A DNA stretch of 64,000 nucleotides. It comes from Acrocarpospora corrugata (GTDB taxonomy: Bacteria; Actinomycetota; Actinomycetes; Streptosporangiales; Streptosporangiaceae). The notes beneath the pieces were generated by a model. That model saw only the letters and a program-made list of their open reading frames with translations, had not been told where the DNA came from and did not search any database. The position numbers were made by a program, and so were the translations under genes. Every line of letters starts with the position of its first letter. The first letter of the stretch is position 1. Positions 1-64,000 of the stretch are shown one piece after another. Location of the stretch: contig NZ_BLAD01000076.1 in assembly GCF_009687845.1 (NCBI RefSeq), positions 1-64,000 on the forward strand, given 5' to 3'.

Positions 1-161
1 GCCGTACGGACCTGGGCCAGCGCGTCCTCCGCGGAGTCGCCGATCAGGACCGTGACGTCACGGCCGCCCGCGCGTAACCGGTCCAGGACCGGGGCGAGCA
101 GCCGGATGCCGCGCCCGCCCCGCGCGGCCGGATTGACCACGACGACGAGCGGGCCGGCCAC
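1..161 (-). CDS. Diacylglycerol/lipid kinase family protein, N-terminal part (runs off the window)
   Basis: Only the first 53 or so codons are present. The GTG start at 161 shares one base with the TAG stop of tatC (TAGTG), so the two genes are translationally coupled. The translation begins VAGPLVVVVNPAARGGRG, which matches the first beta strand and glycine-rich nucleotide loop (N-P-x-x-x-x-G) of the diacylglycerol kinase / sphingosine kinase catalytic fold. A lipid kinase downstream of tatC is a familiar actinobacterial arrangement. The substrate cannot be told from this fragment, and the rest of the gene lies to the left of the window. Confidence 0.75.
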   Translation of the reverse strand, partial: MAGPLVVVVNPAARGGRGIRLLAPVLDRLRAGGRDVTVLIGDSAEDALAQVRT

Positions 162-1015
162 TAGTCGTCGACCGGGACGCCGGGACCGCCGTCGAGCTCC
201 TCTTCCAGCAGCCTGGCCCGCTGGGCGTCCAGCGCGTCACGCTTGCGGTCGCGGAAGAACATGAACGCCAGCGCCACGTAGAACAGGCCGATCATCGGCA
301 GGCCGAGGGCCAGCATGGTGAACGGGTCCTGGCTCGGGGTGGCGACCGCGGCGAACACGAACATCAGGAACACGACCATGCGCTGGTGCTTGGCCACGGC
401 CGAGTAGCGCAGCACGCCGATAATGTTCAGGAAGGCCATCAGCAGCGGCAGCAGGAACGACACGCCGAAGATGACCAGCATCAGCATCAGGAACGACAGG
501 TAGTCGTTGACGTCGATCAGCGCGATCGCGTTCTCCGGCACGAACCCCAGCAGCAGCGACAGGCCCTTGTCCATGGTCAGGTACGCCAGCGCGGACCCGG
601 ACAGGAACAGCGGCACGGCGATGCCGAGGAAGGTGAAGGAGTAGCGCTTCTCGTTGCGGTACAGACCCGGCGTGACGAACGCCCAGAGCTGGTACAGCCA
701 GACCGGCGCCGACACCACCATGCCGAACATGAAGGCGACCTTCAGGTTGATGAAGATGCCGCCGGTCACGCTGCCGACCACGAGGTTGCACTCGGTGCCG
801 TCGCCCATCTTGTACGCCGCCGGCAGGCGGCAGAACGGGCCGGTCATGAAATCCCAGATCGGGTCGAAGAAGATGAACCCGACGATCGTCCCCGCCACCA
901 CGCCAAGAATGATCTTGACGATGCGGTTGCGGAGCTCACGGATGTGATCCATGAGCGACATGCGGCCGTCGTCGTCACTCGCGGCCGAGGGCGTCGACCG
1001 TTTCAGCAGCGCCAT
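161..1015 (-). CDS. tatC: Sec-independent protein translocase TatC
   Basis: TatC is the membrane receptor of the twin-arginine pathway and exports folded proteins across the cytoplasmic membrane together with TatA. The 284-residue product has the conserved N-terminal MSLMDHIRELRNRI segment (about residues 19-32), followed by about six hydrophobic segments and a charged C-terminal tail. TatC proteins are usually 240-320 residues, so it looks complete. It starts 30 bp after the stop of tatA on the same strand. The last gene of the group, a lipid kinase, overlaps its stop by one base. A short cytoplasmic N-terminal extension of about 15 residues precedes the core. Identification is firm. Confidence 0.97.
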   Translation of the reverse strand: MALLKRSTPSAASDDDGRMSLMDHIRELRNRIVKIILGVVAGTIVGFIFFDPIWDFMTGPFCRLPAAYKMGDGTECNLVVGSVTGGIFINLKVAFMFGMVVSAPVWLYQLWAFVTPGLYRNEKRYSFTFLGIAVPLFLSGSALAYLTMDKGLSLLLGFVPENAIALIDVNDYLSFLMLMLVIFGVSFLLPLLMAFLNIIGVLRYSAVAKHQRMVVFLMFVFAAVATPSQDPFTMLALGLPMIGLFYVALAFMFFRDRKRDALDAQRARLLEEELDGGPGVPVDD

Positions 1016-1045
1016 TGGACGATTCCTGGGCTAGGGGAAGGGAGT

Positions 1046-1366
1046 TCAGTTCTGCTTGTCGGCCTGGGTGGCCCGCAGCTTGGCGTTCTCTTCCTCCAGC
1101 GTGCGCAGCCGGTCCTCGACCGAGGGTGTCGCCGGGTTGGCCGCGGCCGGAACGGTGGGCGGGAGCTGCGCCGGGGGCGCCGGCACGGGCTGCGCCTGCG
1201 CGACGGTCGCGTCCTCGTCCTCTTCGTTCATCTTCTTGGTTTCCTTCTTGAACAGCCGGAGCGACTGGCCAAGAGCGCGGGCCGTGTCCGGAAGCTTCTT
1301 CGCGCCGAACAGAAGGATGACGATGAGCCCGATGATGATCAGCTCAGTGGGTCCCAGGTTAGGCAT
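1046..1366 (-). CDS. tatA: Sec-independent protein translocase TatA
   Basis: TatA forms the size-adaptable conduit of the Tat pathway. The 106-residue protein has a single N-terminal membrane helix (about residues 7-22, ELIIIGLIVILLFG), the FG hinge, and then an amphipathic helix beginning KKLPDTARALGQSLRLFKKE. The acidic, proline/alanine-rich tail ends in a short predicted coiled coil (EDRLRTLEEENAKLRA). ATG at 1366 is preceded by an AAGGAAG ribosome site. A 99-bp gap separates it from the small membrane gene upstream, which could hold its own promoter. A tatA-tatC pair next to pafBC is typical of actinobacteria. TatB is not present in the window. Confidence 0.96.
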   Translation of the reverse strand: MPNLGPTELIIIGLIVILLFGAKKLPDTARALGQSLRLFKKETKKMNEEDEDATVAQAQPVPAPPAQLPPTVPAAANPATPSVEDRLRTLEEENAKLRATQADKQN

Positions 1367-1465
1367 GACACTTCCTTACGGGGCCGAAGATGCACCTGCA
1401 CGTCTCAGCCCGATGGTACGCCGTGCGGACAGTACTCATCACCATGCCCTGCGACAGCATAGATG

Positions 1466-1651
1466 TCATCCTTCGGAAGGACGATTCCCGATCTCTGCGC
1501 GGAGTCTGTTTTGTCCGGGTTCGATCCGCTGCCTGGCCCGGTCGATCTCACGTCCCAGACCGCGCGCCGCGACCAGCACCCGCGCGGTCAGCACCCCGAG
1601 CACGGCCAGCCCGGCCACGCCGAACCCGACCGCGGCATAGATCCAGCTCAT
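1466..1651 (-). CDS. Small single-span membrane protein, function unknown
   Basis: This 61-residue protein has one N-terminal hydrophobic segment (about residues 4-30) followed by a basic, polar tail. I do not recognise a named family. It is judged real because its ATG lies only 8 bp after the pafC stop and the GAGGGG ribosome-binding site overlaps that stop codon, which indicates translational coupling to pafC. Codon use is like its neighbours, with G/C in third positions. It sits between pafC and tatA. It could be a minor Tat- or PafBC-associated factor, but nothing in the sequence shows this. Confidence 0.6.
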   Translation of the reverse strand: MSWIYAAVGFGVAGLAVLGVLTARVLVAARGLGREIDRARQRIEPGQNRLRAEIGNRPSEG

Positions 1652-1659
1652 GACGCCCC

Positions 1660-2601
1660 TCAGTAGTAGTTGGCCAGGGCCGCTTTGGCGGTGTCGGCGA
1701 CCTGCCCGGCCAGCGACTCCGGCTTGAGCACCCGCCCGGAGTCGCCCAGCCGCAGCGCCAGCCGGACCAGCCAGCTCTGGTCGCGGGCCCGCAGGGTGAC
1801 CCGCTGGCGGCCCTCGCCGAGCTCGTGCACGCTCTCCACCGGGTAGTACTCGGCCACCCAGCGGCCCGCGGCGGTTAGCTCAAGCTCCACCAGCTCGTCA
1901 CTCTCGGACGGCCGGAAGACGCCGTCGGTGACGTCGATCGGCTCGGCCTCGGCGGGCGGGTCCACGGGCACGTCGAGCAGGTCGACCGCGAGGATGCGGT
2001 CCACCCGGAACATCCGCATCGCCTCGGCCCGGTAACACCAGCCCTCCAGGTAGTGGTGGCCGTCCACCAGCACCACCCGGAGCGGGTCCACCTCGCGCGG
2101 GGTCACCTCGTCGCGGCCCGGCACGTAGTAGCGGAGCGAGACCCGGCGGCGCTGCCTGGCCGCCGAGGTGACGGTGCCGAGCGCGCCGGGCGCGGTGTCG
2201 ATCTCCACCGCGACCTGGTTGCTGACGGCGGCGGCGCCGTCGCCTGCGGCCTGCTCCAGCTTGGCGATGACCCGGGCCAGCGCCTCGGTCCCGGCGAACT
2301 CGGGCAGCTCGGCGAGCATGCGCAGGGCCACCAGCAGCGCGCTGACCTCGTCCACGCCCAGCTTCAGCGGCCGGGCGATGGTCTCGGCGTTGTCGATCAG
2401 GATCTCGCCGCCGTCCCAGGAGACGTCGATCAGGTCGCCGGGCGTGTGCCCGGGCAGCCCGCACATCCAGACCAGCTGCAAATCGTCGATGAGCTGCTTC
2501 TCGTTCAGCCCGAACAGCCTGGCCACCTCGGGCACCTGCGCCCCGGGATGGGACATCAGATATGGCACGAGGGCCAGCAGCCGGGGCAGCCGGTCGTTCA
2601 C
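1660..2601 (-). CDS. pafC: WYL-domain transcriptional regulator PafC
   Basis: PafC pairs with PafB to activate DNA-damage genes independently of LexA/RecA in mycobacteria; genes in this position are named for the proteasome accessory cluster. The 313-residue protein starts with a winged-helix region (about residues 1-60, with RLFGLNEKQLIDDLQ) and continues with a WYL-type domain (about 140-220, including the SLRYYVPGRDE and VDGHHYLEGWCYRAEAMR segments) and a C-terminal WCX-like extension. The GTG start at 2601 overlaps the pafB TGA as GTGA. The open frame continues much further upstream, but that part is antisense-like low-complexity sequence over pafB and is not credible. Family identification is strong. 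Confidence 0.93.
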   Translation of the reverse strand: MNDRLPRLLALVPYLMSHPGAQVPEVARLFGLNEKQLIDDLQLVWMCGLPGHTPGDLIDVSWDGGEILIDNAETIARPLKLGVDEVSALLVALRMLAELPEFAGTEALARVIAKLEQAAGDGAAAVSNQVAVEIDTAPGALGTVTSAARQRRRVSLRYYVPGRDEVTPREVDPLRVVLVDGHHYLEGWCYRAEAMRMFRVDRILAVDLLDVPVDPPAEAEPIDVTDGVFRPSESDELVELELTAAGRWVAEYYPVESVHELGEGRQRVTLRARDQSWLVRLALRLGDSGRVLKPESLAGQVADTAKAALANYY

Positions 2602-3539
2602 CGCAGGGCTCCCTTCAGGCGCCGGATGACGGCCTCGCGGGCGTCCGGCGGATCGATCACCTGGGCGTCGGCGGCCAGGCTGGCGATCCACCCGGCCAGC
2701 CGCTCGGTGTCGGTGAACGCCAGATCCACCTCGTCCCATTCGGCGCCGGGCCTGACCTCCCTGGCCAGGTGCCGCAGCCCCTGGCAGGTGCCGGGACGGA
2801 CCCGGAGCAGGGCGGTGCGCTCGGGGAACTCCTCGCGCGCGTAGCCGACCTGGGCGCGCAGGTCGATGCCGTCGGGCACCACGACGGCGCCGGGCCGCCC
2901 GACCGGGCTGACCGCGCCGGCGATGCGGCTCAGCCGGAACACCCGGGTGTCGTCGCGGCCCCGGTCGTGACCGACCAGATACCACCGGCCGCGGCGGCTG
3001 ACCACGCCCCACGGCTCCACCACCCGGCGCAGCACCGTCTCGCTGCCGGAGGAGCGGTAGTCGAACGAGACCGCCCGCCGGTCCCTGACGGCCTCCCAGA
3101 GCGTCGGGAAGGACGCGTCCCTGGTGTCCACCCGCAGTTCCAGCGGGCCCTCCACCAGGTCGGTCTCCACGCCGCCCGCCTTCAGCTTGAGCATCGCGCC
3201 GCTGGCCGCCTCGGCCAGGTTGGCCCGCTGCCAGACCTGCGCGGCGACGCCCAGCACGGCGGCCTCGTCGGGCTCCAGGGTGATCTCGGGCAGCTCGTAC
3301 GCCTGCCGGACGATTCGGTAGCCCGGATCGTCCTCCCACGGGTCCTTGTTGACCTCGATCGGGATGCCGATCTCGCGCAGCTCGTTCTTGTCCCGCTCGA
3401 ACATGCGCTGGAAGGCTTCGTCGTTGTCCGGGTCGTATCCCGGGACGACGTGGCGGATCTGCTCCGCGCTCAGCGGACGCCGGGTCGAGAGCAGGCAGAT
3501 CACCAGATTGAGCAATCGCTCGGTCTTCCGCCGGGACAT
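2598..3539 (-). CDS. pafB: WYL-domain transcriptional regulator PafB
   Basis: First gene of the pafBC pair. The 313-residue protein has an N-terminal winged helix (MSRRKTERLLNLVICLLSTR, then helices to about residue 70) and a WYL domain (about 150-225, with SFDYRSSGSE, PWGVVSRRGRWYLVGHDR and FRLSRI), followed by a WCX region. ATG at 3539 is preceded by a strong AAGGAGGGGAGG site. PafB and PafC have the same length and are probably an old duplication. The neighbouring plus-strand gene starts only 21-45 bp away, so the two genes are divergent with almost no room between them. PafBC is known as a heterodimeric or fused activator of DNA repair genes; whether it serves this role here is inferred. 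Confidence 0.93.
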   Translation of the reverse strand: MSRRKTERLLNLVICLLSTRRPLSAEQIRHVVPGYDPDNDEAFQRMFERDKNELREIGIPIEVNKDPWEDDPGYRIVRQAYELPEITLEPDEAAVLGVAAQVWQRANLAEAASGAMLKLKAGGVETDLVEGPLELRVDTRDASFPTLWEAVRDRRAVSFDYRSSGSETVLRRVVEPWGVVSRRGRWYLVGHDRGRDDTRVFRLSRIAGAVSPVGRPGAVVVPDGIDLRAQVGYAREEFPERTALLRVRPGTCQGLRHLAREVRPGAEWDEVDLAFTDTERLAGWIASLAADAQVIDPPDAREAVIRRLKGALR

Positions 3540-3584
3540 AGCCCCTCCCCTCCTTCTCCGATGAAGAACGCTACCCTTTTCCAG

Positions 3585-4655
3585 GTGATCAGATGGCGCA
3601 AGGGCGAGGTCCTGGAGATCAGGCGTGACTGGCCGGGCGCGGTGGAACTGGAGGTGTCCGTCGAGGACGGAACCCGGTGCCGTGCGCTCGCCTATCCCGC
3701 GCTGGTGGGCCGTCCGGAACCCGGCGACGCGGTGCTCCTGAACACGACCGCACTCGCGATGGGCCTCGGTACGGGAGGTTACGCCATGGTGGTGGCCATT
3801 CCGGACCGTTTGCCACAAGATCCGGTCGGTCCCGGGCATCTGGTGAAGGCGCGGTACACCCCGCTGCAGGCCACCGTGCAGGGCGCGGACGAGCAGGACT
3901 CGCCCCACCACGAGCTGCTCCGCGACGCCGACTCGCTGGACGGCATGCCCGTCGTGGTCGCCGACCTGCACTCGGCCCTCACCCCGATCCTGTGCGGGCT
4001 GTACGCCTCCCGCCCCGAGATCAGGGTCGCCTACGTGATGCAGGACGGCGGCGCCCTGCCGGCCTGGTTCTCGATGACCTGCGCCCGCCTCCGCGAACTC
4101 GGCTGGCTGTGCGGCGTGGTGACGGCCGGGCAGGCGTTCGGCGGCGACGTGGAGGCGGTGACCACGCACACCGCCCTGCTGGCCGCCAGGCACGTCCTGA
4201 AGGCCGACGTGACGATCGTGGCCCAGGGCCCCGGCAATCTGGGCACGGGCACCCGCTGGGGCTTCTCCGGCGTGATGGCCGGCGAGGCGGTCAACGCGGC
4301 CGCGACGCTGGGCGGGCGGGCGGTGGCCGCGCTCCGGGTCAGCGAGGGCGACCGGCGCGAACGCCACCTCGGGGTGTCCCACCATTCGCTCACCGCGTAC
4401 GGCCGGGTGGCGCTGGCGCCCGCCGAGGTCGTGGTGCCCGCGCTGCCGGGCGAGTTCGGCGACCAGGTCCGCTACCAGTCGGCCGACCTGGCCTCCCGGC
4501 ACATCCTGGTGGAGGTCTCCGTGGACGGCCTGTACGAGGCGCTGCGCAAGTCCCCCATCCCCCTGTCCACGATGGGCCGGAACCTGGACCAGGATCTGGC
4601 CTATTTCCTGACCTGCGCCGCCGCGGGCCGCCACACCGCCACGCTCCTGGCCTGA
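3585..4655 (+). CDS. DUF3866 family protein
   Basis: A conserved actinobacterial/firmicute protein of unknown function, about 356 residues. The segments LGTGGYAMVVAIPDR, ADLHSALTPILCGL, and VAQGPGNLGTGTRWGFSGV fit what I remember of the DUF3866 family. It has no signal peptide or membrane span. The start is uncertain. GTG at 3585 gives VIRWRKGEV, which fits the family N terminus and has a TACCCT hexamer 7 bp upstream, suggesting a leaderless message. ATG at 3561 is in frame but lacks a ribosome site. It is divergent from pafB and is followed 41 bp later by a phosphoesterase gene in the same direction. Confidence 0.8.
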   Translation: MIRWRKGEVLEIRRDWPGAVELEVSVEDGTRCRALAYPALVGRPEPGDAVLLNTTALAMGLGTGGYAMVVAIPDRLPQDPVGPGHLVKARYTPLQATVQGADEQDSPHHELLRDADSLDGMPVVVADLHSALTPILCGLYASRPEIRVAYVMQDGGALPAWFSMTCARLRELGWLCGVVTAGQAFGGDVEAVTTHTALLAARHVLKADVTIVAQGPGNLGTGTRWGFSGVMAGEAVNAAATLGGRAVAALRVSEGDRRERHLGVSHHSLTAYGRVALAPAEVVVPALPGEFGDQVRYQSADLASRHILVEVSVDGLYEALRKSPIPLSTMGRNLDQDLAYFLTCAAAGRHTATLLA

Positions 4656-4696
4656 AATACCAGCTCAGCGGGGGTGTGGCTCCTAGCATCTGGCGA

Positions 4697-5638
4697 ATGA
4701 ACGCAAGACGAGGAACGGCGTCGGGGCGGTACTCCCGCATCGCCGTACATTTCGGAAACGCCAGGCGGCGGGCGCTGCTGGGCGCGGCCCTGCTGCTGGT
4801 CCCGGGGTGCGCGGGGTCGAGCGCGGACGCCGAGCCCATCCCGAGCGAGGCCGCCACCGTGGCGGGGTCGGCGGACGGCGAGGTCAAGCCGGTCGGCTTC
4901 CTGGCGGTCGGCGACGCCGGCACCGGCGGGCGGGCCCAGCGCCGGGTGGCGCGGGCGATGAAAAGGTGGGCGGCCAACCGCCGGGTGGACGCGATCATCA
5001 CGACCGGCGACAACGTCTATCCCGACGGGCAGCCGGACAAGATCGAGGGTGTGCTCACCAAGCCGTACGCGGACCTGAAGGCCCCGATCTGGGCCTCGCT
5101 GGGCAACCACGACGTGCAGGCCGGGCACGGGGACGAGCAGCTGAAGGCGCTCGGGCTGCCCGTGCCGCCGTTCGCGAAGCGGCTGCCCGGGGCCGAGTTC
5201 CTGTTCCTGGACGCCAACCGCGACCACCCCGAGCAGGCCGGCTGGCTGGACCGCCAGCTGTCGGCGCCGGGCCCGCGGCTGCGGGTGGTGGTGTTCCACC
5301 AGCCCGCCTGGTCGTGCTCGCTGCACGGCTCGACCGCGGCCGTGGACAAGTACTGGGTGCCGATCCTGGAACGCCACCGGGTCGCCCTGGTCCTGAACGG
5401 CCACGACCACAACTACCAGCGTTTCATCTCCCCCTACGGGGTCAACTACATCGTCACCGGCGGCGGCGGGGCCGGCCTCTACCCGATCAAGTACGGCTGC
5501 CCTGGCCTGCCCAAACGGGCCGCCGCCCGCAAGCGCCACCACTTCCTGGCCGTCCAGATCACCGGCGACGACACCCTGAACGTCTCCGCCATCGGCCCGA
5601 AGGGCAAGACCTTCGACTGGGCGGTGATCACGCGCTGA
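4697..5638 (+). CDS. Secreted purple-acid-phosphatase-like metallophosphoesterase (probable lipoprotein)
   Basis: The 313-residue protein carries the ordered metallophosphoesterase motifs: GDAG (about residue 77), GDNVY, GNHD, VVFHQP and NGHDHNY. This spacing and the Y residues resemble tartrate-resistant (purple) acid phosphatases, which bind two metals and hydrolyse phosphomonoesters. Residues 20-38 form a hydrophobic stretch ending in LVPGC, a slightly non-standard lipobox, so export and possibly lipid anchoring are likely; the extra 20 basic residues before it could reflect an internal start. It ends 11 bp inside the convergent DUF3291 gene. Substrate is unknown. Confidence 0.85.
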   Translation: MNARRGTASGRYSRIAVHFGNARRRALLGAALLLVPGCAGSSADAEPIPSEAATVAGSADGEVKPVGFLAVGDAGTGGRAQRRVARAMKRWAANRRVDAIITTGDNVYPDGQPDKIEGVLTKPYADLKAPIWASLGNHDVQAGHGDEQLKALGLPVPPFAKRLPGAEFLFLDANRDHPEQAGWLDRQLSAPGPRLRVVVFHQPAWSCSLHGSTAAVDKYWVPILERHRVALVLNGHDHNYQRFISPYGVNYIVTGGGGAGLYPIKYGCPGLPKRAAARKRHHFLAVQITGDDTLNVSAIGPKGKTFDWAVITR

Positions 5639-6071
5639 CGGGGTCGTAGAACTCCTTGAAGGTGAACGCCTCCGGGCCGGGCCCTCCGGTCCTGAGCCGC
5701 TCCAGCCGGGCCATCCCCTCCGCCAGGTCGGGAAGCTCCCCCTCCGGCACCCACCACATCACGCTGTACGGCACCGCGATCCGCTGGAACCACTCCCGCC
5801 GGCGCTGTAACACGGCCAGATGCCGGGACCGGTAGACGAAGTTCCAGAGCGCCTCGCGCGACTCCCAGACCGAGAAGTTGATCACGAGGTCGTCCCCGTA
5901 GTCGTGCTGCACGGTGTCGGTCGGATCCTCGCCGCCCTTCAGCCGCCAGACGAAGCCCGGCGCGGCGTCGGAGAGCACGTTGGTGGGCTCCAGCAGGGCG
6001 ACGAAGTCCGCCAGCTGGGGGGAGTCGAGAGGGGCGAGCAGGTGCGCGACGTTCAGCTGGGCCAGATGCAT
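5628..6071 (-). CDS. DUF3291 domain protein
   Basis: A 147-residue soluble protein with the features of DUF3291, an ABM-like (antibiotic monooxygenase-type) alpha/beta fold: LAQLNVAHLLAPLDSP at the start, then VINFSVWESREALWNFVYRS and VMWWVPEG. The catalytic role is unknown. Its 3' end overlaps the phosphoesterase 3' end by 11 bp, tail to tail. Upstream, a near-consensus promoter (6078-6106) ends six bases before the ATG, which predicts a leaderless transcript. It is likely to be expressed apart from the regulator gene whose end overlaps this promoter. Confidence 0.82.
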   Translation of the reverse strand: MHLAQLNVAHLLAPLDSPQLADFVALLEPTNVLSDAAPGFVWRLKGGEDPTDTVQHDYGDDLVINFSVWESREALWNFVYRSRHLAVLQRRREWFQRIAVPYSVMWWVPEGELPDLAEGMARLERLRTGGPGPEAFTFKEFYDPVSA

Positions 6072-6077
6072 GGCACC

Positions 6078-6106
6078 AGCATTCCCAGCGCGGCCCTCTA
6101 TGTCAA
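6078..6106 (-). promoter_or_regulatory. Promoter for the DUF3291 gene, leaderless
   Basis: On the minus strand TTGACA (6101-6106) is followed after 17 bp by AATGCT (6078-6083). Transcription would start at or next to the ATG at 6071. The -35 box overlaps the stop codon of the upstream regulator, and the stretch before it (about 6107-6122) is strikingly AT-rich for this genome, like an UP element. Confidence 0.55.
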
Positions 6107-6732
6107 TTCTTATTAATTTTAGAAACGACCACGCAGCACTCCCCCGGCCGAGGGTCCAGTCCGGCGGTCGCGCCGTCGCCCAGCAGGCCCTGGCAGAGCG
6201 ACAGGTTCATCGAGCACACCAGCAGCGGATGCTCCCCGGCCAGGACGTGGAAGGGGCAGTTGCGCAGCCGCAGCACCCCGTCCTCCTCGTAGGGCTCGTA
6301 GCCCTGGCGGGCCAGCAACTCCCGTACCGAACCGGACTGGTCGCCGGCGGCCAGCTTTCGCCCGGCCCGCCGCGCCGCCTCCTCGGCCAGCTCGTCGCCG
6401 CCGAGCAGGTCCACCACTTCGGCCAGGATCAGCGCCAGCGTGCGGTAGTCCCGGGGCGGCAGGCTGACCAGATGCTCGGTCCCGGACCGCCGGTACGCCT
6501 TCGCCGGCCGCCCGCTTCCCGGCCCGGTCCGCTCCCCCAGCCGCTTGAACTCCGCCGTCAGCAGCCCCGCGTCGACCAGCTTGTCGAGATGGAAGGCGGC
6601 CAGCCCGCGGGCCACCCCGGCCGCCTCCGCCGCCTCCGCCCGCCCGACCGGGCGGCCCTGGGCGGCCACGAACCGGTACAGCTCCCGCCGCACCGGGTCC
6701 CCGAGCAGGGCCACCGCCTCATCACTGTCCAC
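6103..6732 (-). CDS. ArsR/SufR-like winged-helix regulator with C-terminal cysteine cluster
   Basis: This 209-residue protein has an N-terminal winged helix (about residues 5-75; AVALLGDPVRRELYRFV, then GVARGLAAFHLDKLVDAGLL as the recognition region). The C-terminal domain has five cysteines at residues 159, 173, 180, 199 and 200, within NCPFHVL, LLVCSMNLSLC and GECCVVV. This layout resembles SufR-type regulators, which bind an Fe-S cluster and control Fe-S assembly or redox genes; the cluster is inferred, not shown. The last five codons (KINKN) are AT-rich because they overlap the promoter of the next gene. No DNA target can be assigned. Confidence 0.78.
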   Translation of the reverse strand: MDSDEAVALLGDPVRRELYRFVAAQGRPVGRAEAAEAAGVARGLAAFHLDKLVDAGLLTAEFKRLGERTGPGSGRPAKAYRRSGTEHLVSLPPRDYRTLALILAEVVDLLGGDELAEEAARRAGRKLAAGDQSGSVRELLARQGYEPYEEDGVLRLRNCPFHVLAGEHPLLVCSMNLSLCQGLLGDGATAGLDPRPGECCVVVSKINKN

Positions 6733-6755
6733 AGCCGGAGTGTACGGAAATGCCA

Positions 6756-6788
6756 GAGCCCTCCTCCCCGTGAAGGGAAGGAGGGCTC
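6756..6788 (-). terminator. Intrinsic-type hairpin after the FKBP gene
   Basis: Arms 6756-6765 and 6779-6788 pair perfectly over 10 bp, with a further C/G triplet inside. It sits 12 bp beyond the FKBP stop and before the next gene start at 6732. No clear U-tract follows, as is common in GC-rich actinobacteria. Confidence 0.6.
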
Positions 6789-6799
6789 CGGACCGTCGA

Positions 6800-7837
6800 T
6801 CAAACCGCGCCGAGCACGTCCACCACGAACACCAGCGTGTCGGTGCCCTTGATGCCGGCCTGCGCCTGGCCTTCCTTGCCGTAGCCCAGCTCCGGCGGGA
6901 TGGTGATCACGACGCGGCTGCCGACCGGGACGCCGGTCAGGCCCTGCGACCAGCCCTTGACGACCTGGTTGAGGGCGAACTGGGTGGCCTCGCCACGCTT
7001 CCAGCTGGAGTCGAACTCCTGGTCGGAGCCCCAGATCTTGCCGGTGTAGTGCACCATCACCGTCTGGGTCTCCTTCACCTTCGGGCCGTCGCCCTGGATG
7101 ACGGTCTTGACGACCAGGTCCTTCGGCGGCTGCTCGGTGGTCTTGGTGGTCAGCGTGGGGGCCGACTCGTCGCCCGGGTTGACCAGCTTGACGCCCGCGA
7201 TGCCCGGGTCCTTGGCGCTGCCCACGGCGGCCCTGGCGGCCGAGCCGACCATGTCGATGACCAGCACCTGCGAGGTCACCCCGAAGTCGGTGCCCTGCTG
7301 CTTGGCGTTGTCGATCATGGTCGGGTCCAGGCTGTCCTTGGCGATCACCACCAGCACCCGGCCGCCCGGCTTCAGGCCGACCAGACCGTCGTGCAGCACC
7401 TTCGGCAGGTTCTGGTTGACCGGCACGAACTCGGGCGTGCCCTTCTCGTACGCCGAGCCGACGACCTTGTTCTCCTTGCCGTCCCAGGTGTACACGCTGA
7501 CGTTGGCGACCAGGGTGTCACCGTCCTTGGCGGCGGTGCCGTCACCGGCGGCGATCACCCGCGCCGAGGAGTTCAGCGCCGGATTCCCGGCCGGGAAGGT
7601 GACCTTCGGCATGGTGCCGGCGGTCCCGTCGACCTTGATGTTCTTGGCGTCGCCGAGTGGCCCGGACAGCGTCGCGGCGGGCGCGGCCGAACTGGGCGCG
7701 GCCGCGGCGGTGCCGGTGCCTGCGGAGGTGGTGGCGGCGGGCGTGGCGCCGGTGGCGGTCTTCTGGGCGGTGCCGCACGCGACAGCGGTCAGAAGCAGAG
7801 GTAGAGCGGCGGCGGCGATGGCCGTGCGGCGGCGCAT
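6800..7837 (-). CDS. FKBP-type peptidyl-prolyl isomerase lipoprotein with two FKBP-like domains
   Basis: The 345-residue protein starts with MRRRTAIAAAALPLLLTAVAC, a signal peptide with an alanine-rich lipobox and Cys at about 21, then a long Ala/Thr/Ser linker. The C-terminal domain (about 235-345) is a recognisable FKBP: VMVHYTGKIWGSDQEFDSSW, GWSQGLTGVPVGSRVVITIPPELGYG and DTLVFVVDVL. An earlier region (about 90-205) has a degenerate copy of the same pattern (VGLKPGGRVLVVIAKD). It probably folds secreted proteins at the outer membrane face. ATG at 7837 has a GAGG site; the frame extends 17 codons upstream without support. An FKBP gene next to pafA is common in actinomycetes. Confidence 0.92.
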   Translation of the reverse strand: MRRRTAIAAAALPLLLTAVACGTAQKTATGATPAATTSAGTGTAAAAPSSAAPAATLSGPLGDAKNIKVDGTAGTMPKVTFPAGNPALNSSARVIAAGDGTAAKDGDTLVANVSVYTWDGKENKVVGSAYEKGTPEFVPVNQNLPKVLHDGLVGLKPGGRVLVVIAKDSLDPTMIDNAKQQGTDFGVTSQVLVIDMVGSAARAAVGSAKDPGIAGVKLVNPGDESAPTLTTKTTEQPPKDLVVKTVIQGDGPKVKETQTVMVHYTGKIWGSDQEFDSSWKRGEATQFALNQVVKGWSQGLTGVPVGSRVVITIPPELGYGKEGQAQAGIKGTDTLVFVVDVLGAV

Positions 7838-7869
7838 GATGTGAATCCTCAGGAAGACAGCGGGAATCG

Positions 7870-7907
7870 GACAGCGGGTCCGCGTCACACTACCCGAACC
7901 CGCTGTC
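7870..7907 (-). terminator. Hairpin between pafA and the FKBP gene
   Basis: A 10-bp perfect inverted repeat (7870-7879 with 7898-7907, GACAGCGGGT) lies 17 bp past the pafA stop. A direct copy of the left arm core also occurs about 14 bp to the left of it, so more than one pairing is possible. It most likely ends pafA transcription. Confidence 0.55.
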
Positions 7908-7924
7908 TGGATGATGTAAGGAGA

Positions 7925-9283
7925 TCACATTCCCGCGATCAGCTTGTCCACCCGCTCGTCGACGCTGCGGAACGGGTCCTTGCACAGCACCGTGCGCTGC
8001 GCCTGATCGTTCAGCTTCAGGTGCACCCAGTCAACCGTGAAGTCACGGCGCTTCTCCTGCGCCCTGCGGATGAACTCGCCGCGCAGCCTGGCCCGGGTGG
8101 TCTGCGGCGGGACCGACTTGGCTTCGAAGATCTTGATGTCGGACGCCACCCGCTCCACCGCGCCGCGCTTCTGCAGCAGGTAGAACAGGCCCCGGCGGCG
8201 GTGCACGTCGTGGTAGGCCAGATCCAGCTGGGCGACCCTGGGCGAGGACAGCGGCAGGTCGTACTTCTTTCTGTAACGTTCAATCAGCTGGTATTTGGTG
8301 ACCCAGTCGATCTCCCGGGAGACCAGGTCCAGGTCGCCGGTCTCCACCGCGCGCAGGGTGCGCTCCCAGAGTTCCAGCACCCGCTTGCTGATCTCGTCGC
8401 CGCCGCGCCGGTCCACGAAGTCCTTGGCCTTGCCCAGGTACTCCTGCTGGATCTCCAGCGAGGACGCCTCCCGGCCGTTGGCCAGCCGGACCCTCCGGCG
8501 ACCGGTCATGTCATGCGAGACCTCGCGGATCGCCCGGATCGGGTTCTCCAGCGACAGATCGCGCATCACCACGCCGGCCTCGATCATGCGCAGCACCAGG
8601 TCGGTGGCGCCGACCTTGAGCAGCATGGTGGTCTCGCTCATGTTGGAGTCGCCGACGATGACGTGCAGGCGGCGGAACCGCTCGGCGTCGGCGTGCGGCT
8701 CGTCCCTGGTGTTGATGATCGGGCGGCTCCGGGTGGTCGCCGACGAAACGCCCTCCCAGATGTGCTCGGCCCGCTGCGAGACGCAGTAGACCGCTCCACG
8801 CGGCGTCTGCAGCACCTTGCCGGCGCCGCAGATGATCTGACGGGTGACCAGGTAGGGGATCAGCACGTCGGCCAGGCGGCCGAACTCGCCGTGCCGGCCG
8901 ACCAGATAGTTCTCGTGGCAGCCGTAGGAGTTCCCGGCCGAGTCGGTGTTGTTCTTGAACAGGTAGATGTCCCCGGCGATGCCTTCCTCGCGGAGCCGTT
9001 TCTCGGCGTCCACCAGAAGACCTTCCAGGATTCGCTCGCCCGCCTTGTCGTGGGTTACCAGCTCCACGACGTTGTCGCACTCGGGCGTGGCGTACTCGGG
9101 ATGGCTGCCCACGTCCAGATACAGGCGTGCGCCGTTGCGGAGGAAGACATTGCTCGATCGGCCCCAGGACACCACTCGCCGGAACAGGTAGCGCGCCACC
9201 TCGTCCGGTGACAGCCTGCGCTGCCCCCGGAATGTGCAGGTGACGCCGTACTCGTTCTCCAGCCCGAAGATGCGACGATCCAT
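7925..9283 (-). CDS. pafA: Pup-protein ligase PafA
   Basis: PafA attaches deamidated Pup to substrate lysines, marking them for the proteasome. The 452-residue protein matches the glutamine-synthetase-like fold of the family closely: [16 protein letters not shown] at the start, then [59 protein letters not shown] and [16 protein letters not shown] near the end. The GxENEYG and N-N-T-D motifs supply metal/ATP residues. ATG at 9283 follows an AGGG ribosome site with 7-bp spacing; a GTG one codon earlier is possible. It differs from Dop in this window by lacking the Dop loop insertion after residue 35. Identification is firm. Confidence 0.97.
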
Positions 9284-9370
9284 CACATCACCCTATGCCC
9301 CGAATGGCGGAACGACATAGGGATCATGAAGTGGATTGTCGCCGGGCGCGGCCCGGGGGTCGCCGAACGG

Positions 9371-10030
9371 TCAGAAATAGATCTCCACAACCTTGGTGAC
9401 CTGGCCGTTCGTCACGGTGATCATGGCGGTGAGGCGGCCGTCGCGAGCGTGCTCGGCGAGTCGCGCGCGGGAGCAGCGCTGGGTGCCGAGGGCGTCGTCG
9501 TTGATCGTCTGATCGTTGCCGGTGCAGCCGGTGGCGCTCAGGTAGACGACGCCGGGCGCCAGCGTCGCGGCGTAGGCGGTGCCGTCGCCCTCGGCGGGGG
9601 TGACGTAGGTGCCGCCGTCCCAGCGGACCGGGACGTACTCGGCGGTGTCCCCGTCCTTCATGGTGACGAAACGGCCGCGCAGGATGCCGTCGGCGCTGGG
9701 GCTGATCCGCTTGGTGAAGTCGTGGCCGGGGTCGAACTGGAATTTGGCGCCCCGGATCCGCGGCTGCTTGGGGCCGATGACGTCACTCTGGTCGTACTCG
9801 CCGGACGGCTCGGTCACCTGGTTGGCCGGCGAGGGCTCCGGGGACGGCGTCGCGGCCGGGGTGGCGGCCTCCGGGGTGCCCGCCGGGGTGGCCGTGACGG
9901 TGGCCGGGGCGGAGGAGGCGGGCGCCGTGACGGTCACCGTCGCGGCCGGGGCCGCGGCCTCGGTGCCGGAACAGGCCGCGAGCGAGAGTATGGCGACGGC
10001 CAGAGCGGCCTGCCGGATATAAGTCGTCAT
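9371..10030 (-). CDS. Putative lipoprotein, function unknown
   Basis: The 219-residue product has a clear lipoprotein signal (AALAVAILSLAAC, Cys at about 20), then a long linker of Ala, Thr, Pro and Val (about 21-75) and a compact C-terminal domain (about 85-219). The domain contains two cysteines that may form a disulfide (SATGCTG and TQRCSR) and ends VVEIYF. I do not recognise a named family. It lies between prcA and pafA in the same direction, with a strong hairpin on its upstream side, so it is probably transcribed separately from the proteasome genes. Confidence 0.75.
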   Translation of the reverse strand: MTTYIRQAALAVAILSLAACSGTEAAAPAATVTVTAPASSAPATVTATPAGTPEAATPAATPSPEPSPANQVTEPSGEYDQSDVIGPKQPRIRGAKFQFDPGHDFTKRISPSADGILRGRFVTMKDGDTAEYVPVRWDGGTYVTPAEGDGTAYAATLAPGVVYLSATGCTGNDQTINDDALGTQRCSRARLAEHARDGRLTAMITVTNGQVTKVVEIYF

Positions 10031-10094
10031 ATGCGGAAAAGACTAGCGAAATCCGCATTTGGTTGTGCCCAGAACCCGGGGGACCCCGAAACGC

Positions 10095-10126
10095 CCGGAT
10101 GGCCACCGATCTCGGTGGCCATCCGG
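10095..10126 (-). terminator. Strong hairpin directly after prcA
   Basis: A 32-bp perfect palindrome (15-bp arms 10095-10109 and 10112-10126) begins six bases past the prcA stop. In RNA it would form at least a 13-bp stem with a six-base loop. It probably ends the prcBA operon. Confidence 0.75.
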
Positions 10127-10132
10127 TGCTCG

Positions 10133-10930
10133 TCAGTCGGATCCGGTGTCGATGTCGCCGTCCGGGGCGGTCGGCGGGCCGGTGTCGACCTCGGGCGCGC
10201 CATCCTCCGGCAGCGTCGGCTCCGGCGGGGCGGGGGACGCCCCGGGGGCCGCCAGCAGGCGCTCCAGGCGCGGCCCGGCCAGCCGCAGGAACTTGCGCGG
10301 CTCCCGGGTCCTGTCCAGTACGGCGACCTCCAGCTGGCCGCTCGGGGGGCGTTCTCCACCGGGCTCGGTCAGCGCGGCGAGCGCGGCGTCCAGTGCCTCC
10401 GCCAGCGGCAGCCCCGGCCGGTAGCGCTCCTTCAGCCGCCCGGCGACGGCCTCGGACTGGCCGCCGATGACGGCCATGCCCTGCTCGTCGAAGACCGAGC
10501 CGTCGAAGGTCAGCCGGTAGATCTGGTCCTCCTCGGTGGCGTCGCCCACCTCGGCGACCACGATCTCCACCTCCAGGGACTTGATCGAGTCGGTGAAGAT
10601 CATGCCGAGCTGCTGCGCGTACAGGTTGGCGAGGCCGCGACCGGTGACGTCGTTGCGGTTGTAGGTGTAGCCGTTGATGTCCGCGTACCTGATCCCCGCC
10701 AGGCGGAGCGACTCGAACTCGTTGTAGCGGCCGACCGCGGCGAAGCCGATCCGGTCGTAGATCTCACTGATCTTGTGCAGGGCCTTGGACGGGTTCGGCG
10801 CCACGAACAGGATGCCGTCCGCGTACTGCATCACGACCACGCTCCGGCCGCGGGCGATGCCCTTCCGCGCGTATTCCGCCCGGTCGCGCATGATCTGCTC
10901 GGGCGATGCGTATCCGAAAGGTATGGACAC
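10133..10930 (-). CDS. prcA: 20S proteasome alpha subunit PrcA
   Basis: PrcA forms the outer heptameric rings that gate the bacterial 20S core and dock the Mpa ATPase. The 265-residue protein begins [25 protein letters not shown], the typical gate-forming N terminus, followed by [32 protein letters not shown]. It lacks an N-terminal propeptide, as expected for an alpha subunit. The tail (about 230-265) is Pro/Asp-rich and variable. The GTG start at 10930 lies 16 bp after the prcB stop, so prcBA forms one operon ending at the 10095-10126 hairpin. Identification is firm. Confidence 0.97.
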
Positions 10931-10946
10931 CTCGTGGGGTTCCTCT

Positions 10947-11783
10947 CTAGCGCAGCGGGGCGGTGGGGCCGTCGGGGTTGGTCATCCGGGCTTCCAGCAT
11001 CGCGTGCACGTAGCCCGCGACCTCGTCGTCGCCGAGGCGCCGGTAGCCCTCCGCCGTGATCACCGCGGCCACCGGCCAGATCTTGCGGGTCACGTCGGGC
11101 CCGCCGGTCGCCGAGTCGTCGTCGGCCGCGTCGTACAGCGCCTGCACGCAGGTCAGCACCGCGTCCTCGGGCGAGGCGTTCTCCCGGTAGAGCTTCTTCA
11201 GCGAGCCCTTGGCGAAGATCGAGCCGGATCCGATCGAGTGATACTGCGTCTGCTCGTAGGGGCCGCCGCCCACGTCGTAACCGAAGATCCGCCCGGCGTC
11301 CAGATTCAGGTCGTAGGCCGCGAAGATCGGGACCACCGCGAGGCCCTGCATGGCCATCGGCAGGTTGCCCTTGATCATGGTGGCGAGCCGGTTGGCCTTA
11401 CCGTCGGTGGAGAGCGAGCGGCCCTCCATCTTCTCGTAGTGCTCGAGTTCGACCTGGTAGAGCCGGGCCATCTCGATGCCGGTGCTGGCGGTTCCGGCGA
11501 TGCCGAGGCAGGAGTGGTCGTCGGTGCGGAACACCTTCTCTATGTCCCGCTGCAGGATCATGTTGCCGGAGGTGGCACGCCGGTCACCGGCCATCACCAC
11601 GCCGCCCGCGCAGGTCATGGCGATGATCGTGGTCGCGTGCGGGATCTGGTCGCCTACCGGGGCGGCCAGCGTCTGGGCCCGGAACGGCAGCAGATCCGGC
11701 GCGTGCACTCCCAAGAACTCGGTGAACGACGAAGATCCGGTATTCGTGAAGAGGTTGTTCATCCAGGCCTGCTGAGATGCCAC
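10947..11783 (-). CDS. prcB: 20S proteasome beta subunit PrcB (proteolytic)
   Basis: PrcB is the N-terminal threonine protease of the proteasome core. The 278-residue precursor has a 50-residue propeptide ending in QIPHA; autocleavage would expose Thr51 in [21 protein letters not shown]. Other family landmarks are [43 protein letters not shown] and [16 protein letters not shown]. The GTG at 11783 follows a GGAGGGA site at 7 bp; an in-frame ATG seven codons later is possible. Unlike in mycobacteria, pup is not directly upstream: a plus-strand gene and a hairpin lie between. Identification is firm. Confidence 0.97.
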
Positions 11784-11938
11784 GCGACTCCCTCCAAGTG
11801 TCGTCTGTTTAGGCCGACCCTACTCACCTCGGCGCACTGCTTGCACTCTTCCCGATCAGCTGAGCGCGAACCGCATTCAAGATCCCTGGCTTGTTATGTA
11901 CGACTTGCGCCCGCGATATCACGATCTATCGTCGGGAT

Positions 11939-12619
11939 GTGGGACTGGAGATCGTGGTGCGCAACCCCTCGCCGTACGAGCGGACCGGGGTGATCTTCGC
12001 AGACCTGCCGGAGAGCCACCCGCATCTGCGCGGCCCCGGCGGGAGCGGAGTGCCGGTGCAGTGGCTGGAACACGGCCCGACGCTCGTCGGCGGCGAGGTC
12101 GTGGCGCCCATGGTGACGGTGGCCGCCCAGGTGACGGTCCCGGCGTCCGGAGAGATCGTCCTGGTCGCGTCCGCCGCGCCCGCCTGGTCGCCGGGTCAGT
12201 CGCCGGGTCATGTGCCCGGCGGGAGTCTGCCGGCTCCGGGAGTGCTGGACAACGGGCTGCTCCGGGTCGAGGCCGGGCCCGGCGGCACGATCACGCTGCG
12301 GGACCGGGACGGCGGGGAGGTCCGGGGCGTCTGCCACGGCGGGGAGATCGACGACGTCCTGCGGGGCACGCTGGTGTCGGCGGTGGAGATCATCGGGGGT
12401 GAGCTGACCACCCGGGTGGAACTGCGCGCGGGTGAGCCCTTCGCGCGGCTGGAGACGGCGGCGGAACCGCCTGCCGGTCTGACTGTCATCCCGGGGGCGC
12501 CCGGTTGTTTCGCGGTGCTGCCAAGTCCTGGCGATGAATCGGTCTCCGCGCGGCTGGCCAGGGAATACCGCGAGGAGTCACTGGTCGTGAGCGAACGACG
12601 CGGCGCCCCGTCCCAGTAG
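11939..12619 (+). CDS. Short protein resembling the middle beta-sandwich of GH38 alpha-mannosidases (possible relic)
   Basis: From GTG 11939 the product is 226 residues. It reads like the non-catalytic beta-sandwich portion of glycoside hydrolase family 38 proteins: IVVRNPSPYERTGVIFADLP, a later VPVQWLEHG, and LDNGLLRVEAGPGGTITLRDRD. The N-terminal catalytic barrel and zinc-binding residues of GH38 are missing, and the C-terminal super-sandwich is cut short. It may be a gene remnant or a free-standing carbohydrate-binding-like domain. No good ribosome site is visible, and the frame is also open from TTG at 11891. It runs against prcB and pup and separates them. Family link is by recalled pattern only. 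Confidence 0.5.
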   Translation: MGLEIVVRNPSPYERTGVIFADLPESHPHLRGPGGSGVPVQWLEHGPTLVGGEVVAPMVTVAAQVTVPASGEIVLVASAAPAWSPGQSPGHVPGGSLPAPGVLDNGLLRVEAGPGGTITLRDRDGGEVRGVCHGGEIDDVLRGTLVSAVEIIGGELTTRVELRAGEPFARLETAAEPPAGLTVIPGAPGCFAVLPSPGDESVSARLAREYREESLVVSERRGAPSQ

Positions 12620-12675
12620 GCGACTGGTCGGAACGCCGCGGTTCACGCAGAGAATCCCCGGGACCGCGCCGCTCA

Positions 12676-12701
12676 CCGGGCAGGCTGTCGGGCCTGCCCG
12701 G
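12676..12701. terminator. Bidirectional hairpin between pup and the plus-strand gene
   Basis: Arms 12676-12685 and 12692-12701 pair perfectly over 10 bp (CCGGGCAGGC) with a 6-base loop. It lies between the convergent ends of the GH38-like gene and pup and can serve both. Confidence 0.6.
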
Positions 12702-12751
12702 CTCCGGCGGACGTCCGCTCGACTTCGGTCAAACTGACGGGGATTCCCCCC

Positions 12752-12961
12752 TTACTGGCCGCCCTTCTGAACGTAGCTGCGCACGAACTCCTCGGCGTTC
12801 TCTTCGAGCACTTCGTCGATCTCGTCGAGGATCGCGTCCACGTCGTCGGTGAGCTTCTCATGCCGTTCCTGGACATCGGTGGCGTCCTGCGCCTCGACGT
12901 CTTGGGTCTCACTCTCGGTGCGGCCAGTCTGCTTCTGACCGCCGGTGTCCTTGCTCGCCAT
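12752..12961 (-). CDS. pup: Prokaryotic ubiquitin-like protein Pup
   Basis: Pup is the small, largely disordered protein that tags substrates for the Mpa-proteasome. The 69-residue product has the expected acidic, helix-forming middle (about residues 35-60, DDVDAILDEIDEVLEENAEE), the FVRSYVQKGG C-terminal motif, and ends in Gln. The C-terminal GGQ means Dop must deamidate it to GGE before PafA can use it. The length is slightly above the usual 60-65. ATG at 12961 follows GGAGGT with 9-bp spacing. It stands alone, with prcBA separated by a plus-strand gene and dop about 21 kb away on the same strand. Confidence 0.97.
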   Translation of the reverse strand: MASKDTGGQKQTGRTESETQDVEAQDATDVQERHEKLTDDVDAILDEIDEVLEENAEEFVRSYVQKGGQ

Positions 12962-13110
12962 CGGTGATACCTCCGCTCGGGGGACCTCTCTGCCTCATAT
13001 CTTCCCCGAACCGACCGACAACTCGCCTGAATCGTCGTGTGATCTTTGGCTCGGCGAAGCGGTGCCGACAGACAACCCGCTGAGCGGGCCAAACGCAAGT
13101 GGCCTTGACT

Positions 13111-13140
13111 GGATAGCAAAACTATCCAACAATTGGATAG
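13111..13140. promoter_or_regulatory. Operator-like palindrome upstream of the small membrane gene
   Basis: CTATCCAA (13122-13129) and TTGGATAG (13133-13140) form a perfect 8-bp inverted repeat with a 3-bp spacer. A third half-site GGATAG at 13111-13116 pairs with the same left arm. A TTGACT at 13105-13110 could be a -35 box, placing the palindrome across the promoter. The form resembles MarR/TetR-type operators. It lies 31 bp before the ATG at 13172 in the pup divergent region. Confidence 0.55.
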
Positions 13141-13171
13141 CACCACTTCCCAACGAAACGGATCATGGCCC

Positions 13172-13576
13172 ATGTCCCCCTCGTCGCTCAGCACCGCCGG
13201 CATCCTGCTCATCACCGTCTCCGGGGTCGGAATCGGCGGGCTTTCCCTGCTCGGCCACATCCTCGGGCGGATCCCCGGCTACCTCGACAACCCGGTCCGG
13301 CGCGGCCTCTGGCGGGCCGGGCACGCCCATGCGGGGGTTTTGGTCCTCTTCGCGCTGGTCGCCCTGCTATACCTAGATCATGCAGATCTGTCCGCAGGGA
13401 TGCGGGCGCTGGCCCGGGTGCTGATCGTGGCCGCGCCCATCCTGATGCCGCTCGGTTTCTTCCTGTCGGTCGCACGGCCGTCGGACGTCAAGCCGAACAA
13501 ACTGATATGGCTTACCGTGCTCGGCGGAGTGGCGCTGGGAGCCGGGACGATGATCCTCGGGATCGGCCTGGTGTAG
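13172..13576 (+). CDS. Small membrane protein with four predicted spans
   Basis: The 134-residue product has four hydrophobic segments (about residues 8-28, 43-63, 71-93 and 106-134), with a conserved-looking RAGHAHAGVLVLFALV in span 2 and short loops. I do not recognise a named family, although the GHAHAGV motif occurs in small actinobacterial integral membrane proteins. ATG at 13172 is chosen because the 13 upstream codons lack a ribosome site and overlap the operator-like region. The perfect palindrome just upstream suggests repression by an outside regulator. It is divergent from pup. Confidence 0.7.
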   Translation: MSPSSLSTAGILLITVSGVGIGGLSLLGHILGRIPGYLDNPVRRGLWRAGHAHAGVLVLFALVALLYLDHADLSAGMRALARVLIVAAPILMPLGFFLSVARPSDVKPNKLIWLTVLGGVALGAGTMILGIGLV

Positions 13577-13681
13577 ATCGGATCGTTATCTCCCGCACGG
13601 GGAGTGACGCCGCCCTCCGGAACCGTGACAGAGCACAATATGGAACTCGGGAACGGCAGGGCTCGGAGCAGACGGGTGGAT

Positions 13682-14584
13682 ATGGGAACGGATCGCGCAC
13701 GACTGCTCCTGGAGCGCTATCGGCTGGCCTCGCCGATTCGTCGTGATGGCACGGGAATCATGTGGCAGGCTCATGACCTGCGGCTGACTCGCGATGTGGC
13801 GATCAAGGAGGTGCAGCCGCCGTACCGGCTGGACATGCCCGACCTGGAGGACACCCGGCGGCGCGCCCTGAAGGAGGCGCGGTCGGCGGCGCGGCTGAGC
13901 CATCCCGGGATCATCACCGTGCACGACCTGTTCGAGGAGAACGGCCGGCTCTGGATCGTCACCGAGTTCCTGGAGGGGCTGACCCTGAAGGAGACGATCG
14001 GGCACATCGGGCGGATGCCGGTGCGCTGGTCGGCCTGGCTGGGGTTCCAGCTTCTGGCGGGGATCCGGCACGCGCACCTGTGCGGCGTGGTGCACGGGGA
14101 CATCAAGCCGGAGAACATCCTGCTGACCGGGGACCGGGTGGTGCTGACCGACTTCGGGATCGCGGCCCTGGAGGAGGACACGACCTCCTCGCAGACCATC
14201 CCGCTCACCCGCTCGGCCGCCTACCTGGCGCCGGAGCGCATGCGCGGGGAGCGCGCCACGCAGGCGTCGGATCTGTGGTCGCTGGGGGCGACCATGTACG
14301 CGGCGGTGGAGGGGCGGCCGCCCTATCCCGGGGACGGGCCGCTGTCCATGCTCGGGATGGCGCTGACCCACGAGCCCGATCCGCCGTCGAACGCCGGGGC
14401 GCTGTGGCCGGTCATCGAGGGGCTGCTGCGGCGGGAGGCGGCCCGGCGGCTGACCGGGGAGACGGTGGCGCTGCTCCTGGCCGACCTGCTCCGCCGTGAG
14501 GGGATCTCGGCGGCGACCCCCGGCCGCCGCCCCCAGACCCTGCCATCGAGCGAGAACCTCCCGCCGGGCGCCTTTACTTTGTAG
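13682..14584 (+). CDS. Soluble serine/threonine protein kinase
   Basis: The 300-residue product is a Hanks-type kinase domain with no membrane span or sensor domain. Visible motifs are the ATP-binding lysine in DVAIKEVQ, the catalytic loop VHGDIKPENILL, the metal-binding DFG in LTDFGIAAL, and YLAPERM. The loop reads HGD instead of HRD, so it is a non-RD kinase, and the glycine loop is degenerate (IRRDGTGIMWQA). Several upstream starts are possible; ATG 13682 gives the most compact domain. Its stop is only 3 bp from the stop of the convergent cobN, so the two transcripts must overlap. Substrates are unknown. Confidence 0.9.
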   Translation: MGTDRARLLLERYRLASPIRRDGTGIMWQAHDLRLTRDVAIKEVQPPYRLDMPDLEDTRRRALKEARSAARLSHPGIITVHDLFEENGRLWIVTEFLEGLTLKETIGHIGRMPVRWSAWLGFQLLAGIRHAHLCGVVHGDIKPENILLTGDRVVLTDFGIAALEEDTTSSQTIPLTRSAAYLAPERMRGERATQASDLWSLGATMYAAVEGRPPYPGDGPLSMLGMALTHEPDPPSNAGALWPVIEGLLRREAARRLTGETVALLLADLLRREGISAATPGRRPQTLPSSENLPPGAFTL

Positions 14585-14587
14585 ATT

Positions 14588-18760
<4,173 letters not shown>

Positions 18761-18807
18761 GCGAAGGCCCTCCCTCGGGGTCCGCGCCCCGGGTCGTCGA
18801 AAGTCAC

Positions 18808-18942
18808 GACGACGCGAGTGTCCTGGCTCCCGGATCGACGCTCCCCCCGGCCTTCCCTGTGACAGTGGCCATGGTGGGGGTCGCTCCCCGGTGACAGTGG
18901 CGGGACCGCGCCGGATTCACACCGGCTTCCTCGTACGCCGTC
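18808..18942 (-). promoter_or_regulatory. Cobalamin (B12) riboswitch upstream of cobN
   Basis: On the minus strand the order of conserved elements is correct: GGAAGCCGGTGTGAATCCGG (about 18912-18931), the GCGGTCCCGCCACTGT core (about 18893-18908), and a B12 box GAGCCAGGACACTC (18816-18829). A P1 helix of 8 pairs, including G-U, can form between 18935-18942 and 18808-18815. A second GCCACTGTCAC copy occurs in the variable arm. The 50 nt between aptamer and GTG carry CCCGGGG/CCCCGAG stretches near the ribosome site, suggesting translational control. Confidence 0.9.
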
Positions 18943-19054
18943 GCCAGGAGGAGCGTATGCCAACACCTCCTTCTTGGACAGTCAGCCCCAATCCACACCA
19001 ACCGGTCAAGCCCACAGTCGAGGGGACAGTCGTGTAGCCGGGGTGCGACGGCGA

Positions 19055-19320
19055 CCCGTCGTTCGGCTCCACCAGGGCCCTGGCGGGTCGGCGTACGGGC
19101 CAGACGGCGAGGTTCATGTCCGTGCCCGTCGTTCGGCTCCGTCAGAGCCCTGGTGCGTCGATGTACCGGTGACGGCGAAGTTCATGTCCGTGCCCCTCGC
19201 TCGCCTCCGACAGGGCCCCGGTGCGTCGGCGCACCGGTGACGGCGAGGTTCAGGCGGTGTCGTCGCTTGGCTCCACCAGCGCCTTGGTGCGAGGCGTGTC
19301 GACGCGACAACGGCGCGCTA
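19055..19320. repeat. Four imperfect tandem copies of a 66-70-bp unit upstream of cobG
   Basis: Copies begin near 19055, 19125, 19193 and 19259, with periods of 70, 68 and 66 bp. Each starts with a CGTCGTTCGGCTCC-like block, then CAGGGCCCTGGTGCGTCGG, then GGTGACGGCGAGGTTC. From about 19330 to 19500 follow shorter repeats (22-30 bp) built on AGCGGCACACGCCCGAG. No convincing gene fits; the stretch separates the cobN riboswitch from cobG. Confidence 0.8.
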
Positions 19321-19604
19321 TGGGGCGCTATCAGCGGCTCACACCCGAGAGCGGCGGCCAGCAGCAACTCGCACCCAAAAGCGTAGCCATCAACGGCACA
19401 CGCACGACAGCAGCGGCCATCGGCGGCACACTCCTGACAGCAGCGGCACACGCCCGAGGGCGAGGGTCGTCAGCGGCACACGTCCGAGAGTGGCGAGATC
19501 AGCAGATAGGGCACCCTGGGGAGCAAAGTTCTCGGACAGGCTCTACGATCCAGGGCGTGGCCATTGCCGGACATATTGGGATTTCGACGCGAAGGGTCGC
19601 AGAC

Positions 19605-20921
19605 GTGGATCCCATCCGTACGGGACCGGATGCCTGTCCCGGAACCCTGCAACTCCACCAGGCGGCCGACGGCCCGCTGGCCCGCGTACGCGTCCCCGGC
19701 GGCGAACTCCCCGTCGCCGCCCTCCGCGCCCTGGCCACAGACCTCGGCGACGGCTCGATCGAACTGACCTCCCGGGCGAACATCCAGGTACGCGCCCTCC
19801 GCGACCCCACCGCGTTCGCCACCCGGATCGCCGCCGCCGGACTGCTCCCCTCCCCCACGCACGAACGCGTCCGCAACATCCTCGCCTCCCCCCTGACCGG
19901 CCTCGGCCCCCACGGCACCCTCGACATCCGCCCTCTCCTCACCGCCCTGGACCACGGCCTCTGCGCCCACGCGCCCCTGGCAGCCCTCCCCGGCCGCTTC
20001 CTCTTCGCCCTCGACGACGGCACCGGCGACGTGGCCGCCCTCGGCGCCGACGTCACCGCACTCCCGGTCCCCGGCTCCATCGCGATCCTGCTCGCCGGCA
20101 TCGACCACGGCTTCCGCTGCTCCGCCGAGTCGGCCGTCCAGCTGATGCTGGCCGCCGCGGAGTGCTTCCTCGCCGAAAGAACCGCCCAGAACAGCCAGGC
20201 CTGGCGACTGGCCGAACTCCAGGACGGCCCGGCCCGGATAGCCGCGAGACTGGCCTCGAACCAAACTTCGGCACCGGAGGTCGACCCAAGCCCCGGCGAT
20301 AGAAACTCGCCTGAAACGGCTGGCCCGCCGCCCGTGGGGGTCGTATCGCTGCGTGATGGGACCTACGCGATCGGAGTGGCCGTTCCGCTGGGGCGGTTGT
20401 CGGCCGGGCAGGTGGAGGCGCTCGCTCGGGTGGCCGGACCCGGTGGGGTCGTGCGGTTGACGCCCTGGCGTGGGGTGGTCGTGGTCGGGTTGTCGGCGGA
20501 GGCTGTGGCCGCCGCCGAGGTCACGCTGGGGAACGCTGGGCTGGTCAGTGATCCTCGGTCGCCCTGGGTTGGGATCACGGCGTGTACGGGGCGGCCGGGT
20601 TGTGCGAAGTCGCTGACGGATGTGCGGGCGGATGCGCGAGCGTCGGTGGCGGGGGCCAGCGAGTTGAGGCCGGTGTCGTGGGCCGTCGGCCGGGTCGGAG
20701 CCGATCCGGATCGCCAGCCTGAGGGCCGAGTTGAGCAGGCCGGGGGGTCTAGGCCGGTGCATTGGGCGGGGTGTGAGCGGCGGTGCGGGCGGCCTCGGGG
20801 TGAGGTGGTGGATGTGGTGGCGGTTCCGGAGGGCTATCGGGTGGAGTTTGAGGGCGTTAGCCGTACATATCGGGAGTTGGATGCGGTGGTCGGGGATGTG
20901 CGGAGCAGGAGGCTTTGGTGA
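19605..20921 (+). CDS. cobG: Precorrin-3B synthase CobG
   Basis: CobG is the oxygen-using siroheme/4Fe-4S enzyme that makes precorrin-3B in the aerobic B12 route. The 438-residue protein has the duplicated nitrite/sulfite-reductase half-domains. The cluster cysteines are visible as CTGRPGC (C-x5-C) and GCERRCGRP (C-x3-C). GTG 19605 ([13 protein letters not shown]) has a GAAGGG site; an alternative GTG at 19557 lies 7 bp after a TACGAT hexamer and could be leaderless. A linker near 20260-20330 marks a change in codon use: C-ending codons before, G- and T-ending codons after. It is first in a five-gene operon. Confidence 0.93.
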
Positions 20922-21538
20922 GTTACGTCCGGGATGGGGCGGAGATCTATCGGCGGTCGTTCGCCGCTATTCGCGCGGAGGCGGAGTTGGGCGGGCTGCC
21001 GGAGGATGTGGCTCGGGTGGCGGTCCGGATGATCCATGCCTGCGGGATGGTGGATCTGGTTGGGGATCTGGCCTGGTCAGCTGGGGTGGTCGCGGCGGCG
21101 GGGGCAGCGTTGCGGGGTGGGGCGCCGGTGTTGTGTGACGCGCAGATGGTGGCGTCGGGGGTGACCAGGAAGCGGCTTCCCGCGGCGAATGACGTGGTCT
21201 GCACGCTGGGTGACGCGCGGGTGCCCAGGTTGGCGGAGCGGCTGGGGACGACCAGGAGCGCGGCGGCGCTGGAGTTGTGGCGAGAGCGGCTGGAAGGGTC
21301 TGTGGTCGCGATCGGGAACGCTCCGACCGCGCTGTTCCGGCTGCTGGAAATGATCGACGAGGGCGCCGGACGACCTGCGGCGGTTCTCGGGGTACCGGTG
21401 GGTTTCATCGGTGCGGCGGAATCGAAGGACGCGCTCGCCGCCCGCGACGACCTGGAGTTCCTGGTGGTACGGGGACGCAGGGGCGGCAGCGCCATGACTG
21501 CCGCCGCGATCAACGCGATCGCGAGCGACGAAGAATGA
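20918..21538 (+). CDS. cobH: Precorrin-8X methylmutase CobH
   Basis: CobH moves a methyl group from C11 to C12 of precorrin-8x to give hydrogenobyrinic acid. The 206-residue protein has the family pattern: [24 protein letters not shown] with the catalytic His, [18 protein letters not shown], and [16 protein letters not shown] 20918 overlaps the cobG stop (GTGA) and follows AGGAGG with 5-bp spacing; a TTG one codon earlier is less likely. Its stop overlaps the next ATG. It belongs to the G/T-ending codon block. Confidence 0.95.
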
Positions 21539-23337
21539 ACGAGGACGATGTGAAAGACGTGACCCTGCACGCCCAGGCCCCCGGGAGCCAGCCCGAGGAG
21601 ACAGCCGAGACGGGGCGGCTCCACAACACAGGGTTCGAGCCCGACAATCCGGAACCAACGATGGCCAACAGAGGCCACAACGCCGAGCTTGGATCCGACG
21701 ACCCAGAACCGGTGACAGCCAAGGTGGGGCCGCCCCATAACACAGGGTTTGACCCAGGCAATCCGGAACCAACGACGGCCAAAACTGGCCGCAGCGCGGG
21801 ACTTGGGGTCGGCAGCACGGAACCAGTGAGGGCTGAGGTGGGGCGGCTCTACGGGGTTGGGCTTGGGCCTGGGGATCCGGAATTGGTGACGGTGAAGGCC
21901 GCGCGGCTTATTGGGGCGGCGGGGGTGATTGCGTATCACAGTGCGCGGCATGGGCGGAGTATTGCGCGGTCAGTGGCAGCGCCTTATTTGCGTGGGGATC
22001 AGGTTGAGGAAGCGCTTGTCTATCCGGTGACGACGGAGACGACAGATCATCCGGGGGGTTATCAGGGGGCGCTTGACGATTTTTATGCGGCGTGTGCGGT
22101 CCGGCTGGCGGGGCATTTGGACGCGGGGCGGGATGTGGTCGTGTTGTGTGAGGGCGATCCGATGTTCTATGGGTCGTACATGCATTTGCACAAGCGGCTG
22201 GCGCATCGGTATGAGACCGAGGTCGTGCCGGGGGTGACGTCGGTTAGTGGGGCGGCTGCGGTGTTGGGACGGCCGTTGGTTGAGCGGAATGAGACATTGA
22301 CGGTTCTGCCGGGGACGCTGCCGGCGGAGGTGCTTGCGGGGCATATCGGGGCGGCTGATTCGGTGGCGGTTCTGAAGCTGGGGCGTACGTTCGAGAAGGT
22401 GCGGGACGCTTTCGCGGCGGCGGGGAAATTGGACGAAGCGTGGTATGTGGAGCGGGCCACGGCGGCGGGTGAAAGGATCGCGCCTTTGGCGGATGTGGAT
22501 CCGGCCTCGGTGCCCTATTTCTCGCTGGCGCTTTTGCCGAGTCCGGTGCATGAGGCGGCCGTTGTAGCGGAGAGAACGGTCTCGTCGCCGGGGACGGGTG
22601 CGGTGGCCGTGGTCGGGCTGGGGCCGGCCGGGCGGCCGTGGCTGACGCCGGAGGCGTGGGACGCGCTGATGTCGGCCGATGAATTGGTCGGGTATGGGCC
22701 TTATCTGGATCGGGTGCCGCCCAATCCGCGGCAGAAGCGGCATGCCACCGACAATCGTGTCGAGGCCGAGCGGGCGGCGCACGCGCTGGAGCTGGCGTTG
22801 TCGGGGTCGCGGGTGGCAGTAGTTTCGTCAGGTGATCCTGGGGTTTTCGCGATGGCGAGCGCGGTGCTGGAAGTGGCCTGTGAGGATCGGTTCGCGGAGG
22901 TTTCGGTCCGGGTGGTTCCGGGGCTGACGGCGGCGCATGCGGTGGCGGCTCGGGTGGGCGCGCCTCTTGGGCATGATTACTGTGTACTTTCGCTGTCGGA
23001 TCAGCTCAAGCCGTGGGATGTCGTGGCGGATCGGATAAGCGCGGCTGCTCGGGCGGATCTGGTGCTGGCCATCTACAATCCGGCCTCTCGTACCCGGACC
23101 TGGCAGGTAGCGGCGGCACGTGATCTGCTGCTGGAGCACCGAGCCCCCGAGACTCCGGTGATCATCGGCCGTTCGGTGGGGTCGCCCGGGGAGTCGGTTC
23201 GCGTGACCACGCTGGCCGAACTGGATCCCGCCGAGGTCGACATGCGCTGTCTGCTGATCATCGGTTCGTCGACCACCCGGGTCATGGCCCGTGAGCAGGG
23301 GAATGTCGTGTTCACGCCGCGCCGCTACCCGGCATGA
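21535..23337 (+). CDS. cobIJ: CobIJ: precorrin-2 C20-methyltransferase / precorrin-3B C17-methyltransferase fusion with N-terminal repeat
   Basis: Two SAM-dependent corrin methyltransferases are fused in one 600-residue protein, as is usual in actinobacteria. The CobI domain starts at about residue 103 with [18 protein letters not shown] and has [14 protein letters not shown]; the CobJ domain starts at about residue 352 with [16 protein letters not shown] and has [12 protein letters not shown] and [10 protein letters not shown]. Residues 27-102 are unusual: four decayed copies of the CobI opening motif precede the real one (see the repeat entry). ATG 21535 overlaps the cobH stop as ATGA. A start further inside the repeat would remove the oddity but has no ribosome site that I can see. 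Confidence 0.94.
21613..21840 (+). repeat. Four degenerate copies of the CobI N-terminal motif in tandem
   Basis: Four in-frame units of 60, 54, 60 and 54 bp precede the genuine unit at 21841. Their products contain [41 protein letters not shown] and [13 protein letters not shown], to compare with [14 protein letters not shown] in the enzyme. Units 1 and 3 resemble each other most, as do 2 and 4, so a 114-bp dimer was probably duplicated. Confidence 0.85.
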
Positions 23338-24077
23338 CTCCCCGGCTGCTGATCATTGGGGGCACGGACGAGGCCAGGCGGCTCGCGGCGGCCGTACATG
23401 GGCGGATCGACGTGATCTCGTCGCTGGCGGGTCGGGTCAACGACCCGCGGCTGCCGGTCGGCGAGGTCAGGATCGGGGGGTTCGGGGGGCCTGACGGGCT
23501 CGTCGCCTGGCTACGGGAGACGGGCGTGACTGTGGTCGTGGACGCGTCTCATCCGTTCGCGGCGCGAATGACCGGTTCTGCCGTGGCGGCGGCGGAACGT
23601 ACCGGGGTTCCGCTGCTGGTGCTGCGCAGGCCCGGCTGGACCGCCGGAACCGGGGACGACTGGCGGTGGACGGCGACGCTGGCGGAGGCCGCCGAACGGC
23701 TCCCGGGGATCGGCTCTCGCGCTTTCCTCACCACCGGCCGCCGCAGCCTGTCCGCTTTCGCCCATCTTGATGAGGTGTGGTTTCTCGCGCGATCGGTCGA
23801 CACGCCGGAACCTCCGTTTCCACGCCAGATGGAAGTGCTGCTCAGCCGGGGGCCGTACACGCTCGAAGGCGAGCTGGCCCTGCTGCGCGGCCATCGCGTC
23901 GACGTGGTCGTCACCAAGGACAGCGGCGGCGCGATGACCTCCGCCAAGCTCGCCGCCGCCCGCGAGCTGGGCCTCCCGGTCGTCGTGGTACGGCGTCCGC
24001 CCGCGCCCCCCGGCATCCGCACGGCGAGCACGGTCGGCGAGGCCGTGACCTGGCTCGACGACATACTCACGCGATGA
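23334..24077 (+). CDS. cobK: Precorrin-6A reductase CobK
   Basis: CobK reduces precorrin-6A to precorrin-6B with NADPH. The 247-residue protein shows the Rossmann-like opening LLIIGGTDEARRLA, VVVDASHPFAARMT, LTTGRRSLSAF and VVTKDSGGAMTSAKLAAARELG, all family features. ATG 23334 overlaps the cobIJ stop as ATGA, and the cobK stop overlaps the cbiD start. Codon use returns to the C-ending pattern within this gene. Identification is firm. Confidence 0.95.
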   Translation: MTPRLLIIGGTDEARRLAAAVHGRIDVISSLAGRVNDPRLPVGEVRIGGFGGPDGLVAWLRETGVTVVVDASHPFAARMTGSAVAAAERTGVPLLVLRRPGWTAGTGDDWRWTATLAEAAERLPGIGSRAFLTTGRRSLSAFAHLDEVWFLARSVDTPEPPFPRQMEVLLSRGPYTLEGELALLRGHRVDVVVTKDSGGAMTSAKLAAARELGLPVVVVRRPPAPPGIRTASTVGEAVTWLDDILTR

Positions 24078-25147
24078 GCGGCCTCCGATACGGCTGGACG
24101 ACCGGCGCGTGCGCGACCGCCGCGACCACGGCCGCCTACACGGCTCTCCTCACCGGCGATTTCCCCGACCCGGTCGAGATCACCCTGCCCAAGGACAAAC
24201 GCCCCTCGTTCGCGCTGGCTCGTGAGGCGCTCGGCGACGGCTGGGCGATGGCCGCGATCGTCAAGGACGCCGGCGACGACCCGGACGTGACCCACGGCGC
24301 CCTCATCACGGCCGCCATCCGGCCTGGTGCCCCCGGCTCGGGCGTGACATTCCAGGCCGGACCGGGCGTCGGCACCGTGACCAAACCCGGCCTGCCCCTC
24401 CCGGTCGGCGAACCCGCGATCAACCCGGTCCCCCGCCGCATGATGACCGAGCACGTCGCTGAGGTCGCCGCCCGCCACGGCGGAACCGGCGACGTCATAG
24501 TGGAAATATCCGTAGAAGGCGGCGAGGATCTCGCCCGTAAAACGTGGAATCCCCGGCTGGGCATCCTCGGCGGCCTCTCCATCCTCGGCACCACCGGCGT
24601 CGTCGTCCCCTACTCCTGCTCCGCCTGGATCGACAGCATCCGCCGCGGCATCGACGTCGCCCGCGCCGCCGGCCACACCCACGTCGCCGCCTGCACCGGC
24701 AGCACCTCGGAACAGGTCGCCACCGCCCTGTACGGCCTGCCCGACGACGCCCTCCTCGACATGGGCGACTTCGCGGGCGCTGTCCTGAAATATCTCCGAC
24801 GGCACCCCATCCCCCACCTGACCATCGTCGGCGGCATCGGCAAGCTCTCCAAACTCGCCGACGGCCACCTCGACCTGCACTCCGCCCGATCGCAGGTCAA
24901 CCCCGCCCTGCTGGCCGTCCTCGCCCTGGAGGCGGGCGCGACCCCGGCCCTCGCGGCCCAGGTCGAATCCGCCAACACCGCCCTGCACGCCCTCCGCCTG
25001 TGCCAGGACGCGGACATCGCCCTCGGCGACCTCATCGCCACCCGAGCCCGGACCAGCGCCCTGAACGTCCTCACCGGTTCACCCGTGTCCGTCGACGTGG
25101 TCGTCATCGACCGTTCGGGCACCATCGTCGGCCGCGCATCCGGCTGA
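24074..25147 (+). CDS. cbiD: Cobalt-precorrin-5B C1-methyltransferase CbiD
   Basis: CbiD methylates C1 in the anaerobic corrin pathway. The 357-residue protein opens with the hallmark YGWTTGACATAATTAAYTALL and has NPRLGILGGLSILGTTGVV, YSCSAWIDSI and IVGGIGKLSKLADGH. It fills the step normally done by CobF in the aerobic route, although the operon begins with oxygen-dependent cobG. It is the last gene of the cobG operon; ATG 24074 overlaps the cobK stop. A hairpin at 25411-25443 may end transcription. Confidence 0.95.
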   Translation: MSGLRYGWTTGACATAATTAAYTALLTGDFPDPVEITLPKDKRPSFALAREALGDGWAMAAIVKDAGDDPDVTHGALITAAIRPGAPGSGVTFQAGPGVGTVTKPGLPLPVGEPAINPVPRRMMTEHVAEVAARHGGTGDVIVEISVEGGEDLARKTWNPRLGILGGLSILGTTGVVVPYSCSAWIDSIRRGIDVARAAGHTHVAACTGSTSEQVATALYGLPDDALLDMGDFAGAVLKYLRRHPIPHLTIVGGIGKLSKLADGHLDLHSARSQVNPALLAVLALEAGATPALAAQVESANTALHALRLCQDADIALGDLIATRARTSALNVLTGSPVSVDVVVIDRSGTIVGRASG

Positions 25148-25458
25148 CCTGCGAAAAACCTTGAACGTCGTGCAGATCTGATACCAGGTACCCGCGCTGA
25201 TCTCTCTGACCAGCGCTTGTGCCGAGGAAGGCTGCGGTCCCCCCGCGCGGGTCAGGTGCCCGGCCATTCGATGGAAATCCTCTGACCTGCAATTCGGCCG
25301 GTCGAGCCGTAAACGGGCTGGACTCCTGCGGCAAGATCAACGGCAGCGGCTACTGCGGCCCGGGGCAGGTGCGACGACATTCGCCAAACTCTGGCGCCTA
25401 AGGCGCAACCACCCGCCGGTCGCTTTCGAAGTGTGCGGCGGGTCTTGTTTGCAATGCG
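25148..25458. other. Intergenic region with a shared hairpin
   Basis: This 311-bp gap lies between the convergent ends of cbiD and the small secreted gene. It holds an ACCCGCC/GGCGGGT stem (25411-25417 with 25437-25443, 19-base loop) followed on the plus strand by CTTGTTT, so it could terminate the cobG operon and also act for the minus strand. A 60-codon open frame at 25219-25401 lacks a ribosome site and family features. Nothing else is seen. Confidence 0.5.
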
Positions 25459-25920
25459 TCAGAATTTGTAGCCCGGGTCGATGCGGACTCGGTCGCTGGA
25501 GGCGCAGCAGTAGCGCAGGCCGCCCCAGGAGCCGTTGACCTTGTTCGACCTGAGCGTGTACCGCGTGCCCTTCGGGCGGCGGAAGTAGGCGTTCGCGTAG
25601 ATCTCGTCGGTGTCGCCGTCGTCCTCGTTGAGGACTTCCTCGTAGAGCTTGAACCTGTAACTCGTCTTGGTCGTGTAGACGGTGAATTCGACGTCGTCGG
25701 AAAAGGTGTCGGAACCCATGAGCTTGAAGGCTCTCAGCTCGTCGCCGGCACTTCTCTGCTGGCAGACCAAGGTGACCGTCGCGTTGTTCTGGGCGTCCCC
25801 GGCGCTGATGGCCAGCCGGCAACCGGCGCTGTCGGCGTTCGCCTGAGCGGCCGGGACGACCGCCAGCGGTAAGGCCGCCAGCATCGCCAGCCCTCCGATC
25901 CAAATCTTTCTGGTAACCAC
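25459..25920 (-). CDS. Small secreted protein, function unknown
   Basis: The 153-residue precursor has a signal peptide (KIWIGGLAMLAALPLAVVPAAQANA, cleavage likely near residue 29). The mature part of about 125 residues has four or five cysteines, including a GLRYCCASSD doublet near the end, and is rich in charged and aromatic residues. I do not recognise a family. GTG 25920 follows AAGGAG with 8-bp spacing, a strong site. An inverted repeat (25946-25961) sits just upstream. It lies between the two cobalamin operons but shows no sign of being part of them. Confidence 0.7.
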   Translation of the reverse strand: MVTRKIWIGGLAMLAALPLAVVPAAQANADSAGCRLAISAGDAQNNATVTLVCQQRSAGDELRAFKLMGSDTFSDDVEFTVYTTKTSYRFKLYEEVLNEDDGDTDEIYANAYFRRPKGTRYTLRSNKVNGSWGGLRYCCASSDRVRIDPGYKF

Positions 25921-25945
25921 TTGACACACTCCTTGTGCCCCCTGG

Positions 25946-25961
25946 GGAATCAATCGATTCC
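25946..25961. promoter_or_regulatory. Possible operator upstream of the small secreted gene
   Basis: GGAATC and GATTCC form a perfect 6-bp inverted repeat with a 4-bp spacer, 25 bp before the GTG. Its position is suitable for repression, but no cognate regulator is identified. Confidence 0.35.
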
Positions 25962-26030
25962 ATCAAGCCATCGGAGGGCGGGGAGCGGACAGTGCCAGTA
26001 GCCGACGAGAAATCCGGTGAAGTGGTCTTG

Positions 26031-26777
26031 TCATGAGGGCCGGGAGCGGACCGCGGAATACAGGTGACTGTCGGGGAAGGTGGACGCGCTCAGCGCTCGG
26101 CCGACGATGATGACGGCCGTTCGGGTGATGCCCGACGCGTGGACTTTTGCGGCGATGTCGGTCAGGGTGCCGCGGAGCACCGTCTCGTTCGCGCGGCTGG
26201 CCCAGGCGACCACGGCCGCGGGGCAGTCGGCGCCGTATTCGGGGATCAGGTCGGTGACGACGGCGTCGATGCGCTGGACGGCGAGGTGGAGGACCATGGT
26301 GGCGCGGCTGCGGCTCAGGGTGGGGAGGTCCTCGCGGTCGGGCATGGGGGTCGCGCGCAGCGCCGTACGGGTGAGGACGATCGTCTGGGCGACCCCGGGG
26401 ACGGTCAGTTCGCGCCGGAGTGTGGCGGCCGCGGCGGCGAACGCGGGGACGCCGGGGACGACCTCGTAGGGGACGCCAGCGGCGTCGAGGCGGCGCATCT
26501 GCTCGGCCATCGCGCTGAACACGGACGGGTCGCCGGAGTGCAGGCGGGCGACGTCGTGCCCGGCCCGGTGGGCGGCGAGCAGTTCGGCCATGATCTCGTC
26601 GAGGTTCAGCTGGGCGGTGTCGATCAGCCGGGCGCCGGGCGGGCAGCTGGCGAGGAGTTCGGCGGGGACCAGGGAGCCCGCGTACAGGCAGACGGGGAGG
26701 GTTTCGAGCAGGCGCAGGCCGCGCACGGTGATGAGGTCGGGGGCGCCTGGGCCCGCGCCGATGAAGTGGATCGTCAT
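26031..26777 (-). CDS. cobM: Precorrin-4 C11-methyltransferase CobM
   Basis: CobM adds the C11 methyl group using SAM. The 248-residue protein begins MTIHFIGAGPGAPDLITVRG and has VARLHSGDPSVFSAMAEQM, EVVPGVPAFAAAAATL and TMVLHLAVQRID, matching the tetrapyrrole-methylase family and CobM/CbiF in particular. ATG 26777 overlaps the cobL stop by 4 bp. It is the last gene of the nine-gene minus-strand operon that starts at the cbtB riboswitch. Confidence 0.95.
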   Translation of the reverse strand: MTIHFIGAGPGAPDLITVRGLRLLETLPVCLYAGSLVPAELLASCPPGARLIDTAQLNLDEIMAELLAAHRAGHDVARLHSGDPSVFSAMAEQMRRLDAAGVPYEVVPGVPAFAAAAATLRRELTVPGVAQTIVLTRTALRATPMPDREDLPTLSRSRATMVLHLAVQRIDAVVTDLIPEYGADCPAAVVAWASRANETVLRGTLTDIAAKVHASGITRTAVIIVGRALSASTFPDSHLYSAVRSRPS

Positions 26778-27994
26778 CGTGGCAGGTCCTCGGAGGGTTT
26801 GGTCACTGACCAGATGGAGACGGGCAGCTGGGGACGCCAGGTGGTGAAGTCGCCGATGGGGGCGGCCCGGTTGATGGCCAGGCGGAAGAGGTCGCCGCCG
26901 AGATGGCCGTACCACGCGGTGAGGATGGCCTCGGATTCGAGGGTGACCGCGTTGGCGACCAGGCGGCCGCCGGGGCGGAGGGCGGCCCAGCAGTGCTGGA
27001 GCAGGCCGGGGGCGGTCAGGCCGCCGCCGATGAAGACGGTGCTGGGCGGGGCCGACAGGCCGCGGAGGATGTCGGGAGCGGAGCCGGTGAGGACGCGGAG
27101 GCCGGGGGTGCCGAGGTTCTGGGCGTTCTTGGTGATTCTGGCTGCGCGGACGGGGTCGTGTTCGACGGCGACGGCCGTGCCGGTGGGGTGGGCGCGGAGC
27201 CATTCGATGGCGATGCTGCCCGCGCCGGCGCCGATGTCCCAGAGCAGGCCGTCGGTGCCGAGCAGGCCGAGGGTGACGGCGCGGACTTCGCGTTTGGTGA
27301 GCTGGCCGTCGTGTTCGAACGCGTCGTCGGGCAGGCCGGCGACTCTCGGGAGGGCCGTCGTGCCGGGTGAGGCGACGCATTCGATGGCCACGATGTTCAG
27401 CGGGTCGGGGGAATCGCCCCAAATCGCCCAACCGGCGGCGGTGGTGCGGCGGATGTTCTCCCCGCGCGCGCCGAGGAGTTCGAGGACGGTGAACGTGCTC
27501 TCGCCGTAGCCACGGTCGACGAGGAGGGCGGCGACGACGCCGGGGTCGGTCGCGCCGAGCACCAGGAGGCGTTCCCCCGGGCGCAGGGCCGCGTTGATGG
27601 TGCTGATCGGGCGGCCGACCAGGCTGATCACGTGGGTGTGCTCGACCGGCCAGCCCAGCCGGGCGCAGGCCAGCGACACCGAGGACGGCGACGGCAGCAC
27701 CCGGACGTTCTCGGCGCCGAGCAGCCTGATCAGGGTCGAGCCGATGCCGTGGAACATCGGGTCGCCGCTGGCGACCACGCAGACCCGCCGATCCCGGTAC
27801 GCCTCGATCAGCCCGGGCAGCGCCGGCAGCAGCGGGGACGGCCAGGCGACCCGTTCCGCGCCGGTCGCCACCAGGGCGAGCTGGCGGGCGCTGCCCATCA
27901 GCACCTCGGCGCTCTCGATCTCGCGCCGGGCCGAGGGCGAAAGCCCGTCCCAGCCGTCGGCGCCGATCCCGACGACGACCACGGGACTATCCAT
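26774..27994 (-). CDS. cobL: Precorrin-6Y C5,15-methyltransferase (decarboxylating) CobL
   Basis: CobL carries out two methylations and one decarboxylation. The 406-residue protein is the usual CbiE-CbiT fusion: residues about 1-205 are the tetrapyrrole-methylase half (VVVGIGADGWDGLSPSAR, VVASGDPMFHGIGSTL), and about 215-406 are the class I methyltransferase half (DIGAGAGSIAIEWLRAHP, VFIGGGLTAPGLL). ATG 27994 lies 20 bp after the stop of the PPOX-type gene. Identification is firm. Confidence 0.95.
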   Translation of the reverse strand: MDSPVVVVGIGADGWDGLSPSARREIESAEVLMGSARQLALVATGAERVAWPSPLLPALPGLIEAYRDRRVCVVASGDPMFHGIGSTLIRLLGAENVRVLPSPSSVSLACARLGWPVEHTHVISLVGRPISTINAALRPGERLLVLGATDPGVVAALLVDRGYGESTFTVLELLGARGENIRRTTAAGWAIWGDSPDPLNIVAIECVASPGTTALPRVAGLPDDAFEHDGQLTKREVRAVTLGLLGTDGLLWDIGAGAGSIAIEWLRAHPTGTAVAVEHDPVRAARITKNAQNLGTPGLRVLTGSAPDILRGLSAPPSTVFIGGGLTAPGLLQHCWAALRPGGRLVANAVTLESEAILTAWYGHLGGDLFRLAINRAAPIGDFTTWRPQLPVSIWSVTKPSEDLPR

Positions 27995-28014
27995 GATGGT
28001 TCACGCTCGGAGCG

Positions 28015-28392
28015 CTACGCATGGGGGAGGTTCCCCAGGATCCGGGTCACCTCGATCTCGATGACCACCCGCCGGGGGTTCGGCCGGGGCTGCCGGTAGC
28101 GGGCGGCGTAGCGGGATTCTGCGTCGGCGATCGAGGCGGGGTCGTCGCGGATGACGGCGCGGCCTTCCAGCGTGGACCAGCGGCGGCCGTCCACCTGGCA
28201 GACCGCGACCGGCGCTCCCGCCGGCCCGGCGGCGCGGACGTGCTCGGCCTTGCGTGAGCCGCCGCTGGTGATGACCCTGGCGGTGGACCCGTCCAGGGTC
28301 ACGCCGACGGGGACGACGTGCGGGGTTCCGTCGGGGCGGATGGTGGTGAGGGTGCAGAGATGCCGTTCCTTCCAGAATGCCTCGAAGGTCAT
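28015..28392 (-). CDS. PPOX-class (flavin/F420-binding) oxidoreductase-like protein inside the B12 operon
   Basis: The 125-residue protein has the split-barrel fold signature of the pyridoxamine-phosphate-oxidase superfamily: LCTLTTIRPDGTPHVVPVGVTLDG, VITSGGSRKAEHVRA and VDGRRWSTLEGRAVI. Many actinobacterial members use coenzyme F420. Its reaction here is unknown. ATG 28392 overlaps the cobB stop as ATGA and follows GGAGG with 7-bp spacing, so it is translationally coupled within the cobalamin operon. That placement suggests a role linked to corrin or cofactor redox chemistry, but this is inference. Confidence 0.85.
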   Translation of the reverse strand: MTFEAFWKERHLCTLTTIRPDGTPHVVPVGVTLDGSTARVITSGGSRKAEHVRAAGPAGAPVAVCQVDGRRWSTLEGRAVIRDDPASIADAESRYAARYRQPRPNPRRVVIEIEVTRILGNLPHA

Positions 28393-29795
28393 CGACACGC
28401 CTCCACGAATCGTCGCGCCAGCACCGGGCTGCCCGCCCAGTGCAGGTGCAGGTAGGACGCCAGCACCCCACCGGAAGCGTATCCGTCGGCACCGTCATTC
28501 CAGCGCCAGAGCGGATTCGCGGGCGGCGTGCAGGCCGTGCGGTGGAACTCGTGCCCGCGATACCGCTCCCCCGCCCGCGTCAGCACCGAGTCCCGTACGG
28601 CTACCGCGTCCCGATACCCCAGAGTCAGCCGTCCGGTCATTTCCGCCTTGGCGTCGATGATCGAGCACATGGGGTGTCCGTCGAGTTCGGCGCTCAGATA
28701 GAGCAGACCGGCGCATTCGGCGACGATCGCCCCGCCGTTCGCGGCGAATTCGGCGACCTTGGCGCGCATGGGCTGATTCGCCGAGAGCTCTTCCGCGTAT
28801 ATTTCGGGAAATCCGCCGGGGAGGAGTATTCCCCGGGTGCCGGGCGGGAGGTCCTCGTCGTGGACCGGGTCGAAGGTCACCACTTCGGCGCCCGCCGCGA
28901 CCAGGAGTTCGGCCTGCTCCGCGTAGCCGAACGTGAAGGCGGCTCCCCCGGCGATGGCGACCACCGGACGGGGTCCGGCCGCGGTCAGGGGTTCCGGGCC
29001 CGCCGCGCTCGACGGGCCCGGCGGGCTCAACTCATTCGACAGACCCGACGTGCCCGACAGACCCGACGGGCTCCACGCGCTCCATGGGCTCGCGGACAAG
29101 GGCGCGGCCTGGTCGGCGGCGGCGATCAGGGCGGGGATGTCGCAGGTCGACTCGGTCAGCGTCGCGAGTGTGGCGATGGCCCGGCGGGCTTCGGCGTGAC
29201 GTTCGGCGACGGGGACCAACCCTAGGTGGCGGGACGGCGTGGCCGCGTCGGAGGTCCGGGGAATCGCCCCCAGGACCGGGATCCCGGTGGATTCCAGGGA
29301 TTCGCGGCAGACCTGCTCGTGGCGCGGGGAACCCACACGGTTGAGGATGATTCCGGCCAGGCGGACGCGGGTGTCGTACGACGCGAACCCGTGCACGAGA
29401 GCGGCCACCGACTGGCCCTGGCCGGTGGCGTCCACGACGAGGACGACGGGCGCTTCGAGGAGGCGGGCGACGTGCGCCGTACTCGCGAAGTCGGCGGTGC
29501 CGCGCATGCCGTCGTACAGGCCCATGACGCCCTCGATGACGGCGATGTCGGCGCCCTCGGAGCCGTGCAGGAAGAGGGGTGCGACGAGGTCTTCCGAGGT
29601 GAGCCAGGGGTCCAGGTTGCGGCCGGGGCGGCCGGTGGCGAGGGCGTGGTAGCCGGGGTCGATGTAGTCGGGGCCGACCTTGTGCGGGGAGACGGTCAGC
29701 CCGCGCCGGACCAGCGCGGCCATCAGGCCGGTGGCGATGGTCGTCTTGCCCGCCCCGGAGGCGGGGGCGGCGATGACCAGCCGGGGCATCCTCAC
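28389..29795 (-). CDS. cobB: Cobyrinate / hydrogenobyrinate a,c-diamide synthase CobB
   Basis: CobB amidates the a and c side chains of the corrin using glutamine and ATP. The 468-residue protein has an N-terminal P-loop (APASGAGKTT), SPHKVGPDYIDPGYH and VIEGVMGLYDG, and a C-terminal class I glutaminase with the nucleophile in AECAGLLYL. Between the two domains (about residues 235-280) is a repetitive linker rich in Ser, Pro and Gly. GTG 29795 overlaps the cobO stop as GTGA; ATG 29798 is also possible. This enzyme supplies the substrate for CobN. Confidence 0.95.
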   Translation of the reverse strand: MRMPRLVIAAPASGAGKTTIATGLMAALVRRGLTVSPHKVGPDYIDPGYHALATGRPGRNLDPWLTSEDLVAPLFLHGSEGADIAVIEGVMGLYDGMRGTADFASTAHVARLLEAPVVLVVDATGQGQSVAALVHGFASYDTRVRLAGIILNRVGSPRHEQVCRESLESTGIPVLGAIPRTSDAATPSRHLGLVPVAERHAEARRAIATLATLTESTCDIPALIAAADQAAPLSASPWSAWSPSGLSGTSGLSNELSPPGPSSAAGPEPLTAAGPRPVVAIAGGAAFTFGYAEQAELLVAAGAEVVTFDPVHDEDLPPGTRGILLPGGFPEIYAEELSANQPMRAKVAEFAANGGAIVAECAGLLYLSAELDGHPMCSIIDAKAEMTGRLTLGYRDAVAVRDSVLTRAGERYRGHEFHRTACTPPANPLWRWNDGADGYASGGVLASYLHLHWAGSPVLARRFVEACR

Positions 29796-30388
29796 CATTC
29801 GATGCCCTTCTGGCCCTTCTGCCCGGCGTCCATCGGGTGCTTGACCTTGGTCATCTCGGTGACCAGGTCGGCCTGGGCGAGCAGGTCGGGGTGTGCGTCC
29901 CGGCCGGTGATGACGACGTGCTGCGCGCCGGGGCGGGCGGCGAGGGTCGCGGTCACGTCCTCGATGTCGAGCCAGCCCCATTTGATCGGGTAGGTGAACT
30001 CGTCGAGGACGAGCATCCGGTAGGTCTCCCGGGCGAGGTCGCGTTTGATCTGCTCCCAGCCTTCGCGGGCGTCGGCGGCGTGGTCGTCCTCGGTGCCCGC
30101 CTTCTTGATCCAGGACCAGCCTTCGCCCATTTTGTGCCAGGTCACCGGTGGCCCGAGCTCGCCGAGGGCGCGCAGGGCGGCCTCCTCGCCGATCCGCCAT
30201 TTCGCTGATTTCACGAACTGGAAGACGCCGATCGGCCAGCCCTGGTTCCAGGCGCGCAGCGCCAGCCCGAACGCGGCGGTCGATTTGCCCTTGCCCGGGC
30301 CGGTGTGCACGATCAGCAGCGGGCGGTTGCGGCGCTGCCGGGTGGTCAGGCCGTCCGCCGGCACGTGTTCGGGTTTGCCCTGTGGCAT
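29792..30388 (-). CDS. cobO: Cob(I)yrinic acid a,c-diamide adenosyltransferase CobO
   Basis: CobO (BtuR/CobA-type) transfers the adenosyl group from ATP to cobalt(I) corrinoids. The 198-residue protein has the P-loop IVHTGPGKGKSTAAFGLALR, FVKSAKWRIGEE, the KMGEGWSW motif, LVLDEFTYPIKWGW and VVITGRDAHPDLL. Length is normal. It starts 12 bp after the stop of the chelatase gene and overlaps cobB by 4 bp, so all are co-expressed. Identification is firm. Confidence 0.96.
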   Translation of the reverse strand: MPQGKPEHVPADGLTTRQRRNRPLLIVHTGPGKGKSTAAFGLALRAWNQGWPIGVFQFVKSAKWRIGEEAALRALGELGPPVTWHKMGEGWSWIKKAGTEDDHAADAREGWEQIKRDLARETYRMLVLDEFTYPIKWGWLDIEDVTATLAARPGAQHVVITGRDAHPDLLAQADLVTEMTKVKHPMDAGQKGQKGIEW

Positions 30389-30400
30389 GTCGGATCTCCT

Positions 30401-32470
30401 CTAGGCCGCGGTCCGGGTGGCTCGGACCATCCGCGCCAGGCCGCCTTCGGCGAGTTCGTCCAGGCGGACGGCGAGCGCGCCGATCCGGCCGGCCAGGCTG
30501 GTGGCGAGGCCGAGCCTGATCGGGCCCGATTCGCAGTCGACCACGACGGTGGGCACGGCGGTGAGCAGGGTGGCGGCCCGGCCGGGGTCGGGGCCGAAGG
30601 TGGCGCGGCCGTCGGTGACGATGACGAGCAGCGCGCGGCGGGCCGGGTCGCGCAGGTGTTCCACCCGGAGCACGTCCGCCGCCTTCAGCAGGCCGGCGGC
30701 GAGCGGCGTCCGGCCGCCGGTGCGCAGGTCGCGCATCCTGGCCGCGCCCGCCTCCACTGAGGACGTCGGCGGCAGGACCAGTTCGGCGTTCTCGCCGCGG
30801 AAGGTGACCAGGCCGACCTTGTCCCTGCGCTGGTACGCGTCGAGGAGCAGGCTGAGCACGGCCGCCTTGACCGCGCCCATCCGCTTCCGGGCGGCCATCG
30901 AGCCGCTGGCGTCCACGGCGAACAGCACGAGGTTGCCCTCGCGCCCTTCGCGGACGGCTTCCCGCAGATCGGACTTCTCGATCCGGATCCCGGGTCCGTC
31001 CGCGCCGCGCGCCCGCTGGTGGGGGGCCGCCGCCCGGAGCGTCGCCATCAGGTGCACGGCCGCGATCCGCCCGTCGGGCAGGCGTGAGCCCGAGGTCCGG
31101 CCCTGCGGCGTGCGGCCCCGCGACCGCCGTCCCGGCACGCCGCCGCCGACCCCGGGAACGGTGAACAGCCTGGTCCGATAGGGCGCGCCCGCCTGCGCGA
31201 AAGCCACTCCCGGGGCGGTGTCACCTATGCCGGTTCCAGCCGCATCCGCCGGGTCCTGTGAAGCCGAACCCCGCGGGTCCTGCTTAGCCGGATCCCTCAG
31301 GTTCTGCTGAGCTGGATCCTCCAGGTCCTGCCGAGCCGACTCGGAGTTGCCCGGCGCGCCGGATTCCGCGGGCGCCCCCTCCGGGTCCAGGTCGGGACCG
31401 GCGTCGGCGCTGCCCTCGGGCCCCTCCTCGCGCGGAATCTCGTGTTCTTCGGGCTCGTCGTCCGGCCCGTCGTCGAAATCGGCCAAGAGCTCGTCGAGTC
31501 TGGCTTCGTCCAGGCCAGGCGCGTCGAAGGGATCCCGCCGCCGCCGATGCGGCAGGGCGAGCCGGGCCGCCGCCCGCACATCCCCTGAACCCACCCGGGT
31601 ACGCCCCTGCCAGGCGGCATGCGCCATCGCCGCGTGCGCGGTGACGATGTCCGCCCGCATCCCGTCCACCTCGAACCCGGCGCAAACCGTCGCGATCTGC
31701 TTCAGCGCCCCGTCCGGCAACGTCACCCCGGGCAGCAACGCCCGCGCCTCCGCGATCCGCCGCGCCAGCTGGCTCTCCTCCTCGGCCCAGCGCGCCGCGA
31801 ACCCGTCCGGATCGAGCTCGTAGGCGAGCCGCCGCCGGACGACCTCCGCCCGCTCCGCCGGATCCCGCGAGGCCCGCGCCGTCACGGTCAGCCCGAACCG
31901 ATCGAGCAGCTGCGGCCGCAGCTCCCCCTCTTCCGGATTCATCGTCCCGGAGAGTAAGAATCGGGCCGCGTGCCGCACCGAAACGCCTTCCCGCTCCACG
32001 TAGCACGTCCCGAGCGCGGCGGCGTCCAGCAGCAGATCGACGAGATGGTCGTGCAGCAGATTGACCTCGTCCACGTACAGAATGCCGCGATGCGCCGCCG
32101 CCAGCAGCCCCGGCTCGAACGCCTTCACCCCTTCGGTCAGCGCCCGCTCAAGATCGAGCGACCCCGCCAGCCGGTCCTCGGACGCGCCCACCGGCAACTC
32201 GACCAGCCGGGCGGGCCGTACCGACCCGCCCCCCGAATGCGGCCCGTCGGGGCAGAACGGGTCGGGAGCCGCCGGATCACAGGAGAACCTGCACCCCTCC
32301 GCCACCGCGACCGGCGGCAGCAGCGCGGCCAGAGCCCGCACGATGGTCGACTTGGCGGTGCCCTTCTCGCCCCGGACCAGGACCCCGCCCACCCGCGGCG
32401 ACACCGCGTTGAGCACCAGCGCCAACTTCAGATCCGCCAAGCCAACAACCGCACTAAACGGATATGTCAC
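30401..32470 (-). CDS. ChlI/ChlD-type chelatase subunit (AAA+ and VWA domains), likely partner of CobN
   Basis: The 689-residue protein fuses an AAA+ ATPase (about residues 1-330; Walker A GEKGTAKST, sensor LLSGTMNPEEGELRPQLLDRFG) to a C-terminal VWA domain with the MIDAS motif FAVDASGSMAARKRMG (about residue 515). Cobalt chelation with CobN needs AAA+ and VWA partners; in actinobacteria this ChlID/BchID-like protein takes the place of CobS and CobT. The acidic/proline linker (about 335-450) contains a 24-bp tandem repeat. GTG 32470 is preceded by AAGGG. It is followed closely by cobO. Confidence 0.92.
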   Translation of the reverse strand: MTYPFSAVVGLADLKLALVLNAVSPRVGGVLVRGEKGTAKSTIVRALAALLPPVAVAEGCRFSCDPAAPDPFCPDGPHSGGGSVRPARLVELPVGASEDRLAGSLDLERALTEGVKAFEPGLLAAAHRGILYVDEVNLLHDHLVDLLLDAAALGTCYVEREGVSVRHAARFLLSGTMNPEEGELRPQLLDRFGLTVTARASRDPAERAEVVRRRLAYELDPDGFAARWAEEESQLARRIAEARALLPGVTLPDGALKQIATVCAGFEVDGMRADIVTAHAAMAHAAWQGRTRVGSGDVRAAARLALPHRRRRDPFDAPGLDEARLDELLADFDDGPDDEPEEHEIPREEGPEGSADAGPDLDPEGAPAESGAPGNSESARQDLEDPAQQNLRDPAKQDPRGSASQDPADAAGTGIGDTAPGVAFAQAGAPYRTRLFTVPGVGGGVPGRRSRGRTPQGRTSGSRLPDGRIAAVHLMATLRAAAPHQRARGADGPGIRIEKSDLREAVREGREGNLVLFAVDASGSMAARKRMGAVKAAVLSLLLDAYQRRDKVGLVTFRGENAELVLPPTSSVEAGAARMRDLRTGGRTPLAAGLLKAADVLRVEHLRDPARRALLVIVTDGRATFGPDPGRAATLLTAVPTVVVDCESGPIRLGLATSLAGRIGALAVRLDELAEGGLARMVRATRTAA
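31240..31335 (-). repeat. Four in-frame copies of a 24-bp unit in the chelatase linker
   Basis: Units at 31240, 31264, 31288 and 31312 share GCCGGATCC-(C/T)-CAGGTCCTGC-type text and encode 8-residue units of the type QDLEDPAQ, QNLRDPAK and QDPRGSAS. They lie between the AAA+ and VWA domains. Confidence 0.85.
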
Positions 32471-32542
32471 CGCGAATACGCCCTTTTCTCAAGAACCGAA
32501 ATCCTGTCCGACTCGCCGGGAATCCGCACGTCATCCCCGTTA

Positions 32543-33163
32543 TCACCCAAAAGTGTTCGCCGAAATTCCCGGAGAATCCCCAGGAATCTCCCCGAGCCCC
32601 CGCGACACTCCCAACAAAGGTCCCCATTGCGGTAACCGGAGGTTCCAGCGCCCGGCGAATCCGGTCAATTCGACTCCGCTCAACGGCGGGACATCCACCC
32701 GCCGGTACGCGGCCGCCGGCAGGCCCAGCGCCGACACCAGCACCGCCCGCACCACCGCCGGATGCGTGACCGCCACCAGCCGCCCGGGCGGGAGCGAACC
32801 CAGCCACTCCCCCATCCGCGCGATCAGCCCGGCCACGGACTCACCCCCATGCGGCGCCGCGCCAGGCTCGGTCAGCCAGGCCCGTACGCCGTCGGGATCC
32901 TCCGCCGCCACCTCGGCCAGCGCCCGCCCCCGCCAGCGCCCATGATCGCAGTCACGCAGCCCGGGATCGGCGACCGCGGCCAGACCCAGCCACCGCGCCG
33001 TGCCCAGGCAACGCTCCTCGGGCCCGGCCCGCCCCTCCGCCCTGACGACGTCCCCGCCCTCCAGGGGCTCAAGCACGTCGCCGGGCGACGGGAAGACGGC
33101 GGCCCGGACGGCCGCCGTCCTGCCATGCGCGACCACGGTCACCCGCGCCGCCCGCGAGGCCAC
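32543..33163 (-). CDS. Histidine-phosphatase-like protein with altered RHG motif (CobC-like position)
   Basis: The 206-residue protein has the histidine phosphatase layout: VTVVAHGRTAAVRAAVF at the start, LRDCDHGRWRGRALAEV, HGGESVAGLIARMGEWL and VAVTHPAVVRAVLV. In active enzymes the first motif is RHG; here the arginine is alanine (AHGRT). The catalytic His remains, so activity may be weak or changed. In B12 operons such genes are often annotated as alpha-ribazole phosphatase (CobC), but this degenerate type may instead act on another phosphate. GTG 33163 lies 2 bp after the cbtA stop. Confidence 0.78.
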   Translation of the reverse strand: MASRAARVTVVAHGRTAAVRAAVFPSPGDVLEPLEGGDVVRAEGRAGPEERCLGTARWLGLAAVADPGLRDCDHGRWRGRALAEVAAEDPDGVRAWLTEPGAAPHGGESVAGLIARMGEWLGSLPPGRLVAVTHPAVVRAVLVSALGLPAAAYRRVDVPPLSGVELTGFAGRWNLRLPQWGPLLGVSRGLGEIPGDSPGISANTFG

Positions 33164-33165
33164 GA

Positions 33166-33885
33166 TCAGACCGGTACGGCCTGCGGCACTCCGGCCACCC
33201 GCTCAGCCCGATACCAGAGGAACGCGTACGAAACCCCCAGCACCCCCCAGAGCACAACCTGGGTACCAAGCGACGAAACCCGGAAATTCCACAACAGATC
33301 CGCCGGGAACCCTTCGGGCACCTCCGACACCGTCGGCAGCAACCCCCAGGCCGCCCCGACCGGGACGAGGAACCCCAACCCGGCGGCGAGCCACCGGACA
33401 GGCCCGCCGTTGACCTCGAAGAGCCGATACGCCACCGCGGCGGCGGCCACGGCGAGCAGCCCGATCAGGACCAGGACCAGATACAGCGAGGTCCGCGACC
33501 CGATCGTCGCCGGATCCCCCACCGCAGGCGGATTAGCCGGATATTTCACGAACGGCACCAGGACCACGCCGACGAACCCGGCCGCCGCCAGGGCGACCGA
33601 CAGCGCCGTCCCCGACCGGGGCCCGGTACGTCCCCGTACCAGCGCGAACGCGAGCCCGAACAACCCGCCCAGCGCGGCGCCGTACAAGGCGGTGGCGAGG
33701 AACAGGCCCCCCACCTGGCCGCCCCTGCTGACCAGGGGAGCTTCGGTGTGGGTGTGCGCGGCGGCCTCTTCGAGGGCGATCGCGCTGTCGATGTGCGGCT
33801 CGCCGAAGAGGAACGCGAAAGCGCCCGCGGCGAGTCCTGCGATGATTCCGGCGAGCAGGCCCCGGACGAACAGTGTGCGGATCAT
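33166..33885 (-). CDS. cbtA: Cobalt transporter subunit CbtA
   Basis: CbtA is a predicted cobalt permease found under B12 riboswitches with CbtB. The 239-residue protein has about five or six hydrophobic segments (starting FVRGLLAGIIAGLAAGAFAF) and EPHIDSAIALEEA followed by an HTHTE sequence that may bind metal. ATG 33885 shares one base with the cbtB stop (TGATG). It is the second gene in the riboswitch-controlled operon. Confidence 0.9.
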   Translation of the reverse strand: MIRTLFVRGLLAGIIAGLAAGAFAFLFGEPHIDSAIALEEAAAHTHTEAPLVSRGGQVGGLFLATALYGAALGGLFGLAFALVRGRTGPRSGTALSVALAAAGFVGVVLVPFVKYPANPPAVGDPATIGSRTSLYLVLVLIGLLAVAAAAVAYRLFEVNGGPVRWLAAGLGFLVPVGAAWGLLPTVSEVPEGFPADLLWNFRVSSLGTQVVLWGVLGVSYAFLWYRAERVAGVPQAVPV

Positions 33886-34079
33886 CAGTGGCACGGAACG
33901 CCGAGCAGGTGACGCCCGTCATGCATGAGTTCGTGCAGGTAGTCGCCCGCCTGCGAGATCGCCCCCTGGTCGAAGGTGACGAGATAGGCCACGAGTAACA
34001 GAACGGGCACGGCAAGCGCCCACCAGGCCAGGTTGCGAAGGGGAATGGGCTGGACATGCGGGGCTGAGAGCTGGCTCAC
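33885..34079 (-). CDS. cbtB: Cobalt transporter subunit CbtB
   Basis: CbtB is a small single-span membrane protein with a histidine-rich C terminus. The 64-residue product has one membrane helix (about residues 19-38) and the tail HELMHDGRHLLGVPCH, the recognised metal-binding signature of the family. GTG 34079 follows GGAGGAGG at about 8 bp; the open frame continues 24 codons upstream into the riboswitch region, which is not coding. First gene of the operon. Confidence 0.92.
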   Translation of the reverse strand: MSQLSAPHVQPIPLRNLAWWALAVPVLLLVAYLVTFDQGAISQAGDYLHELMHDGRHLLGVPCH

Positions 34080-34122
34080 GCCACGGTCCTCCTCCGGGAT
34101 TGCGCGTCCCTGTCGTCGGTCT

Positions 34123-34212
34123 GTGGCGGGTGGTGACCTGGCTCCCCTCATCGGGAGGGTTACAGTGGCGCGACCGCACCGGAGTTACACCGGATTTCCC
34201 TCACGCCGCCAC
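34123..34212 (-). promoter_or_regulatory. Short cobalamin (B12) riboswitch upstream of cbtB
   Basis: Minus-strand elements in order: a P1 arm GTGGCGG (34206-34212), GGGAAATCCGGTGTAACTCC, GCGGTCGCGCCACTGT, then the B12 box GGAGCCAGGTCACC and the closing P1 arm CCGCCAC (34123-34129), a perfect 7-bp match. The variable arm after GCCACTGT is very short, so the aptamer is only about 90 nt. It begins 38 bp after the dop stop, and the expression platform lies at 34080-34122 before a strong ribosome site. Confidence 0.92.
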
Positions 34213-34249
34213 AATTCACCGGGAACGTATCCCCGAACGGACAAACCCG

Positions 34250-35767
34250 TCAACTTTCGCCGGTCAGCGCCGCCACCAGGTCGGCCGCGGTGCGGCACCG
34301 GTCGAGCAGGTCGCCCACGTGCGCCTTGGTGCCGCGCAGCGGTTCCAGGGTCGGCACTCGCTGCAGGGACTCCCGGCCGGGGATGTCGAAGATCACCGAA
34401 TCCCAGGAGGCGGCGGCCACCGACTCGCTGTACTGCCGCAGGCAGCGCCCGCGGAAGTAGGCCCGGGTGTCGGTCGGCGGGGTCTCGATGGCCCGTTCGA
34501 CGTCGTCCTCGGTGACCAGGCGCTGCATCCGGCCGCGGGCCACCAGCCGGTTGTACAGGCCGCGATCCGGGCGGATGTCGGCGTATTGGAGGTCGACCAG
34601 CCCGAGGCGGGGGTGCGACCACGGCAGGTTGTCGCGGGTCCGGTAGCCTTCCAGGAGTTCCAGCTTGGCCACCCAGTCGAGCTCGCGGGACAGCTGCATC
34701 GGGTCCTCGGCCAGCCGGGTCAGCACCGACTCCCAGCGGTTCAGCACGTCCTTGGTCATGTCGTCCAGGCCCGCGCCGTACCGGTCCTCGACATACTTGC
34801 GGGCCTGCTCCAGGTACTCCATCTGGAGCTGGACGGCCGTCATCTTGCGGCCGTTCCGCAGCGTGATCTCGTACTTGCAGGTCGGGTCGTGCGAGACCGC
34901 CCGCAGCGCGGCCACCGGGGACTCCACCGACAGGTCGCCGGTCAGGAAGCCGTCCTCGATCATGGCCAGGACCAGGGCCGTGGAGCCCAGCTTGAGGTAG
35001 GTGGAGATCTCCGACATGTTGGCGTCGCCGATGATGACGTGCAGCCGCCGGTACTTCTCCGGGTCCGCGTGCGGCTCGTCCCGGGTGTTGATGATCGGCC
35101 GCTTCAGCGTCGTCTCCAGGCCGACCTCGACCTCGAAGAAGTCGGCGCGCTGGCTGATCTGGAAGCCGTCGCCGCGGGAGTCCTGGCCGATGCCGACCTT
35201 GCCCGCGCCGCAGACGACCTGGCGGGAGACGAAGAACGGGGTCAGATGCCGGACGATGTCCGCGAACGGGGTGGCCCGCCGCATCAGGTAGTTCTCGTGG
35301 CAGCCGTAGGAGGCGCCCTTGCTGTCGGTGTTGTTCTTGTAGAGCTGGATGGGCGCGTTGCCGGGCATGCCGGAGGCCCGCACGGCGGCGTCGTGCATGA
35401 CGCGCTCGCCGGCCTTGTCCCAGATGACCGCCGCCCGGGGGTTGGTGCACTCGGGCGTCGAATACTCCGGATGGGCGTGGTCGACGTAGAGCCGCGCCCC
35501 GTTCGTGAGGATCACGTTGGCCAGGCCCAGGTCCTCGTCGGTCAGCTGACTGGAGTCAGCCACCTCCCTGGCCAGGTCGAACCCCCGCGCGTCGCGCAGC
35601 GGGTTCTCCTCCTCGAAGTCCCACCGGGCCCGCCTGGCGCGCGCGGCCGACGCCGCGAGGTACGCGTTGACGACCTGAGAAGAGGTCACCATCGCGTTCG
35701 CCCCCGGCTGACCGGGCACGGCGATGCCGTACTCGGTCTCGATGCCCATCACCCGCCGTACCGTCAT
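34250..35767 (-). CDS. dop: Pup deamidase/depupylase Dop
   Basis: Dop converts the Pup C-terminal Gln to Glu and removes Pup from substrates. The 505-residue protein shares the PafA fold but has the Dop-specific region after the first strand: [21 protein letters not shown], then [17 protein letters not shown]. Other landmarks are [59 protein letters not shown] and [11 protein letters not shown] 35767 is used; a GTG two codons earlier is possible. It is followed, 38 bp after its stop, by the cbtB riboswitch. In mycobacteria pup follows dop directly; here it is about 21 kb away. Confidence 0.97.
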
Positions 35768-35858
35768 GCGCACCCCATGGCCGTCGTTCCGCCGTTTATA
35801 TCCCGAGCCTAGCCCCTCTTCTATGCCCGGTTACCCGACAGTTACGGCAGAGAGCCGA

Positions 35859-37019
35859 CTATTCGTTTCGTATGGGTCTCCGGCCACCGAGAATCCGGCG
35901 CAGCAATCGCTGGCCAGGACGGTCGATCAGCTTGTAAACGAGATAAGCGAGCACGATTGAAGCTGCCATGGTGAGTCCGGTCAGCAGCCACGGGTTCAGC
36001 GTGTCGCGGAGGCCGGGAATGATGACCGCCGACACATTCTGGTGGAGCAGGTAGAGCGGGTACGTGAGGGCGCCGACCGTGGTGAGCGGCGCCCACTTGA
36101 TCCAGCTCAGCCAGCCGAGGGCGACCGCGGCCATCAGCAGGAAGATCAGGGTGATGGCCACGATGACGGCCTCGGGCGGGGCCGGGAAGCGCTTGAGCCC
36201 GATCGCGTCCACCCGGCTCTGTACGCGCTCCAGAGCGGAGTACACCGCGAAGGCGTACCCAACCAGGACGAAGCCCCAGCGGGTCACCGAGGGGCCCACA
36301 CGGTGGATCAGGTAGAACGCCATGCCGGCCACGAAGTACGGCGCCTGCCTGGGCATGACGATCTCGGTCAGCAGGTCGTTCTGGAGGTACTCGGCGGCGA
36401 CCACCAGGACCAGCCAGACCCACATGAAGGCCATGGCCCGCCGCAGGTTGATGCCGATGACGACGATGATCGAGATCAGGAAGTAGAACTTCAGCTCGAC
36501 CCAGAGCGACCAGAACACCCCGCCCGCGTGCAGGACGCCGAAGGCCTCCTGGAACATGGAGAGGTTGATCAGGTAGTGGATCGGGTGGAGGTCGCCCTTG
36601 AAGCCGGTGACGTCGGTGTAGTTGTACAGGACGTACAGGGCGGCGACGGTGAACCAGTAGGCCGGGTAGAGGCGGGAGATCCGGGAGACCGCGAACTTGC
36701 CGATGCTGCGCCCCCAGGCGCTCATCAGGATCACGAAGCCGCTGATCAGGAAGAACAGCTCGACGCCGAGGATGCCGAGGGTGGTGACCCGGTTGACCGG
36801 GGCGAAGACCTCGGTCGGGTATTCGCCCCAGAGGGACCTGCTGGCGGCCATGTAGTGGAACGCCATCACCGCGAAGGCGGCGATGAAGCGTAAGAGATCC
36901 AGTTCGACGAGTCTGGACCCTCCCCGGGCCGGCGGCTCGTCGCGGATCCGGGCCGGCGCGGGCGGCGGTGGCGGGGGGGCCGGGCGGCGGCGACGCCTCC
37001 TGGTCGGAACCGAGGTCAC
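35859..37019 (-). CDS. Membrane acyltransferase, acyltransferase-3 (OafA/YrhL-like) family
   Basis: The 386-residue protein has about ten hydrophobic segments after a basic, proline-rich N-terminal tail (residues 1-30). Family motifs are LDLLRFIAAFAVMAFHYMA (with the conserved H), GVELFFLISGFVILMS, RLYPAYWF and WSLWVELKFY. Such enzymes O-acylate sugars, lipids or antibiotics at the membrane; the substrate is unknown. GTG 37019 is the best start although its ribosome site is weak. It sits between dop and the RCC1 gene, unrelated to the proteasome as far as the sequence shows. Confidence 0.88.
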   Translation of the reverse strand: MTSVPTRRRRRRPAPPPPPPAPARIRDEPPARGGSRLVELDLLRFIAAFAVMAFHYMAASRSLWGEYPTEVFAPVNRVTTLGILGVELFFLISGFVILMSAWGRSIGKFAVSRISRLYPAYWFTVAALYVLYNYTDVTGFKGDLHPIHYLINLSMFQEAFGVLHAGGVFWSLWVELKFYFLISIIVVIGINLRRAMAFMWVWLVLVVAAEYLQNDLLTEIVMPRQAPYFVAGMAFYLIHRVGPSVTRWGFVLVGYAFAVYSALERVQSRVDAIGLKRFPAPPEAVIVAITLIFLLMAAVALGWLSWIKWAPLTTVGALTYPLYLLHQNVSAVIIPGLRDTLNPWLLTGLTMAASIVLAYLVYKLIDRPGQRLLRRILGGRRPIRNE

Positions 37020-37146
37020 CAGCGAACCCCCAACTCAAACACCACGTTCCCCCGTAATCCCCGTCACTCAAATCGCACTAGAACGCCCAAGTATCACGCA
37101 AGGAGTGCGCTGCGGGCCACCGAAGCGGGCCGGGAAATGCGGTGAA

Positions 37147-37181
37147 CCTCTCGGCCCGGCCGGGGGGCGCGAGCCGAGAGG
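37147..37181 (-). terminator. Hairpin after the RCC1-repeat gene
   Basis: CCTCTCGG (37147-37154) pairs with CCGAGAGG (37174-37181), with GC-rich partial pairing inside. It begins 8 bp past the gene stop at 37190. Confidence 0.5.
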
Positions 37182-37189
37182 CCGAGGGG

Positions 37190-38677
37190 CTACCGGCCTC
37201 GCGGCGGGACCGGGAGCACCATTTCGAGCTCGTAGAACGCCTCGGGGCCCGGCCCCGCGCCCGTGCCCACGACGGTGATCTCCCAGAGGCCCTCGCGGGG
37301 GCCTGGCTGCCTGGTCAGGGTCATGACCGAGGTGCCGCCGGCGAGCACGGCGGGCGGATTGAACGTCGCCGTCACCCCGGTGGGCACGCCGATCGCGGCC
37401 AGCGTGATCGGCTGGTTGTGGCCGTTGACGGCCTGGGTGGTGACGGTGGCGGTGACCGTGTTGTTGAGCCGCATCACGCCGGAGCCGGACAGCAGGGAGA
37501 GCCGGTAGGCGGGGATCGGCTGGGGCGCGCGGAGCACCATCGCGTGACTCGAAAGCGGTCCCGACACGACCCGGACGGCGTTGGACACCCCGGCCACCCG
37601 GACCGGAGTGTCCGACTCGGCCGCCTCGGTGCCGTCGCCGAGCTGCCCGTCGCCGTTGGCGCCGAGCGCGCGCACGCTCCCGTCGTCGAGGACGGCGTAG
37701 GCGTTCCTATAGCCCGCGCCGATCTGCACGACGCCCTCCTTGATCAGCAGGGTGCTGGCCTGCCGTTTCGGGGCTCCCGGGCCGAGTTCCCCGGCGAAGT
37801 TCAGGCCCCAGCCCCGGAACGAACCGTCGGAGTACAGCGCCAGGGTGAACCTCTCGCCGTCGGCGACGGCCGTGACGTTGTCGGGGCCGGACACGGCGAT
37901 CGGAGCGGGCCTGGTCTGGGGGGCCGGTCCGTTGGAGATCAGGCCCCACTGGTAGACGCTGCCGTCGAACTTGAGCGCCGTGCTGCGGTAACGTCCGGCC
38001 GAGAGCTGCTCGACGTTGGTCAGCGAGACCACCCGGCTGGGCCGGTCCACGACCTCGCTGACCTGGCCCTGGCCCGCCTCGCCCCGGCTGTTCGTCCCCC
38101 AGGCGTAGACGTTGCCGTTCGCGTCCAGGGCGAGGGCGTGGTTGGCGCCCGCCTCGATCCGGGTCAGCGCCTGCGTCCCGGCCAGCAGCGCCGGGGTGGA
38201 CCGGGAGCCGCCGGCGTCGCCCTGGCCGAGCTCGCCGTTCTCGTTGACGCCCCAGGACCAGGCGCGCCCGTCGGCGCGGACCGCGTAACTGCTGTGGATG
38301 CCGGCCGCCACGTCCACGACCCCGGTCACGCCCGCGACTTGGGCGGGGGTGGCGCGCGAGGTCTCCGTGTCGTCGCCGAGCTGGCCGAACGCGTTCTTAC
38401 CCCACGTCCACACCGTCCCGTCGGCCGCCAGCGCGACCGTGTGGTTCGCGCCCGTGGCGATGTCGGTGAAGGTCATGCCGCCGGCCGTGACGACCGGCGG
38501 GTTGACGATGGAGGGGCCAGGTCCGGCCTCTCCGTTGAGGTTCTCTCCCCAGCCCATGACGGTGCGGGCCACGGGCGCCGCGTCCGCCGGGCTCATCGGC
38601 CCGGCCGCCGCCACCGCCAGGACGGCCAGCAGTGGCCATCTGATACTTGACCTGGATAAAGCCATCGATTTCTCCAT
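37190..38677 (-). CDS. Secreted RCC1-repeat (beta-propeller) protein
   Basis: The 495-residue precursor has a signal peptide (about residues 1-33, PLLAVLAVAAAGPMSPADA) and about seven RCC1-type repeats between 40 and 385, seen as recurring GxxHxxAL.DGxVxxWGxNxxGQLG units (for example VWTWGKNAFGQLGDDT and AWSWGVNENGELGQGD). These form a seven-bladed propeller. The C-terminal 100 residues look like an Ig-like beta domain. RCC1 propellers usually bind proteins; the role outside the cell is unknown. ATG 38677 follows GAGG at 8 bp. It separates mpa from dop. Confidence 0.9.
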   Translation of the reverse strand: MEKSMALSRSSIRWPLLAVLAVAAAGPMSPADAAPVARTVMGWGENLNGEAGPGPSIVNPPVVTAGGMTFTDIATGANHTVALAADGTVWTWGKNAFGQLGDDTETSRATPAQVAGVTGVVDVAAGIHSSYAVRADGRAWSWGVNENGELGQGDAGGSRSTPALLAGTQALTRIEAGANHALALDANGNVYAWGTNSRGEAGQGQVSEVVDRPSRVVSLTNVEQLSAGRYRSTALKFDGSVYQWGLISNGPAPQTRPAPIAVSGPDNVTAVADGERFTLALYSDGSFRGWGLNFAGELGPGAPKRQASTLLIKEGVVQIGAGYRNAYAVLDDGSVRALGANGDGQLGDGTEAAESDTPVRVAGVSNAVRVVSGPLSSHAMVLRAPQPIPAYRLSLLSGSGVMRLNNTVTATVTTQAVNGHNQPITLAAIGVPTGVTATFNPPAVLAGGTSVMTLTRQPGPREGLWEITVVGTGAGPGPEAFYELEMVLPVPPRGR

Positions 38678-38770
38678 TCGTGAGGCCTCGATGACTCTAG
38701 GTGTCCGGGTGCGGGACAGACAGATCCACTGCCCCTCGTGATCAGGCCGTATGTGGTCCTGGCACGCGCG

Positions 38771-38804
38771 AAGGCGGCGCGCCCCCGAGGGTGCGCGCCG
38801 CCTT
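38771..38804 (-). terminator. Hairpin after mpa
   Basis: A 12-bp perfect stem (38771-38782 with 38793-38804, AAGGCGGCGCGC) and a 10-base loop lie 11 bp past the mpa stop. Probably ends the mpa transcript. Confidence 0.75.
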
Positions 38805-38814
38805 GGTAGTCCCG

Positions 38815-40578
38815 TTACAGGTACTGGCCCGTGTTCGCGACCGTGTCGATCGAGCGGCCGGCTTCGGTGCCCTGCTTGCCCTGCACCAGCGTGCGGATGT
38901 AGACGATCCGTTCGCCCTTCTTGCCCGAGATGCGAGCCCAGTCGTCCGGGTTCGTGGTGTTCGGCAAGTCCTCGTTCTCACGGAACTCGTCGACACACGC
39001 GGCCATCAGGTGCTGGATGCGCAGGCCCTTCTGCCCGGTCTCCAGGAACTGCTTGATCGCCATCTTCTTGCCCCGGTCCACGATGTTCTGGATCATGGCG
39101 CCGGAGTTGAAGTCCTTGAAGTACAGGACTTCCTTGTCTCCGTTGGCGTAGGTCACCTCAAGGAAGCGGTTCTCCTCGATCTCGGTGTACATACGCTCGA
39201 CCACGCGCTGGATCATCTCCGCGATGGTGCCCTCCCGGCTGCCGCCGTGCTCGGCGAGATCCTCGCCGTGCAGCGGGAGCTCCGAGATGAGGTACTTCGA
39301 GAAGATGTCCTTCGCCGCCTCGGCGTCCGGCCGCTCGATCTTGATCTTGACGTCCAGGCGGCCGGGCCGCAGGATCGCCGGGTCGATCATGTCCTCGCGG
39401 TTGGAGGCGCCGATGACGATGACGTTCTCCAGGCCCTCGACGCCGTCGATCTCCGACAGCAGCTGGGGCACGATGGTGTTCTCGACGTCGGATGAGACGC
39501 CGGAACCACGGGTCCGGAAGATCGAGTCCATCTCGTCGAAGAACACGATCACCGGGGTGCCCTCGGAGGCCTTCTCCCGAGCCCGCTGGAAGACCAGGCG
39601 GATGTGCCGCTCGGTCTCGCCGACGTACTTGTTGAGAAGTTCGGGGCCCTTGATGTTGAGGAAGAAGCTCTTGCCGGACTGGCCGGTCTTCTCCGCGACC
39701 TGCTTGGCCAGGGAGTTGGCGACTGCCTTGGCGATGAGCGTCTTGCCGCAGCCGGGCGGGCCGTACAGCAGCACGCCCTTCGGCGGACGGAGCTTGTGCT
39801 CCCTGAACAGGTCGGCGTGCAGGTAGGGCAACTCGATCGCGTCCCTGATCTGCTCGATCTGCCCGCGCAGACCGCCGATCTCGTCGTAGGAGATGTCGGG
39901 GACCTCTTCGAGGACCAGTTCCTCCACCTCGGACTTCGGGATCCGCTCGTAGACGTAACCCGAACGCGGTTCGAGTAGCAGCGAGTCGCCCGACCTGATC
40001 GGCTGATCCAGCAGCGATTCGGCCAGTTTGACCACGCGCTCCTCGTCGGCGTGCGAGATCACCAGGGCGCGCTGACCGTCCTCAAGAAGCTCCTTGAGCA
40101 TGACGATCTCGCCGACGTCCTCGAAGCCCAGGGCCTCGACCACGTTGAGCGCCTCGTTGAGCATGACCTCCTGGCCACGCTTGAGCGAGTCGACGTCCAC
40201 GGCGGGGCTGACGTTCACCCGTAGCTTGCGCCCGCCGGTGAACACCTCGATCGTGCCGTCTTCCCTGGCCTCAAGGAACACGCCGAAGCCGGACGGCGGC
40301 TGGGCCAGCCGGTCGACCTCCTCCTTGAGGGCCACTATCTGGTCCCTGGCCTCCTTGAGGGTGGAGACCAGGCGTTCGTTCTGGCTGGTGAGGGCGGCCA
40401 CCTGGGCCTGCACGTCGTGAAGCCGTTCTTCGAGAACCCTGGCCTGCCGGGGGGACTCGGCGAGTTTACGACGCAGCGCGGTGATCTCCTCCTGAAGGAA
40501 GGAGACCTGAGTTGTGAGGTCAGTGACCTCCCGTTCGCGCTGCGCGGCCCGAGCCTCAGCGTCATCGCGAGCTGCCAC
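38815..40578 (-). CDS. mpa: Proteasome-associated AAA+ ATPase Mpa/ARC
   Basis: Mpa recognises Pup through its coiled coil, unfolds the substrate and feeds it to the PrcBA core. The 587-residue protein has an N-terminal coiled coil (about residues 5-95), OB-fold segments (about 95-235), and one AAA+ domain with Walker [14 protein letters not shown], Walker [13 protein letters not shown] and the arginine-finger region [13 protein letters not shown]. The C terminus ends QYL, the three-residue motif that docks into the proteasome alpha ring. GTG 40578 is preferred because AAGGAGG lies 8 bp upstream; the GTG at 40587 has no room for a ribosome site. Also called ARC. Confidence 0.97.
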
Positions 40579-40783
40579 GCCCGTCACCTCCTTCCATTCG
40601 AGGAAAGACTACTCAAGTCACTACCAATCTGACGGCTCTAAAAAACGTAGCCGACTGGTGTTCGTCTCGTTACGTTGAGTGCTTGGTGATTGGTGCCTTT
40701 TGGGACGGTTTATAAGCCTGAGCACATGGAACACAGGGTTTGTTCCCCATGTCACGCCTCTTTGCCCGTTCGCCGCTAAATCG

Positions 40784-41647
40784 TCACTGACCTTCGGTTC
40801 CCTCCCCGTACGCGCCCTTGGACGGGCGCCTGCGTCGCGGCGGCGCTGTGACACCGTCCGCCATGCGGCGGGCGGTGACGAGGAACCCGGTGTGGCCGAC
40901 CATCCGATGATCGGGCCGGACCGCGAGCCCTTCGACATGCCAGTCGCGAACCAAGGTCTCCCACGCGTGAGGCTCGGTGAAACTCCCGTGCTCCCTGATG
41001 GTCTCCACGGTCTTGGACAACTGCGTCGTTGTGGCGACATAACAGCAGATAACACCACCCGGGGTGAGGGCCTTGGCGGACGCGTCGACGCACTCCCAGG
41101 GCGCGAGCATGTCCAGGATGATCCGGTCCACGTCGGTCTCGTCCAGCGCCTCGACGAAGTCGCCGACGACCAGGCGCCACTGCTTCATCTCGCCGCCGTA
41201 GAACTTCTCCACGTTCCTGGTGGCGACCTCGGCGAAGTCGGCGCGCCGCTCGTACGACGTCAGGGTGCCCTCCGCGCCCACCGCGCGGAGCAGGAAGCAG
41301 CTGAGCGCGCCGGAGCCGACCCCGGCCTCGACCACCTTCGCGCCGGGGAAGATGTCGGCCATGGCGACGATCTGCCCGCAGTCCTTAGGATAGATCACGG
41401 CCGCGCCGCGCGGCATGGACAGGGTGTAGTCCTGGAGCAGGTGGCGGAACGCCAGGTACTGGGTGCCGCCCGAGGAGCGGACCACCGAACCCTCAGGCTG
41501 CCCGATCAGGTCGGTATGCGGGATCCATCCCTTGTGCGTGTGGAAGACCCCGTCCTCCTTGAGCGTCAGCGTGTGCCGCTTGTTCTTGGGGTCGGTGAGC
41601 TGAACCTGATCCCCGGCCTGGAACGGGCCGTGCCTGCGAAAACCCAT
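40784..41647 (-). CDS. trmI: tRNA (adenine-58-N1)-methyltransferase TrmI
   Basis: TrmI methylates A58 in the T loop of tRNAs. The 287-residue protein has the N-terminal beta domain (GPFQAGDQVQLTDPKNKRHT) and a class I methyltransferase domain with VVEAGVGSGALSCFLLRAVG, LTSYERRADFAEVATRNV and DRIILDMLAPWECV. ATG 41647 gives the family N terminus; the frame upstream is noise over the divergent GNAT gene. TrmI next to mpa is a conserved actinobacterial pairing. The basic tail (PPRRRRPSKGAYG) may contact tRNA. Confidence 0.95.
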   Translation of the reverse strand: MGFRRHGPFQAGDQVQLTDPKNKRHTLTLKEDGVFHTHKGWIPHTDLIGQPEGSVVRSSGGTQYLAFRHLLQDYTLSMPRGAAVIYPKDCGQIVAMADIFPGAKVVEAGVGSGALSCFLLRAVGAEGTLTSYERRADFAEVATRNVEKFYGGEMKQWRLVVGDFVEALDETDVDRIILDMLAPWECVDASAKALTPGGVICCYVATTTQLSKTVETIREHGSFTEPHAWETLVRDWHVEGLAVRPDHRMVGHTGFLVTARRMADGVTAPPRRRRPSKGAYGEGTEGQ

Positions 41648-41755
41648 GAGCGCAAGGCTATCTGCGTTCGACTGGTACGGCTCCTGCGTACAAACCGCCC
41701 ATGGAGGCTCTAAATCGACTCGCCGAATGGCCCAGGCCCTGGTAGCAAGGGGGTC

Positions 41756-42865
41756 ATGCTCCCCCGTGAAACCATCCACGCCGGCCCGGTCGACCTCCGC
41801 CCGCCCGTGGACGCCGACCTGGACGCCATCACCCGCGCCTGCGCCGATCCGGAGATCGCCCGGTTCATCCCGCCCGTCCCGGTGCCGTACACCCGGGCGG
41901 ACGCCCTGTACTGGAAGAACAGGGCGGCCGCGGAGAGCTGGGCGGCCGGCGGCGGCGACTTCGTGATGGCCGACCCGGCCACCGGCGAGCCGCAGGGCGT
42001 GGTCGGGGTGAAGCCGCCGGACCGGTTCGGCAACGTGGAGGTCGGCTACTGGGTCGCGCCGTGGGCCCGCGGCAAGGGCGTCGCCACCGCGGCCGTGCGG
42101 GCGATCACGGACTGGCGTTTCGCTCTCGGCGCAGCGCGGATGGACCTGCTGGCCGACATCGAGAACCTCGGCTCCCAGAAGGTGGCGATGGCCGCCGGGT
42201 ACATCCGGGAGGGCGTCCGGCGCGGGGCCGGGACCCATCGGGACGGCTCGCGCTGCGATCTGGTGGCCTTCGCCCGGCTGGCGACCGACTCCGGCGAGCC
42301 GATCCTGCCCTATCTGCCGGACTTTCCCGGCGGGGAGCTCACCGACGGCGTGGTCCGACTGGTACGGCTCGGGCCCGCCGACGTCGACGAGTATCACCGG
42401 ATGATGGGCGACCCCGAGGTCATGGCCCACCACGTGCCCCCCGGCCGCCCTGAGTACGCCGACACGGCGCTGCGCTGCCGCAACGCGGGTTATCGCTGGC
42501 TGGCGGCGGAACAGGCCGAGATCGCGATCAGGGACGCCGCCACGGGCGTCTTCGTGGGCGACGTTCAACTCTCGAACGTGATCCCCCCGCTCGGCGAGGC
42601 GATGACCGGCTACAGCCTGCTACCCGAATACCGAGGGCGCGGCTACGTGACCCGCGCGGTCCGCCTGCTGGTGGATTGGACCTTCGCCAGCACCCGGATC
42701 CACCGCGTGATCGCCGGGACGACTCCGACGAACACCGCGTCGCACCGCGTGCTGGAGCGGGCCGGTTTCACCCGGGAGGGCCTGGCCAAGGAGCTGCTGC
42801 CCGGCCCGGACGGCACCCGGCTGGACGACCTGCGCTGGGTCAGGCTGCGCCGAACTCCGTCCTGA
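41756..42865 (+). CDS. Two-domain GNAT acetyltransferase
   Basis: The 369-residue protein contains two GNAT domains in tandem. The first (about residues 8-175) has VGYWVAPWARGKGVATAAVRAITDW, with the acetyl-CoA loop RGKGVA; the second (about 195-369) has GYSLLPEYRGRGYVTRAVRLLVDW with RGRGYV, and NTASHRVLERAGFTREG. Both pyrophosphate-binding loops look intact, so both halves may be active, in the style of RimJ/RimL enzymes. The substrate is unknown. It is divergent from trmI and overlaps the convergent aminotransferase by 26 bp. Confidence 0.9.
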   Translation: MLPRETIHAGPVDLRPPVDADLDAITRACADPEIARFIPPVPVPYTRADALYWKNRAAAESWAAGGGDFVMADPATGEPQGVVGVKPPDRFGNVEVGYWVAPWARGKGVATAAVRAITDWRFALGAARMDLLADIENLGSQKVAMAAGYIREGVRRGAGTHRDGSRCDLVAFARLATDSGEPILPYLPDFPGGELTDGVVRLVRLGPADVDEYHRMMGDPEVMAHHVPPGRPEYADTALRCRNAGYRWLAAEQAEIAIRDAATGVFVGDVQLSNVIPPLGEAMTGYSLLPEYRGRGYVTRAVRLLVDWTFASTRIHRVIAGTTPTNTASHRVLERAGFTREGLAKELLPGPDGTRLDDLRWVRLRRTPS

Positions 42866-44057
42866 GCTTGCCGAACGCGGCGTCGGTGCGGAGCAGCGCC
42901 CGGTCGATCTCGTCGTCGGTGTGCGCCGTGGACAGGAACCAGTTGTGCCACGGGTGCAGATAGACGCCCTCGGCCAGGCAGTGGCCCGCCCAGGCGATCC
43001 CCTGGGCGAGGGTCTCGTCGCCCGCGAAGGACAGCCACGGGATCTGCGCGGGCCCGGTCTGGTTGACCACGAAGCCGTGCGCCGACGCCTGGGCCGCCAG
43101 CCCCGCCCGGAGGCGCTCTCCCGCGCGTTCCATCAGAGCGACGCCGCCGGTGTCCCTGAGGAGCTCCAGAGTGGCCTTGGCGGCGGCCATGGCGCTCGCG
43201 GAGAACCAGAACGAGCCGGTCGAGTACAGAGTCTGGGCCGGGCCGCGCAACGCCTCCACGCCCGTCACGGCCGCGACAGGGTGCCCGTTGGCCATCGCCT
43301 TGCTCCAGGCCGACAGGTCCGGCCGGACGCCGAACCCCTCCCAGGACCCGCGCAGGTCCAGCCGCCACCCGGCCCGCACCTCGTCGATCACCAGCGCGGC
43401 CCCGATCCGGTCGGCCAGCGCGCGCACGCCCCTGGCGAACTCGGCCTCGGCGAACTCCTGGTCCTCGAAGGAGTCGTGCTTGAACGGGGTGACCAGGATC
43501 GCGGCCACGTCCCCCGCCGCGGCGGCGGCCTCGGCGCTGGCCAGATCGTTGTACGCGAACTCCACGTTGTCGGCCCGCTGGTTGGGCGTCACCCCCGACA
43601 GTCCAGGCGTGCACCACGGATCGGCCCCGTGGTAGGCGCCGTGCGCCACCAGCACCCTGGTACGGCCGGTGGCCGCCCGCGCCACCATCAGCGCCTGCGT
43701 GGTCGCGTCGGTGCCGTTCTTCGAGAACATCGCCCAGTCAGCCGCCGGAATCGTCTCCACCAGCAGCTCGGCCAGCTCCACCATGATCGGCCCCGGCCCG
43801 TTCAGGCAGTCGCCCCGCGCCTGCTGCGCCGCGGCGGCGGCCTCCACGACCGGATTCCGGTGCCCCACGATCATCGGCCCCCAGCTGCACATCAGGTCGA
43901 TGTACTCCCGGCCGTCCACGTCCCACTGCCGCGCGCCCTGCGCGCGCGCGAAGAACTGGGGATACCTCTCGCCGTGCAGCGCCGCGTTGAGGTGCCCGTA
44001 CATGCCGCCGGGAATGACCTTGGCGGCCCGCGCCCGCAGCTCAGCGTCAACCGACAT
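42840..44057 (-). CDS. Class III PLP aminotransferase, glutamate-1-semialdehyde aminomutase-like
   Basis: The 405-residue protein has the class III aminotransferase pattern: YIDLMCSWGPMIVGHRNP, SKNGTDATTQALMVARAATGR, GAYHGADPWC, LVIDEVRAGWRLDLRGSWE and the PLP lysine in LSAWSKAMANGHPVAAV. It resembles the aminomutase-like subgroup rather than true HemL. It starts 12 bp after the stop of the PfkB kinase, so the two are co-transcribed and probably controlled by the divergent TetR protein. The pathway is unknown; an amino-sugar or amino-acid catabolic role is possible. Confidence 0.9.
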   Translation of the reverse strand: MSVDAELRARAAKVIPGGMYGHLNAALHGERYPQFFARAQGARQWDVDGREYIDLMCSWGPMIVGHRNPVVEAAAAAQQARGDCLNGPGPIMVELAELLVETIPAADWAMFSKNGTDATTQALMVARAATGRTRVLVAHGAYHGADPWCTPGLSGVTPNQRADNVEFAYNDLASAEAAAAAGDVAAILVTPFKHDSFEDQEFAEAEFARGVRALADRIGAALVIDEVRAGWRLDLRGSWEGFGVRPDLSAWSKAMANGHPVAAVTGVEALRGPAQTLYSTGSFWFSASAMAAAKATLELLRDTGGVALMERAGERLRAGLAAQASAHGFVVNQTGPAQIPWLSFAGDETLAQGIAWAGHCLAEGVYLHPWHNWFLSTAHTDDEIDRALLRTDAAFGKLRTEFGAA

Positions 44058-44069
44058 GAAGATCCTCTC

Positions 44070-44981
44070 CTAGTGGGACAGCAGTTCGTGGGCGTTTTCG
44101 AGGCCGGCGTCGGAGCCGAGGCCGCCGGCGACGCGGGCGGCGACGGCGGTGCCGAGCTCGGCGGCGGCGACCGGGGTGCGGCCGTCCAGGAGGCCGGCGA
44201 TGAAGCCGGCGCAGTAGGCGTCGCCGCAGCCGGTGGTGTCGACGACCAGGACGTCGAGGGCGGGGACGTGGGTGGCGCCCGCGCCGGTGGCGACCAGGCT
44301 GCCGGCCGCGCCCAGGGTGATCAGGGCGCCGGTCAGGCCCTCGGCGAGGAGCGCCGCGGCCGCCTCCTCGGCGGTGGCGGCGCCGGTGATCATGAGGGCC
44401 TGTTCCTCGTTGGGGAGGAAGTAGTCGAGGTGCGGGAGGAAGACCTTCGCGGCCGGCATCAGCTCCGGCATGTTGGACAGCAGGTCCATGGTGACGATCG
44501 TGCCACCCGCGCGCGCCTGGTCGAGTAACGCGAAGAAGGCGGGGTCGTGCAGGCCCCAGCTGGCGTCCATGCCGCCCAGGTGGACCACCTTCGCGCCCAG
44601 TACCTGGGCCGGGTCGATGTCGGCCAGGGCGAAGCCGAGGTTGGCGCCGGGGACGTGGAAGGACGGGCGGCCGCCGTCGGGACGGATCGGCAGGATCGAC
44701 GCGGCGGTCTGTTCGCCGGACTTTCGCACCACACCCGACACATCCACGCCGTGTCTGGCCATAATCATGAGAAGGAAGTCGCCGAGTTCGTCGTCGCCGA
44801 CCGCTCCCGCGGAGGCGACGGGGACGCCGAGCCTGGCGAGATCGACCGCCGTGCCCGCGGCGGCCCCGGCGGCCGTGATCCGGACCTGCTCCACCAGATG
44901 CGTGTCCTGGCCGGCCGGGATGGATTCCACCGGGCGCGCCAGCACGTCCACGATATGGACGCCCAGGGTGACGACGGTCAT
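44070..44981 (-). CDS. PfkB-family carbohydrate/nucleoside kinase
   Basis: The 303-residue ribokinase-like protein has the N-terminal MTVVTLGVHIVDVLARPVE, GAAAGTAVDLARLGVP and the C-terminal catalytic motif DTTGCGDAYCAGFIAGLL, where the Asp is the catalytic base. The sugar specificity cannot be read. A promoter with TATTAT only 7 bp before the ATG predicts a leaderless message. It is divergent from a TetR regulator and heads a two-gene operon with the aminotransferase. Confidence 0.92.
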   Translation of the reverse strand: MTVVTLGVHIVDVLARPVESIPAGQDTHLVEQVRITAAGAAAGTAVDLARLGVPVASAGAVGDDELGDFLLMIMARHGVDVSGVVRKSGEQTAASILPIRPDGGRPSFHVPGANLGFALADIDPAQVLGAKVVHLGGMDASWGLHDPAFFALLDQARAGGTIVTMDLLSNMPELMPAAKVFLPHLDYFLPNEEQALMITGAATAEEAAAALLAEGLTGALITLGAAGSLVATGAGATHVPALDVLVVDTTGCGDAYCAGFIAGLLDGRTPVAAAELGTAVAARVAGGLGSDAGLENAHELLSH

Positions 44982-44988
44982 ACCCTGG

Positions 44989-45019
44989 ATAATAGACGGG
45001 CGTCCGACTAAAACGTCAA
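44989..45019 (-). promoter_or_regulatory. Promoter of the PfkB/aminotransferase pair, with a possible TetR site
   Basis: Minus-strand TTGACG (45014-45019) and TATTAT (44989-44994) are separated by 19 bp. The start point would fall at the ATG, giving a leaderless transcript. A small palindrome GACGGGCGTC (44995-45004) lies between the boxes, a fitting place for the divergent TetR protein to bind. Confidence 0.5.
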
Positions 45020-45042
45020 CAGCCGGTTTGATCGGGGGAATC

Positions 45043-45627
45043 GTGCCAAAGATCGTGAACCACGAGGAGCGCCGCCAGGAGGTCGTGGCGGCCGCCCGGC
45101 GCATCATCCTGCGCGACGGCATCGAGGCGGCCACCACCCGCGCCATCGCCAAGGAGGCCGGGTACTCCAACGGCGTCCTCACCCACTACTTCACCGACAA
45201 GGACGACATCCTGCTGTCGGCCCTGCAGTCCTCGCACCGCCGGATCACCGCCCGGCTGACCGCCAAGCTGGCCGGCCGTACCGGGCTGGCGGCCCTGCGC
45301 GAGGTGCTGCTGGACAATCTGCCCCTGGATGAGGAGCGCGTCCAGGAGACCGGCCTGGAGATCGGCTTCTGGGCGCGCTGCATCTCCTCCCCCGCGCTGC
45401 TCCGAATGCAGCGCGAGGAGGCGGCCGATCTCCGCCGCCTGGTCCGCAGCCTGCTCCAGTCGGCCAGGGACACCGGCGAGATCCGCGTCCAGGAGAGCCT
45501 GGACGACATCACGGAACGCCTGCTCGCCCTCGTCGACGGCCTCAGCGTCCACCGCCTCCTCTATCCGGACGGCTCCGGCCGGATGGAGCGGGTGATGCGC
45601 GCCGAGATCGACCGCCTGGCCGGGTGA
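45043..45627 (+). CDS. TetR-family transcriptional regulator
   Basis: The 194-residue protein has the N-terminal TetR helix-turn-helix: HEERRQEVVAAARRIILRDG, then TTRAIAKEAGYSNGVLTHYFTDKDDILLSAL (about residues 8-58). The C-terminal domain resembles the BetI-like ligand domain. GTG 45043 is preceded by GGGGGAA. It is divergent from the PfkB kinase with 61 bp between starts, so it likely controls that operon and itself. Its stop touches the convergent FHA gene (adjacent bases). Confidence 0.9.
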   Translation: MPKIVNHEERRQEVVAAARRIILRDGIEAATTRAIAKEAGYSNGVLTHYFTDKDDILLSALQSSHRRITARLTAKLAGRTGLAALREVLLDNLPLDEERVQETGLEIGFWARCISSPALLRMQREEAADLRRLVRSLLQSARDTGEIRVQESLDDITERLLALVDGLSVHRLLYPDGSGRMERVMRAEIDRLAG

Positions 45628-47166
45628 TCAGGCTTCGCGGTGGCCGTCGAAGCGCATCGTCCTGGAGACGCCGATCCGGACGGTCGTGCCCGGGACGATG
45701 GGAACCGGCTCGTTCGGCGGGATGTCGTAGTAGTTCGGGTCGCCGGGAGGCTGGATCTGGGTGCCGTTGACCGAGCCCAGGTCGACCAGGGTCACGTCCC
45801 AGCCCTCCAGGGCCACCCGCAGGTGCCGCCGGGACACCGAGCCGTCCGGGCTGGTCACCCGGGCCGGCCGGGCCTGCCCGGCCTGCACCTCCGAGGCCCG
45901 CTCCGGGTCGCGGCCCAGGATGTAGTCCGAATCCAGCCGCAACGCCAGCCCGTCGTCCAGCAGCAGCACCCCGAGCGCGGGCCTGCTCCCCTTGTACGGC
46001 ACCAGCGTGCTCTGCACCAGCGGCACCCCGCACACCGCGCAGTACGGCACCCGGGGATCGTTGAAGTGGTCGTTCTTGCAGTCCACCCCGTGCACCATCG
46101 GCCCGGACTCGCGCTCCGGCTTGGCGTCCAGCTGGGTGCTCTCGCTCACGTCGCCGGTCCTGGTGGCCGACCCGACCTCGTGCTGGTGCCCGTTGGCCTG
46201 CCGGTAGCTCTCGTCCCGGGTCGCGACCGGCATCGGGTCGTCCAGCGGGGAGGGCTGCGGTCCTGTCGGCATCGGCGGGGGCGGCGGCGGGTTGTTGCCC
46301 GGCATCGGATGCGGCATCTGCGGCGGCGGGGGTGGCTGCTGCGGCCCGGACGGATGCCCGAGCGGCGGCCCCGGCTGCCCCGGCGGCGGACCGGGAGGCA
46401 TGGGCGGCGGACCCTGGGGCATCGGGGGCGGGCCCGGCGGCATCGGCGGCGGACCGGGAGGCATCGGCGGCGGCATGGGAGGCGGCATCGGGGGCGGCAT
46501 CGGCGGTCCCGACGGTCCCCCGGCGGGCACGTACGGCGGCACGACGGGCTCACGGGGCGCGATCGGGTCCTGCGGCAGAATCGACTGCGACGAACCGGGC
46601 TGCGGCCCCGAATGCTGCGGCCCCGGATGCTGCGGATAGGGATGGCCGGGCGTCGGCCCGACCGGCACCGGGCGGTGCACGGTCTGCCCAGGCGAGGTGA
46701 AGTCGATCTCCACACCCGCGCCCGCCACCACACCGCCGTCCAGCCGCGAGTACGGGCTGGACGCCCCTGACCCCGGCAGGCGCAGCTCAACCTTCGTCAC
46801 CGGGCCGTTCACCAGCCGGTCGGTCCACGTCAGCGAATCCTGGCCGGACAGCGTCACGTCGCCGTCCGGGCCGCCGACCACGGCCGCCGTGGCCGCCCCG
46901 CAGACCAGCACCGCCACCCCGCCACCGGCGGAGCCGGCCACCGCGCAGGCGATCGGCTCCCCGTTCATGGACCGGGCCAGCACCTGGGCCACCCGGCGGG
47001 CCAGCACCCGGCCGTCGCCACCGGTGCCCGCGGTCTCCCGCAGGGCGTCGAGCAACTCCTCCACCACCGGACCCGCGGGATCGCAGACCAGCAGCAACCC
47101 ATTGAAGTGGGCCACCACGCCGTCACCCGGAAGCGGACGGACAACCCCCGCGCCCTGATCGGTCAC
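45628..47166 (-). CDS. FHA-domain protein with proline-rich repeat linker and zinc-ribbon-like motif
   Basis: The 512-residue protein has an N-terminal domain of about 150 residues that I do not recognise, a long linker rich in PMPP and GPPPMPP repeats (about 170-320), a CKNDHFNDPRVPYCAVCG zinc-ribbon-like motif (about 365), and a C-terminal FHA domain (about 405-505) with YILGRDPE, SVSRRHLRV and LGSVNGTQI. FHA domains bind phosphothreonine, so it is a likely partner of Ser/Thr kinases. GTG 47166 follows GGGAGAGG; an earlier GTG at 47193 is less likely. No membrane span is clear. Confidence 0.9.
   Translation of the reverse strand: MTDQGAGVVRPLPGDGVVAHFNGLLLVCDPAGPVVEELLDALRETAGTGGDGRVLARRVAQVLARSMNGEPIACAVAGSAGGGVAVLVCGAATAAVVGGPDGDVTLSGQDSLTWTDRLVNGPVTKVELRLPGSGASSPYSRLDGGVVAGAGVEIDFTSPGQTVHRPVPVGPTPGHPYPQHPGPQHSGPQPGSSQSILPQDPIAPREPVVPPYVPAGGPSGPPMPPPMPPPMPPPMPPGPPPMPPGPPPMPQGPPPMPPGPPPGQPGPPLGHPSGPQQPPPPPQMPHPMPGNNPPPPPPMPTGPQPSPLDDPMPVATRDESYRQANGHQHEVGSATRTGDVSESTQLDAKPERESGPMVHGVDCKNDHFNDPRVPYCAVCGVPLVQSTLVPYKGSRPALGVLLLDDGLALRLDSDYILGRDPERASEVQAGQARPARVTSPDGSVSRRHLRVALEGWDVTLVDLGSVNGTQIQPPGDPNYYDIPPNEPVPIVPGTTVRIGVSRTMRFDGHREA
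46381..46506 (-). repeat. Proline-coding tandem repeats in the FHA gene
   Basis: Short in-frame units of 12-24 bp built on GGCGGCATCGGCGG and CCGGGAGGCAT encode successive PPMP and GPPPMPP segments. Slippage-type expansion is likely. Confidence 0.75.
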
Positions 47167-47367
47167 AGACCTCTCCCTCCCCGCGCGCGCCACCTGACCG
47201 GCGGCGCCGATATCACGCCGCGTCGACCAGTCCTCAAACGTGGCAAATAGAACACTCCTGATCAGCTGACCAGAACACTAGTGGCGGAACGCCGGTTAGA
47301 CGAGTGGGACAAATGGGTTCGGCATCCGGTCGCGCCGCCCAGGTCGCCAGCCCGTCCCCACCCGCGC

Positions 47368-48486
47368 TCACACGCCGGTGAAGACCTTGTTGACGTCGGC
47401 GGTGACCAGCACGCCGTAGATCTCGCCGCCCCGCTCGACCAGCAGGTACTCCCCCGCCGGGTTGCCGCGCATGGCGTCGATCAGCGGCTCGCCCTCCAGG
47501 TCCGCGCCCAGCACATGAGCCGGTTCCAGACTACGCGCGACCGCGCCCGCCGTGACCCACGGGCGGCGCTGCTCGGGGGTGGCGTTGACGGCGGCCTCGT
47601 TCACGATCGCGGTCGGCCGCCCCTCGTGGTCGACCACCACGATCGCGCCCGCGCCGCCCTCTCTGGCCCGGCGCAGCGCCTCGGCGAGCGGCACCTCGGC
47701 GGTCACCGGCAGCGCCCGGCGGGCCAGCGCCCTGGCCCGGACCTGGGGCAGCCGGGCGCGCACCTTGGCCACCCGCAGCGACTGGGAGGCGCCGATCCAG
47801 ATGAAGGAGGCCAGCACCATCGACCAGAGCACCGTGGTGAAGTCCGGCTCCTGCCCGGACATCAGCGGCAGCAGCAGCTGCGACAGCACCAGCGCCACGG
47901 CCACCGCCCGGCCCACCCAGGCGGCGGCGACCGTGCCGGAGTTGGGGCTGCTGGTGACCTTCCAGACGCCCGCCCTGAGCATCCGGCCGCCGTCCAGCGG
48001 CAGGCCGGGCAGCAGGTTGAAGATGCCGACGATCAGGTTCGAGAACCACAGCATCAGGACCAGCACGCCGGGCACCGAGTTGGGGTCCATCACCCGGTCG
48101 GCCAGGAAGAAGATCCCGGCCAGGCCGAGCGAGGCCATCGGCCCGGCGAAGGAGACCAGGAACTCCTTGCCGGGGGTGTCCGGCTCCTTCTCGATCTCGG
48201 AGACGCCGCCGAGCAGGTAGAGCGTGATCTGCTTGACCGGCAGCCCGTACGCCTTGGCGACCACGCAGTGGGCCAGCTCGTGCAGGAGCACCGACACGTA
48301 GAGCAGGACGGCGAACATCAGGGCGATGCCGTACTGCGCGAGGTCGGAGAAGTCCGGCAGGCGGTCGGCCACCTGTGGCTTGAAGCTGATCGTGATGAAC
48401 GCGGCGACGATCAGCCACGTCGGCGACACGTACACCGGGATGCCGAACGGCCGCCCCATGCGCAGCCCCGGGGATGGTGTGCTCAT
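47368..48486 (-). CDS. Site-2 protease family (M50) metalloprotease with CBS domain pair
   Basis: The 372-residue protein has about five or six membrane segments, the zinc motif in VLLHELAHCVVAK (HELAH), and the second metal ligand region LLPGLPLDGGRMLR. The C-terminal 130 residues carry two CBS-like motifs (GAIVVVDHEGRPTAIV and EYLLVERGGEIYGVLVTADV). Such proteins cut membrane-anchored substrates, for instance anti-sigma factors; CBS domains may sense nucleotides. ATG 48486 gives the family N terminus; the GGAAGGGG upstream is at about 14 bp, farther than usual. Confidence 0.92.
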   Translation of the reverse strand: MSTPSPGLRMGRPFGIPVYVSPTWLIVAAFITISFKPQVADRLPDFSDLAQYGIALMFAVLLYVSVLLHELAHCVVAKAYGLPVKQITLYLLGGVSEIEKEPDTPGKEFLVSFAGPMASLGLAGIFFLADRVMDPNSVPGVLVLMLWFSNLIVGIFNLLPGLPLDGGRMLRAGVWKVTSSPNSGTVAAAWVGRAVAVALVLSQLLLPLMSGQEPDFTTVLWSMVLASFIWIGASQSLRVAKVRARLPQVRARALARRALPVTAEVPLAEALRRAREGGAGAIVVVDHEGRPTAIVNEAAVNATPEQRRPWVTAGAVARSLEPAHVLGADLEGEPLIDAMRGNPAGEYLLVERGGEIYGVLVTADVNKVFTGV

Positions 48487-48663
48487 AGTGGTGGTGTTCC
48501 CCTTCCTTGGCGTCGATCCTACGCGCCGCGGGCCCGGGTGCGGCGCCCGGGAATCTTGACTTCGCGCCCGACAGCTGGGACAGAACCGGCCTGACCGGGC
48601 GCGCGGATCAAGGTCTCCGCCCCTGGACGGGGTTCTGTCGGTCGGGTGGCCTACAGTCTGGGC

Positions 48664-49524
48664 ATGACCCTGACCGAGGAGCGCGCGATCATCGGGGCGC
48701 TTTCCCCCTCTCGCGCCGGCGATTTCATGACATGCCCGCTGCTCTACCGGTTCAGGGTGATCGATCAGCTGCCGGAGAAGCCCTCGCCGGCTGCGGTGCG
48801 GGGCACGCTGGTGCACGCCGTGCTGGAGCGGCTCTACGACCTGCCCGCGGCGGGCCGGACCGTCGCGGCGGCGGGCGAGCTGCTCGAACCGCAGTGGCGG
48901 CGGCTGCTGTCGGAGGAGCCGGAATACGGGGGGCTGTTCGCCGACGACGAAGCCAGGGACCTCTGGCTCGGCCAGGCGCGCGAGATGCTCGGGCGGTATT
49001 TCACGCTGGAGGATCCGCGGCGGCTGGAGCCGGCCGAGCGGGAGATGTATGTCGAGGCCGTGCTGGACAGCGGGCTGATGCTGCGCGGCTACATCGACCG
49101 GCTGGACGTGGCGCCCACCGGCGAGGTGCGGGTGGTCGACTACAAGACCGGCAGCGCCCCGGGGCCCGACTTCGAGGCCAAGGCGCTGTTCCAGATGAAG
49201 TTCTACGCGCTGGTGCTGTGGCGGCAGCAGGGCAGCGTGCCGCGCATGCTGCAGCTGATGTACCTGGGCAACGGCGAGGTGCTGCGCTACCTGCCGGACG
49301 AGGCCGACCTGCTGGCGACCGAGCGGAAGGTCCAGGCCCTCTGGGAGGCCATCGACCGGTCCGCGCGCACCCGCGAGTGGCGGGCCCGCCGCTCCCGGCT
49401 CTGCGACTGGTGCGACCACCAGGCCATCTGCCCGGAGTTCGGCGGCACGCCGCCGCCGGTCCCGGACCGGGAGCACCGGCCGTCCCGCCGGCTGGCGAAG
49501 CGGGCGGCCACCGACGAACTCTGA
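48664..49524 (+). CDS. RecB-family PD-(D/E)XK exonuclease-like protein
   Basis: The 286-residue protein begins with LSPSRAGDFMTCPLLYRFR, has the nuclease core VVDYKTG preceded by GYIDRLDV, and ends with the cluster-binding type pattern SRLCDWCDHQAICPEFGG. This matches stand-alone PDDEXK_1 (Cas4/RecB-like) proteins of actinobacteria, where conserved Cys residues often hold a 4Fe-4S cluster. Role in repair is inferred. No CRISPR array or cas genes are nearby. ATG 48664 is used; an upstream GTG adds six residues. Confidence 0.88.
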   Translation: MTLTEERAIIGALSPSRAGDFMTCPLLYRFRVIDQLPEKPSPAAVRGTLVHAVLERLYDLPAAGRTVAAAGELLEPQWRRLLSEEPEYGGLFADDEARDLWLGQAREMLGRYFTLEDPRRLEPAEREMYVEAVLDSGLMLRGYIDRLDVAPTGEVRVVDYKTGSAPGPDFEAKALFQMKFYALVLWRQQGSVPRMLQLMYLGNGEVLRYLPDEADLLATERKVQALWEAIDRSARTREWRARRSRLCDWCDHQAICPEFGGTPPPVPDREHRPSRRLAKRAATDEL

Positions 49525-49593
49525 TCGGATTGAGGCCGCGCATCATTCGTGGGGATGAGGCAGGAGGGGTCAGGGGCGGCCTAAATTTATTGG

Positions 49594-50811
49594 GTGCGTA
49601 GCAGTTTGCGGTCCAGGCTCCAAGCCTTCCCCCTGATCGGGGACTCAGCACTCGCGGTGGTGCTGACGGTGGCGTCGACCGTTTTCATCCAGGTCGCCGA
49701 CGCCGAGCTGGTCGCGCAGTGGCAGGGCGTCCCCCAGGTCGCGATGCGGGATCCGAACGCGGGCAGCGTGCTGCTGGCGGGGCTGATGACGATGGCGGTG
49801 GCGCTGCGGCGGCGCTGGCCGTTCGTGCTGCTGGTGGCGCTGGCCGCGCCGCAGTTCGTGCTCGACCTGTTCCACTTCAACTCGGGGTTCGGCGGCGTGG
49901 GGGCGCTGATCCTGCTGTACACGGTGGCCGCCTACCGCGGGCTCGCGCTGAGCGTGGTCGGCGCGATGTTCACCATGGTCAGCTACCTGATCACGGTGGT
50001 GCTCCACTACGAGCGGCTGAGCTGGGCCGACCACGTCGTGGTGGTGGCCGTGATCGCGCTCAGCTGGGTGATCGGGCGGAGCGTGCGGCTGCGCCGGGCG
50101 TACCTGAACGAGCTGGTGGACCGGGCCGACCGGCTGGAGCGGGCCAGGGAGGCCGACACCCGGGCGGCGCGCGCCGAGGAGCGGTCCAGGATCGCCAGGG
50201 AGCTGCACGACGTGGTCGCCCACCATGTCAGCGTGATGACCGTGCAGGCGGCGGCGGCCCGCAAGATGCTGGACAAGGACCTGCGGGTGGCCGAGGACGC
50301 GCTGCTGGCGATCGAGCAGATGGGCCGGACCGCGATGGCGGAGATGCGCGACATCGTCGGCGTGCTGCGCACCGACGGCCCGGCCGAGCGCGGCCCGCAG
50401 CCCGGCGTGCACGACCTGCCCGTCCTGATCGAGCAGATGCGGGAGGCGGGGCTGCGCACCCAGCTGTGGCTGGAGGGCGAGCAGGCGAGCCTGCCGCCCG
50501 GCATCGACCTGGCCGCCTACCGCCTGGTCCAGGAGGCGCTCACCAACAGCCTCAGGCACGCGGGCCCCGCGGCCAGGGCCTGGGTGACGGTGCGGCAGCA
50601 GCCGAGCGAGCTCTCCGTGCACATCGAGGACGACGGCCGCGGCTTCGACCGCGCCGAACAGCGGCCGGCCGGGCGGGAACCCGGCAAGGGGCACGGCTTG
50701 GTGGGCATCAAGGAGCGTGTCGCCCTTTATGGTGGAGTCCTGCGGATAGGCCCGCGCCAGGGGGGCGGGTTCGAGGTCCGCGCCCGGTTCCCCCTCAAGG
50801 ACAGACAATGA
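49594..50811 (+). CDS. Two-component sensor histidine kinase, NarL-type (HisKA_3)
   Basis: The 405-residue protein has about five membrane segments in the first 165 residues, then a dimerisation helix with [22 protein letters not shown] (phospho-accepting His) and an ATPase domain with [21 protein letters not shown] and [17 protein letters not shown]. The signal is unknown. GTG 49594 has no clear ribosome site; a TAAATT hexamer ends 6 bp before it, so a leaderless message is possible. It overlaps the response regulator by 4 bp. Confidence 0.95.
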
Positions 50812-51491
50812 CGATCAGGGTGCTGCTGGTGGACGACCAGCCGCTGCTGCGCACGGGGTTCCGCTTCATTCTGGAGGCGGAGCAGGACGTGACCGTGGTC
50901 GGCGAGGCCGGGAACGGTTCCACCGCGATGGACCAGGCCCGCGCGCTGCTGCCGGACGTGGTGCTGATGGACATCCGGATGCCGGGCATGGACGGCATCG
51001 AGGCGACCCGCCGCATCGTCAGGGACGCGGCGCCGAGCGCGCACGTGCCCCGGGTGCTGGTGCTGACCACCTTCGACCTGGACGAGTACATCGTGGAGGC
51101 GCTGCGGGCGGGCGCCAGCGGCTTCCTGCTGAAGGACGTGCCGCCGGACGAGCTGCTGCAGGCCATCCGGGTGGTGGCGGCCGGGGACGCGATCGTGGCC
51201 CCGAGCGTGACCCGGCGGCTGCTGGACCGGTTCGCCTCCCATCTGCCGACCGCGCACCAGCAGTCGACGCCGGCCCGGCTGGACCGGCTGACCGAGCGCG
51301 AGCTGGAGGTGCTCCGGCTGATCGCGAAGGGCCTGTCGAACGCGGAGATCGCCCGCGAGCTGGTGGTGAGCGAGACCACGGTGAAGACGCATGTCGGAAA
51401 TGTGCTGACGAAGCTGGCGCTGCGGGATCGGGTGCAGGCGGTCGTCCTCGCGTACGAGACCGGGCTGATCACCCCGGGCGCGCTCCCCTAG
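50808..51491 (+). CDS. NarL/LuxR-family response regulator
   Basis: The 227-residue partner of the upstream kinase has a receiver domain ([14 protein letters not shown], phosphorylation Asp in [13 protein letters not shown], and FLLKDVPP) and a C-terminal LuxR helix-turn-helix ([20 protein letters not shown] and [17 protein letters not shown]). Length and spacing are standard. ATG overlaps the kinase stop as ATGA. A strong hairpin ends the pair. Target genes are unknown. Confidence 0.95.
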
Positions 51492-51502
51492 CCGGACAGC
51501 GG

Positions 51503-51537
51503 GGCGCGGTCCCGCTCAGGCTGAGCGGGACCGCGCC
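51503..51537. terminator. Strong bidirectional terminator
   Basis: A perfect 16-bp stem (51503-51518 with 51522-51537) with a 3-base loop lies between the convergent ends of the response regulator and the ABC transporter operon. Confidence 0.85.
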
Positions 51538-51549
51538 GGGCGGGAGGCG

Positions 51550-52572
51550 TCAGGTCTGGGCGGCGGCCGCGGGCATGGCGTCCGGGGCGGCCGGGGTGTT
51601 CTCCGGGAAGTGACAGGCGACCTGGTGACCGGGGGCCAGCTGGAGCAGCGGGGGCTCCTCGATCTTGCAGATCTCCTGAACCTTCCAGCAGCGGGTGTGG
51701 AAGCGGCAGGCCGGGGGCGGGTTGAGCGGGGACGGCACGTCGCCCTGGAGGCGGATCCGCTCCCGGCCGGCGCGCCGCTTGGGGTCGGGGATGGGGACGG
51801 CCGAGAGCAGCGCGGTCGTGTACGGGTGCATCGGCGACTCGTACAGGTCCTTGCGGTCGGCCAGTTCGACGATCTTGCCCAGGTACATGACCGCGACCCG
51901 GTCGCTGATGTGCCGGACCACCGACAGGTCGTGCGCGATCACCACGTAGGTGAGGTCGAGCTCGCTCTGCAGGTCCTCCAGCAGGTTGACCACCTGGGCC
52001 TGGATGGACACGTCGAGCGCGGAGACCGGCTCGTCGGCGATGATCAGCTTCGGCTTGAGGGCGAGGGTGCGGGCGATCCCGATGCGCTGCCGCTGGCCGC
52101 CGGAGAACTCGTGCGGGTAGCGGTTGTAGTGCTCGGGGTTGAGCCCGACCAGGGCGAGGATGTCCTGGACGGCCTTCTTGACGCCGTGCTCGGTCTTGAC
52201 CCCCTGGATCCGGAAGGGGGCCCCGACGATCGCGCCCACCGTGTGCCGGGGGTTGAGCGAGCTGTACGGGTCCTGGAAGATCATCTGCATGTCGCGGCGG
52301 AGCGGGCGGATCTTGCCCTGCGACATGTGGGTGATGTCGTGGCCCTCGAAGACGACCTTCCCGCCGGACGGCTCGATCAGCCGGGTGATCAGCCGCCCGG
52401 TCGTGGTCTTGCCGCAGCCGGACTCGCCGACCACGCCGAGGGTCTCGCCCTTGAACACGTCGAAGCTGACGCCGTCCACGGCCTTGACCGCGCCGACCTG
52501 CCGCTGGAAGAGGCCCTTGGTGACCGGGAAGTGCTTCTCCAGCCCTTGCACGGAGAGCAGCGGATCGGTCAT
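51550..52572 (-). CDS. Peptide ABC transporter ATP-binding protein (OppF/DppF type)
   Basis: The 340-residue ATPase has Walker [15 protein letters not shown]-loop [13 protein letters not shown], signature [15 protein letters not shown], Walker [13 protein letters not shown] and the C-terminal oligopeptide/dipeptide extension with cysteines ([14 protein letters not shown]) that in related proteins can bind an Fe-S cluster. It energises the permease pair in this operon. ATG 52572 overlaps the oppD-type stop. It is last in the operon and is followed by the strong terminator. Confidence 0.95.
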
Positions 52573-53600
52573 GCGGACTCCAGGTTCGGCTTGATCTCGT
52601 TCGCCCAGATGGCGCGCCGCTCCTCGCGCGGCAGGTGGCACCGGACCAGGTGACCGCCCTCGGTCTCGGCCAGCTCGGGCACCTCGGTGTTGGCCTTCCC
52701 GCCGGTGCGGCCCTCGAAGACGCAGCGCGGGTGGAAGGCGCACCCGGCGGGCACGTTGATGAGCGACGGCGGCGAGCCCTTGATCGGCAGCAGCCGTTCG
52801 GTGGGCTCGCGGTCCAGGCGGGGCATGGAGCCCAGCAAACCCCAGGTGTAGGGGTGCTCCGGCCGTTCGAAGATGTCCTCGGCGGTGCCGTACTCGATGG
52901 CCTTGCCGCCGTACATGACCAGGATGTCGTCGGCGAGTTCGGCGACCACGCCCAGGTCGTGGGTGATGATGATGAGCGCGGCGTCGAAGTCGCGCTGCAG
53001 GTCCCGCATCAGGTCCAGGATCTGGGCCTGCACGGTGACGTCCAGGGCGGTGGTGGGCTCGTCGGCGATGAGCAGCGTGGGGTCGCAGGAGAGCGCCATC
53101 GCGATCATCGCGCGCTGCCGCATGCCGCCGGAGAACTCGTGCGGGTAGCTGTCCACGCGCTTGTCCGGCTGCGGGATGCCGACCCGGCCCAGCAGGTCGA
53201 CGGCGTGCTTCCTGGCCACCTTCTTGGCCACCTTGTGGTGGATCCGGTAGGCCTCGATGATCTGGTCGCCGACCGTGTAGTACGGGTGCATGGCGGACAG
53301 CGGATCCTGGAAGATCATCGCCATCTTCTTGCCGCGCAGCTTCCGCACGTGCTCGGCGCCGGCGCTGACGAGTTCCTCGCCGTCCAGCCAGATCTCGCCG
53401 GAGATCTTCGCCCGGCCGCCCTTGTGCAGGCCGAGGATGCCGAGCGAGGTGACGCTCTTGCCGGAGCCTGACTCGCCCACGATGCCGAGCGTCTTGCCCC
53501 GCTCCAGCTGGAAGGAGAGCCCGTCGACGGACCTGACCAGGCCGTCGTCGGTCGGGAAGTGGATCTGGAGGTTCTTGACGTCCAGGAAGTGCTCGGTCAT
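52569..53600 (-). CDS. Peptide ABC transporter ATP-binding protein (OppD/DppD type)
   Basis: The 343-residue ATPase has Walker [36 protein letters not shown], signature [15 protein letters not shown], Walker [15 protein letters not shown] and a C-terminal [11 protein letters not shown] motif. It pairs with the OppF-type ATPase. ATG 53600 overlaps the permease stop by 4 bp (ATGA), so the three genes are translationally coupled. Confidence 0.95.
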
Positions 53601-54610
53601 GACAGCCTCACCCTCGGGTCCACGACGGCGTACAGCAGGTCGACGACGAGGTTGGCCATCACGATGAAGAAGGCGGCCAGCATGGTGAAGCCCATGATCT
53701 TCGGCAGGTCCTGGGTGGAGATCGCGCCGGTGGCGTACTTGCCGAGGCCGGGCAGCGAGAAGACGTTCTCGGTGAGGATCGCGCCGCCGAGCAGGATGCC
53801 GACGTCCAGGCCGAAGATGGTGACGATCGGGGTGAGCGCGGCGCGCAGGCCGTGCTTGGCGATGACCTTGGACTCGCGCAGGCCCTTGGCCCGCGCGGTG
53901 CGGATGTAGTCCTCCCCCATCGTCTCCAGCATGCCCGCCCGGGTGAGCCGGGCGTAGGCGGCCGCGTTGAGGAAGGCCAGGGTGAGCCAGGGCAGGATCA
54001 GGCTGTACGCCCATTCCACCGGATTCTCGGTCAATGGCACGTACGCCCCGCCGGGCGCGGTTATTCGCAGGCCGTAGCTGAACAGCGACAGCGCGATCAG
54101 GCCGGTGAAGAACGGCGGCAGCGACACGCCCGACAGGGCGATCATCATCGCGCCCCGGTCGAAGACCGACCCGCGTTTCAGCGCCGACAGCACGCCCACC
54201 GAGACACCGGCCAGCAGCCAGATGACCGAGGCGCCCGCGGCCAGGGACAGGGTCACCGGCAGCCGGTCGAGCAACTCCGGCCAGACCGGCTTCTTCGTGA
54301 CGAAGGAGTAGCCGAAGCAGGGCGCCGGGCAGTGCTCGACACCCGCGCCGTAGTCGAACTCCGCGCCGACGAAGATGCCCTTCACCCAACGGCCGTACTG
54401 GACGACCACCGGGTCGTCGAGACCGAGCTTCTTCGTGACCTCGACGACGGTCTCCTGGGTGGCGGCCCGCCCGACGTACCTGTTGGCGAAGTCGGTGGCC
54501 GTGACGCCGGCCAGCCTGGGCACCACGAAGAAGATCGAGAAGGTGACCATGCTGACCACGGCCAGCATGACCAGGGCGCCGACGAGGCGCCGGATGATGT
54601 AAGTGACCAC
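53597..54610 (-). CDS. Peptide ABC transporter permease (OppB/DppB type)
   Basis: The 337-residue permease has an N-terminal span ([22 protein letters not shown]), a long outside loop with two cysteines ([12 protein letters not shown]), five further spans, and the EAA-type loop [22 protein letters not shown] that contacts the ATPases. GTG 54610 begins [10 protein letters not shown] hairpin lies between the binding-protein gene and this one. Confidence 0.94.
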
Positions 54611-54628
54611 TGTCCCCCCTCGGCTGCC

Positions 54629-54657
54629 GAGGGCCGGCCCGGTCGGGGCCGGCCCTC
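54629..54657 (-). terminator. Intercistronic hairpin after the binding-protein gene
   Basis: A 12-bp perfect stem (54629-54640 with 54646-54657) sits between the binding-protein stop and the permease start. Such hairpins commonly stabilise the binding-protein part of the mRNA or lower downstream expression. Confidence 0.7.
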
Positions 54658-54676
54658 TTACGCCGCCTGCGGCTTA

Positions 54677-56443
54677 CTACTCGACGCCGAGCGCCAGGTA
54701 GTCGTACATGTCGAAGGCGCCGGTGATGAACTGGTTCGTCACACCCTTGCCGCGGAGGAGCAGGCCCTTGGCGTAGACGGCCGGGAGGACGTAGGCGCCC
54801 TCCATGACCTTCGCGTCCGCCTGACCCCAGAGGGCGTCACGCTTGGCGGTGTCCAGCTCGGCGAACGCCTGGTCGACCAGTGCGTCCACGGCCGGGTCCT
54901 TGACGCCGAGGTTGTAGTTGCCCGCCTCGCGGATGGTCCGGCTGTCGATGATCTGCGACAGGAAGCCGAAGCCGTCGTTCCAGTCCGCGCCCCAGCCGTT
55001 GGTGGCCAGGCCGATCTTGTTCTCCTTCATGTAGGAGGGCTTGCCGGCGTAGGCGGGGAAGTACTCGGAGGTCGGGAAGCCCTTCAGGGTCAGCTTGATG
55101 CCGACCTTGGCGAGCGACTGCTGCAGCGACTCGGCCGCCGCCTGCTCCTTCGGACGGTCCGCCCGGAAGGTCATCGTGGCCTCGAAGCCGTTCGGCTGGC
55201 CACAGGCCGTCAGCGCCGCCTTGGCCTTGGCCTCGTCGCCGGTGTCGGTCGGGTAGGTGTCGATCTTCGCCCAGCCGCCGATGCCCGCGGGCAGCAGGGA
55301 GGTGGCGATCTCACCGGCCAGCTGGCCGCCGTAGGCGGTCTGCAGGCTCACCCGGTCGGCCGCGAAGAGCACGGCCTTGCGGCACTCGATGTTGTCGAAC
55401 GGCGCCACGTCGGGGTTGAGCGAGATGTACCAGGTGCGCGCCGTGACCGGGTTGTCGGCGCGGGCGTTCAGCTCGGGATCCTGCTGCACGCTCGCGATGG
55501 CGGCCGGCTGCACGCCGGAGCCCGCGACGTCAATGTGCAGGTCGCCGGAGATGATCCGGTTGTCCAGGTCGTCGCCCTGCACGCCCAGCGTGATCTCGTA
55601 GGAGTCCGGGAGCGCCTTGCGGATCGGGTCGGTCGCCTGGTCCCACTGGTCGTTGCGGATCAGCGTGTACTGCTTGCCCGGCTCGACCTTGTCGAACTTG
55701 TACGGCCCGGACGCGAGCACGTGGTCGCGGTACTTGATGCCGGTGTCCTTGGCCTGCGGGATCGGCACGGTGGCCGGCAGCGCCGCGAAGTTGTCGAAAC
55801 CGGCGTACGGCTTGTTGAGGTGGAAGACGACCGTCTGGTCGTCCGGCGTCTCGATGGCCGAGTCGGTGTTGACGTCCGGCGTCTTGTAGACCGACACGAA
55901 GTCCTTCGGCAGGTCCAGCCAGTCGTTGAAGTACGTCGGCCCGTTGACGTAGGTGGTCTTGTCAAGCTGGCGGAGCACGGCGTACTTGACGTCCTTGGAC
56001 GTGATCGCCGTGCCGTCCTCGTACTTCAGCCCGGCCCGCAGCTTGTAGGTCCAGGTCTTGCTGCCGTCGCTGGCCACGCCCAGGCTCTCGGCCAGGTCGG
56101 GGACCAGCTCGCGGCCCTTCGCGCCCGGCGCGGGGTTGTAGGTCACCAGCGGGCGGCCGTAGATCCGGAGCAGGTTCCACGACATGCCGTAGTAGGTGTC
56201 ACCGGGGTCCACGGAGTCCCAGTCCTCGGTGACGGCCATCTTCAGCACGCCACCCTTCTTGTCGGACGGGTTCGTCACGTTGTCCAGACCGGCGTTGAAG
56301 CCGGCCGGGCCCGCGGCGCCGGACGAGGCGGGAGCGGCGGCGGAACCGCTCGGCTCCGAGGTGGTGTCACCCCCGCCGCAGGCCGACAAGGCCAGGGCCA
56401 ACGCCGCGCCCGAGGCCGCGACGGCCAGTGTTCTCTTCTTCAT
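54677..56443 (-). CDS. Peptide ABC transporter substrate-binding lipoprotein
   Basis: The 588-residue lipoprotein starts MKKRTLAVAASGAALALALSAC (lipobox LSAC, Cys about 22), then a short Ser/Ala linker and a family-5 solute-binding domain: LVPDLAESLGVASDGSKTWTYKLR, DGTAITSKDVKYAV and YGGQLAGEIATSLLPAGIGG. Length is typical. The ligand is probably a peptide but could be another small molecule. It is the second gene of the operon. Confidence 0.95.
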   Translation of the reverse strand: MKKRTLAVAASGAALALALSACGGGDTTSEPSGSAAAPASSGAAGPAGFNAGLDNVTNPSDKKGGVLKMAVTEDWDSVDPGDTYYGMSWNLLRIYGRPLVTYNPAPGAKGRELVPDLAESLGVASDGSKTWTYKLRAGLKYEDGTAITSKDVKYAVLRQLDKTTYVNGPTYFNDWLDLPKDFVSVYKTPDVNTDSAIETPDDQTVVFHLNKPYAGFDNFAALPATVPIPQAKDTGIKYRDHVLASGPYKFDKVEPGKQYTLIRNDQWDQATDPIRKALPDSYEITLGVQGDDLDNRIISGDLHIDVAGSGVQPAAIASVQQDPELNARADNPVTARTWYISLNPDVAPFDNIECRKAVLFAADRVSLQTAYGGQLAGEIATSLLPAGIGGWAKIDTYPTDTGDEAKAKAALTACGQPNGFEATMTFRADRPKEQAAAESLQQSLAKVGIKLTLKGFPTSEYFPAYAGKPSYMKENKIGLATNGWGADWNDGFGFLSQIIDSRTIREAGNYNLGVKDPAVDALVDQAFAELDTAKRDALWGQADAKVMEGAYVLPAVYAKGLLLRGKGVTNQFITGAFDMYDYLALGVE

Positions 56444-56496
56444 TTAATCCCCTTGTTGGTAGGAGCTGGGGGAACCGGGGTGGAACTCAGGGAGGC

Positions 56497-57501
56497 TCAG
56501 CGGTTCGACTTGGGGTCGAGCGCGTCGCGCAGGCCGTCACCGAACAGGTTGAAGGCCAGCACGGTGATGAAGATCGCCATACCGGGGAAGATCATGAAGT
56601 GCGGCACGGTGTAGTACTTGGTGGCGGCCGAGAGCATGGCGCCCCAGGTCGCGGTGGGCGGCTGGATGCCGACGCCGAGGAAGGACAGCGCCGCCTCGAA
56701 CAGCACGTTGGCCGGGACCAGCAGGGTCGAGTAGATCAGGATCGGCGCGATCAGGTTCGGCAGGATCTCCTTGAACAGGATGTACGGCCCGCGCGCGCCC
56801 AGGCTCCTGGCCGCGTCCACGAACTCGCGCTCCCGCAGGGACAGCGTCTGGCCGCGGATGATCCGGGCGATGTAGCCCCAGTTGAAGAAGCCGATCACGA
56901 AGATCAGCAGCAGGATGCGCAGGGTGTCGCCCTGGACGCCGAGCTGGGTCTCGAACTGGCCGAGCACGCCCACCAGGGCGAGCGCGAAGACCAGGATCGG
57001 GAAGGCCAGGAAGATGTCCATCAGGCGGCTGATGACGGCGTCCACCCAGCCGCCGAAGTAGCCGGCCACGACGCCCATCACGGTGCCGATGAGGACCGAG
57101 AGCATGGTGGCGAAGAAGGCGATGAGCAGGGAGATGCGGGCGCCGTAGACGACCCGGCTGAACAGGTCCCGGCCCTTCTGCGGCTCGACGCCGAACAGGA
57201 ACTCGCCGCTGATGCCGGTGCCGCCCTTGGGCCGCATCGTCATCGTGTCGATCATTTCCTCGTGGAACTCGTTCGGCGGGTGGCCGAACCAGCCGACGAT
57301 GAGCGGGGCGAAGATCGCGACCAGGACCAGGAAGATCACGACACCGGCGCCGGTGAGGGCGATCTTGTCCTTCTTGAGGCGCATCCACGCGATTTGCCCG
57401 AGTGACCGGCCCTGGATCGCCTTGGGTCCCCCCAAGCCGGTGACGACAGCCTCCGGCGTCGCCTTCGTCTCCTCACCGGAGACATCAAGCGGTGCGGTCA
57501 T
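56497..57501 (-). CDS. Peptide ABC transporter permease (OppC/DppC type)
   Basis: The 334-residue permease has the OppC N-terminal cytoplasmic segment and span ([21 protein letters not shown]), [20 protein letters not shown], and the EAA loop [23 protein letters not shown]. It heads the operon in front of the binding protein, with a 53-bp gap; in most systems the permease genes are adjacent. The upstream 297-bp gap holds its promoter region. Confidence 0.94.
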
Positions 57502-57798
57502 GCGTTAGGCCCCCTGGGTTCCAGACGACGTCGTCCATATGGGCTGCGCCCGTTGACGTCGCTCCCATTTCTTGCGGGTCCGCGTTGTGAGCGGGTCCCC
57601 GGAGGCAGAATCTATGTGCTGAACTGGGTAAACAAGACCTAGTAGGCGCTATGTGGCCCAACCGTGATTGACGCGCAATGCATTCGTATCGATCTTGTCA
57701 AGAATGTCAGAGGCCGGTTCCGGTTGCGTCTCGGAACCGTGACATGTCACTGACGAGTAACCAACACATCCCATCATCCGAGATTTCGCGAGCCGGAC
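57502..57798. other. Intergenic region upstream of the peptide transporter operon
   Basis: The gap carries a perfect 12-bp palindrome GTGACATGTCAC (57739-57750) and next to it a CGGTTCC/GGAACCG stem (57715-57721 with 57733-57739) that could end the upstream membrane gene. The sequence between about 57600 and 57710 is AT-richer than its surroundings and probably contains the operon promoter, but I cannot place the boxes with confidence. Confidence 0.45.
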
Positions 57799-58296
57799 TC
57801 AGCTGATGCCGTGCTTCTTGAGGATGTCCTCGATGTCGGAGAAGTCCTCGGTTGGCTTGGCGGGCTTGGCGGTCGCGCGCTCGACAGGCTTCGGGGCTTC
57901 CGGCTTGTCCTTCTTGCCGTTCTTCGCGGTCGGCAGCGGGCGCGTCGGCGCCTCCGGCGAGGCCTTCCGGCCCATCGCCCGGAACCTCGCGAGAGTACGG
58001 CCGCGCATCCCGCCGCTCACGAAGAACAGCAGCACCGAGATCCCCGCGAGACCCACCCCGGACCACACGGCGGGCGAGAACACCAGCCCGGTGGCGAAGC
58101 TCACCAGCGCGGCGCCGATGTTCCAGATGGTCTTCAGCGCGCCGGTCAGGTAGGCGGCCAGCGGCAGCAGCGCCCAGGCGGTCGCCCGCAGCCCGGCCGA
58201 GACGCCGCGGCGGCGGAAGGCGAGGTAGGCCAGCGCCACCCCGGCGGCGGTCAGGCCCGCGCAGAGCGGCAGCCAGGCGATCTGGTCGAACGTCAT
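57799..58296 (-). CDS. Membrane protein with charged C-terminal tail, function unknown
   Basis: The 165-residue protein has about four hydrophobic segments (LPLCAGLTAAGVALAYLAF, ALLPLAAYLTGALKTIWNIGAAL, VWSGVGLAGISVLLFFV) followed by a Lys/Pro/Glu-rich tail of about 60 residues ending DIEDILKKHGIS. I do not recognise a named family; similar tails occur in actinobacterial membrane proteins of unknown role. ATG 58296 is preferred over a start 13 codons earlier because it begins at the first hydrophobic segment and has a G-rich site upstream. It stands alone. Confidence 0.7.
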   Translation of the reverse strand: MTFDQIAWLPLCAGLTAAGVALAYLAFRRRGVSAGLRATAWALLPLAAYLTGALKTIWNIGAALVSFATGLVFSPAVWSGVGLAGISVLLFFVSGGMRGRTLARFRAMGRKASPEAPTRPLPTAKNGKKDKPEAPKPVERATAKPAKPTEDFSDIEDILKKHGIS

Positions 58297-58355
58297 GAGG
58301 GGCCCCCTTTGTGCGACTTGATCCCATCCTGGCACGTACGGACCTGGTCCGCGCT

Positions 58356-58417
58356 CCTCCTCCAGGAGGGCTCTTCCCCTAGGGGTACCCCCGGGTTAGC
58401 CCCGTACAGCCCGGGGG
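58356..58417. repeat. Run of nested GC palindromes upstream of the LuxR gene
   Basis: Four inverted repeats follow each other: CCTCCT/AGGAGG (58356-58369), CCCCTAGGGG (58376-58385), GGGGTACCCC (58382-58391) and CCCCCGGG/CCCGGGGG (58388-58395 with 58410-58417). They overlap, so alternative structures are possible in the leader or operator region between the divergent genes. Confidence 0.6.
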
Positions 58418-58491
58418 TTCACACGGATCCGCCGGGAACGCCGGATTCCTAACGTCGAGATCAACGACAAGGGATCTCCCGGAGGTAGCTC

Positions 58492-59607
58492 ATGTGGCCT
58501 TTCACCGGCCGAGCGGCGGAACGCGATCTGGTCCGCTCGGCCTTACGCGCGGGCGGCGGAATCCTCATCTTCGGCGCGGCGGGCTCCGGGCGGACCCGCC
58601 TGCTGGCCGAATCGGCCGCGGGCGCGCACGGGAGCCGCGCCCGCGTCCGGGGCGCCGGCGCGGACGTGCCCTTCGGGGCCTTCGCCCGCCTGCTGGGCAA
58701 CCCGGCGTGCCCGGTGAACCCGCTCGGCTGGGCGATCAGGGCGCTCGGCGAGGCTCCGGCCGTCCTGGAGGTGGACGACGCCCACCTGCTCGACCCGCAC
58801 TCGGCCGCGCTGGTACGGCATCTGGTCACCGAGCGCGGCACCCGGCTGGCGGCGACGGTCCGGTCGGGCGTCCCCGTGCCCGAGCCGATCCTGGCGCTCT
58901 GGCGGGAGGGCCTGGTCGACCGGGTGGACCTGGCCCCGCTCAACCCGCGCGAGACCGGCCTGCTGCTGGCCGCCGCGCTGGGCGGCCCGGTCGAGGTGGG
59001 CACCGCCCGCCGGCTGCACCACGCCAGCGGCGGCAACATCCGGCTCCTGGGCGAGCTGGCCGGCGGCGTGACCATGACCCGGATCCACGGCCAGTGGCAG
59101 TGGCAGGGCGAGCTGACTCTCACTCCCCGGCTGCGGCACCTGGCCGAGGCCGAGCTGGCCGAGCTTGACCCGGCCGAGTCCGAGGCGGTCGGCCTGGTCG
59201 CGCTGGGCGAGCCCGTCGACCTGGAGGTGCTGCTGGAGCTGGCCGACCGGGAGGCGGTGGCCCGGCTGGAGCGGCGCGGCCTGATCGTCCGCACGCCTCC
59301 GCGCGCCCGGCTGGCCAACCCGATCCTGGCCGGCGTGGCCCGGGAACGTGCCACCGCGCCGCGTACCCCCGACAGACTCGCCCGCCTGGTAGCCGCCCCC
59401 GAGACGCGGGCGGAGCGCTGGAGCGGCGAGCTCAGCGCCCGCGAGATCGAGGTGGCCAGACTCGCCTCCTGGAACCTGACCAACCGGGAGATCGCCGACT
59501 GGCTGGTCCTGTCCCCCAGAACAGTCGCCAACCACCTCTGCCGCGTCTACACCAAACTCGGCGTGCACGACAGGGGCGACCTCGCCCCTTTCCTGGCAAC
59601 CGCCTAG
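58492..59607 (+). CDS. Short LuxR-type regulator with reduced ATPase domain (LAL-like)
   Basis: The 371-residue protein has an N-terminal P-loop region (FTGRAAERDLV, ILIFGAAGSGRTRLLAE; Walker B-like AVLEVDDAHLLD) and a C-terminal LuxR helix-turn-helix (LSAREIEVARLASWNLTNRE, VLSPRTVANHLCRVYTKLG). It looks like a LAL-family regulator cut down from the usual 900 residues to the ATPase core and the DNA-binding domain. ATG 58492 follows GGAGG. Nested palindromes lie upstream. The target is unknown. Confidence 0.88.
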   Translation: MWPFTGRAAERDLVRSALRAGGGILIFGAAGSGRTRLLAESAAGAHGSRARVRGAGADVPFGAFARLLGNPACPVNPLGWAIRALGEAPAVLEVDDAHLLDPHSAALVRHLVTERGTRLAATVRSGVPVPEPILALWREGLVDRVDLAPLNPRETGLLLAAALGGPVEVGTARRLHHASGGNIRLLGELAGGVTMTRIHGQWQWQGELTLTPRLRHLAEAELAELDPAESEAVGLVALGEPVDLEVLLELADREAVARLERRGLIVRTPPRARLANPILAGVARERATAPRTPDRLARLVAAPETRAERWSGELSAREIEVARLASWNLTNREIADWLVLSPRTVANHLCRVYTKLGVHDRGDLAPFLATA

Positions 59608-60242
59608 AACAGCGCCCGCAGCACGTTCAAATCGACTTCGAGCAGGGACGGCACGACCAGCCGTCCCGGCGCCGCCGGGATCGGCACCACGCTCGGCACC
59701 GCCACCACCCGGCACCCGGCGGCGGTGGCCGCGGCCACCCCGTTCGGCGAGTCCTCCAGCACCGCGCAGCACTCCGGCCGCGCCGACAGCAGCCGGGCCG
59801 CGGTCAGGTACGGCTCCGGGTCCGGCTTGGTCCTGGCCACGTCGTCGGCGGTGACCACGATCGCGAACCGGTCCCGCCCGACCACGTCGAGCACCGCGTC
59901 GGCGACCGGCTTCAGCGAGGAGGTGACCAGGCCGGTCCGCACCCCGGCGTCGTTCAGCTCGGCGAGCAGTTCGAGCGCCCCCGGCATCGGCTCGACCTCG
60001 ACCAGCAGCCGCTCGACCATCCCGTCGAGCAGCCAGCGGGCGACCTCGTCCGGCGGCGCGTCGGACCCGGTGAGGTCGAGCATGTAGGCGACGGTCCTGT
60101 CCCAGGACCCGCCCACCAGGGCGGCCCCGTGCTCGGGCCCCCAGGAGCCGCCGAGCCGCTCCACCACCTCGGTCTCGACCTCGAACCACACCTTCTCGGT
60201 GTCGACCAGCAGGCCGTCCATGTCGAACAGAACCGCGTCCAC
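59604..60242 (-). CDS. HAD-superfamily phosphatase/phosphoglucomutase-like hydrolase
   Basis: The 212-residue protein has the HAD motifs: DMDGLLVDTE with the nucleophile Asp, LVTSSLKP, and TKPDPEPYLTAARLL plus VLEDSPNGVAAATAAG. The cap helices between residues 15 and 80 place it in subfamily I, near beta-phosphoglucomutases and phosphoglycolate phosphatases; the substrate is open. GTG 60242 gives VDAVLFDMDG. Its end overlaps the convergent LuxR gene by 4 bp. Confidence 0.92.
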   Translation of the reverse strand: MDAVLFDMDGLLVDTEKVWFEVETEVVERLGGSWGPEHGAALVGGSWDRTVAYMLDLTGSDAPPDEVARWLLDGMVERLLVEVEPMPGALELLAELNDAGVRTGLVTSSLKPVADAVLDVVGRDRFAIVVTADDVARTKPDPEPYLTAARLLSARPECCAVLEDSPNGVAAATAAGCRVVAVPSVVPIPAAPGRLVVPSLLEVDLNVLRALF

Positions 60243-60459
60243 GGCGTTGTACCCCTCGGGAGAATTCAGGCGTGCAGTCCGGTACGCATGACGGTCTGCC
60301 GGCTACGCGCCAAGCCTATCGGGAGCACAACGTGACCAATTGGACACACCGTCCAACTATCCCGGGAACACCGGGGTTGTGCGGTCCTTCCCGCGCGAAG
60401 ATAACGCTTGAGCCGTCACTCCGAATAGTCTTAGCCTCACGACTACGTGAGGAGGCGGC

Positions 60460-61314
60460 TTGATCGAGCTCGAAGGGCTCCCTGAGCTCGTCGATCCGGT
60501 GCTCATCGCCGCGTTCGAAGGGTGGAACGACGCGGGCGAGGCGTCCAGCGGCGTGCTGGCCCACCTCGAAGCGGAGTGGAAGGCCACCCCGCTGGTCGAA
60601 CTCGACCCGGAGGACTACTACGACTTCCAGGTCACCCGCCCCATCGTGGAGCTGGGCGAGGGCCTGACCAGGTCCATCACCTGGCCGACCACCCGGCTGC
60701 TGGTGGCCCGCCCGCCCGGGGCCAAGCGGGACGTGGTGCTGCTGCGCGGCATCGAGCCGAACATGCGCTGGCGCAGCTTCTGCGCCGAGATCGTCGGCCT
60801 CTGCCACGACCTGGGGGTGGAGCTGGCGCTGCTGCTCGGCGCGCTGCTGAACGACTCCCCGCACACCCGCCCGGTGCCGATCGTCGGCTCGGTCAGCGAC
60901 CCCGGGCTGGCCCGGGTGCTGAACCTGGAGCCGACCAAATACGAGGGGCCGACCGGCATCGTCGGCGTGCTGCAGCACTCGCTCGGCAGCGCCGGAATGC
61001 AGGCGGTCTCACTGTGGGCGTCCATTCCGCACTATGTCGCCCAGCCCCCGAACCCGAAGGCCACTCTGGCGCTACTCCGCAGGGTAGAGGACATGCTGGA
61101 CATTCCCATGCCGTACGGGGACCTCACCGAAGAGGCGCGGGCCTGGGAGACCGGGGTGGACGAGCTGGCCTCGCAGGACTCCGAGGTCGCCGAGTATGTG
61201 CGGGAGCTGGAAGAGCGCAAGGACGCCGCCGAACTCCCCGAGGCGAGCGGCGACGCGATCGCGGCCGAGTTCGAGCGTTATCTGCGCCGCCGCGACCGGG
61301 GCACCGACGGATAA
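60460..61314 (+). CDS. PAC2-family protein
   Basis: The 284-residue protein has the PAC2 family pattern: LVDPVLIAAFEGWNDAGEASSG, DYYDFQVTRP, GIEPNMRWRSFCAEIVGL and VSLWASIPHYVAQPPNPKA. The family is named for a eukaryotic proteasome-assembly chaperone, but actinobacterial members are structural homologues with unproven function. The TTG start at 60460 is supported by GGAGG with 6-bp spacing. It stands alone, 20 kb from the mpa-dop segment of the proteasome locus. Confidence 0.9.
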   Translation: MIELEGLPELVDPVLIAAFEGWNDAGEASSGVLAHLEAEWKATPLVELDPEDYYDFQVTRPIVELGEGLTRSITWPTTRLLVARPPGAKRDVVLLRGIEPNMRWRSFCAEIVGLCHDLGVELALLLGALLNDSPHTRPVPIVGSVSDPGLARVLNLEPTKYEGPTGIVGVLQHSLGSAGMQAVSLWASIPHYVAQPPNPKATLALLRRVEDMLDIPMPYGDLTEEARAWETGVDELASQDSEVAEYVRELEERKDAAELPEASGDAIAAEFERYLRRRDRGTDG

Positions 61315-61431
61315 ATCCCGAGTCCGGCTCGGATAATCGCTCTCAAACCCAATCACCGGGGTTTCTCGTATTTCATCGGGATTTGCGGTAATAATTGCCG
61401 CTACAACTGGCCTGCGCACCTTAGGGCGACC

Positions 61432-62022
61432 ATGCCGACTGCCCAACCCGATCCTCACCAGAGAGCACAGGAGACGCGGCAGCGCGTCCTGAAGATGGCC
61501 GTTCTGATGAAGTCGAGCACCGCCGCGGACGGCGGCGCCGCGTACCCGCACCTGCGGGGCACCACGCCGCAGCAGGCGGTGGACACCTTTCTCGCCCTGC
61601 TCCAGGACCGGCTGCCGATGTGGCTGCGGATCCTGCATGATCTGTCGCACCTGGCCGGCAAGGGCCGGGTGACCGACAACCTGCTGCCGATCGCCAAGGC
61701 GGGCATCGAGTACTACGCCGAGGTGCAGGCCACCGCGATGCCCGCGTTCGTGTCGCCGACCCTGACCGTGCGGTTCCGGCAGGCGCTCAGGGACAGCGAG
61801 CTGGGCCCGCAGGCCGAGATCGAGCCGCTGGCCGCCTACCTCGCCGCCGAGCAGGCGCTGGGCCGGATCGGGCCGGAGGTGAAGCCGGAGGCCACCGCCC
61901 GGCTGCTGCTGGCGGGGTGCTTCCGGCACGCGTACTACGAGATGTTCACCGGCGCGGACTCCGAGCCCTCCCGGGACGAGAGTGCCGAGGACATCGTCCG
62001 CGAGCTCCGGCTGGAGGCCTGA
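61432..62022 (+). CDS. TetR-type ligand-binding domain protein without a helix-turn-helix
   Basis: The 196-residue protein resembles only the C-terminal regulatory domain of TetR proteins: VDTFLALLQDRLPMWLRILHDL and later LAAEQALGRIGPEVKPEATARLLLAGCFRHAYYE. The N-terminal 45 residues have no TetR DNA-binding motif and the 117 bp upstream do not encode one. It may be a decayed regulator or a stand-alone sensor. ATG 61432 follows AGGG. Its last 88 bp overlap the convergent sirB-like gene. Confidence 0.7.
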   Translation: MPTAQPDPHQRAQETRQRVLKMAVLMKSSTAADGGAAYPHLRGTTPQQAVDTFLALLQDRLPMWLRILHDLSHLAGKGRVTDNLLPIAKAGIEYYAEVQATAMPAFVSPTLTVRFRQALRDSELGPQAEIEPLAAYLAAEQALGRIGPEVKPEATARLLLAGCFRHAYYEMFTGADSEPSRDESAEDIVRELRLEA

Positions 62023-62687
62023 GCCTCGTCGAATCTGGCCCACACCAGGGCGGCCAGGTCGTCGTCGGCGCCGAGCGGCGCGGACACCAGGTCGGCGCTG
62101 CTCTCGGCCAGCCGGTTCTGGAAGTGGCCGGGGGCCAGCAGGTAGGAGGCCACGGCCACCCGCGGCCCGGTCCGGGTGGTCCTGGCACGGGTCAGGGCCT
62201 CGGCCAGGGTGGGGGTGCCGCCGGTCGCGAAGGCGGCGGTGACCGGGCGCGACAGCCGTACCGACAGCAGGCGGGCGGCGGCCCGGACGTCGTCGAGGGC
62301 CGCGGGGTCGCTGGAACCGGCCGCGCCGAGCACGACCGCGTCGCCGGGGCGCAGCCCGGCCTCGGTGAGGCGGCGGGCCAGCACGGCGGTGAGCAGCGGG
62401 TGCGGGCCGAGCGGAGCGGCCACCCGGGCGTCGGGGCGGACCCGGGCGACGACCTCGGGCAGGTCGGCGCGGGCGTGGTAGCCGCCCGCGAGCAGCAGCG
62501 GCACCACGGCCACCGGGCCCACCGTGGCGGCCAGCACGTCGGCCAGCGGCGGCGAGCTGAGCTCCAGGAAGGCCAGCCGGACCCGGTGCCCGGGGCGCCG
62601 GCGGCGGACCCGGCCGGCCAGGTCGGCGAGGACCGCCGACCACTGGCCGTCCCTGGCGCCGTGCCCGGCCATGATCAGGGTGGTCAT
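61935..62687 (-). CDS. Sirohydrochlorin chelatase (SirB/CbiX-like)
   Basis: The 250-residue protein has the class II chelatase pattern: TTLIMAGHGARDGQ with the first metal-binding His, VPLLLAGGYHARADLPEVV with the second, then LGPHPLLTAVLARRL. Two half-domains are present (about 1-115 and 120-225). Next to hemD and nirD it is most likely the iron chelatase for siroheme, not the cobalt enzyme. ATG 62687 overlaps the hemD stop as ATGA. The last 29 residues (Ser/Arg-rich) are encoded over the convergent gene and may be extra. Confidence 0.88.
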   Translation of the reverse strand: MTTLIMAGHGARDGQWSAVLADLAGRVRRRRPGHRVRLAFLELSSPPLADVLAATVGPVAVVPLLLAGGYHARADLPEVVARVRPDARVAAPLGPHPLLTAVLARRLTEAGLRPGDAVVLGAAGSSDPAALDDVRAAARLLSVRLSRPVTAAFATGGTPTLAEALTRARTTRTGPRVAVASYLLAPGHFQNRLAESSADLVSAPLGADDDLAALVWARFDEAQASSRSSRTMSSALSSREGSESAPVNIS

Positions 62688-63880
62688 GCCTCGTCCCGCT
62701 CGCAGGCCAGCCGGTAGCCGCGCTTGACCACGGTCTCCACGATGCCGCTCGGCCCGAGGGCGCGGCGGAGCCGGGTGATCGCCATCTCCACGGCGTGCTC
62801 GGCCGAGTCCCTGGAAGGCCCGCCGGGCAGCACCAGGCGCAGCTCGGCCCGGGACACCACGTGGCCGGGCCGGTCGGCGAGGCGCTTGAGCACGGCCATC
62901 GGCGCCGGCGGCAGCGGCTTGAGCTCGCTGTCCACGGCCACCGCGTGGCCGCGGATCTCCAGCTGGTGCTGCCCCGCGATGAGCCGGGTGACGCTGTGCT
63001 CGGGCAGGTGCCTGGCCAGCGCGCGGGCCAGCGAGCCGAGCCTGGCCCGGTCCGGCTGGATCACCGGGACGCCCCGGGACAGCAGCGGCTGCGCGGTCAC
63101 CGGGCCGACGCAGGCGGCCACCACCGGGCCGGCGAAGGCGGCCACCAGGGAGTCCTCCAGGCCGTCCGCGCGGGCCGCGTTGAGCATGGCCAGCACGGCG
63201 GGGGCGCTGGTGAACGCGACCGCGTCCACCGAACCGGAGACGGCCTGGCTGACCAGGCGGCGCAGCGGCGAGGTGTCCCGGTAGGGCAGCCAGCGGTAGA
63301 CGGGGACCTCGGTCACGAGCGCCCCGGCCGCGCGCAGTTCGGCCACGAAGCCGGTGAGCGGTTCGCCGTGCAGCTGGACGGCGATCCTGCGGCCGCGCAG
63401 GTCCTGGGCGAGCAGGTACTGCTTGACCTCCTCGCAGGACTCGGTCGCGGGGGTCCAGTGGTCGGTCAGCCCGGCCGCGCGGACCGCGCCGCGCGCCTTG
63501 GGGCCGCGGGTCAGCAGGCGGGCCCCGGTGAGGTGCCCGGCCAGGTCGCCGGACAGGCCCCAGCCCTCGGCCGCGGCCATCCAGCCGCGGAATCCGACCC
63601 CGGTGGTGACCACCACGTCGTCGACGGGGTTGGCCAGGCACTCCCGGGTGGAGGCGAGCAGGTCGGCGTCCTCGGCCAGCGGCACCAGCCGGATCGCGGG
63701 GGCCCGGACCACCCGGGCGCCGCGCCGCTCCAGCAGGGCGGCGAACTCCTCGCGGCGGCGGGTGGCGGTCACCCCGATGGTGAAACCGGCCAGCGCGTCG
63801 GGCGCGGTCTCGGGGGATCCGAGCTCCACCGGCGTGTCCGCCGGAGCTTGCGCCGGAGCTTCTTCGAGTAGCGCGGTCAC
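62684..63880 (-). CDS. hemD: Uroporphyrinogen-III synthase fused to a winged-helix DNA-binding domain
   Basis: The 398-residue protein has a HemD-like part (about residues 30-285; FTIGVTATRRREEFAALLERR, VVTTGVGFRGWMAAAE, VAFTSAPAVLAMLN, VACVGPVTAQPL) and a C-terminal OmpR/PhoB-type winged helix (about 300-395; VLKRLADRPGHVVSRAELR, SAEHAVEMAITRLRRALG and VVKRGYRLA). This fusion occurs in actinobacterial nitrite-reductase operons and may regulate nitrogen genes as well as, or instead of, tetrapyrrole synthesis. GTG 63880 overlaps the nirD stop (GTGA). Confidence 0.9.
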   Translation of the reverse strand: MTALLEEAPAQAPADTPVELGSPETAPDALAGFTIGVTATRRREEFAALLERRGARVVRAPAIRLVPLAEDADLLASTRECLANPVDDVVVTTGVGFRGWMAAAEGWGLSGDLAGHLTGARLLTRGPKARGAVRAAGLTDHWTPATESCEEVKQYLLAQDLRGRRIAVQLHGEPLTGFVAELRAAGALVTEVPVYRWLPYRDTSPLRRLVSQAVSGSVDAVAFTSAPAVLAMLNAARADGLEDSLVAAFAGPVVAACVGPVTAQPLLSRGVPVIQPDRARLGSLARALARHLPEHSVTRLIAGQHQLEIRGHAVAVDSELKPLPPAPMAVLKRLADRPGHVVSRAELRLVLPGGPSRDSAEHAVEMAITRLRRALGPSGIVETVVKRGYRLACERDEA

Positions 63881-64000
63881 AGAACGCTCACCTCTACCAT
63901 CCCACTGGTGACACGAATCGGAAATATCGGGATAAAAGTCGCCGGGTCGTCCAAGCAGGCGCCGGTGACCAGGGAGAACACTTGCTTGTGCATGGGGGAG
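63877..64000 (-). CDS. nirD: Nitrite reductase small subunit NirD, C-terminal fragment (runs off the window)
   Basis: The 40 codons present read SPMHKQVFSLVTGACLDD and end PIRVTSGMVEVSVL, which matches the end of the NirD Rieske-like domain (second ligand region CPLHK, then the LxTGxCLDDP segment). The stop overlaps the hemD start by 4 bp, placing nirD, hemD and the sirB-like gene in one operon. The rest of nirD and probably nirB lie to the right of the window. Confidence 0.8.
   Translation of the reverse strand, partial: SPMHKQVFSLVTGACLDDPATFIPIFPIRVTSGMVEVSVL

Follow-up and report, generated by a model that had tools for sequence, protein, structure and literature searches.

We analysed the cobH-cobIJ junction of the soil actinobacterium Acrocarpospora corrugata in a 64-kb window, by which we mean the whole stretch of DNA under study; it comes from a draft assembly of 9.27 Mb in 170 contigs. 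The genes at the locus are ordered cobG-cobH-cobIJ, and their parts around the junction are listed in Table 1. CobIJ contains two tetrapyrrole methylase domains (Pfam PF00590 in two stretches, E 1.4e-80) and matches the PDB entries 3nut (CobJ) and 2qbu (CbiL) by sequence; Foldseek was run on the predicted model as well. Both domains and the N-terminal motif of the core, GVGLGPGDP (residues 107-115), are intact, which places the protein among the tetrapyrrole methylase fusions. With the actinobacterial CobIJ fusion (PF00590) it thus shares both methylase domains, the canonical core motif and the cobG-cobH-cobIJ order. It differs in a 102-residue N-terminal tail, whereas in two CbiL chains, 2qbu and 2e0k, hardly any residues precede the core motif (query residue 103 corresponds to residue 3 or 5 of the chain). 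In another CbiL chain, 8xj3, the alignment starts at residue 22. When 369 bases of the junction were searched in the assembly of A. corrugata itself (E <= 0.001), the sole match was the locus, and a mobile repeat with a second genomic copy can therefore be discarded.

Table 1. Features of the cobH-cobIJ junction of A. corrugata (positions in the window).
Feature	Position	Strand	Basis or remark
cobH (precorrin-8X methylmutase)	20915..21538	+	ORF; Pfam CbiC, E 1.3e-69; upstream of cobIJ and overlapping it
cobIJ (precorrin-2 C20- / precorrin-3B C17-methyltransferase fusion)	21535..23337	+	600 aa including the tail
ATGA overlap, start of the cobIJ frame on the cobH stop (4 nt)	21535..21538	+	Sequence; junction survey
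Tail leader, codons 1-26, ahead of unit 1	21535..21612	+	First part resembles MTEDGANDVTRP of sister species
GTG at +24 from ATGA	21559..21561	+	Candidate alternative start, likewise ahead of the array
114-bp dimer, copy 1	21597..21710	+	Repeat finding
Unit 1 (60 bp)	21613..21672	+	In-frame; base identity to core
Unit 2 (54 bp)	21673..21726	+	In-frame; base identity to core
114-bp dimer, copy 2	21711..21824	+	75% identical to copy 1
Unit 3 (60 bp)	21727..21786	+	49/60 bases identical to unit 1
Unit 4 (54 bp)	21787..21840	+	36/54 bases identical to unit 2
Possible internal start: GTG 21838 with GAGGG 21828-21832	21826..21840	+	Putative
Genuine first 20 codons of the CobI core	21841..21900	+	G107 to P115 invariant in 47 CobIJ proteins

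The original prediction of four in-frame units of 60, 54, 60 and 54 bp (21613-21840), followed directly by the genuine core, was borne out, and the units make up codons 27-102 of cobIJ. Tandem Repeats Finder (TRF) reports a period of 114 bp (21600-21806, score 281), and a second repeat search finds two copies of 114 nt with 75% identity. Because unit 3 resembles unit 1 and unit 4 resembles unit 2 (Table 1), the proposal that a 114-bp dimer was duplicated is also correct. The first and the third unit each agree with the core at 34 of 60 bases, a value that a single one of the 126,842 other 60-mers of the window reaches (both strands; mean 17.2, maximum 35). If one 6-nt gap is allowed, unit 2 matches the core at 32 and unit 4 at 30 of 54 bases, which is equalled or bettered by 2 and 12, respectively, of 42,282 null windows. 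A stringent local DNA alignment (+2/-3) of the A. corrugata tail to its own core is not significant (146/1000 shuffles as good), and the same alignment yields 0/1000 for A. pleiomorpha and 0/1000 for A. macrocephala. With +1/-1 scoring none of 400 shuffles is as good in each of these three species, and at the protein level the similarity between the A. corrugata tail and core is reached by 1 of 2000 shuffles. A lack of significant similarity between array and core, named in the original prediction as one outcome that would speak against it, is thus not what we see, since the identities of the units lie beyond the null of the window. Judged by these identities, the units arose as tandem copies of the SAM-loop codons and have since degenerated. 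The array has the properties of an intragenic tandem repeat, namely head-to-tail copies beyond chance, unit lengths that are multiples of three and an open frame. It does not have the near-perfect copies of a phase-variable (contingency) repeat, as the two copies of the dimer are 75% identical.

The array is present in three of the five Acrocarpospora species examined: A. corrugata, A. pleiomorpha and A. macrocephala. The tails in front of the core comprise 102 codons in A. corrugata, 96 in A. pleiomorpha, 67 in A. macrocephala, 16 in A. phusangensis and 4 in A. catenulata (306, 288, 201, 48 and 12 nt, every one a multiple of three). TRF describes the arrays of A. pleiomorpha (48 bp, 3.9 copies) and A. 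macrocephala (60 bp, 2.7 copies) as running into the core's own codons, and it reports no array with a score of at least 60 in the stretch from A. phusangensis. We built a midpoint-rooted tree of CobH and CobIJ from A. corrugata and 15 of 80 relatives; one of these 16 loci lacked cobH and was dropped, and 15 were included. In this tree A. catenulata is outermost, followed by A. phusangensis (85/88), while the three array species are grouped (87/86), with A. pleiomorpha and A. macrocephala as sisters (81/69). Seven of ten copies from the three species read EP where all five cores read EL, and the remaining three, all from A. pleiomorpha, are gapped there; these counts omit two truncated fragments, one of which reads EF and the other ES in the alignment. 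Seven of the ten copies are also nearer to the core of the array-less A. catenulata than to their own core. Since the tree groups the three array species and the copies share the change from L to P, one founding event in their common ancestor would be the simplest history. The moderate support for the key forks leaves room for an independent founding in some lineages.

Overlapping stop and start codons can couple the translation of neighbouring genes. ATGA or GTGA is found at 66 of 78 cobH-cobIJ junctions in a first actinobacterial set (78 of 81 loci, three without a recognised cobH end having been dropped), and 77 of the 78 are in phase. In a larger set of 142 loci, from which 9 without a recognised cobH end and 10 duplicates were removed, 112 of the 123 non-redundant junctions are in phase and 11 are out of phase, although many of the junctions are related and the counts therefore do not represent independent events. 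The cobH-cobIJ junction of locus L011 (genome G008) is a true intergenic gap, an out-of-frame spacer of 253 nt with stop codons and an apparent repeated stretch.

A start-like codon at +24, GTG or ATG, is shared by A. pleiomorpha, A. macrocephala and A. phusangensis. The first two of these species have no ATG, GTG or TTG in frame ahead of the core other than at +0 and +24; both positions precede the array, and no such codon lies within it or between it and the core. A later start would remove the invariant loop, and the array is therefore translated in these two species unless an unusual start codon is used. Thus the array very probably is an N-terminal extension of CobIJ, as had been proposed, and, as far as start codons tell, translation very probably runs through it. 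The opposite outcome, a start inside or after the array, is closed to standard codons in the two sisters but not in A. corrugata, whose tail has further in-frame start-like codons. These include GTG 21838 directly before the core (GRLYG), where A. pleiomorpha has AGC and A. macrocephala GTC. As this GTG is preceded by GAGGG, unlike in the array-bearing sisters, a shorter CobIJ isoform without the tail is possible in A. corrugata. Frame 0 is the sole forward frame that is free of stops in all three array tails; in the A. corrugata tail the three frames of the reverse strand are open too. The chance of an open frame 0, estimated by shuffling, is 0.17 for A. corrugata and 0.05 and 0.49 for the other two. 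Their product is 0.004, over three related and thus non-independent species, and the 0.17 on its own is weak evidence for A. corrugata.

The same GTG, with GAGGG upstream, is what would make it conceivable that the array lies outside the protein, as a minisatellite that is non-coding and separates cobH from a short form of cobIJ starting at 21838. A nearby 68-bp array (19055-19291), whose period is not a multiple of three, fits such an arrangement, as do the out-of-phase junctions, which mean that some relatives start downstream. We consider it improbable, however, because no standard start separates array and core in the two array sisters, with AGC or GTC in front of GRLYG, and because frame 0 is kept in five of five species and is the only stop-free forward frame in the three arrays. 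That the array is an assembly artefact of a repeat is hardly credible, even for a draft of 170 contigs: the paired units differ at 18% (unit 1 versus unit 3) and 33% (unit 2 versus unit 4) of their bases, and different yet homologous arrays occur at the same junction in three separate assemblies.

Two further alternatives concern what the tail might do. In the AlphaFold2 model, residues 1-99 of CobIJ have pLDDT values below 50 and no secondary structure, and the core opens with a strand at residues 105-109. The input was a 47-row alignment in which few rows cover the tail, and this accounts for part of the low pLDDT; going by the model, the 102-residue tail is probably disordered. The SAM loop GVGLGPGD, placed at residue 105 in the original prediction, actually begins at residue 107, and all nine positions from G107 to P115 are invariant in an alignment of 47 CobIJ sequences, for which 46 of 80 relatives were used. 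The statement that the copies have lost the glycines needed to bind SAM is accurate in that none has the full set of G107, G109, G111 and G113, yet units 1-4 still keep 1, 1, 2 and 3 of these residues. That the copies serve as additional or decoy loops for SAM, and in this way adjust the use of the cofactor, would suit the descent of every unit from the SAM-loop segment. Such a role is, nevertheless, most improbable, given that the four glycines are never found together in a unit, D114 is retained in unit 2 only, the remainder of the methyltransferase fold is missing and the units are predicted to be unstructured. With its incomplete glycines and with residues 1-99 devoid of secondary structure in the model, the array does not qualify as a set of SAM-binding sites, and we infer that the tail binds no SAM. 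The suggestion that the catalytic loop as such was multiplied is not supported. What was multiplied is a 5' coding segment, copies of which are predicted to be disordered, diverge far faster than the core and have the look of filler in a tail whose length varies freely. The tail could instead be a selected functional module, for example a docking or stability tail for the assembly of corrin enzymes, in which composition (P, D/E, T, G) counts more than order. The A. corrugata tail is indeed proline-rich and acidic (its most abundant residues are P, G, E and T), acidic residues (D+E) outnumber basic ones (K+R) in each of the three array tails (18 versus 7, 18 versus 10 and 10 versus 5), a tail is in frame in three of the five species, and 10 of 30 other in-frame actinobacterial CobIJ tails are internally repetitive (P <= 0.01) and similarly placed. 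Against this stand the two congeners with merely 4 or 16 codons and the gap of less than 20 nt at 60 of the 123 junctions. Moreover, the tails of A. pleiomorpha and A. macrocephala match at 31 of 62 aligned residues (about 50%) and differ in length by 29 codons, whereas their cores share 492 of 498 residues (98.8%), and the excess of synonymous changes between the dimer copies of A. corrugata, which would indicate purifying selection, is not significant (pS 0.37, pN 0.22, simulated P 0.097). A selected module thus appears unlikely, and the tail most likely has no sequence-specific role. RNA structure was also considered as the purpose of the array and rejected, since its fold is unremarkable (z-score -1.43, 9/100 shuffles as stable).

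To what extent the array is unusual depends on the CobIJ tails of other genomes. We tested 33 distinct in-frame tails with a gap of 29-400 nt, out-of-phase junctions being left out. Thirteen of them, including those of A. corrugata, A. pleiomorpha and A. macrocephala, are internally repetitive (P <= 0.01). Resemblance to the core, in contrast, is confined to the three Acrocarpospora tails (0/400 shuffles each), and the next best P is 0.058. The repetitive tails of Thermocatellispora (L045), Streptomyces (L073, L117) and Sphaerisporangium (L063) lie in the same place and in frame, but unlike those of Acrocarpospora they show no significant similarity to the first codons of the core. The view that a loop multiplying at an N terminus is unusual thus holds mainly for the source of the repeat, because repetitive tails occur at the cobH-cobIJ junction in other genomes. 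A search of 341 genomes of the family with the tail and core as query gave a match in 231. Among the matches listed, A. pleiomorpha (E 2.4e-15) and A. macrocephala (E 2.5e-12) are set off from the match that follows (2.5e-8), and no further core-like array stood out. Twenty stretches around further matches, in which 13 and 7 tails were inspected, contain no obvious core-like array, and none of the 7 tails, which were also scored, was significant. Locus L142 (genome G248), from another genus of the family and outside both the 33-tail test and the twenty stretches, has a long, repetitive, out-of-phase tail (GEPVQTGEPVETGDPM...) with repeats of the GEPV/GDPM type before the core; its similarity to the core is borderline (17/300 shuffles as good). 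The tail of Herbidospora mongoliensis (L057), MMTGTLNTGSLDKGTLYG, resembles a small duplication of the TGTL start of its congeners (P 0.058, not significant alone). As judged by these comparisons, the copying of the enzyme's own catalytic codons is clearly found in Acrocarpospora only, among the tails examined.

Other tandem arrays lie close to the junction. On the minus strand, cobN contains a 33/66-bp array (18127-18299), which forms an insert rich in E, A, R and S around residues 154-211, and a 36-bp array (16065-16148) with the repeated sequence EPVGGPRSGPTS; both periods are multiples of three. The 68-bp array mentioned above, with 3.5 copies, lies close to where cobG starts. The longest ORF of cobG reaches into the final part of this array, and the true start of cobG is probably further down. 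A cobalamin riboswitch (Rfam RF00174, 83.1 bits) at 18796-18974 on the minus strand is placed to control cobN. Between 16065 and 21806 there are four arrays (period at least 24, score at least 100) within 6 kb, whereas 420 kb sampled from this genome have about 2.6 per 100 kb. The density of tandem arrays is 2.6, 3.0 and 2.8 per 100 kb in three Acrocarpospora species, a comparison within the genus only, based on 420, 400 and 360 kb of contig starts with short contigs omitted. The cob cluster of A. macrocephala (L122) has a 36-bp array at about 8652-8805, which to judge by its position alone probably falls midway along cobG, and an almost perfect 66-bp array at 6795-6997 (3.1 copies, 99% matches).

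Among known systems, the array can be compared to the coding satellites, or intragenic tandem repeats, of prokaryotes. In the part of that account available (PMC6749651), they resemble the CobIJ array in having head-to-tail copies with an in-gene unit length that is a multiple of three, a copy number that varies between relatives and a repetitive protein segment as the product. In contrast to them, the CobIJ array takes its unit from the catalytic core immediately downstream; its last unit alone is functional, and its copies, instead of being near-perfect, are old and have diverged. The 4-nt overlap of the cobH stop and the cobIJ start is shared with the ATGA termination-reinitiation pairs treated in the accessible parts of PMC6728339 and PMC10666635, from which the locus departs in that the insertions in cobIJ sit just behind the overlapping start; the coupling here would follow by analogy. 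In other organisms, strict coupling was seen in 13 of 14 pairs tested (PMC6728339). Coupling is reported to be almost lost once the gap reaches about 20 nt (PMC10666635). A literature search covering few subscription papers yielded neither an account of this array nor one of N-terminal growth from copied core codons behind an overlapping start.

We therefore favour, with a probability of roughly 0.77, the reading that the array is an intragenic tandem repeat by which a disordered and tolerated tail at the N terminus has grown longer, downstream of a start that is pinned to the cobH stop; filtering would act mainly on the frame. A segment containing the first ~20 CobI codons would have been copied head-to-tail just behind the cobIJ start, most simply once, in the ancestor of the three Acrocarpospora species. 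The copies would later have been lengthened, shortened and re-duplicated species by species, with the 60+54-bp dimer doubling in A. corrugata. Throughout, the cobIJ start would have stayed pinned to the cobH stop (ATGA), so that ribosomes ending cobH can plausibly restart there, which suggests translational coupling of the two genes. An insert ahead of the start would break this junction, whereas one behind it would only lengthen the protein, provided that the frame is kept; the overlapping start may thus shelter the growth of the tail. The outcome would be a 102-residue tail in front of an unchanged enzyme, serving at most as a flexible spacer. The array is most likely ordinary in kind and unusual in two respects: its unit comes from the cofactor-loop segment of the enzyme itself, and five congeners display a growth series.

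More tentatively, a start locked to an upstream stop might shelter the stretch that follows it, and tandem duplication might repeatedly copy an enzyme's own catalytic codons into a growing disordered tail. It is possible, though doubtful on present evidence, that this constitutes a general route of N-terminal extension in bacteria, of which Acrocarpospora CobIJ would be a living growth series (4, 16, 67, 96 and 102 codons). For annotators there is a caution, as N-terminal segments that look like a motif can be decayed self-copies. The findings also suggest that an insert of 100 residues directly before the SAM-binding strand can be tolerated with very little change in the core (A. pleiomorpha and A. 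macrocephala differ there at 6 of 498 residues). Finally, the five species form a series of lengthening N termini in a single enzyme of the cobalamin pathway, in which the source codons, the likely founder change and the later expansions can still be read.
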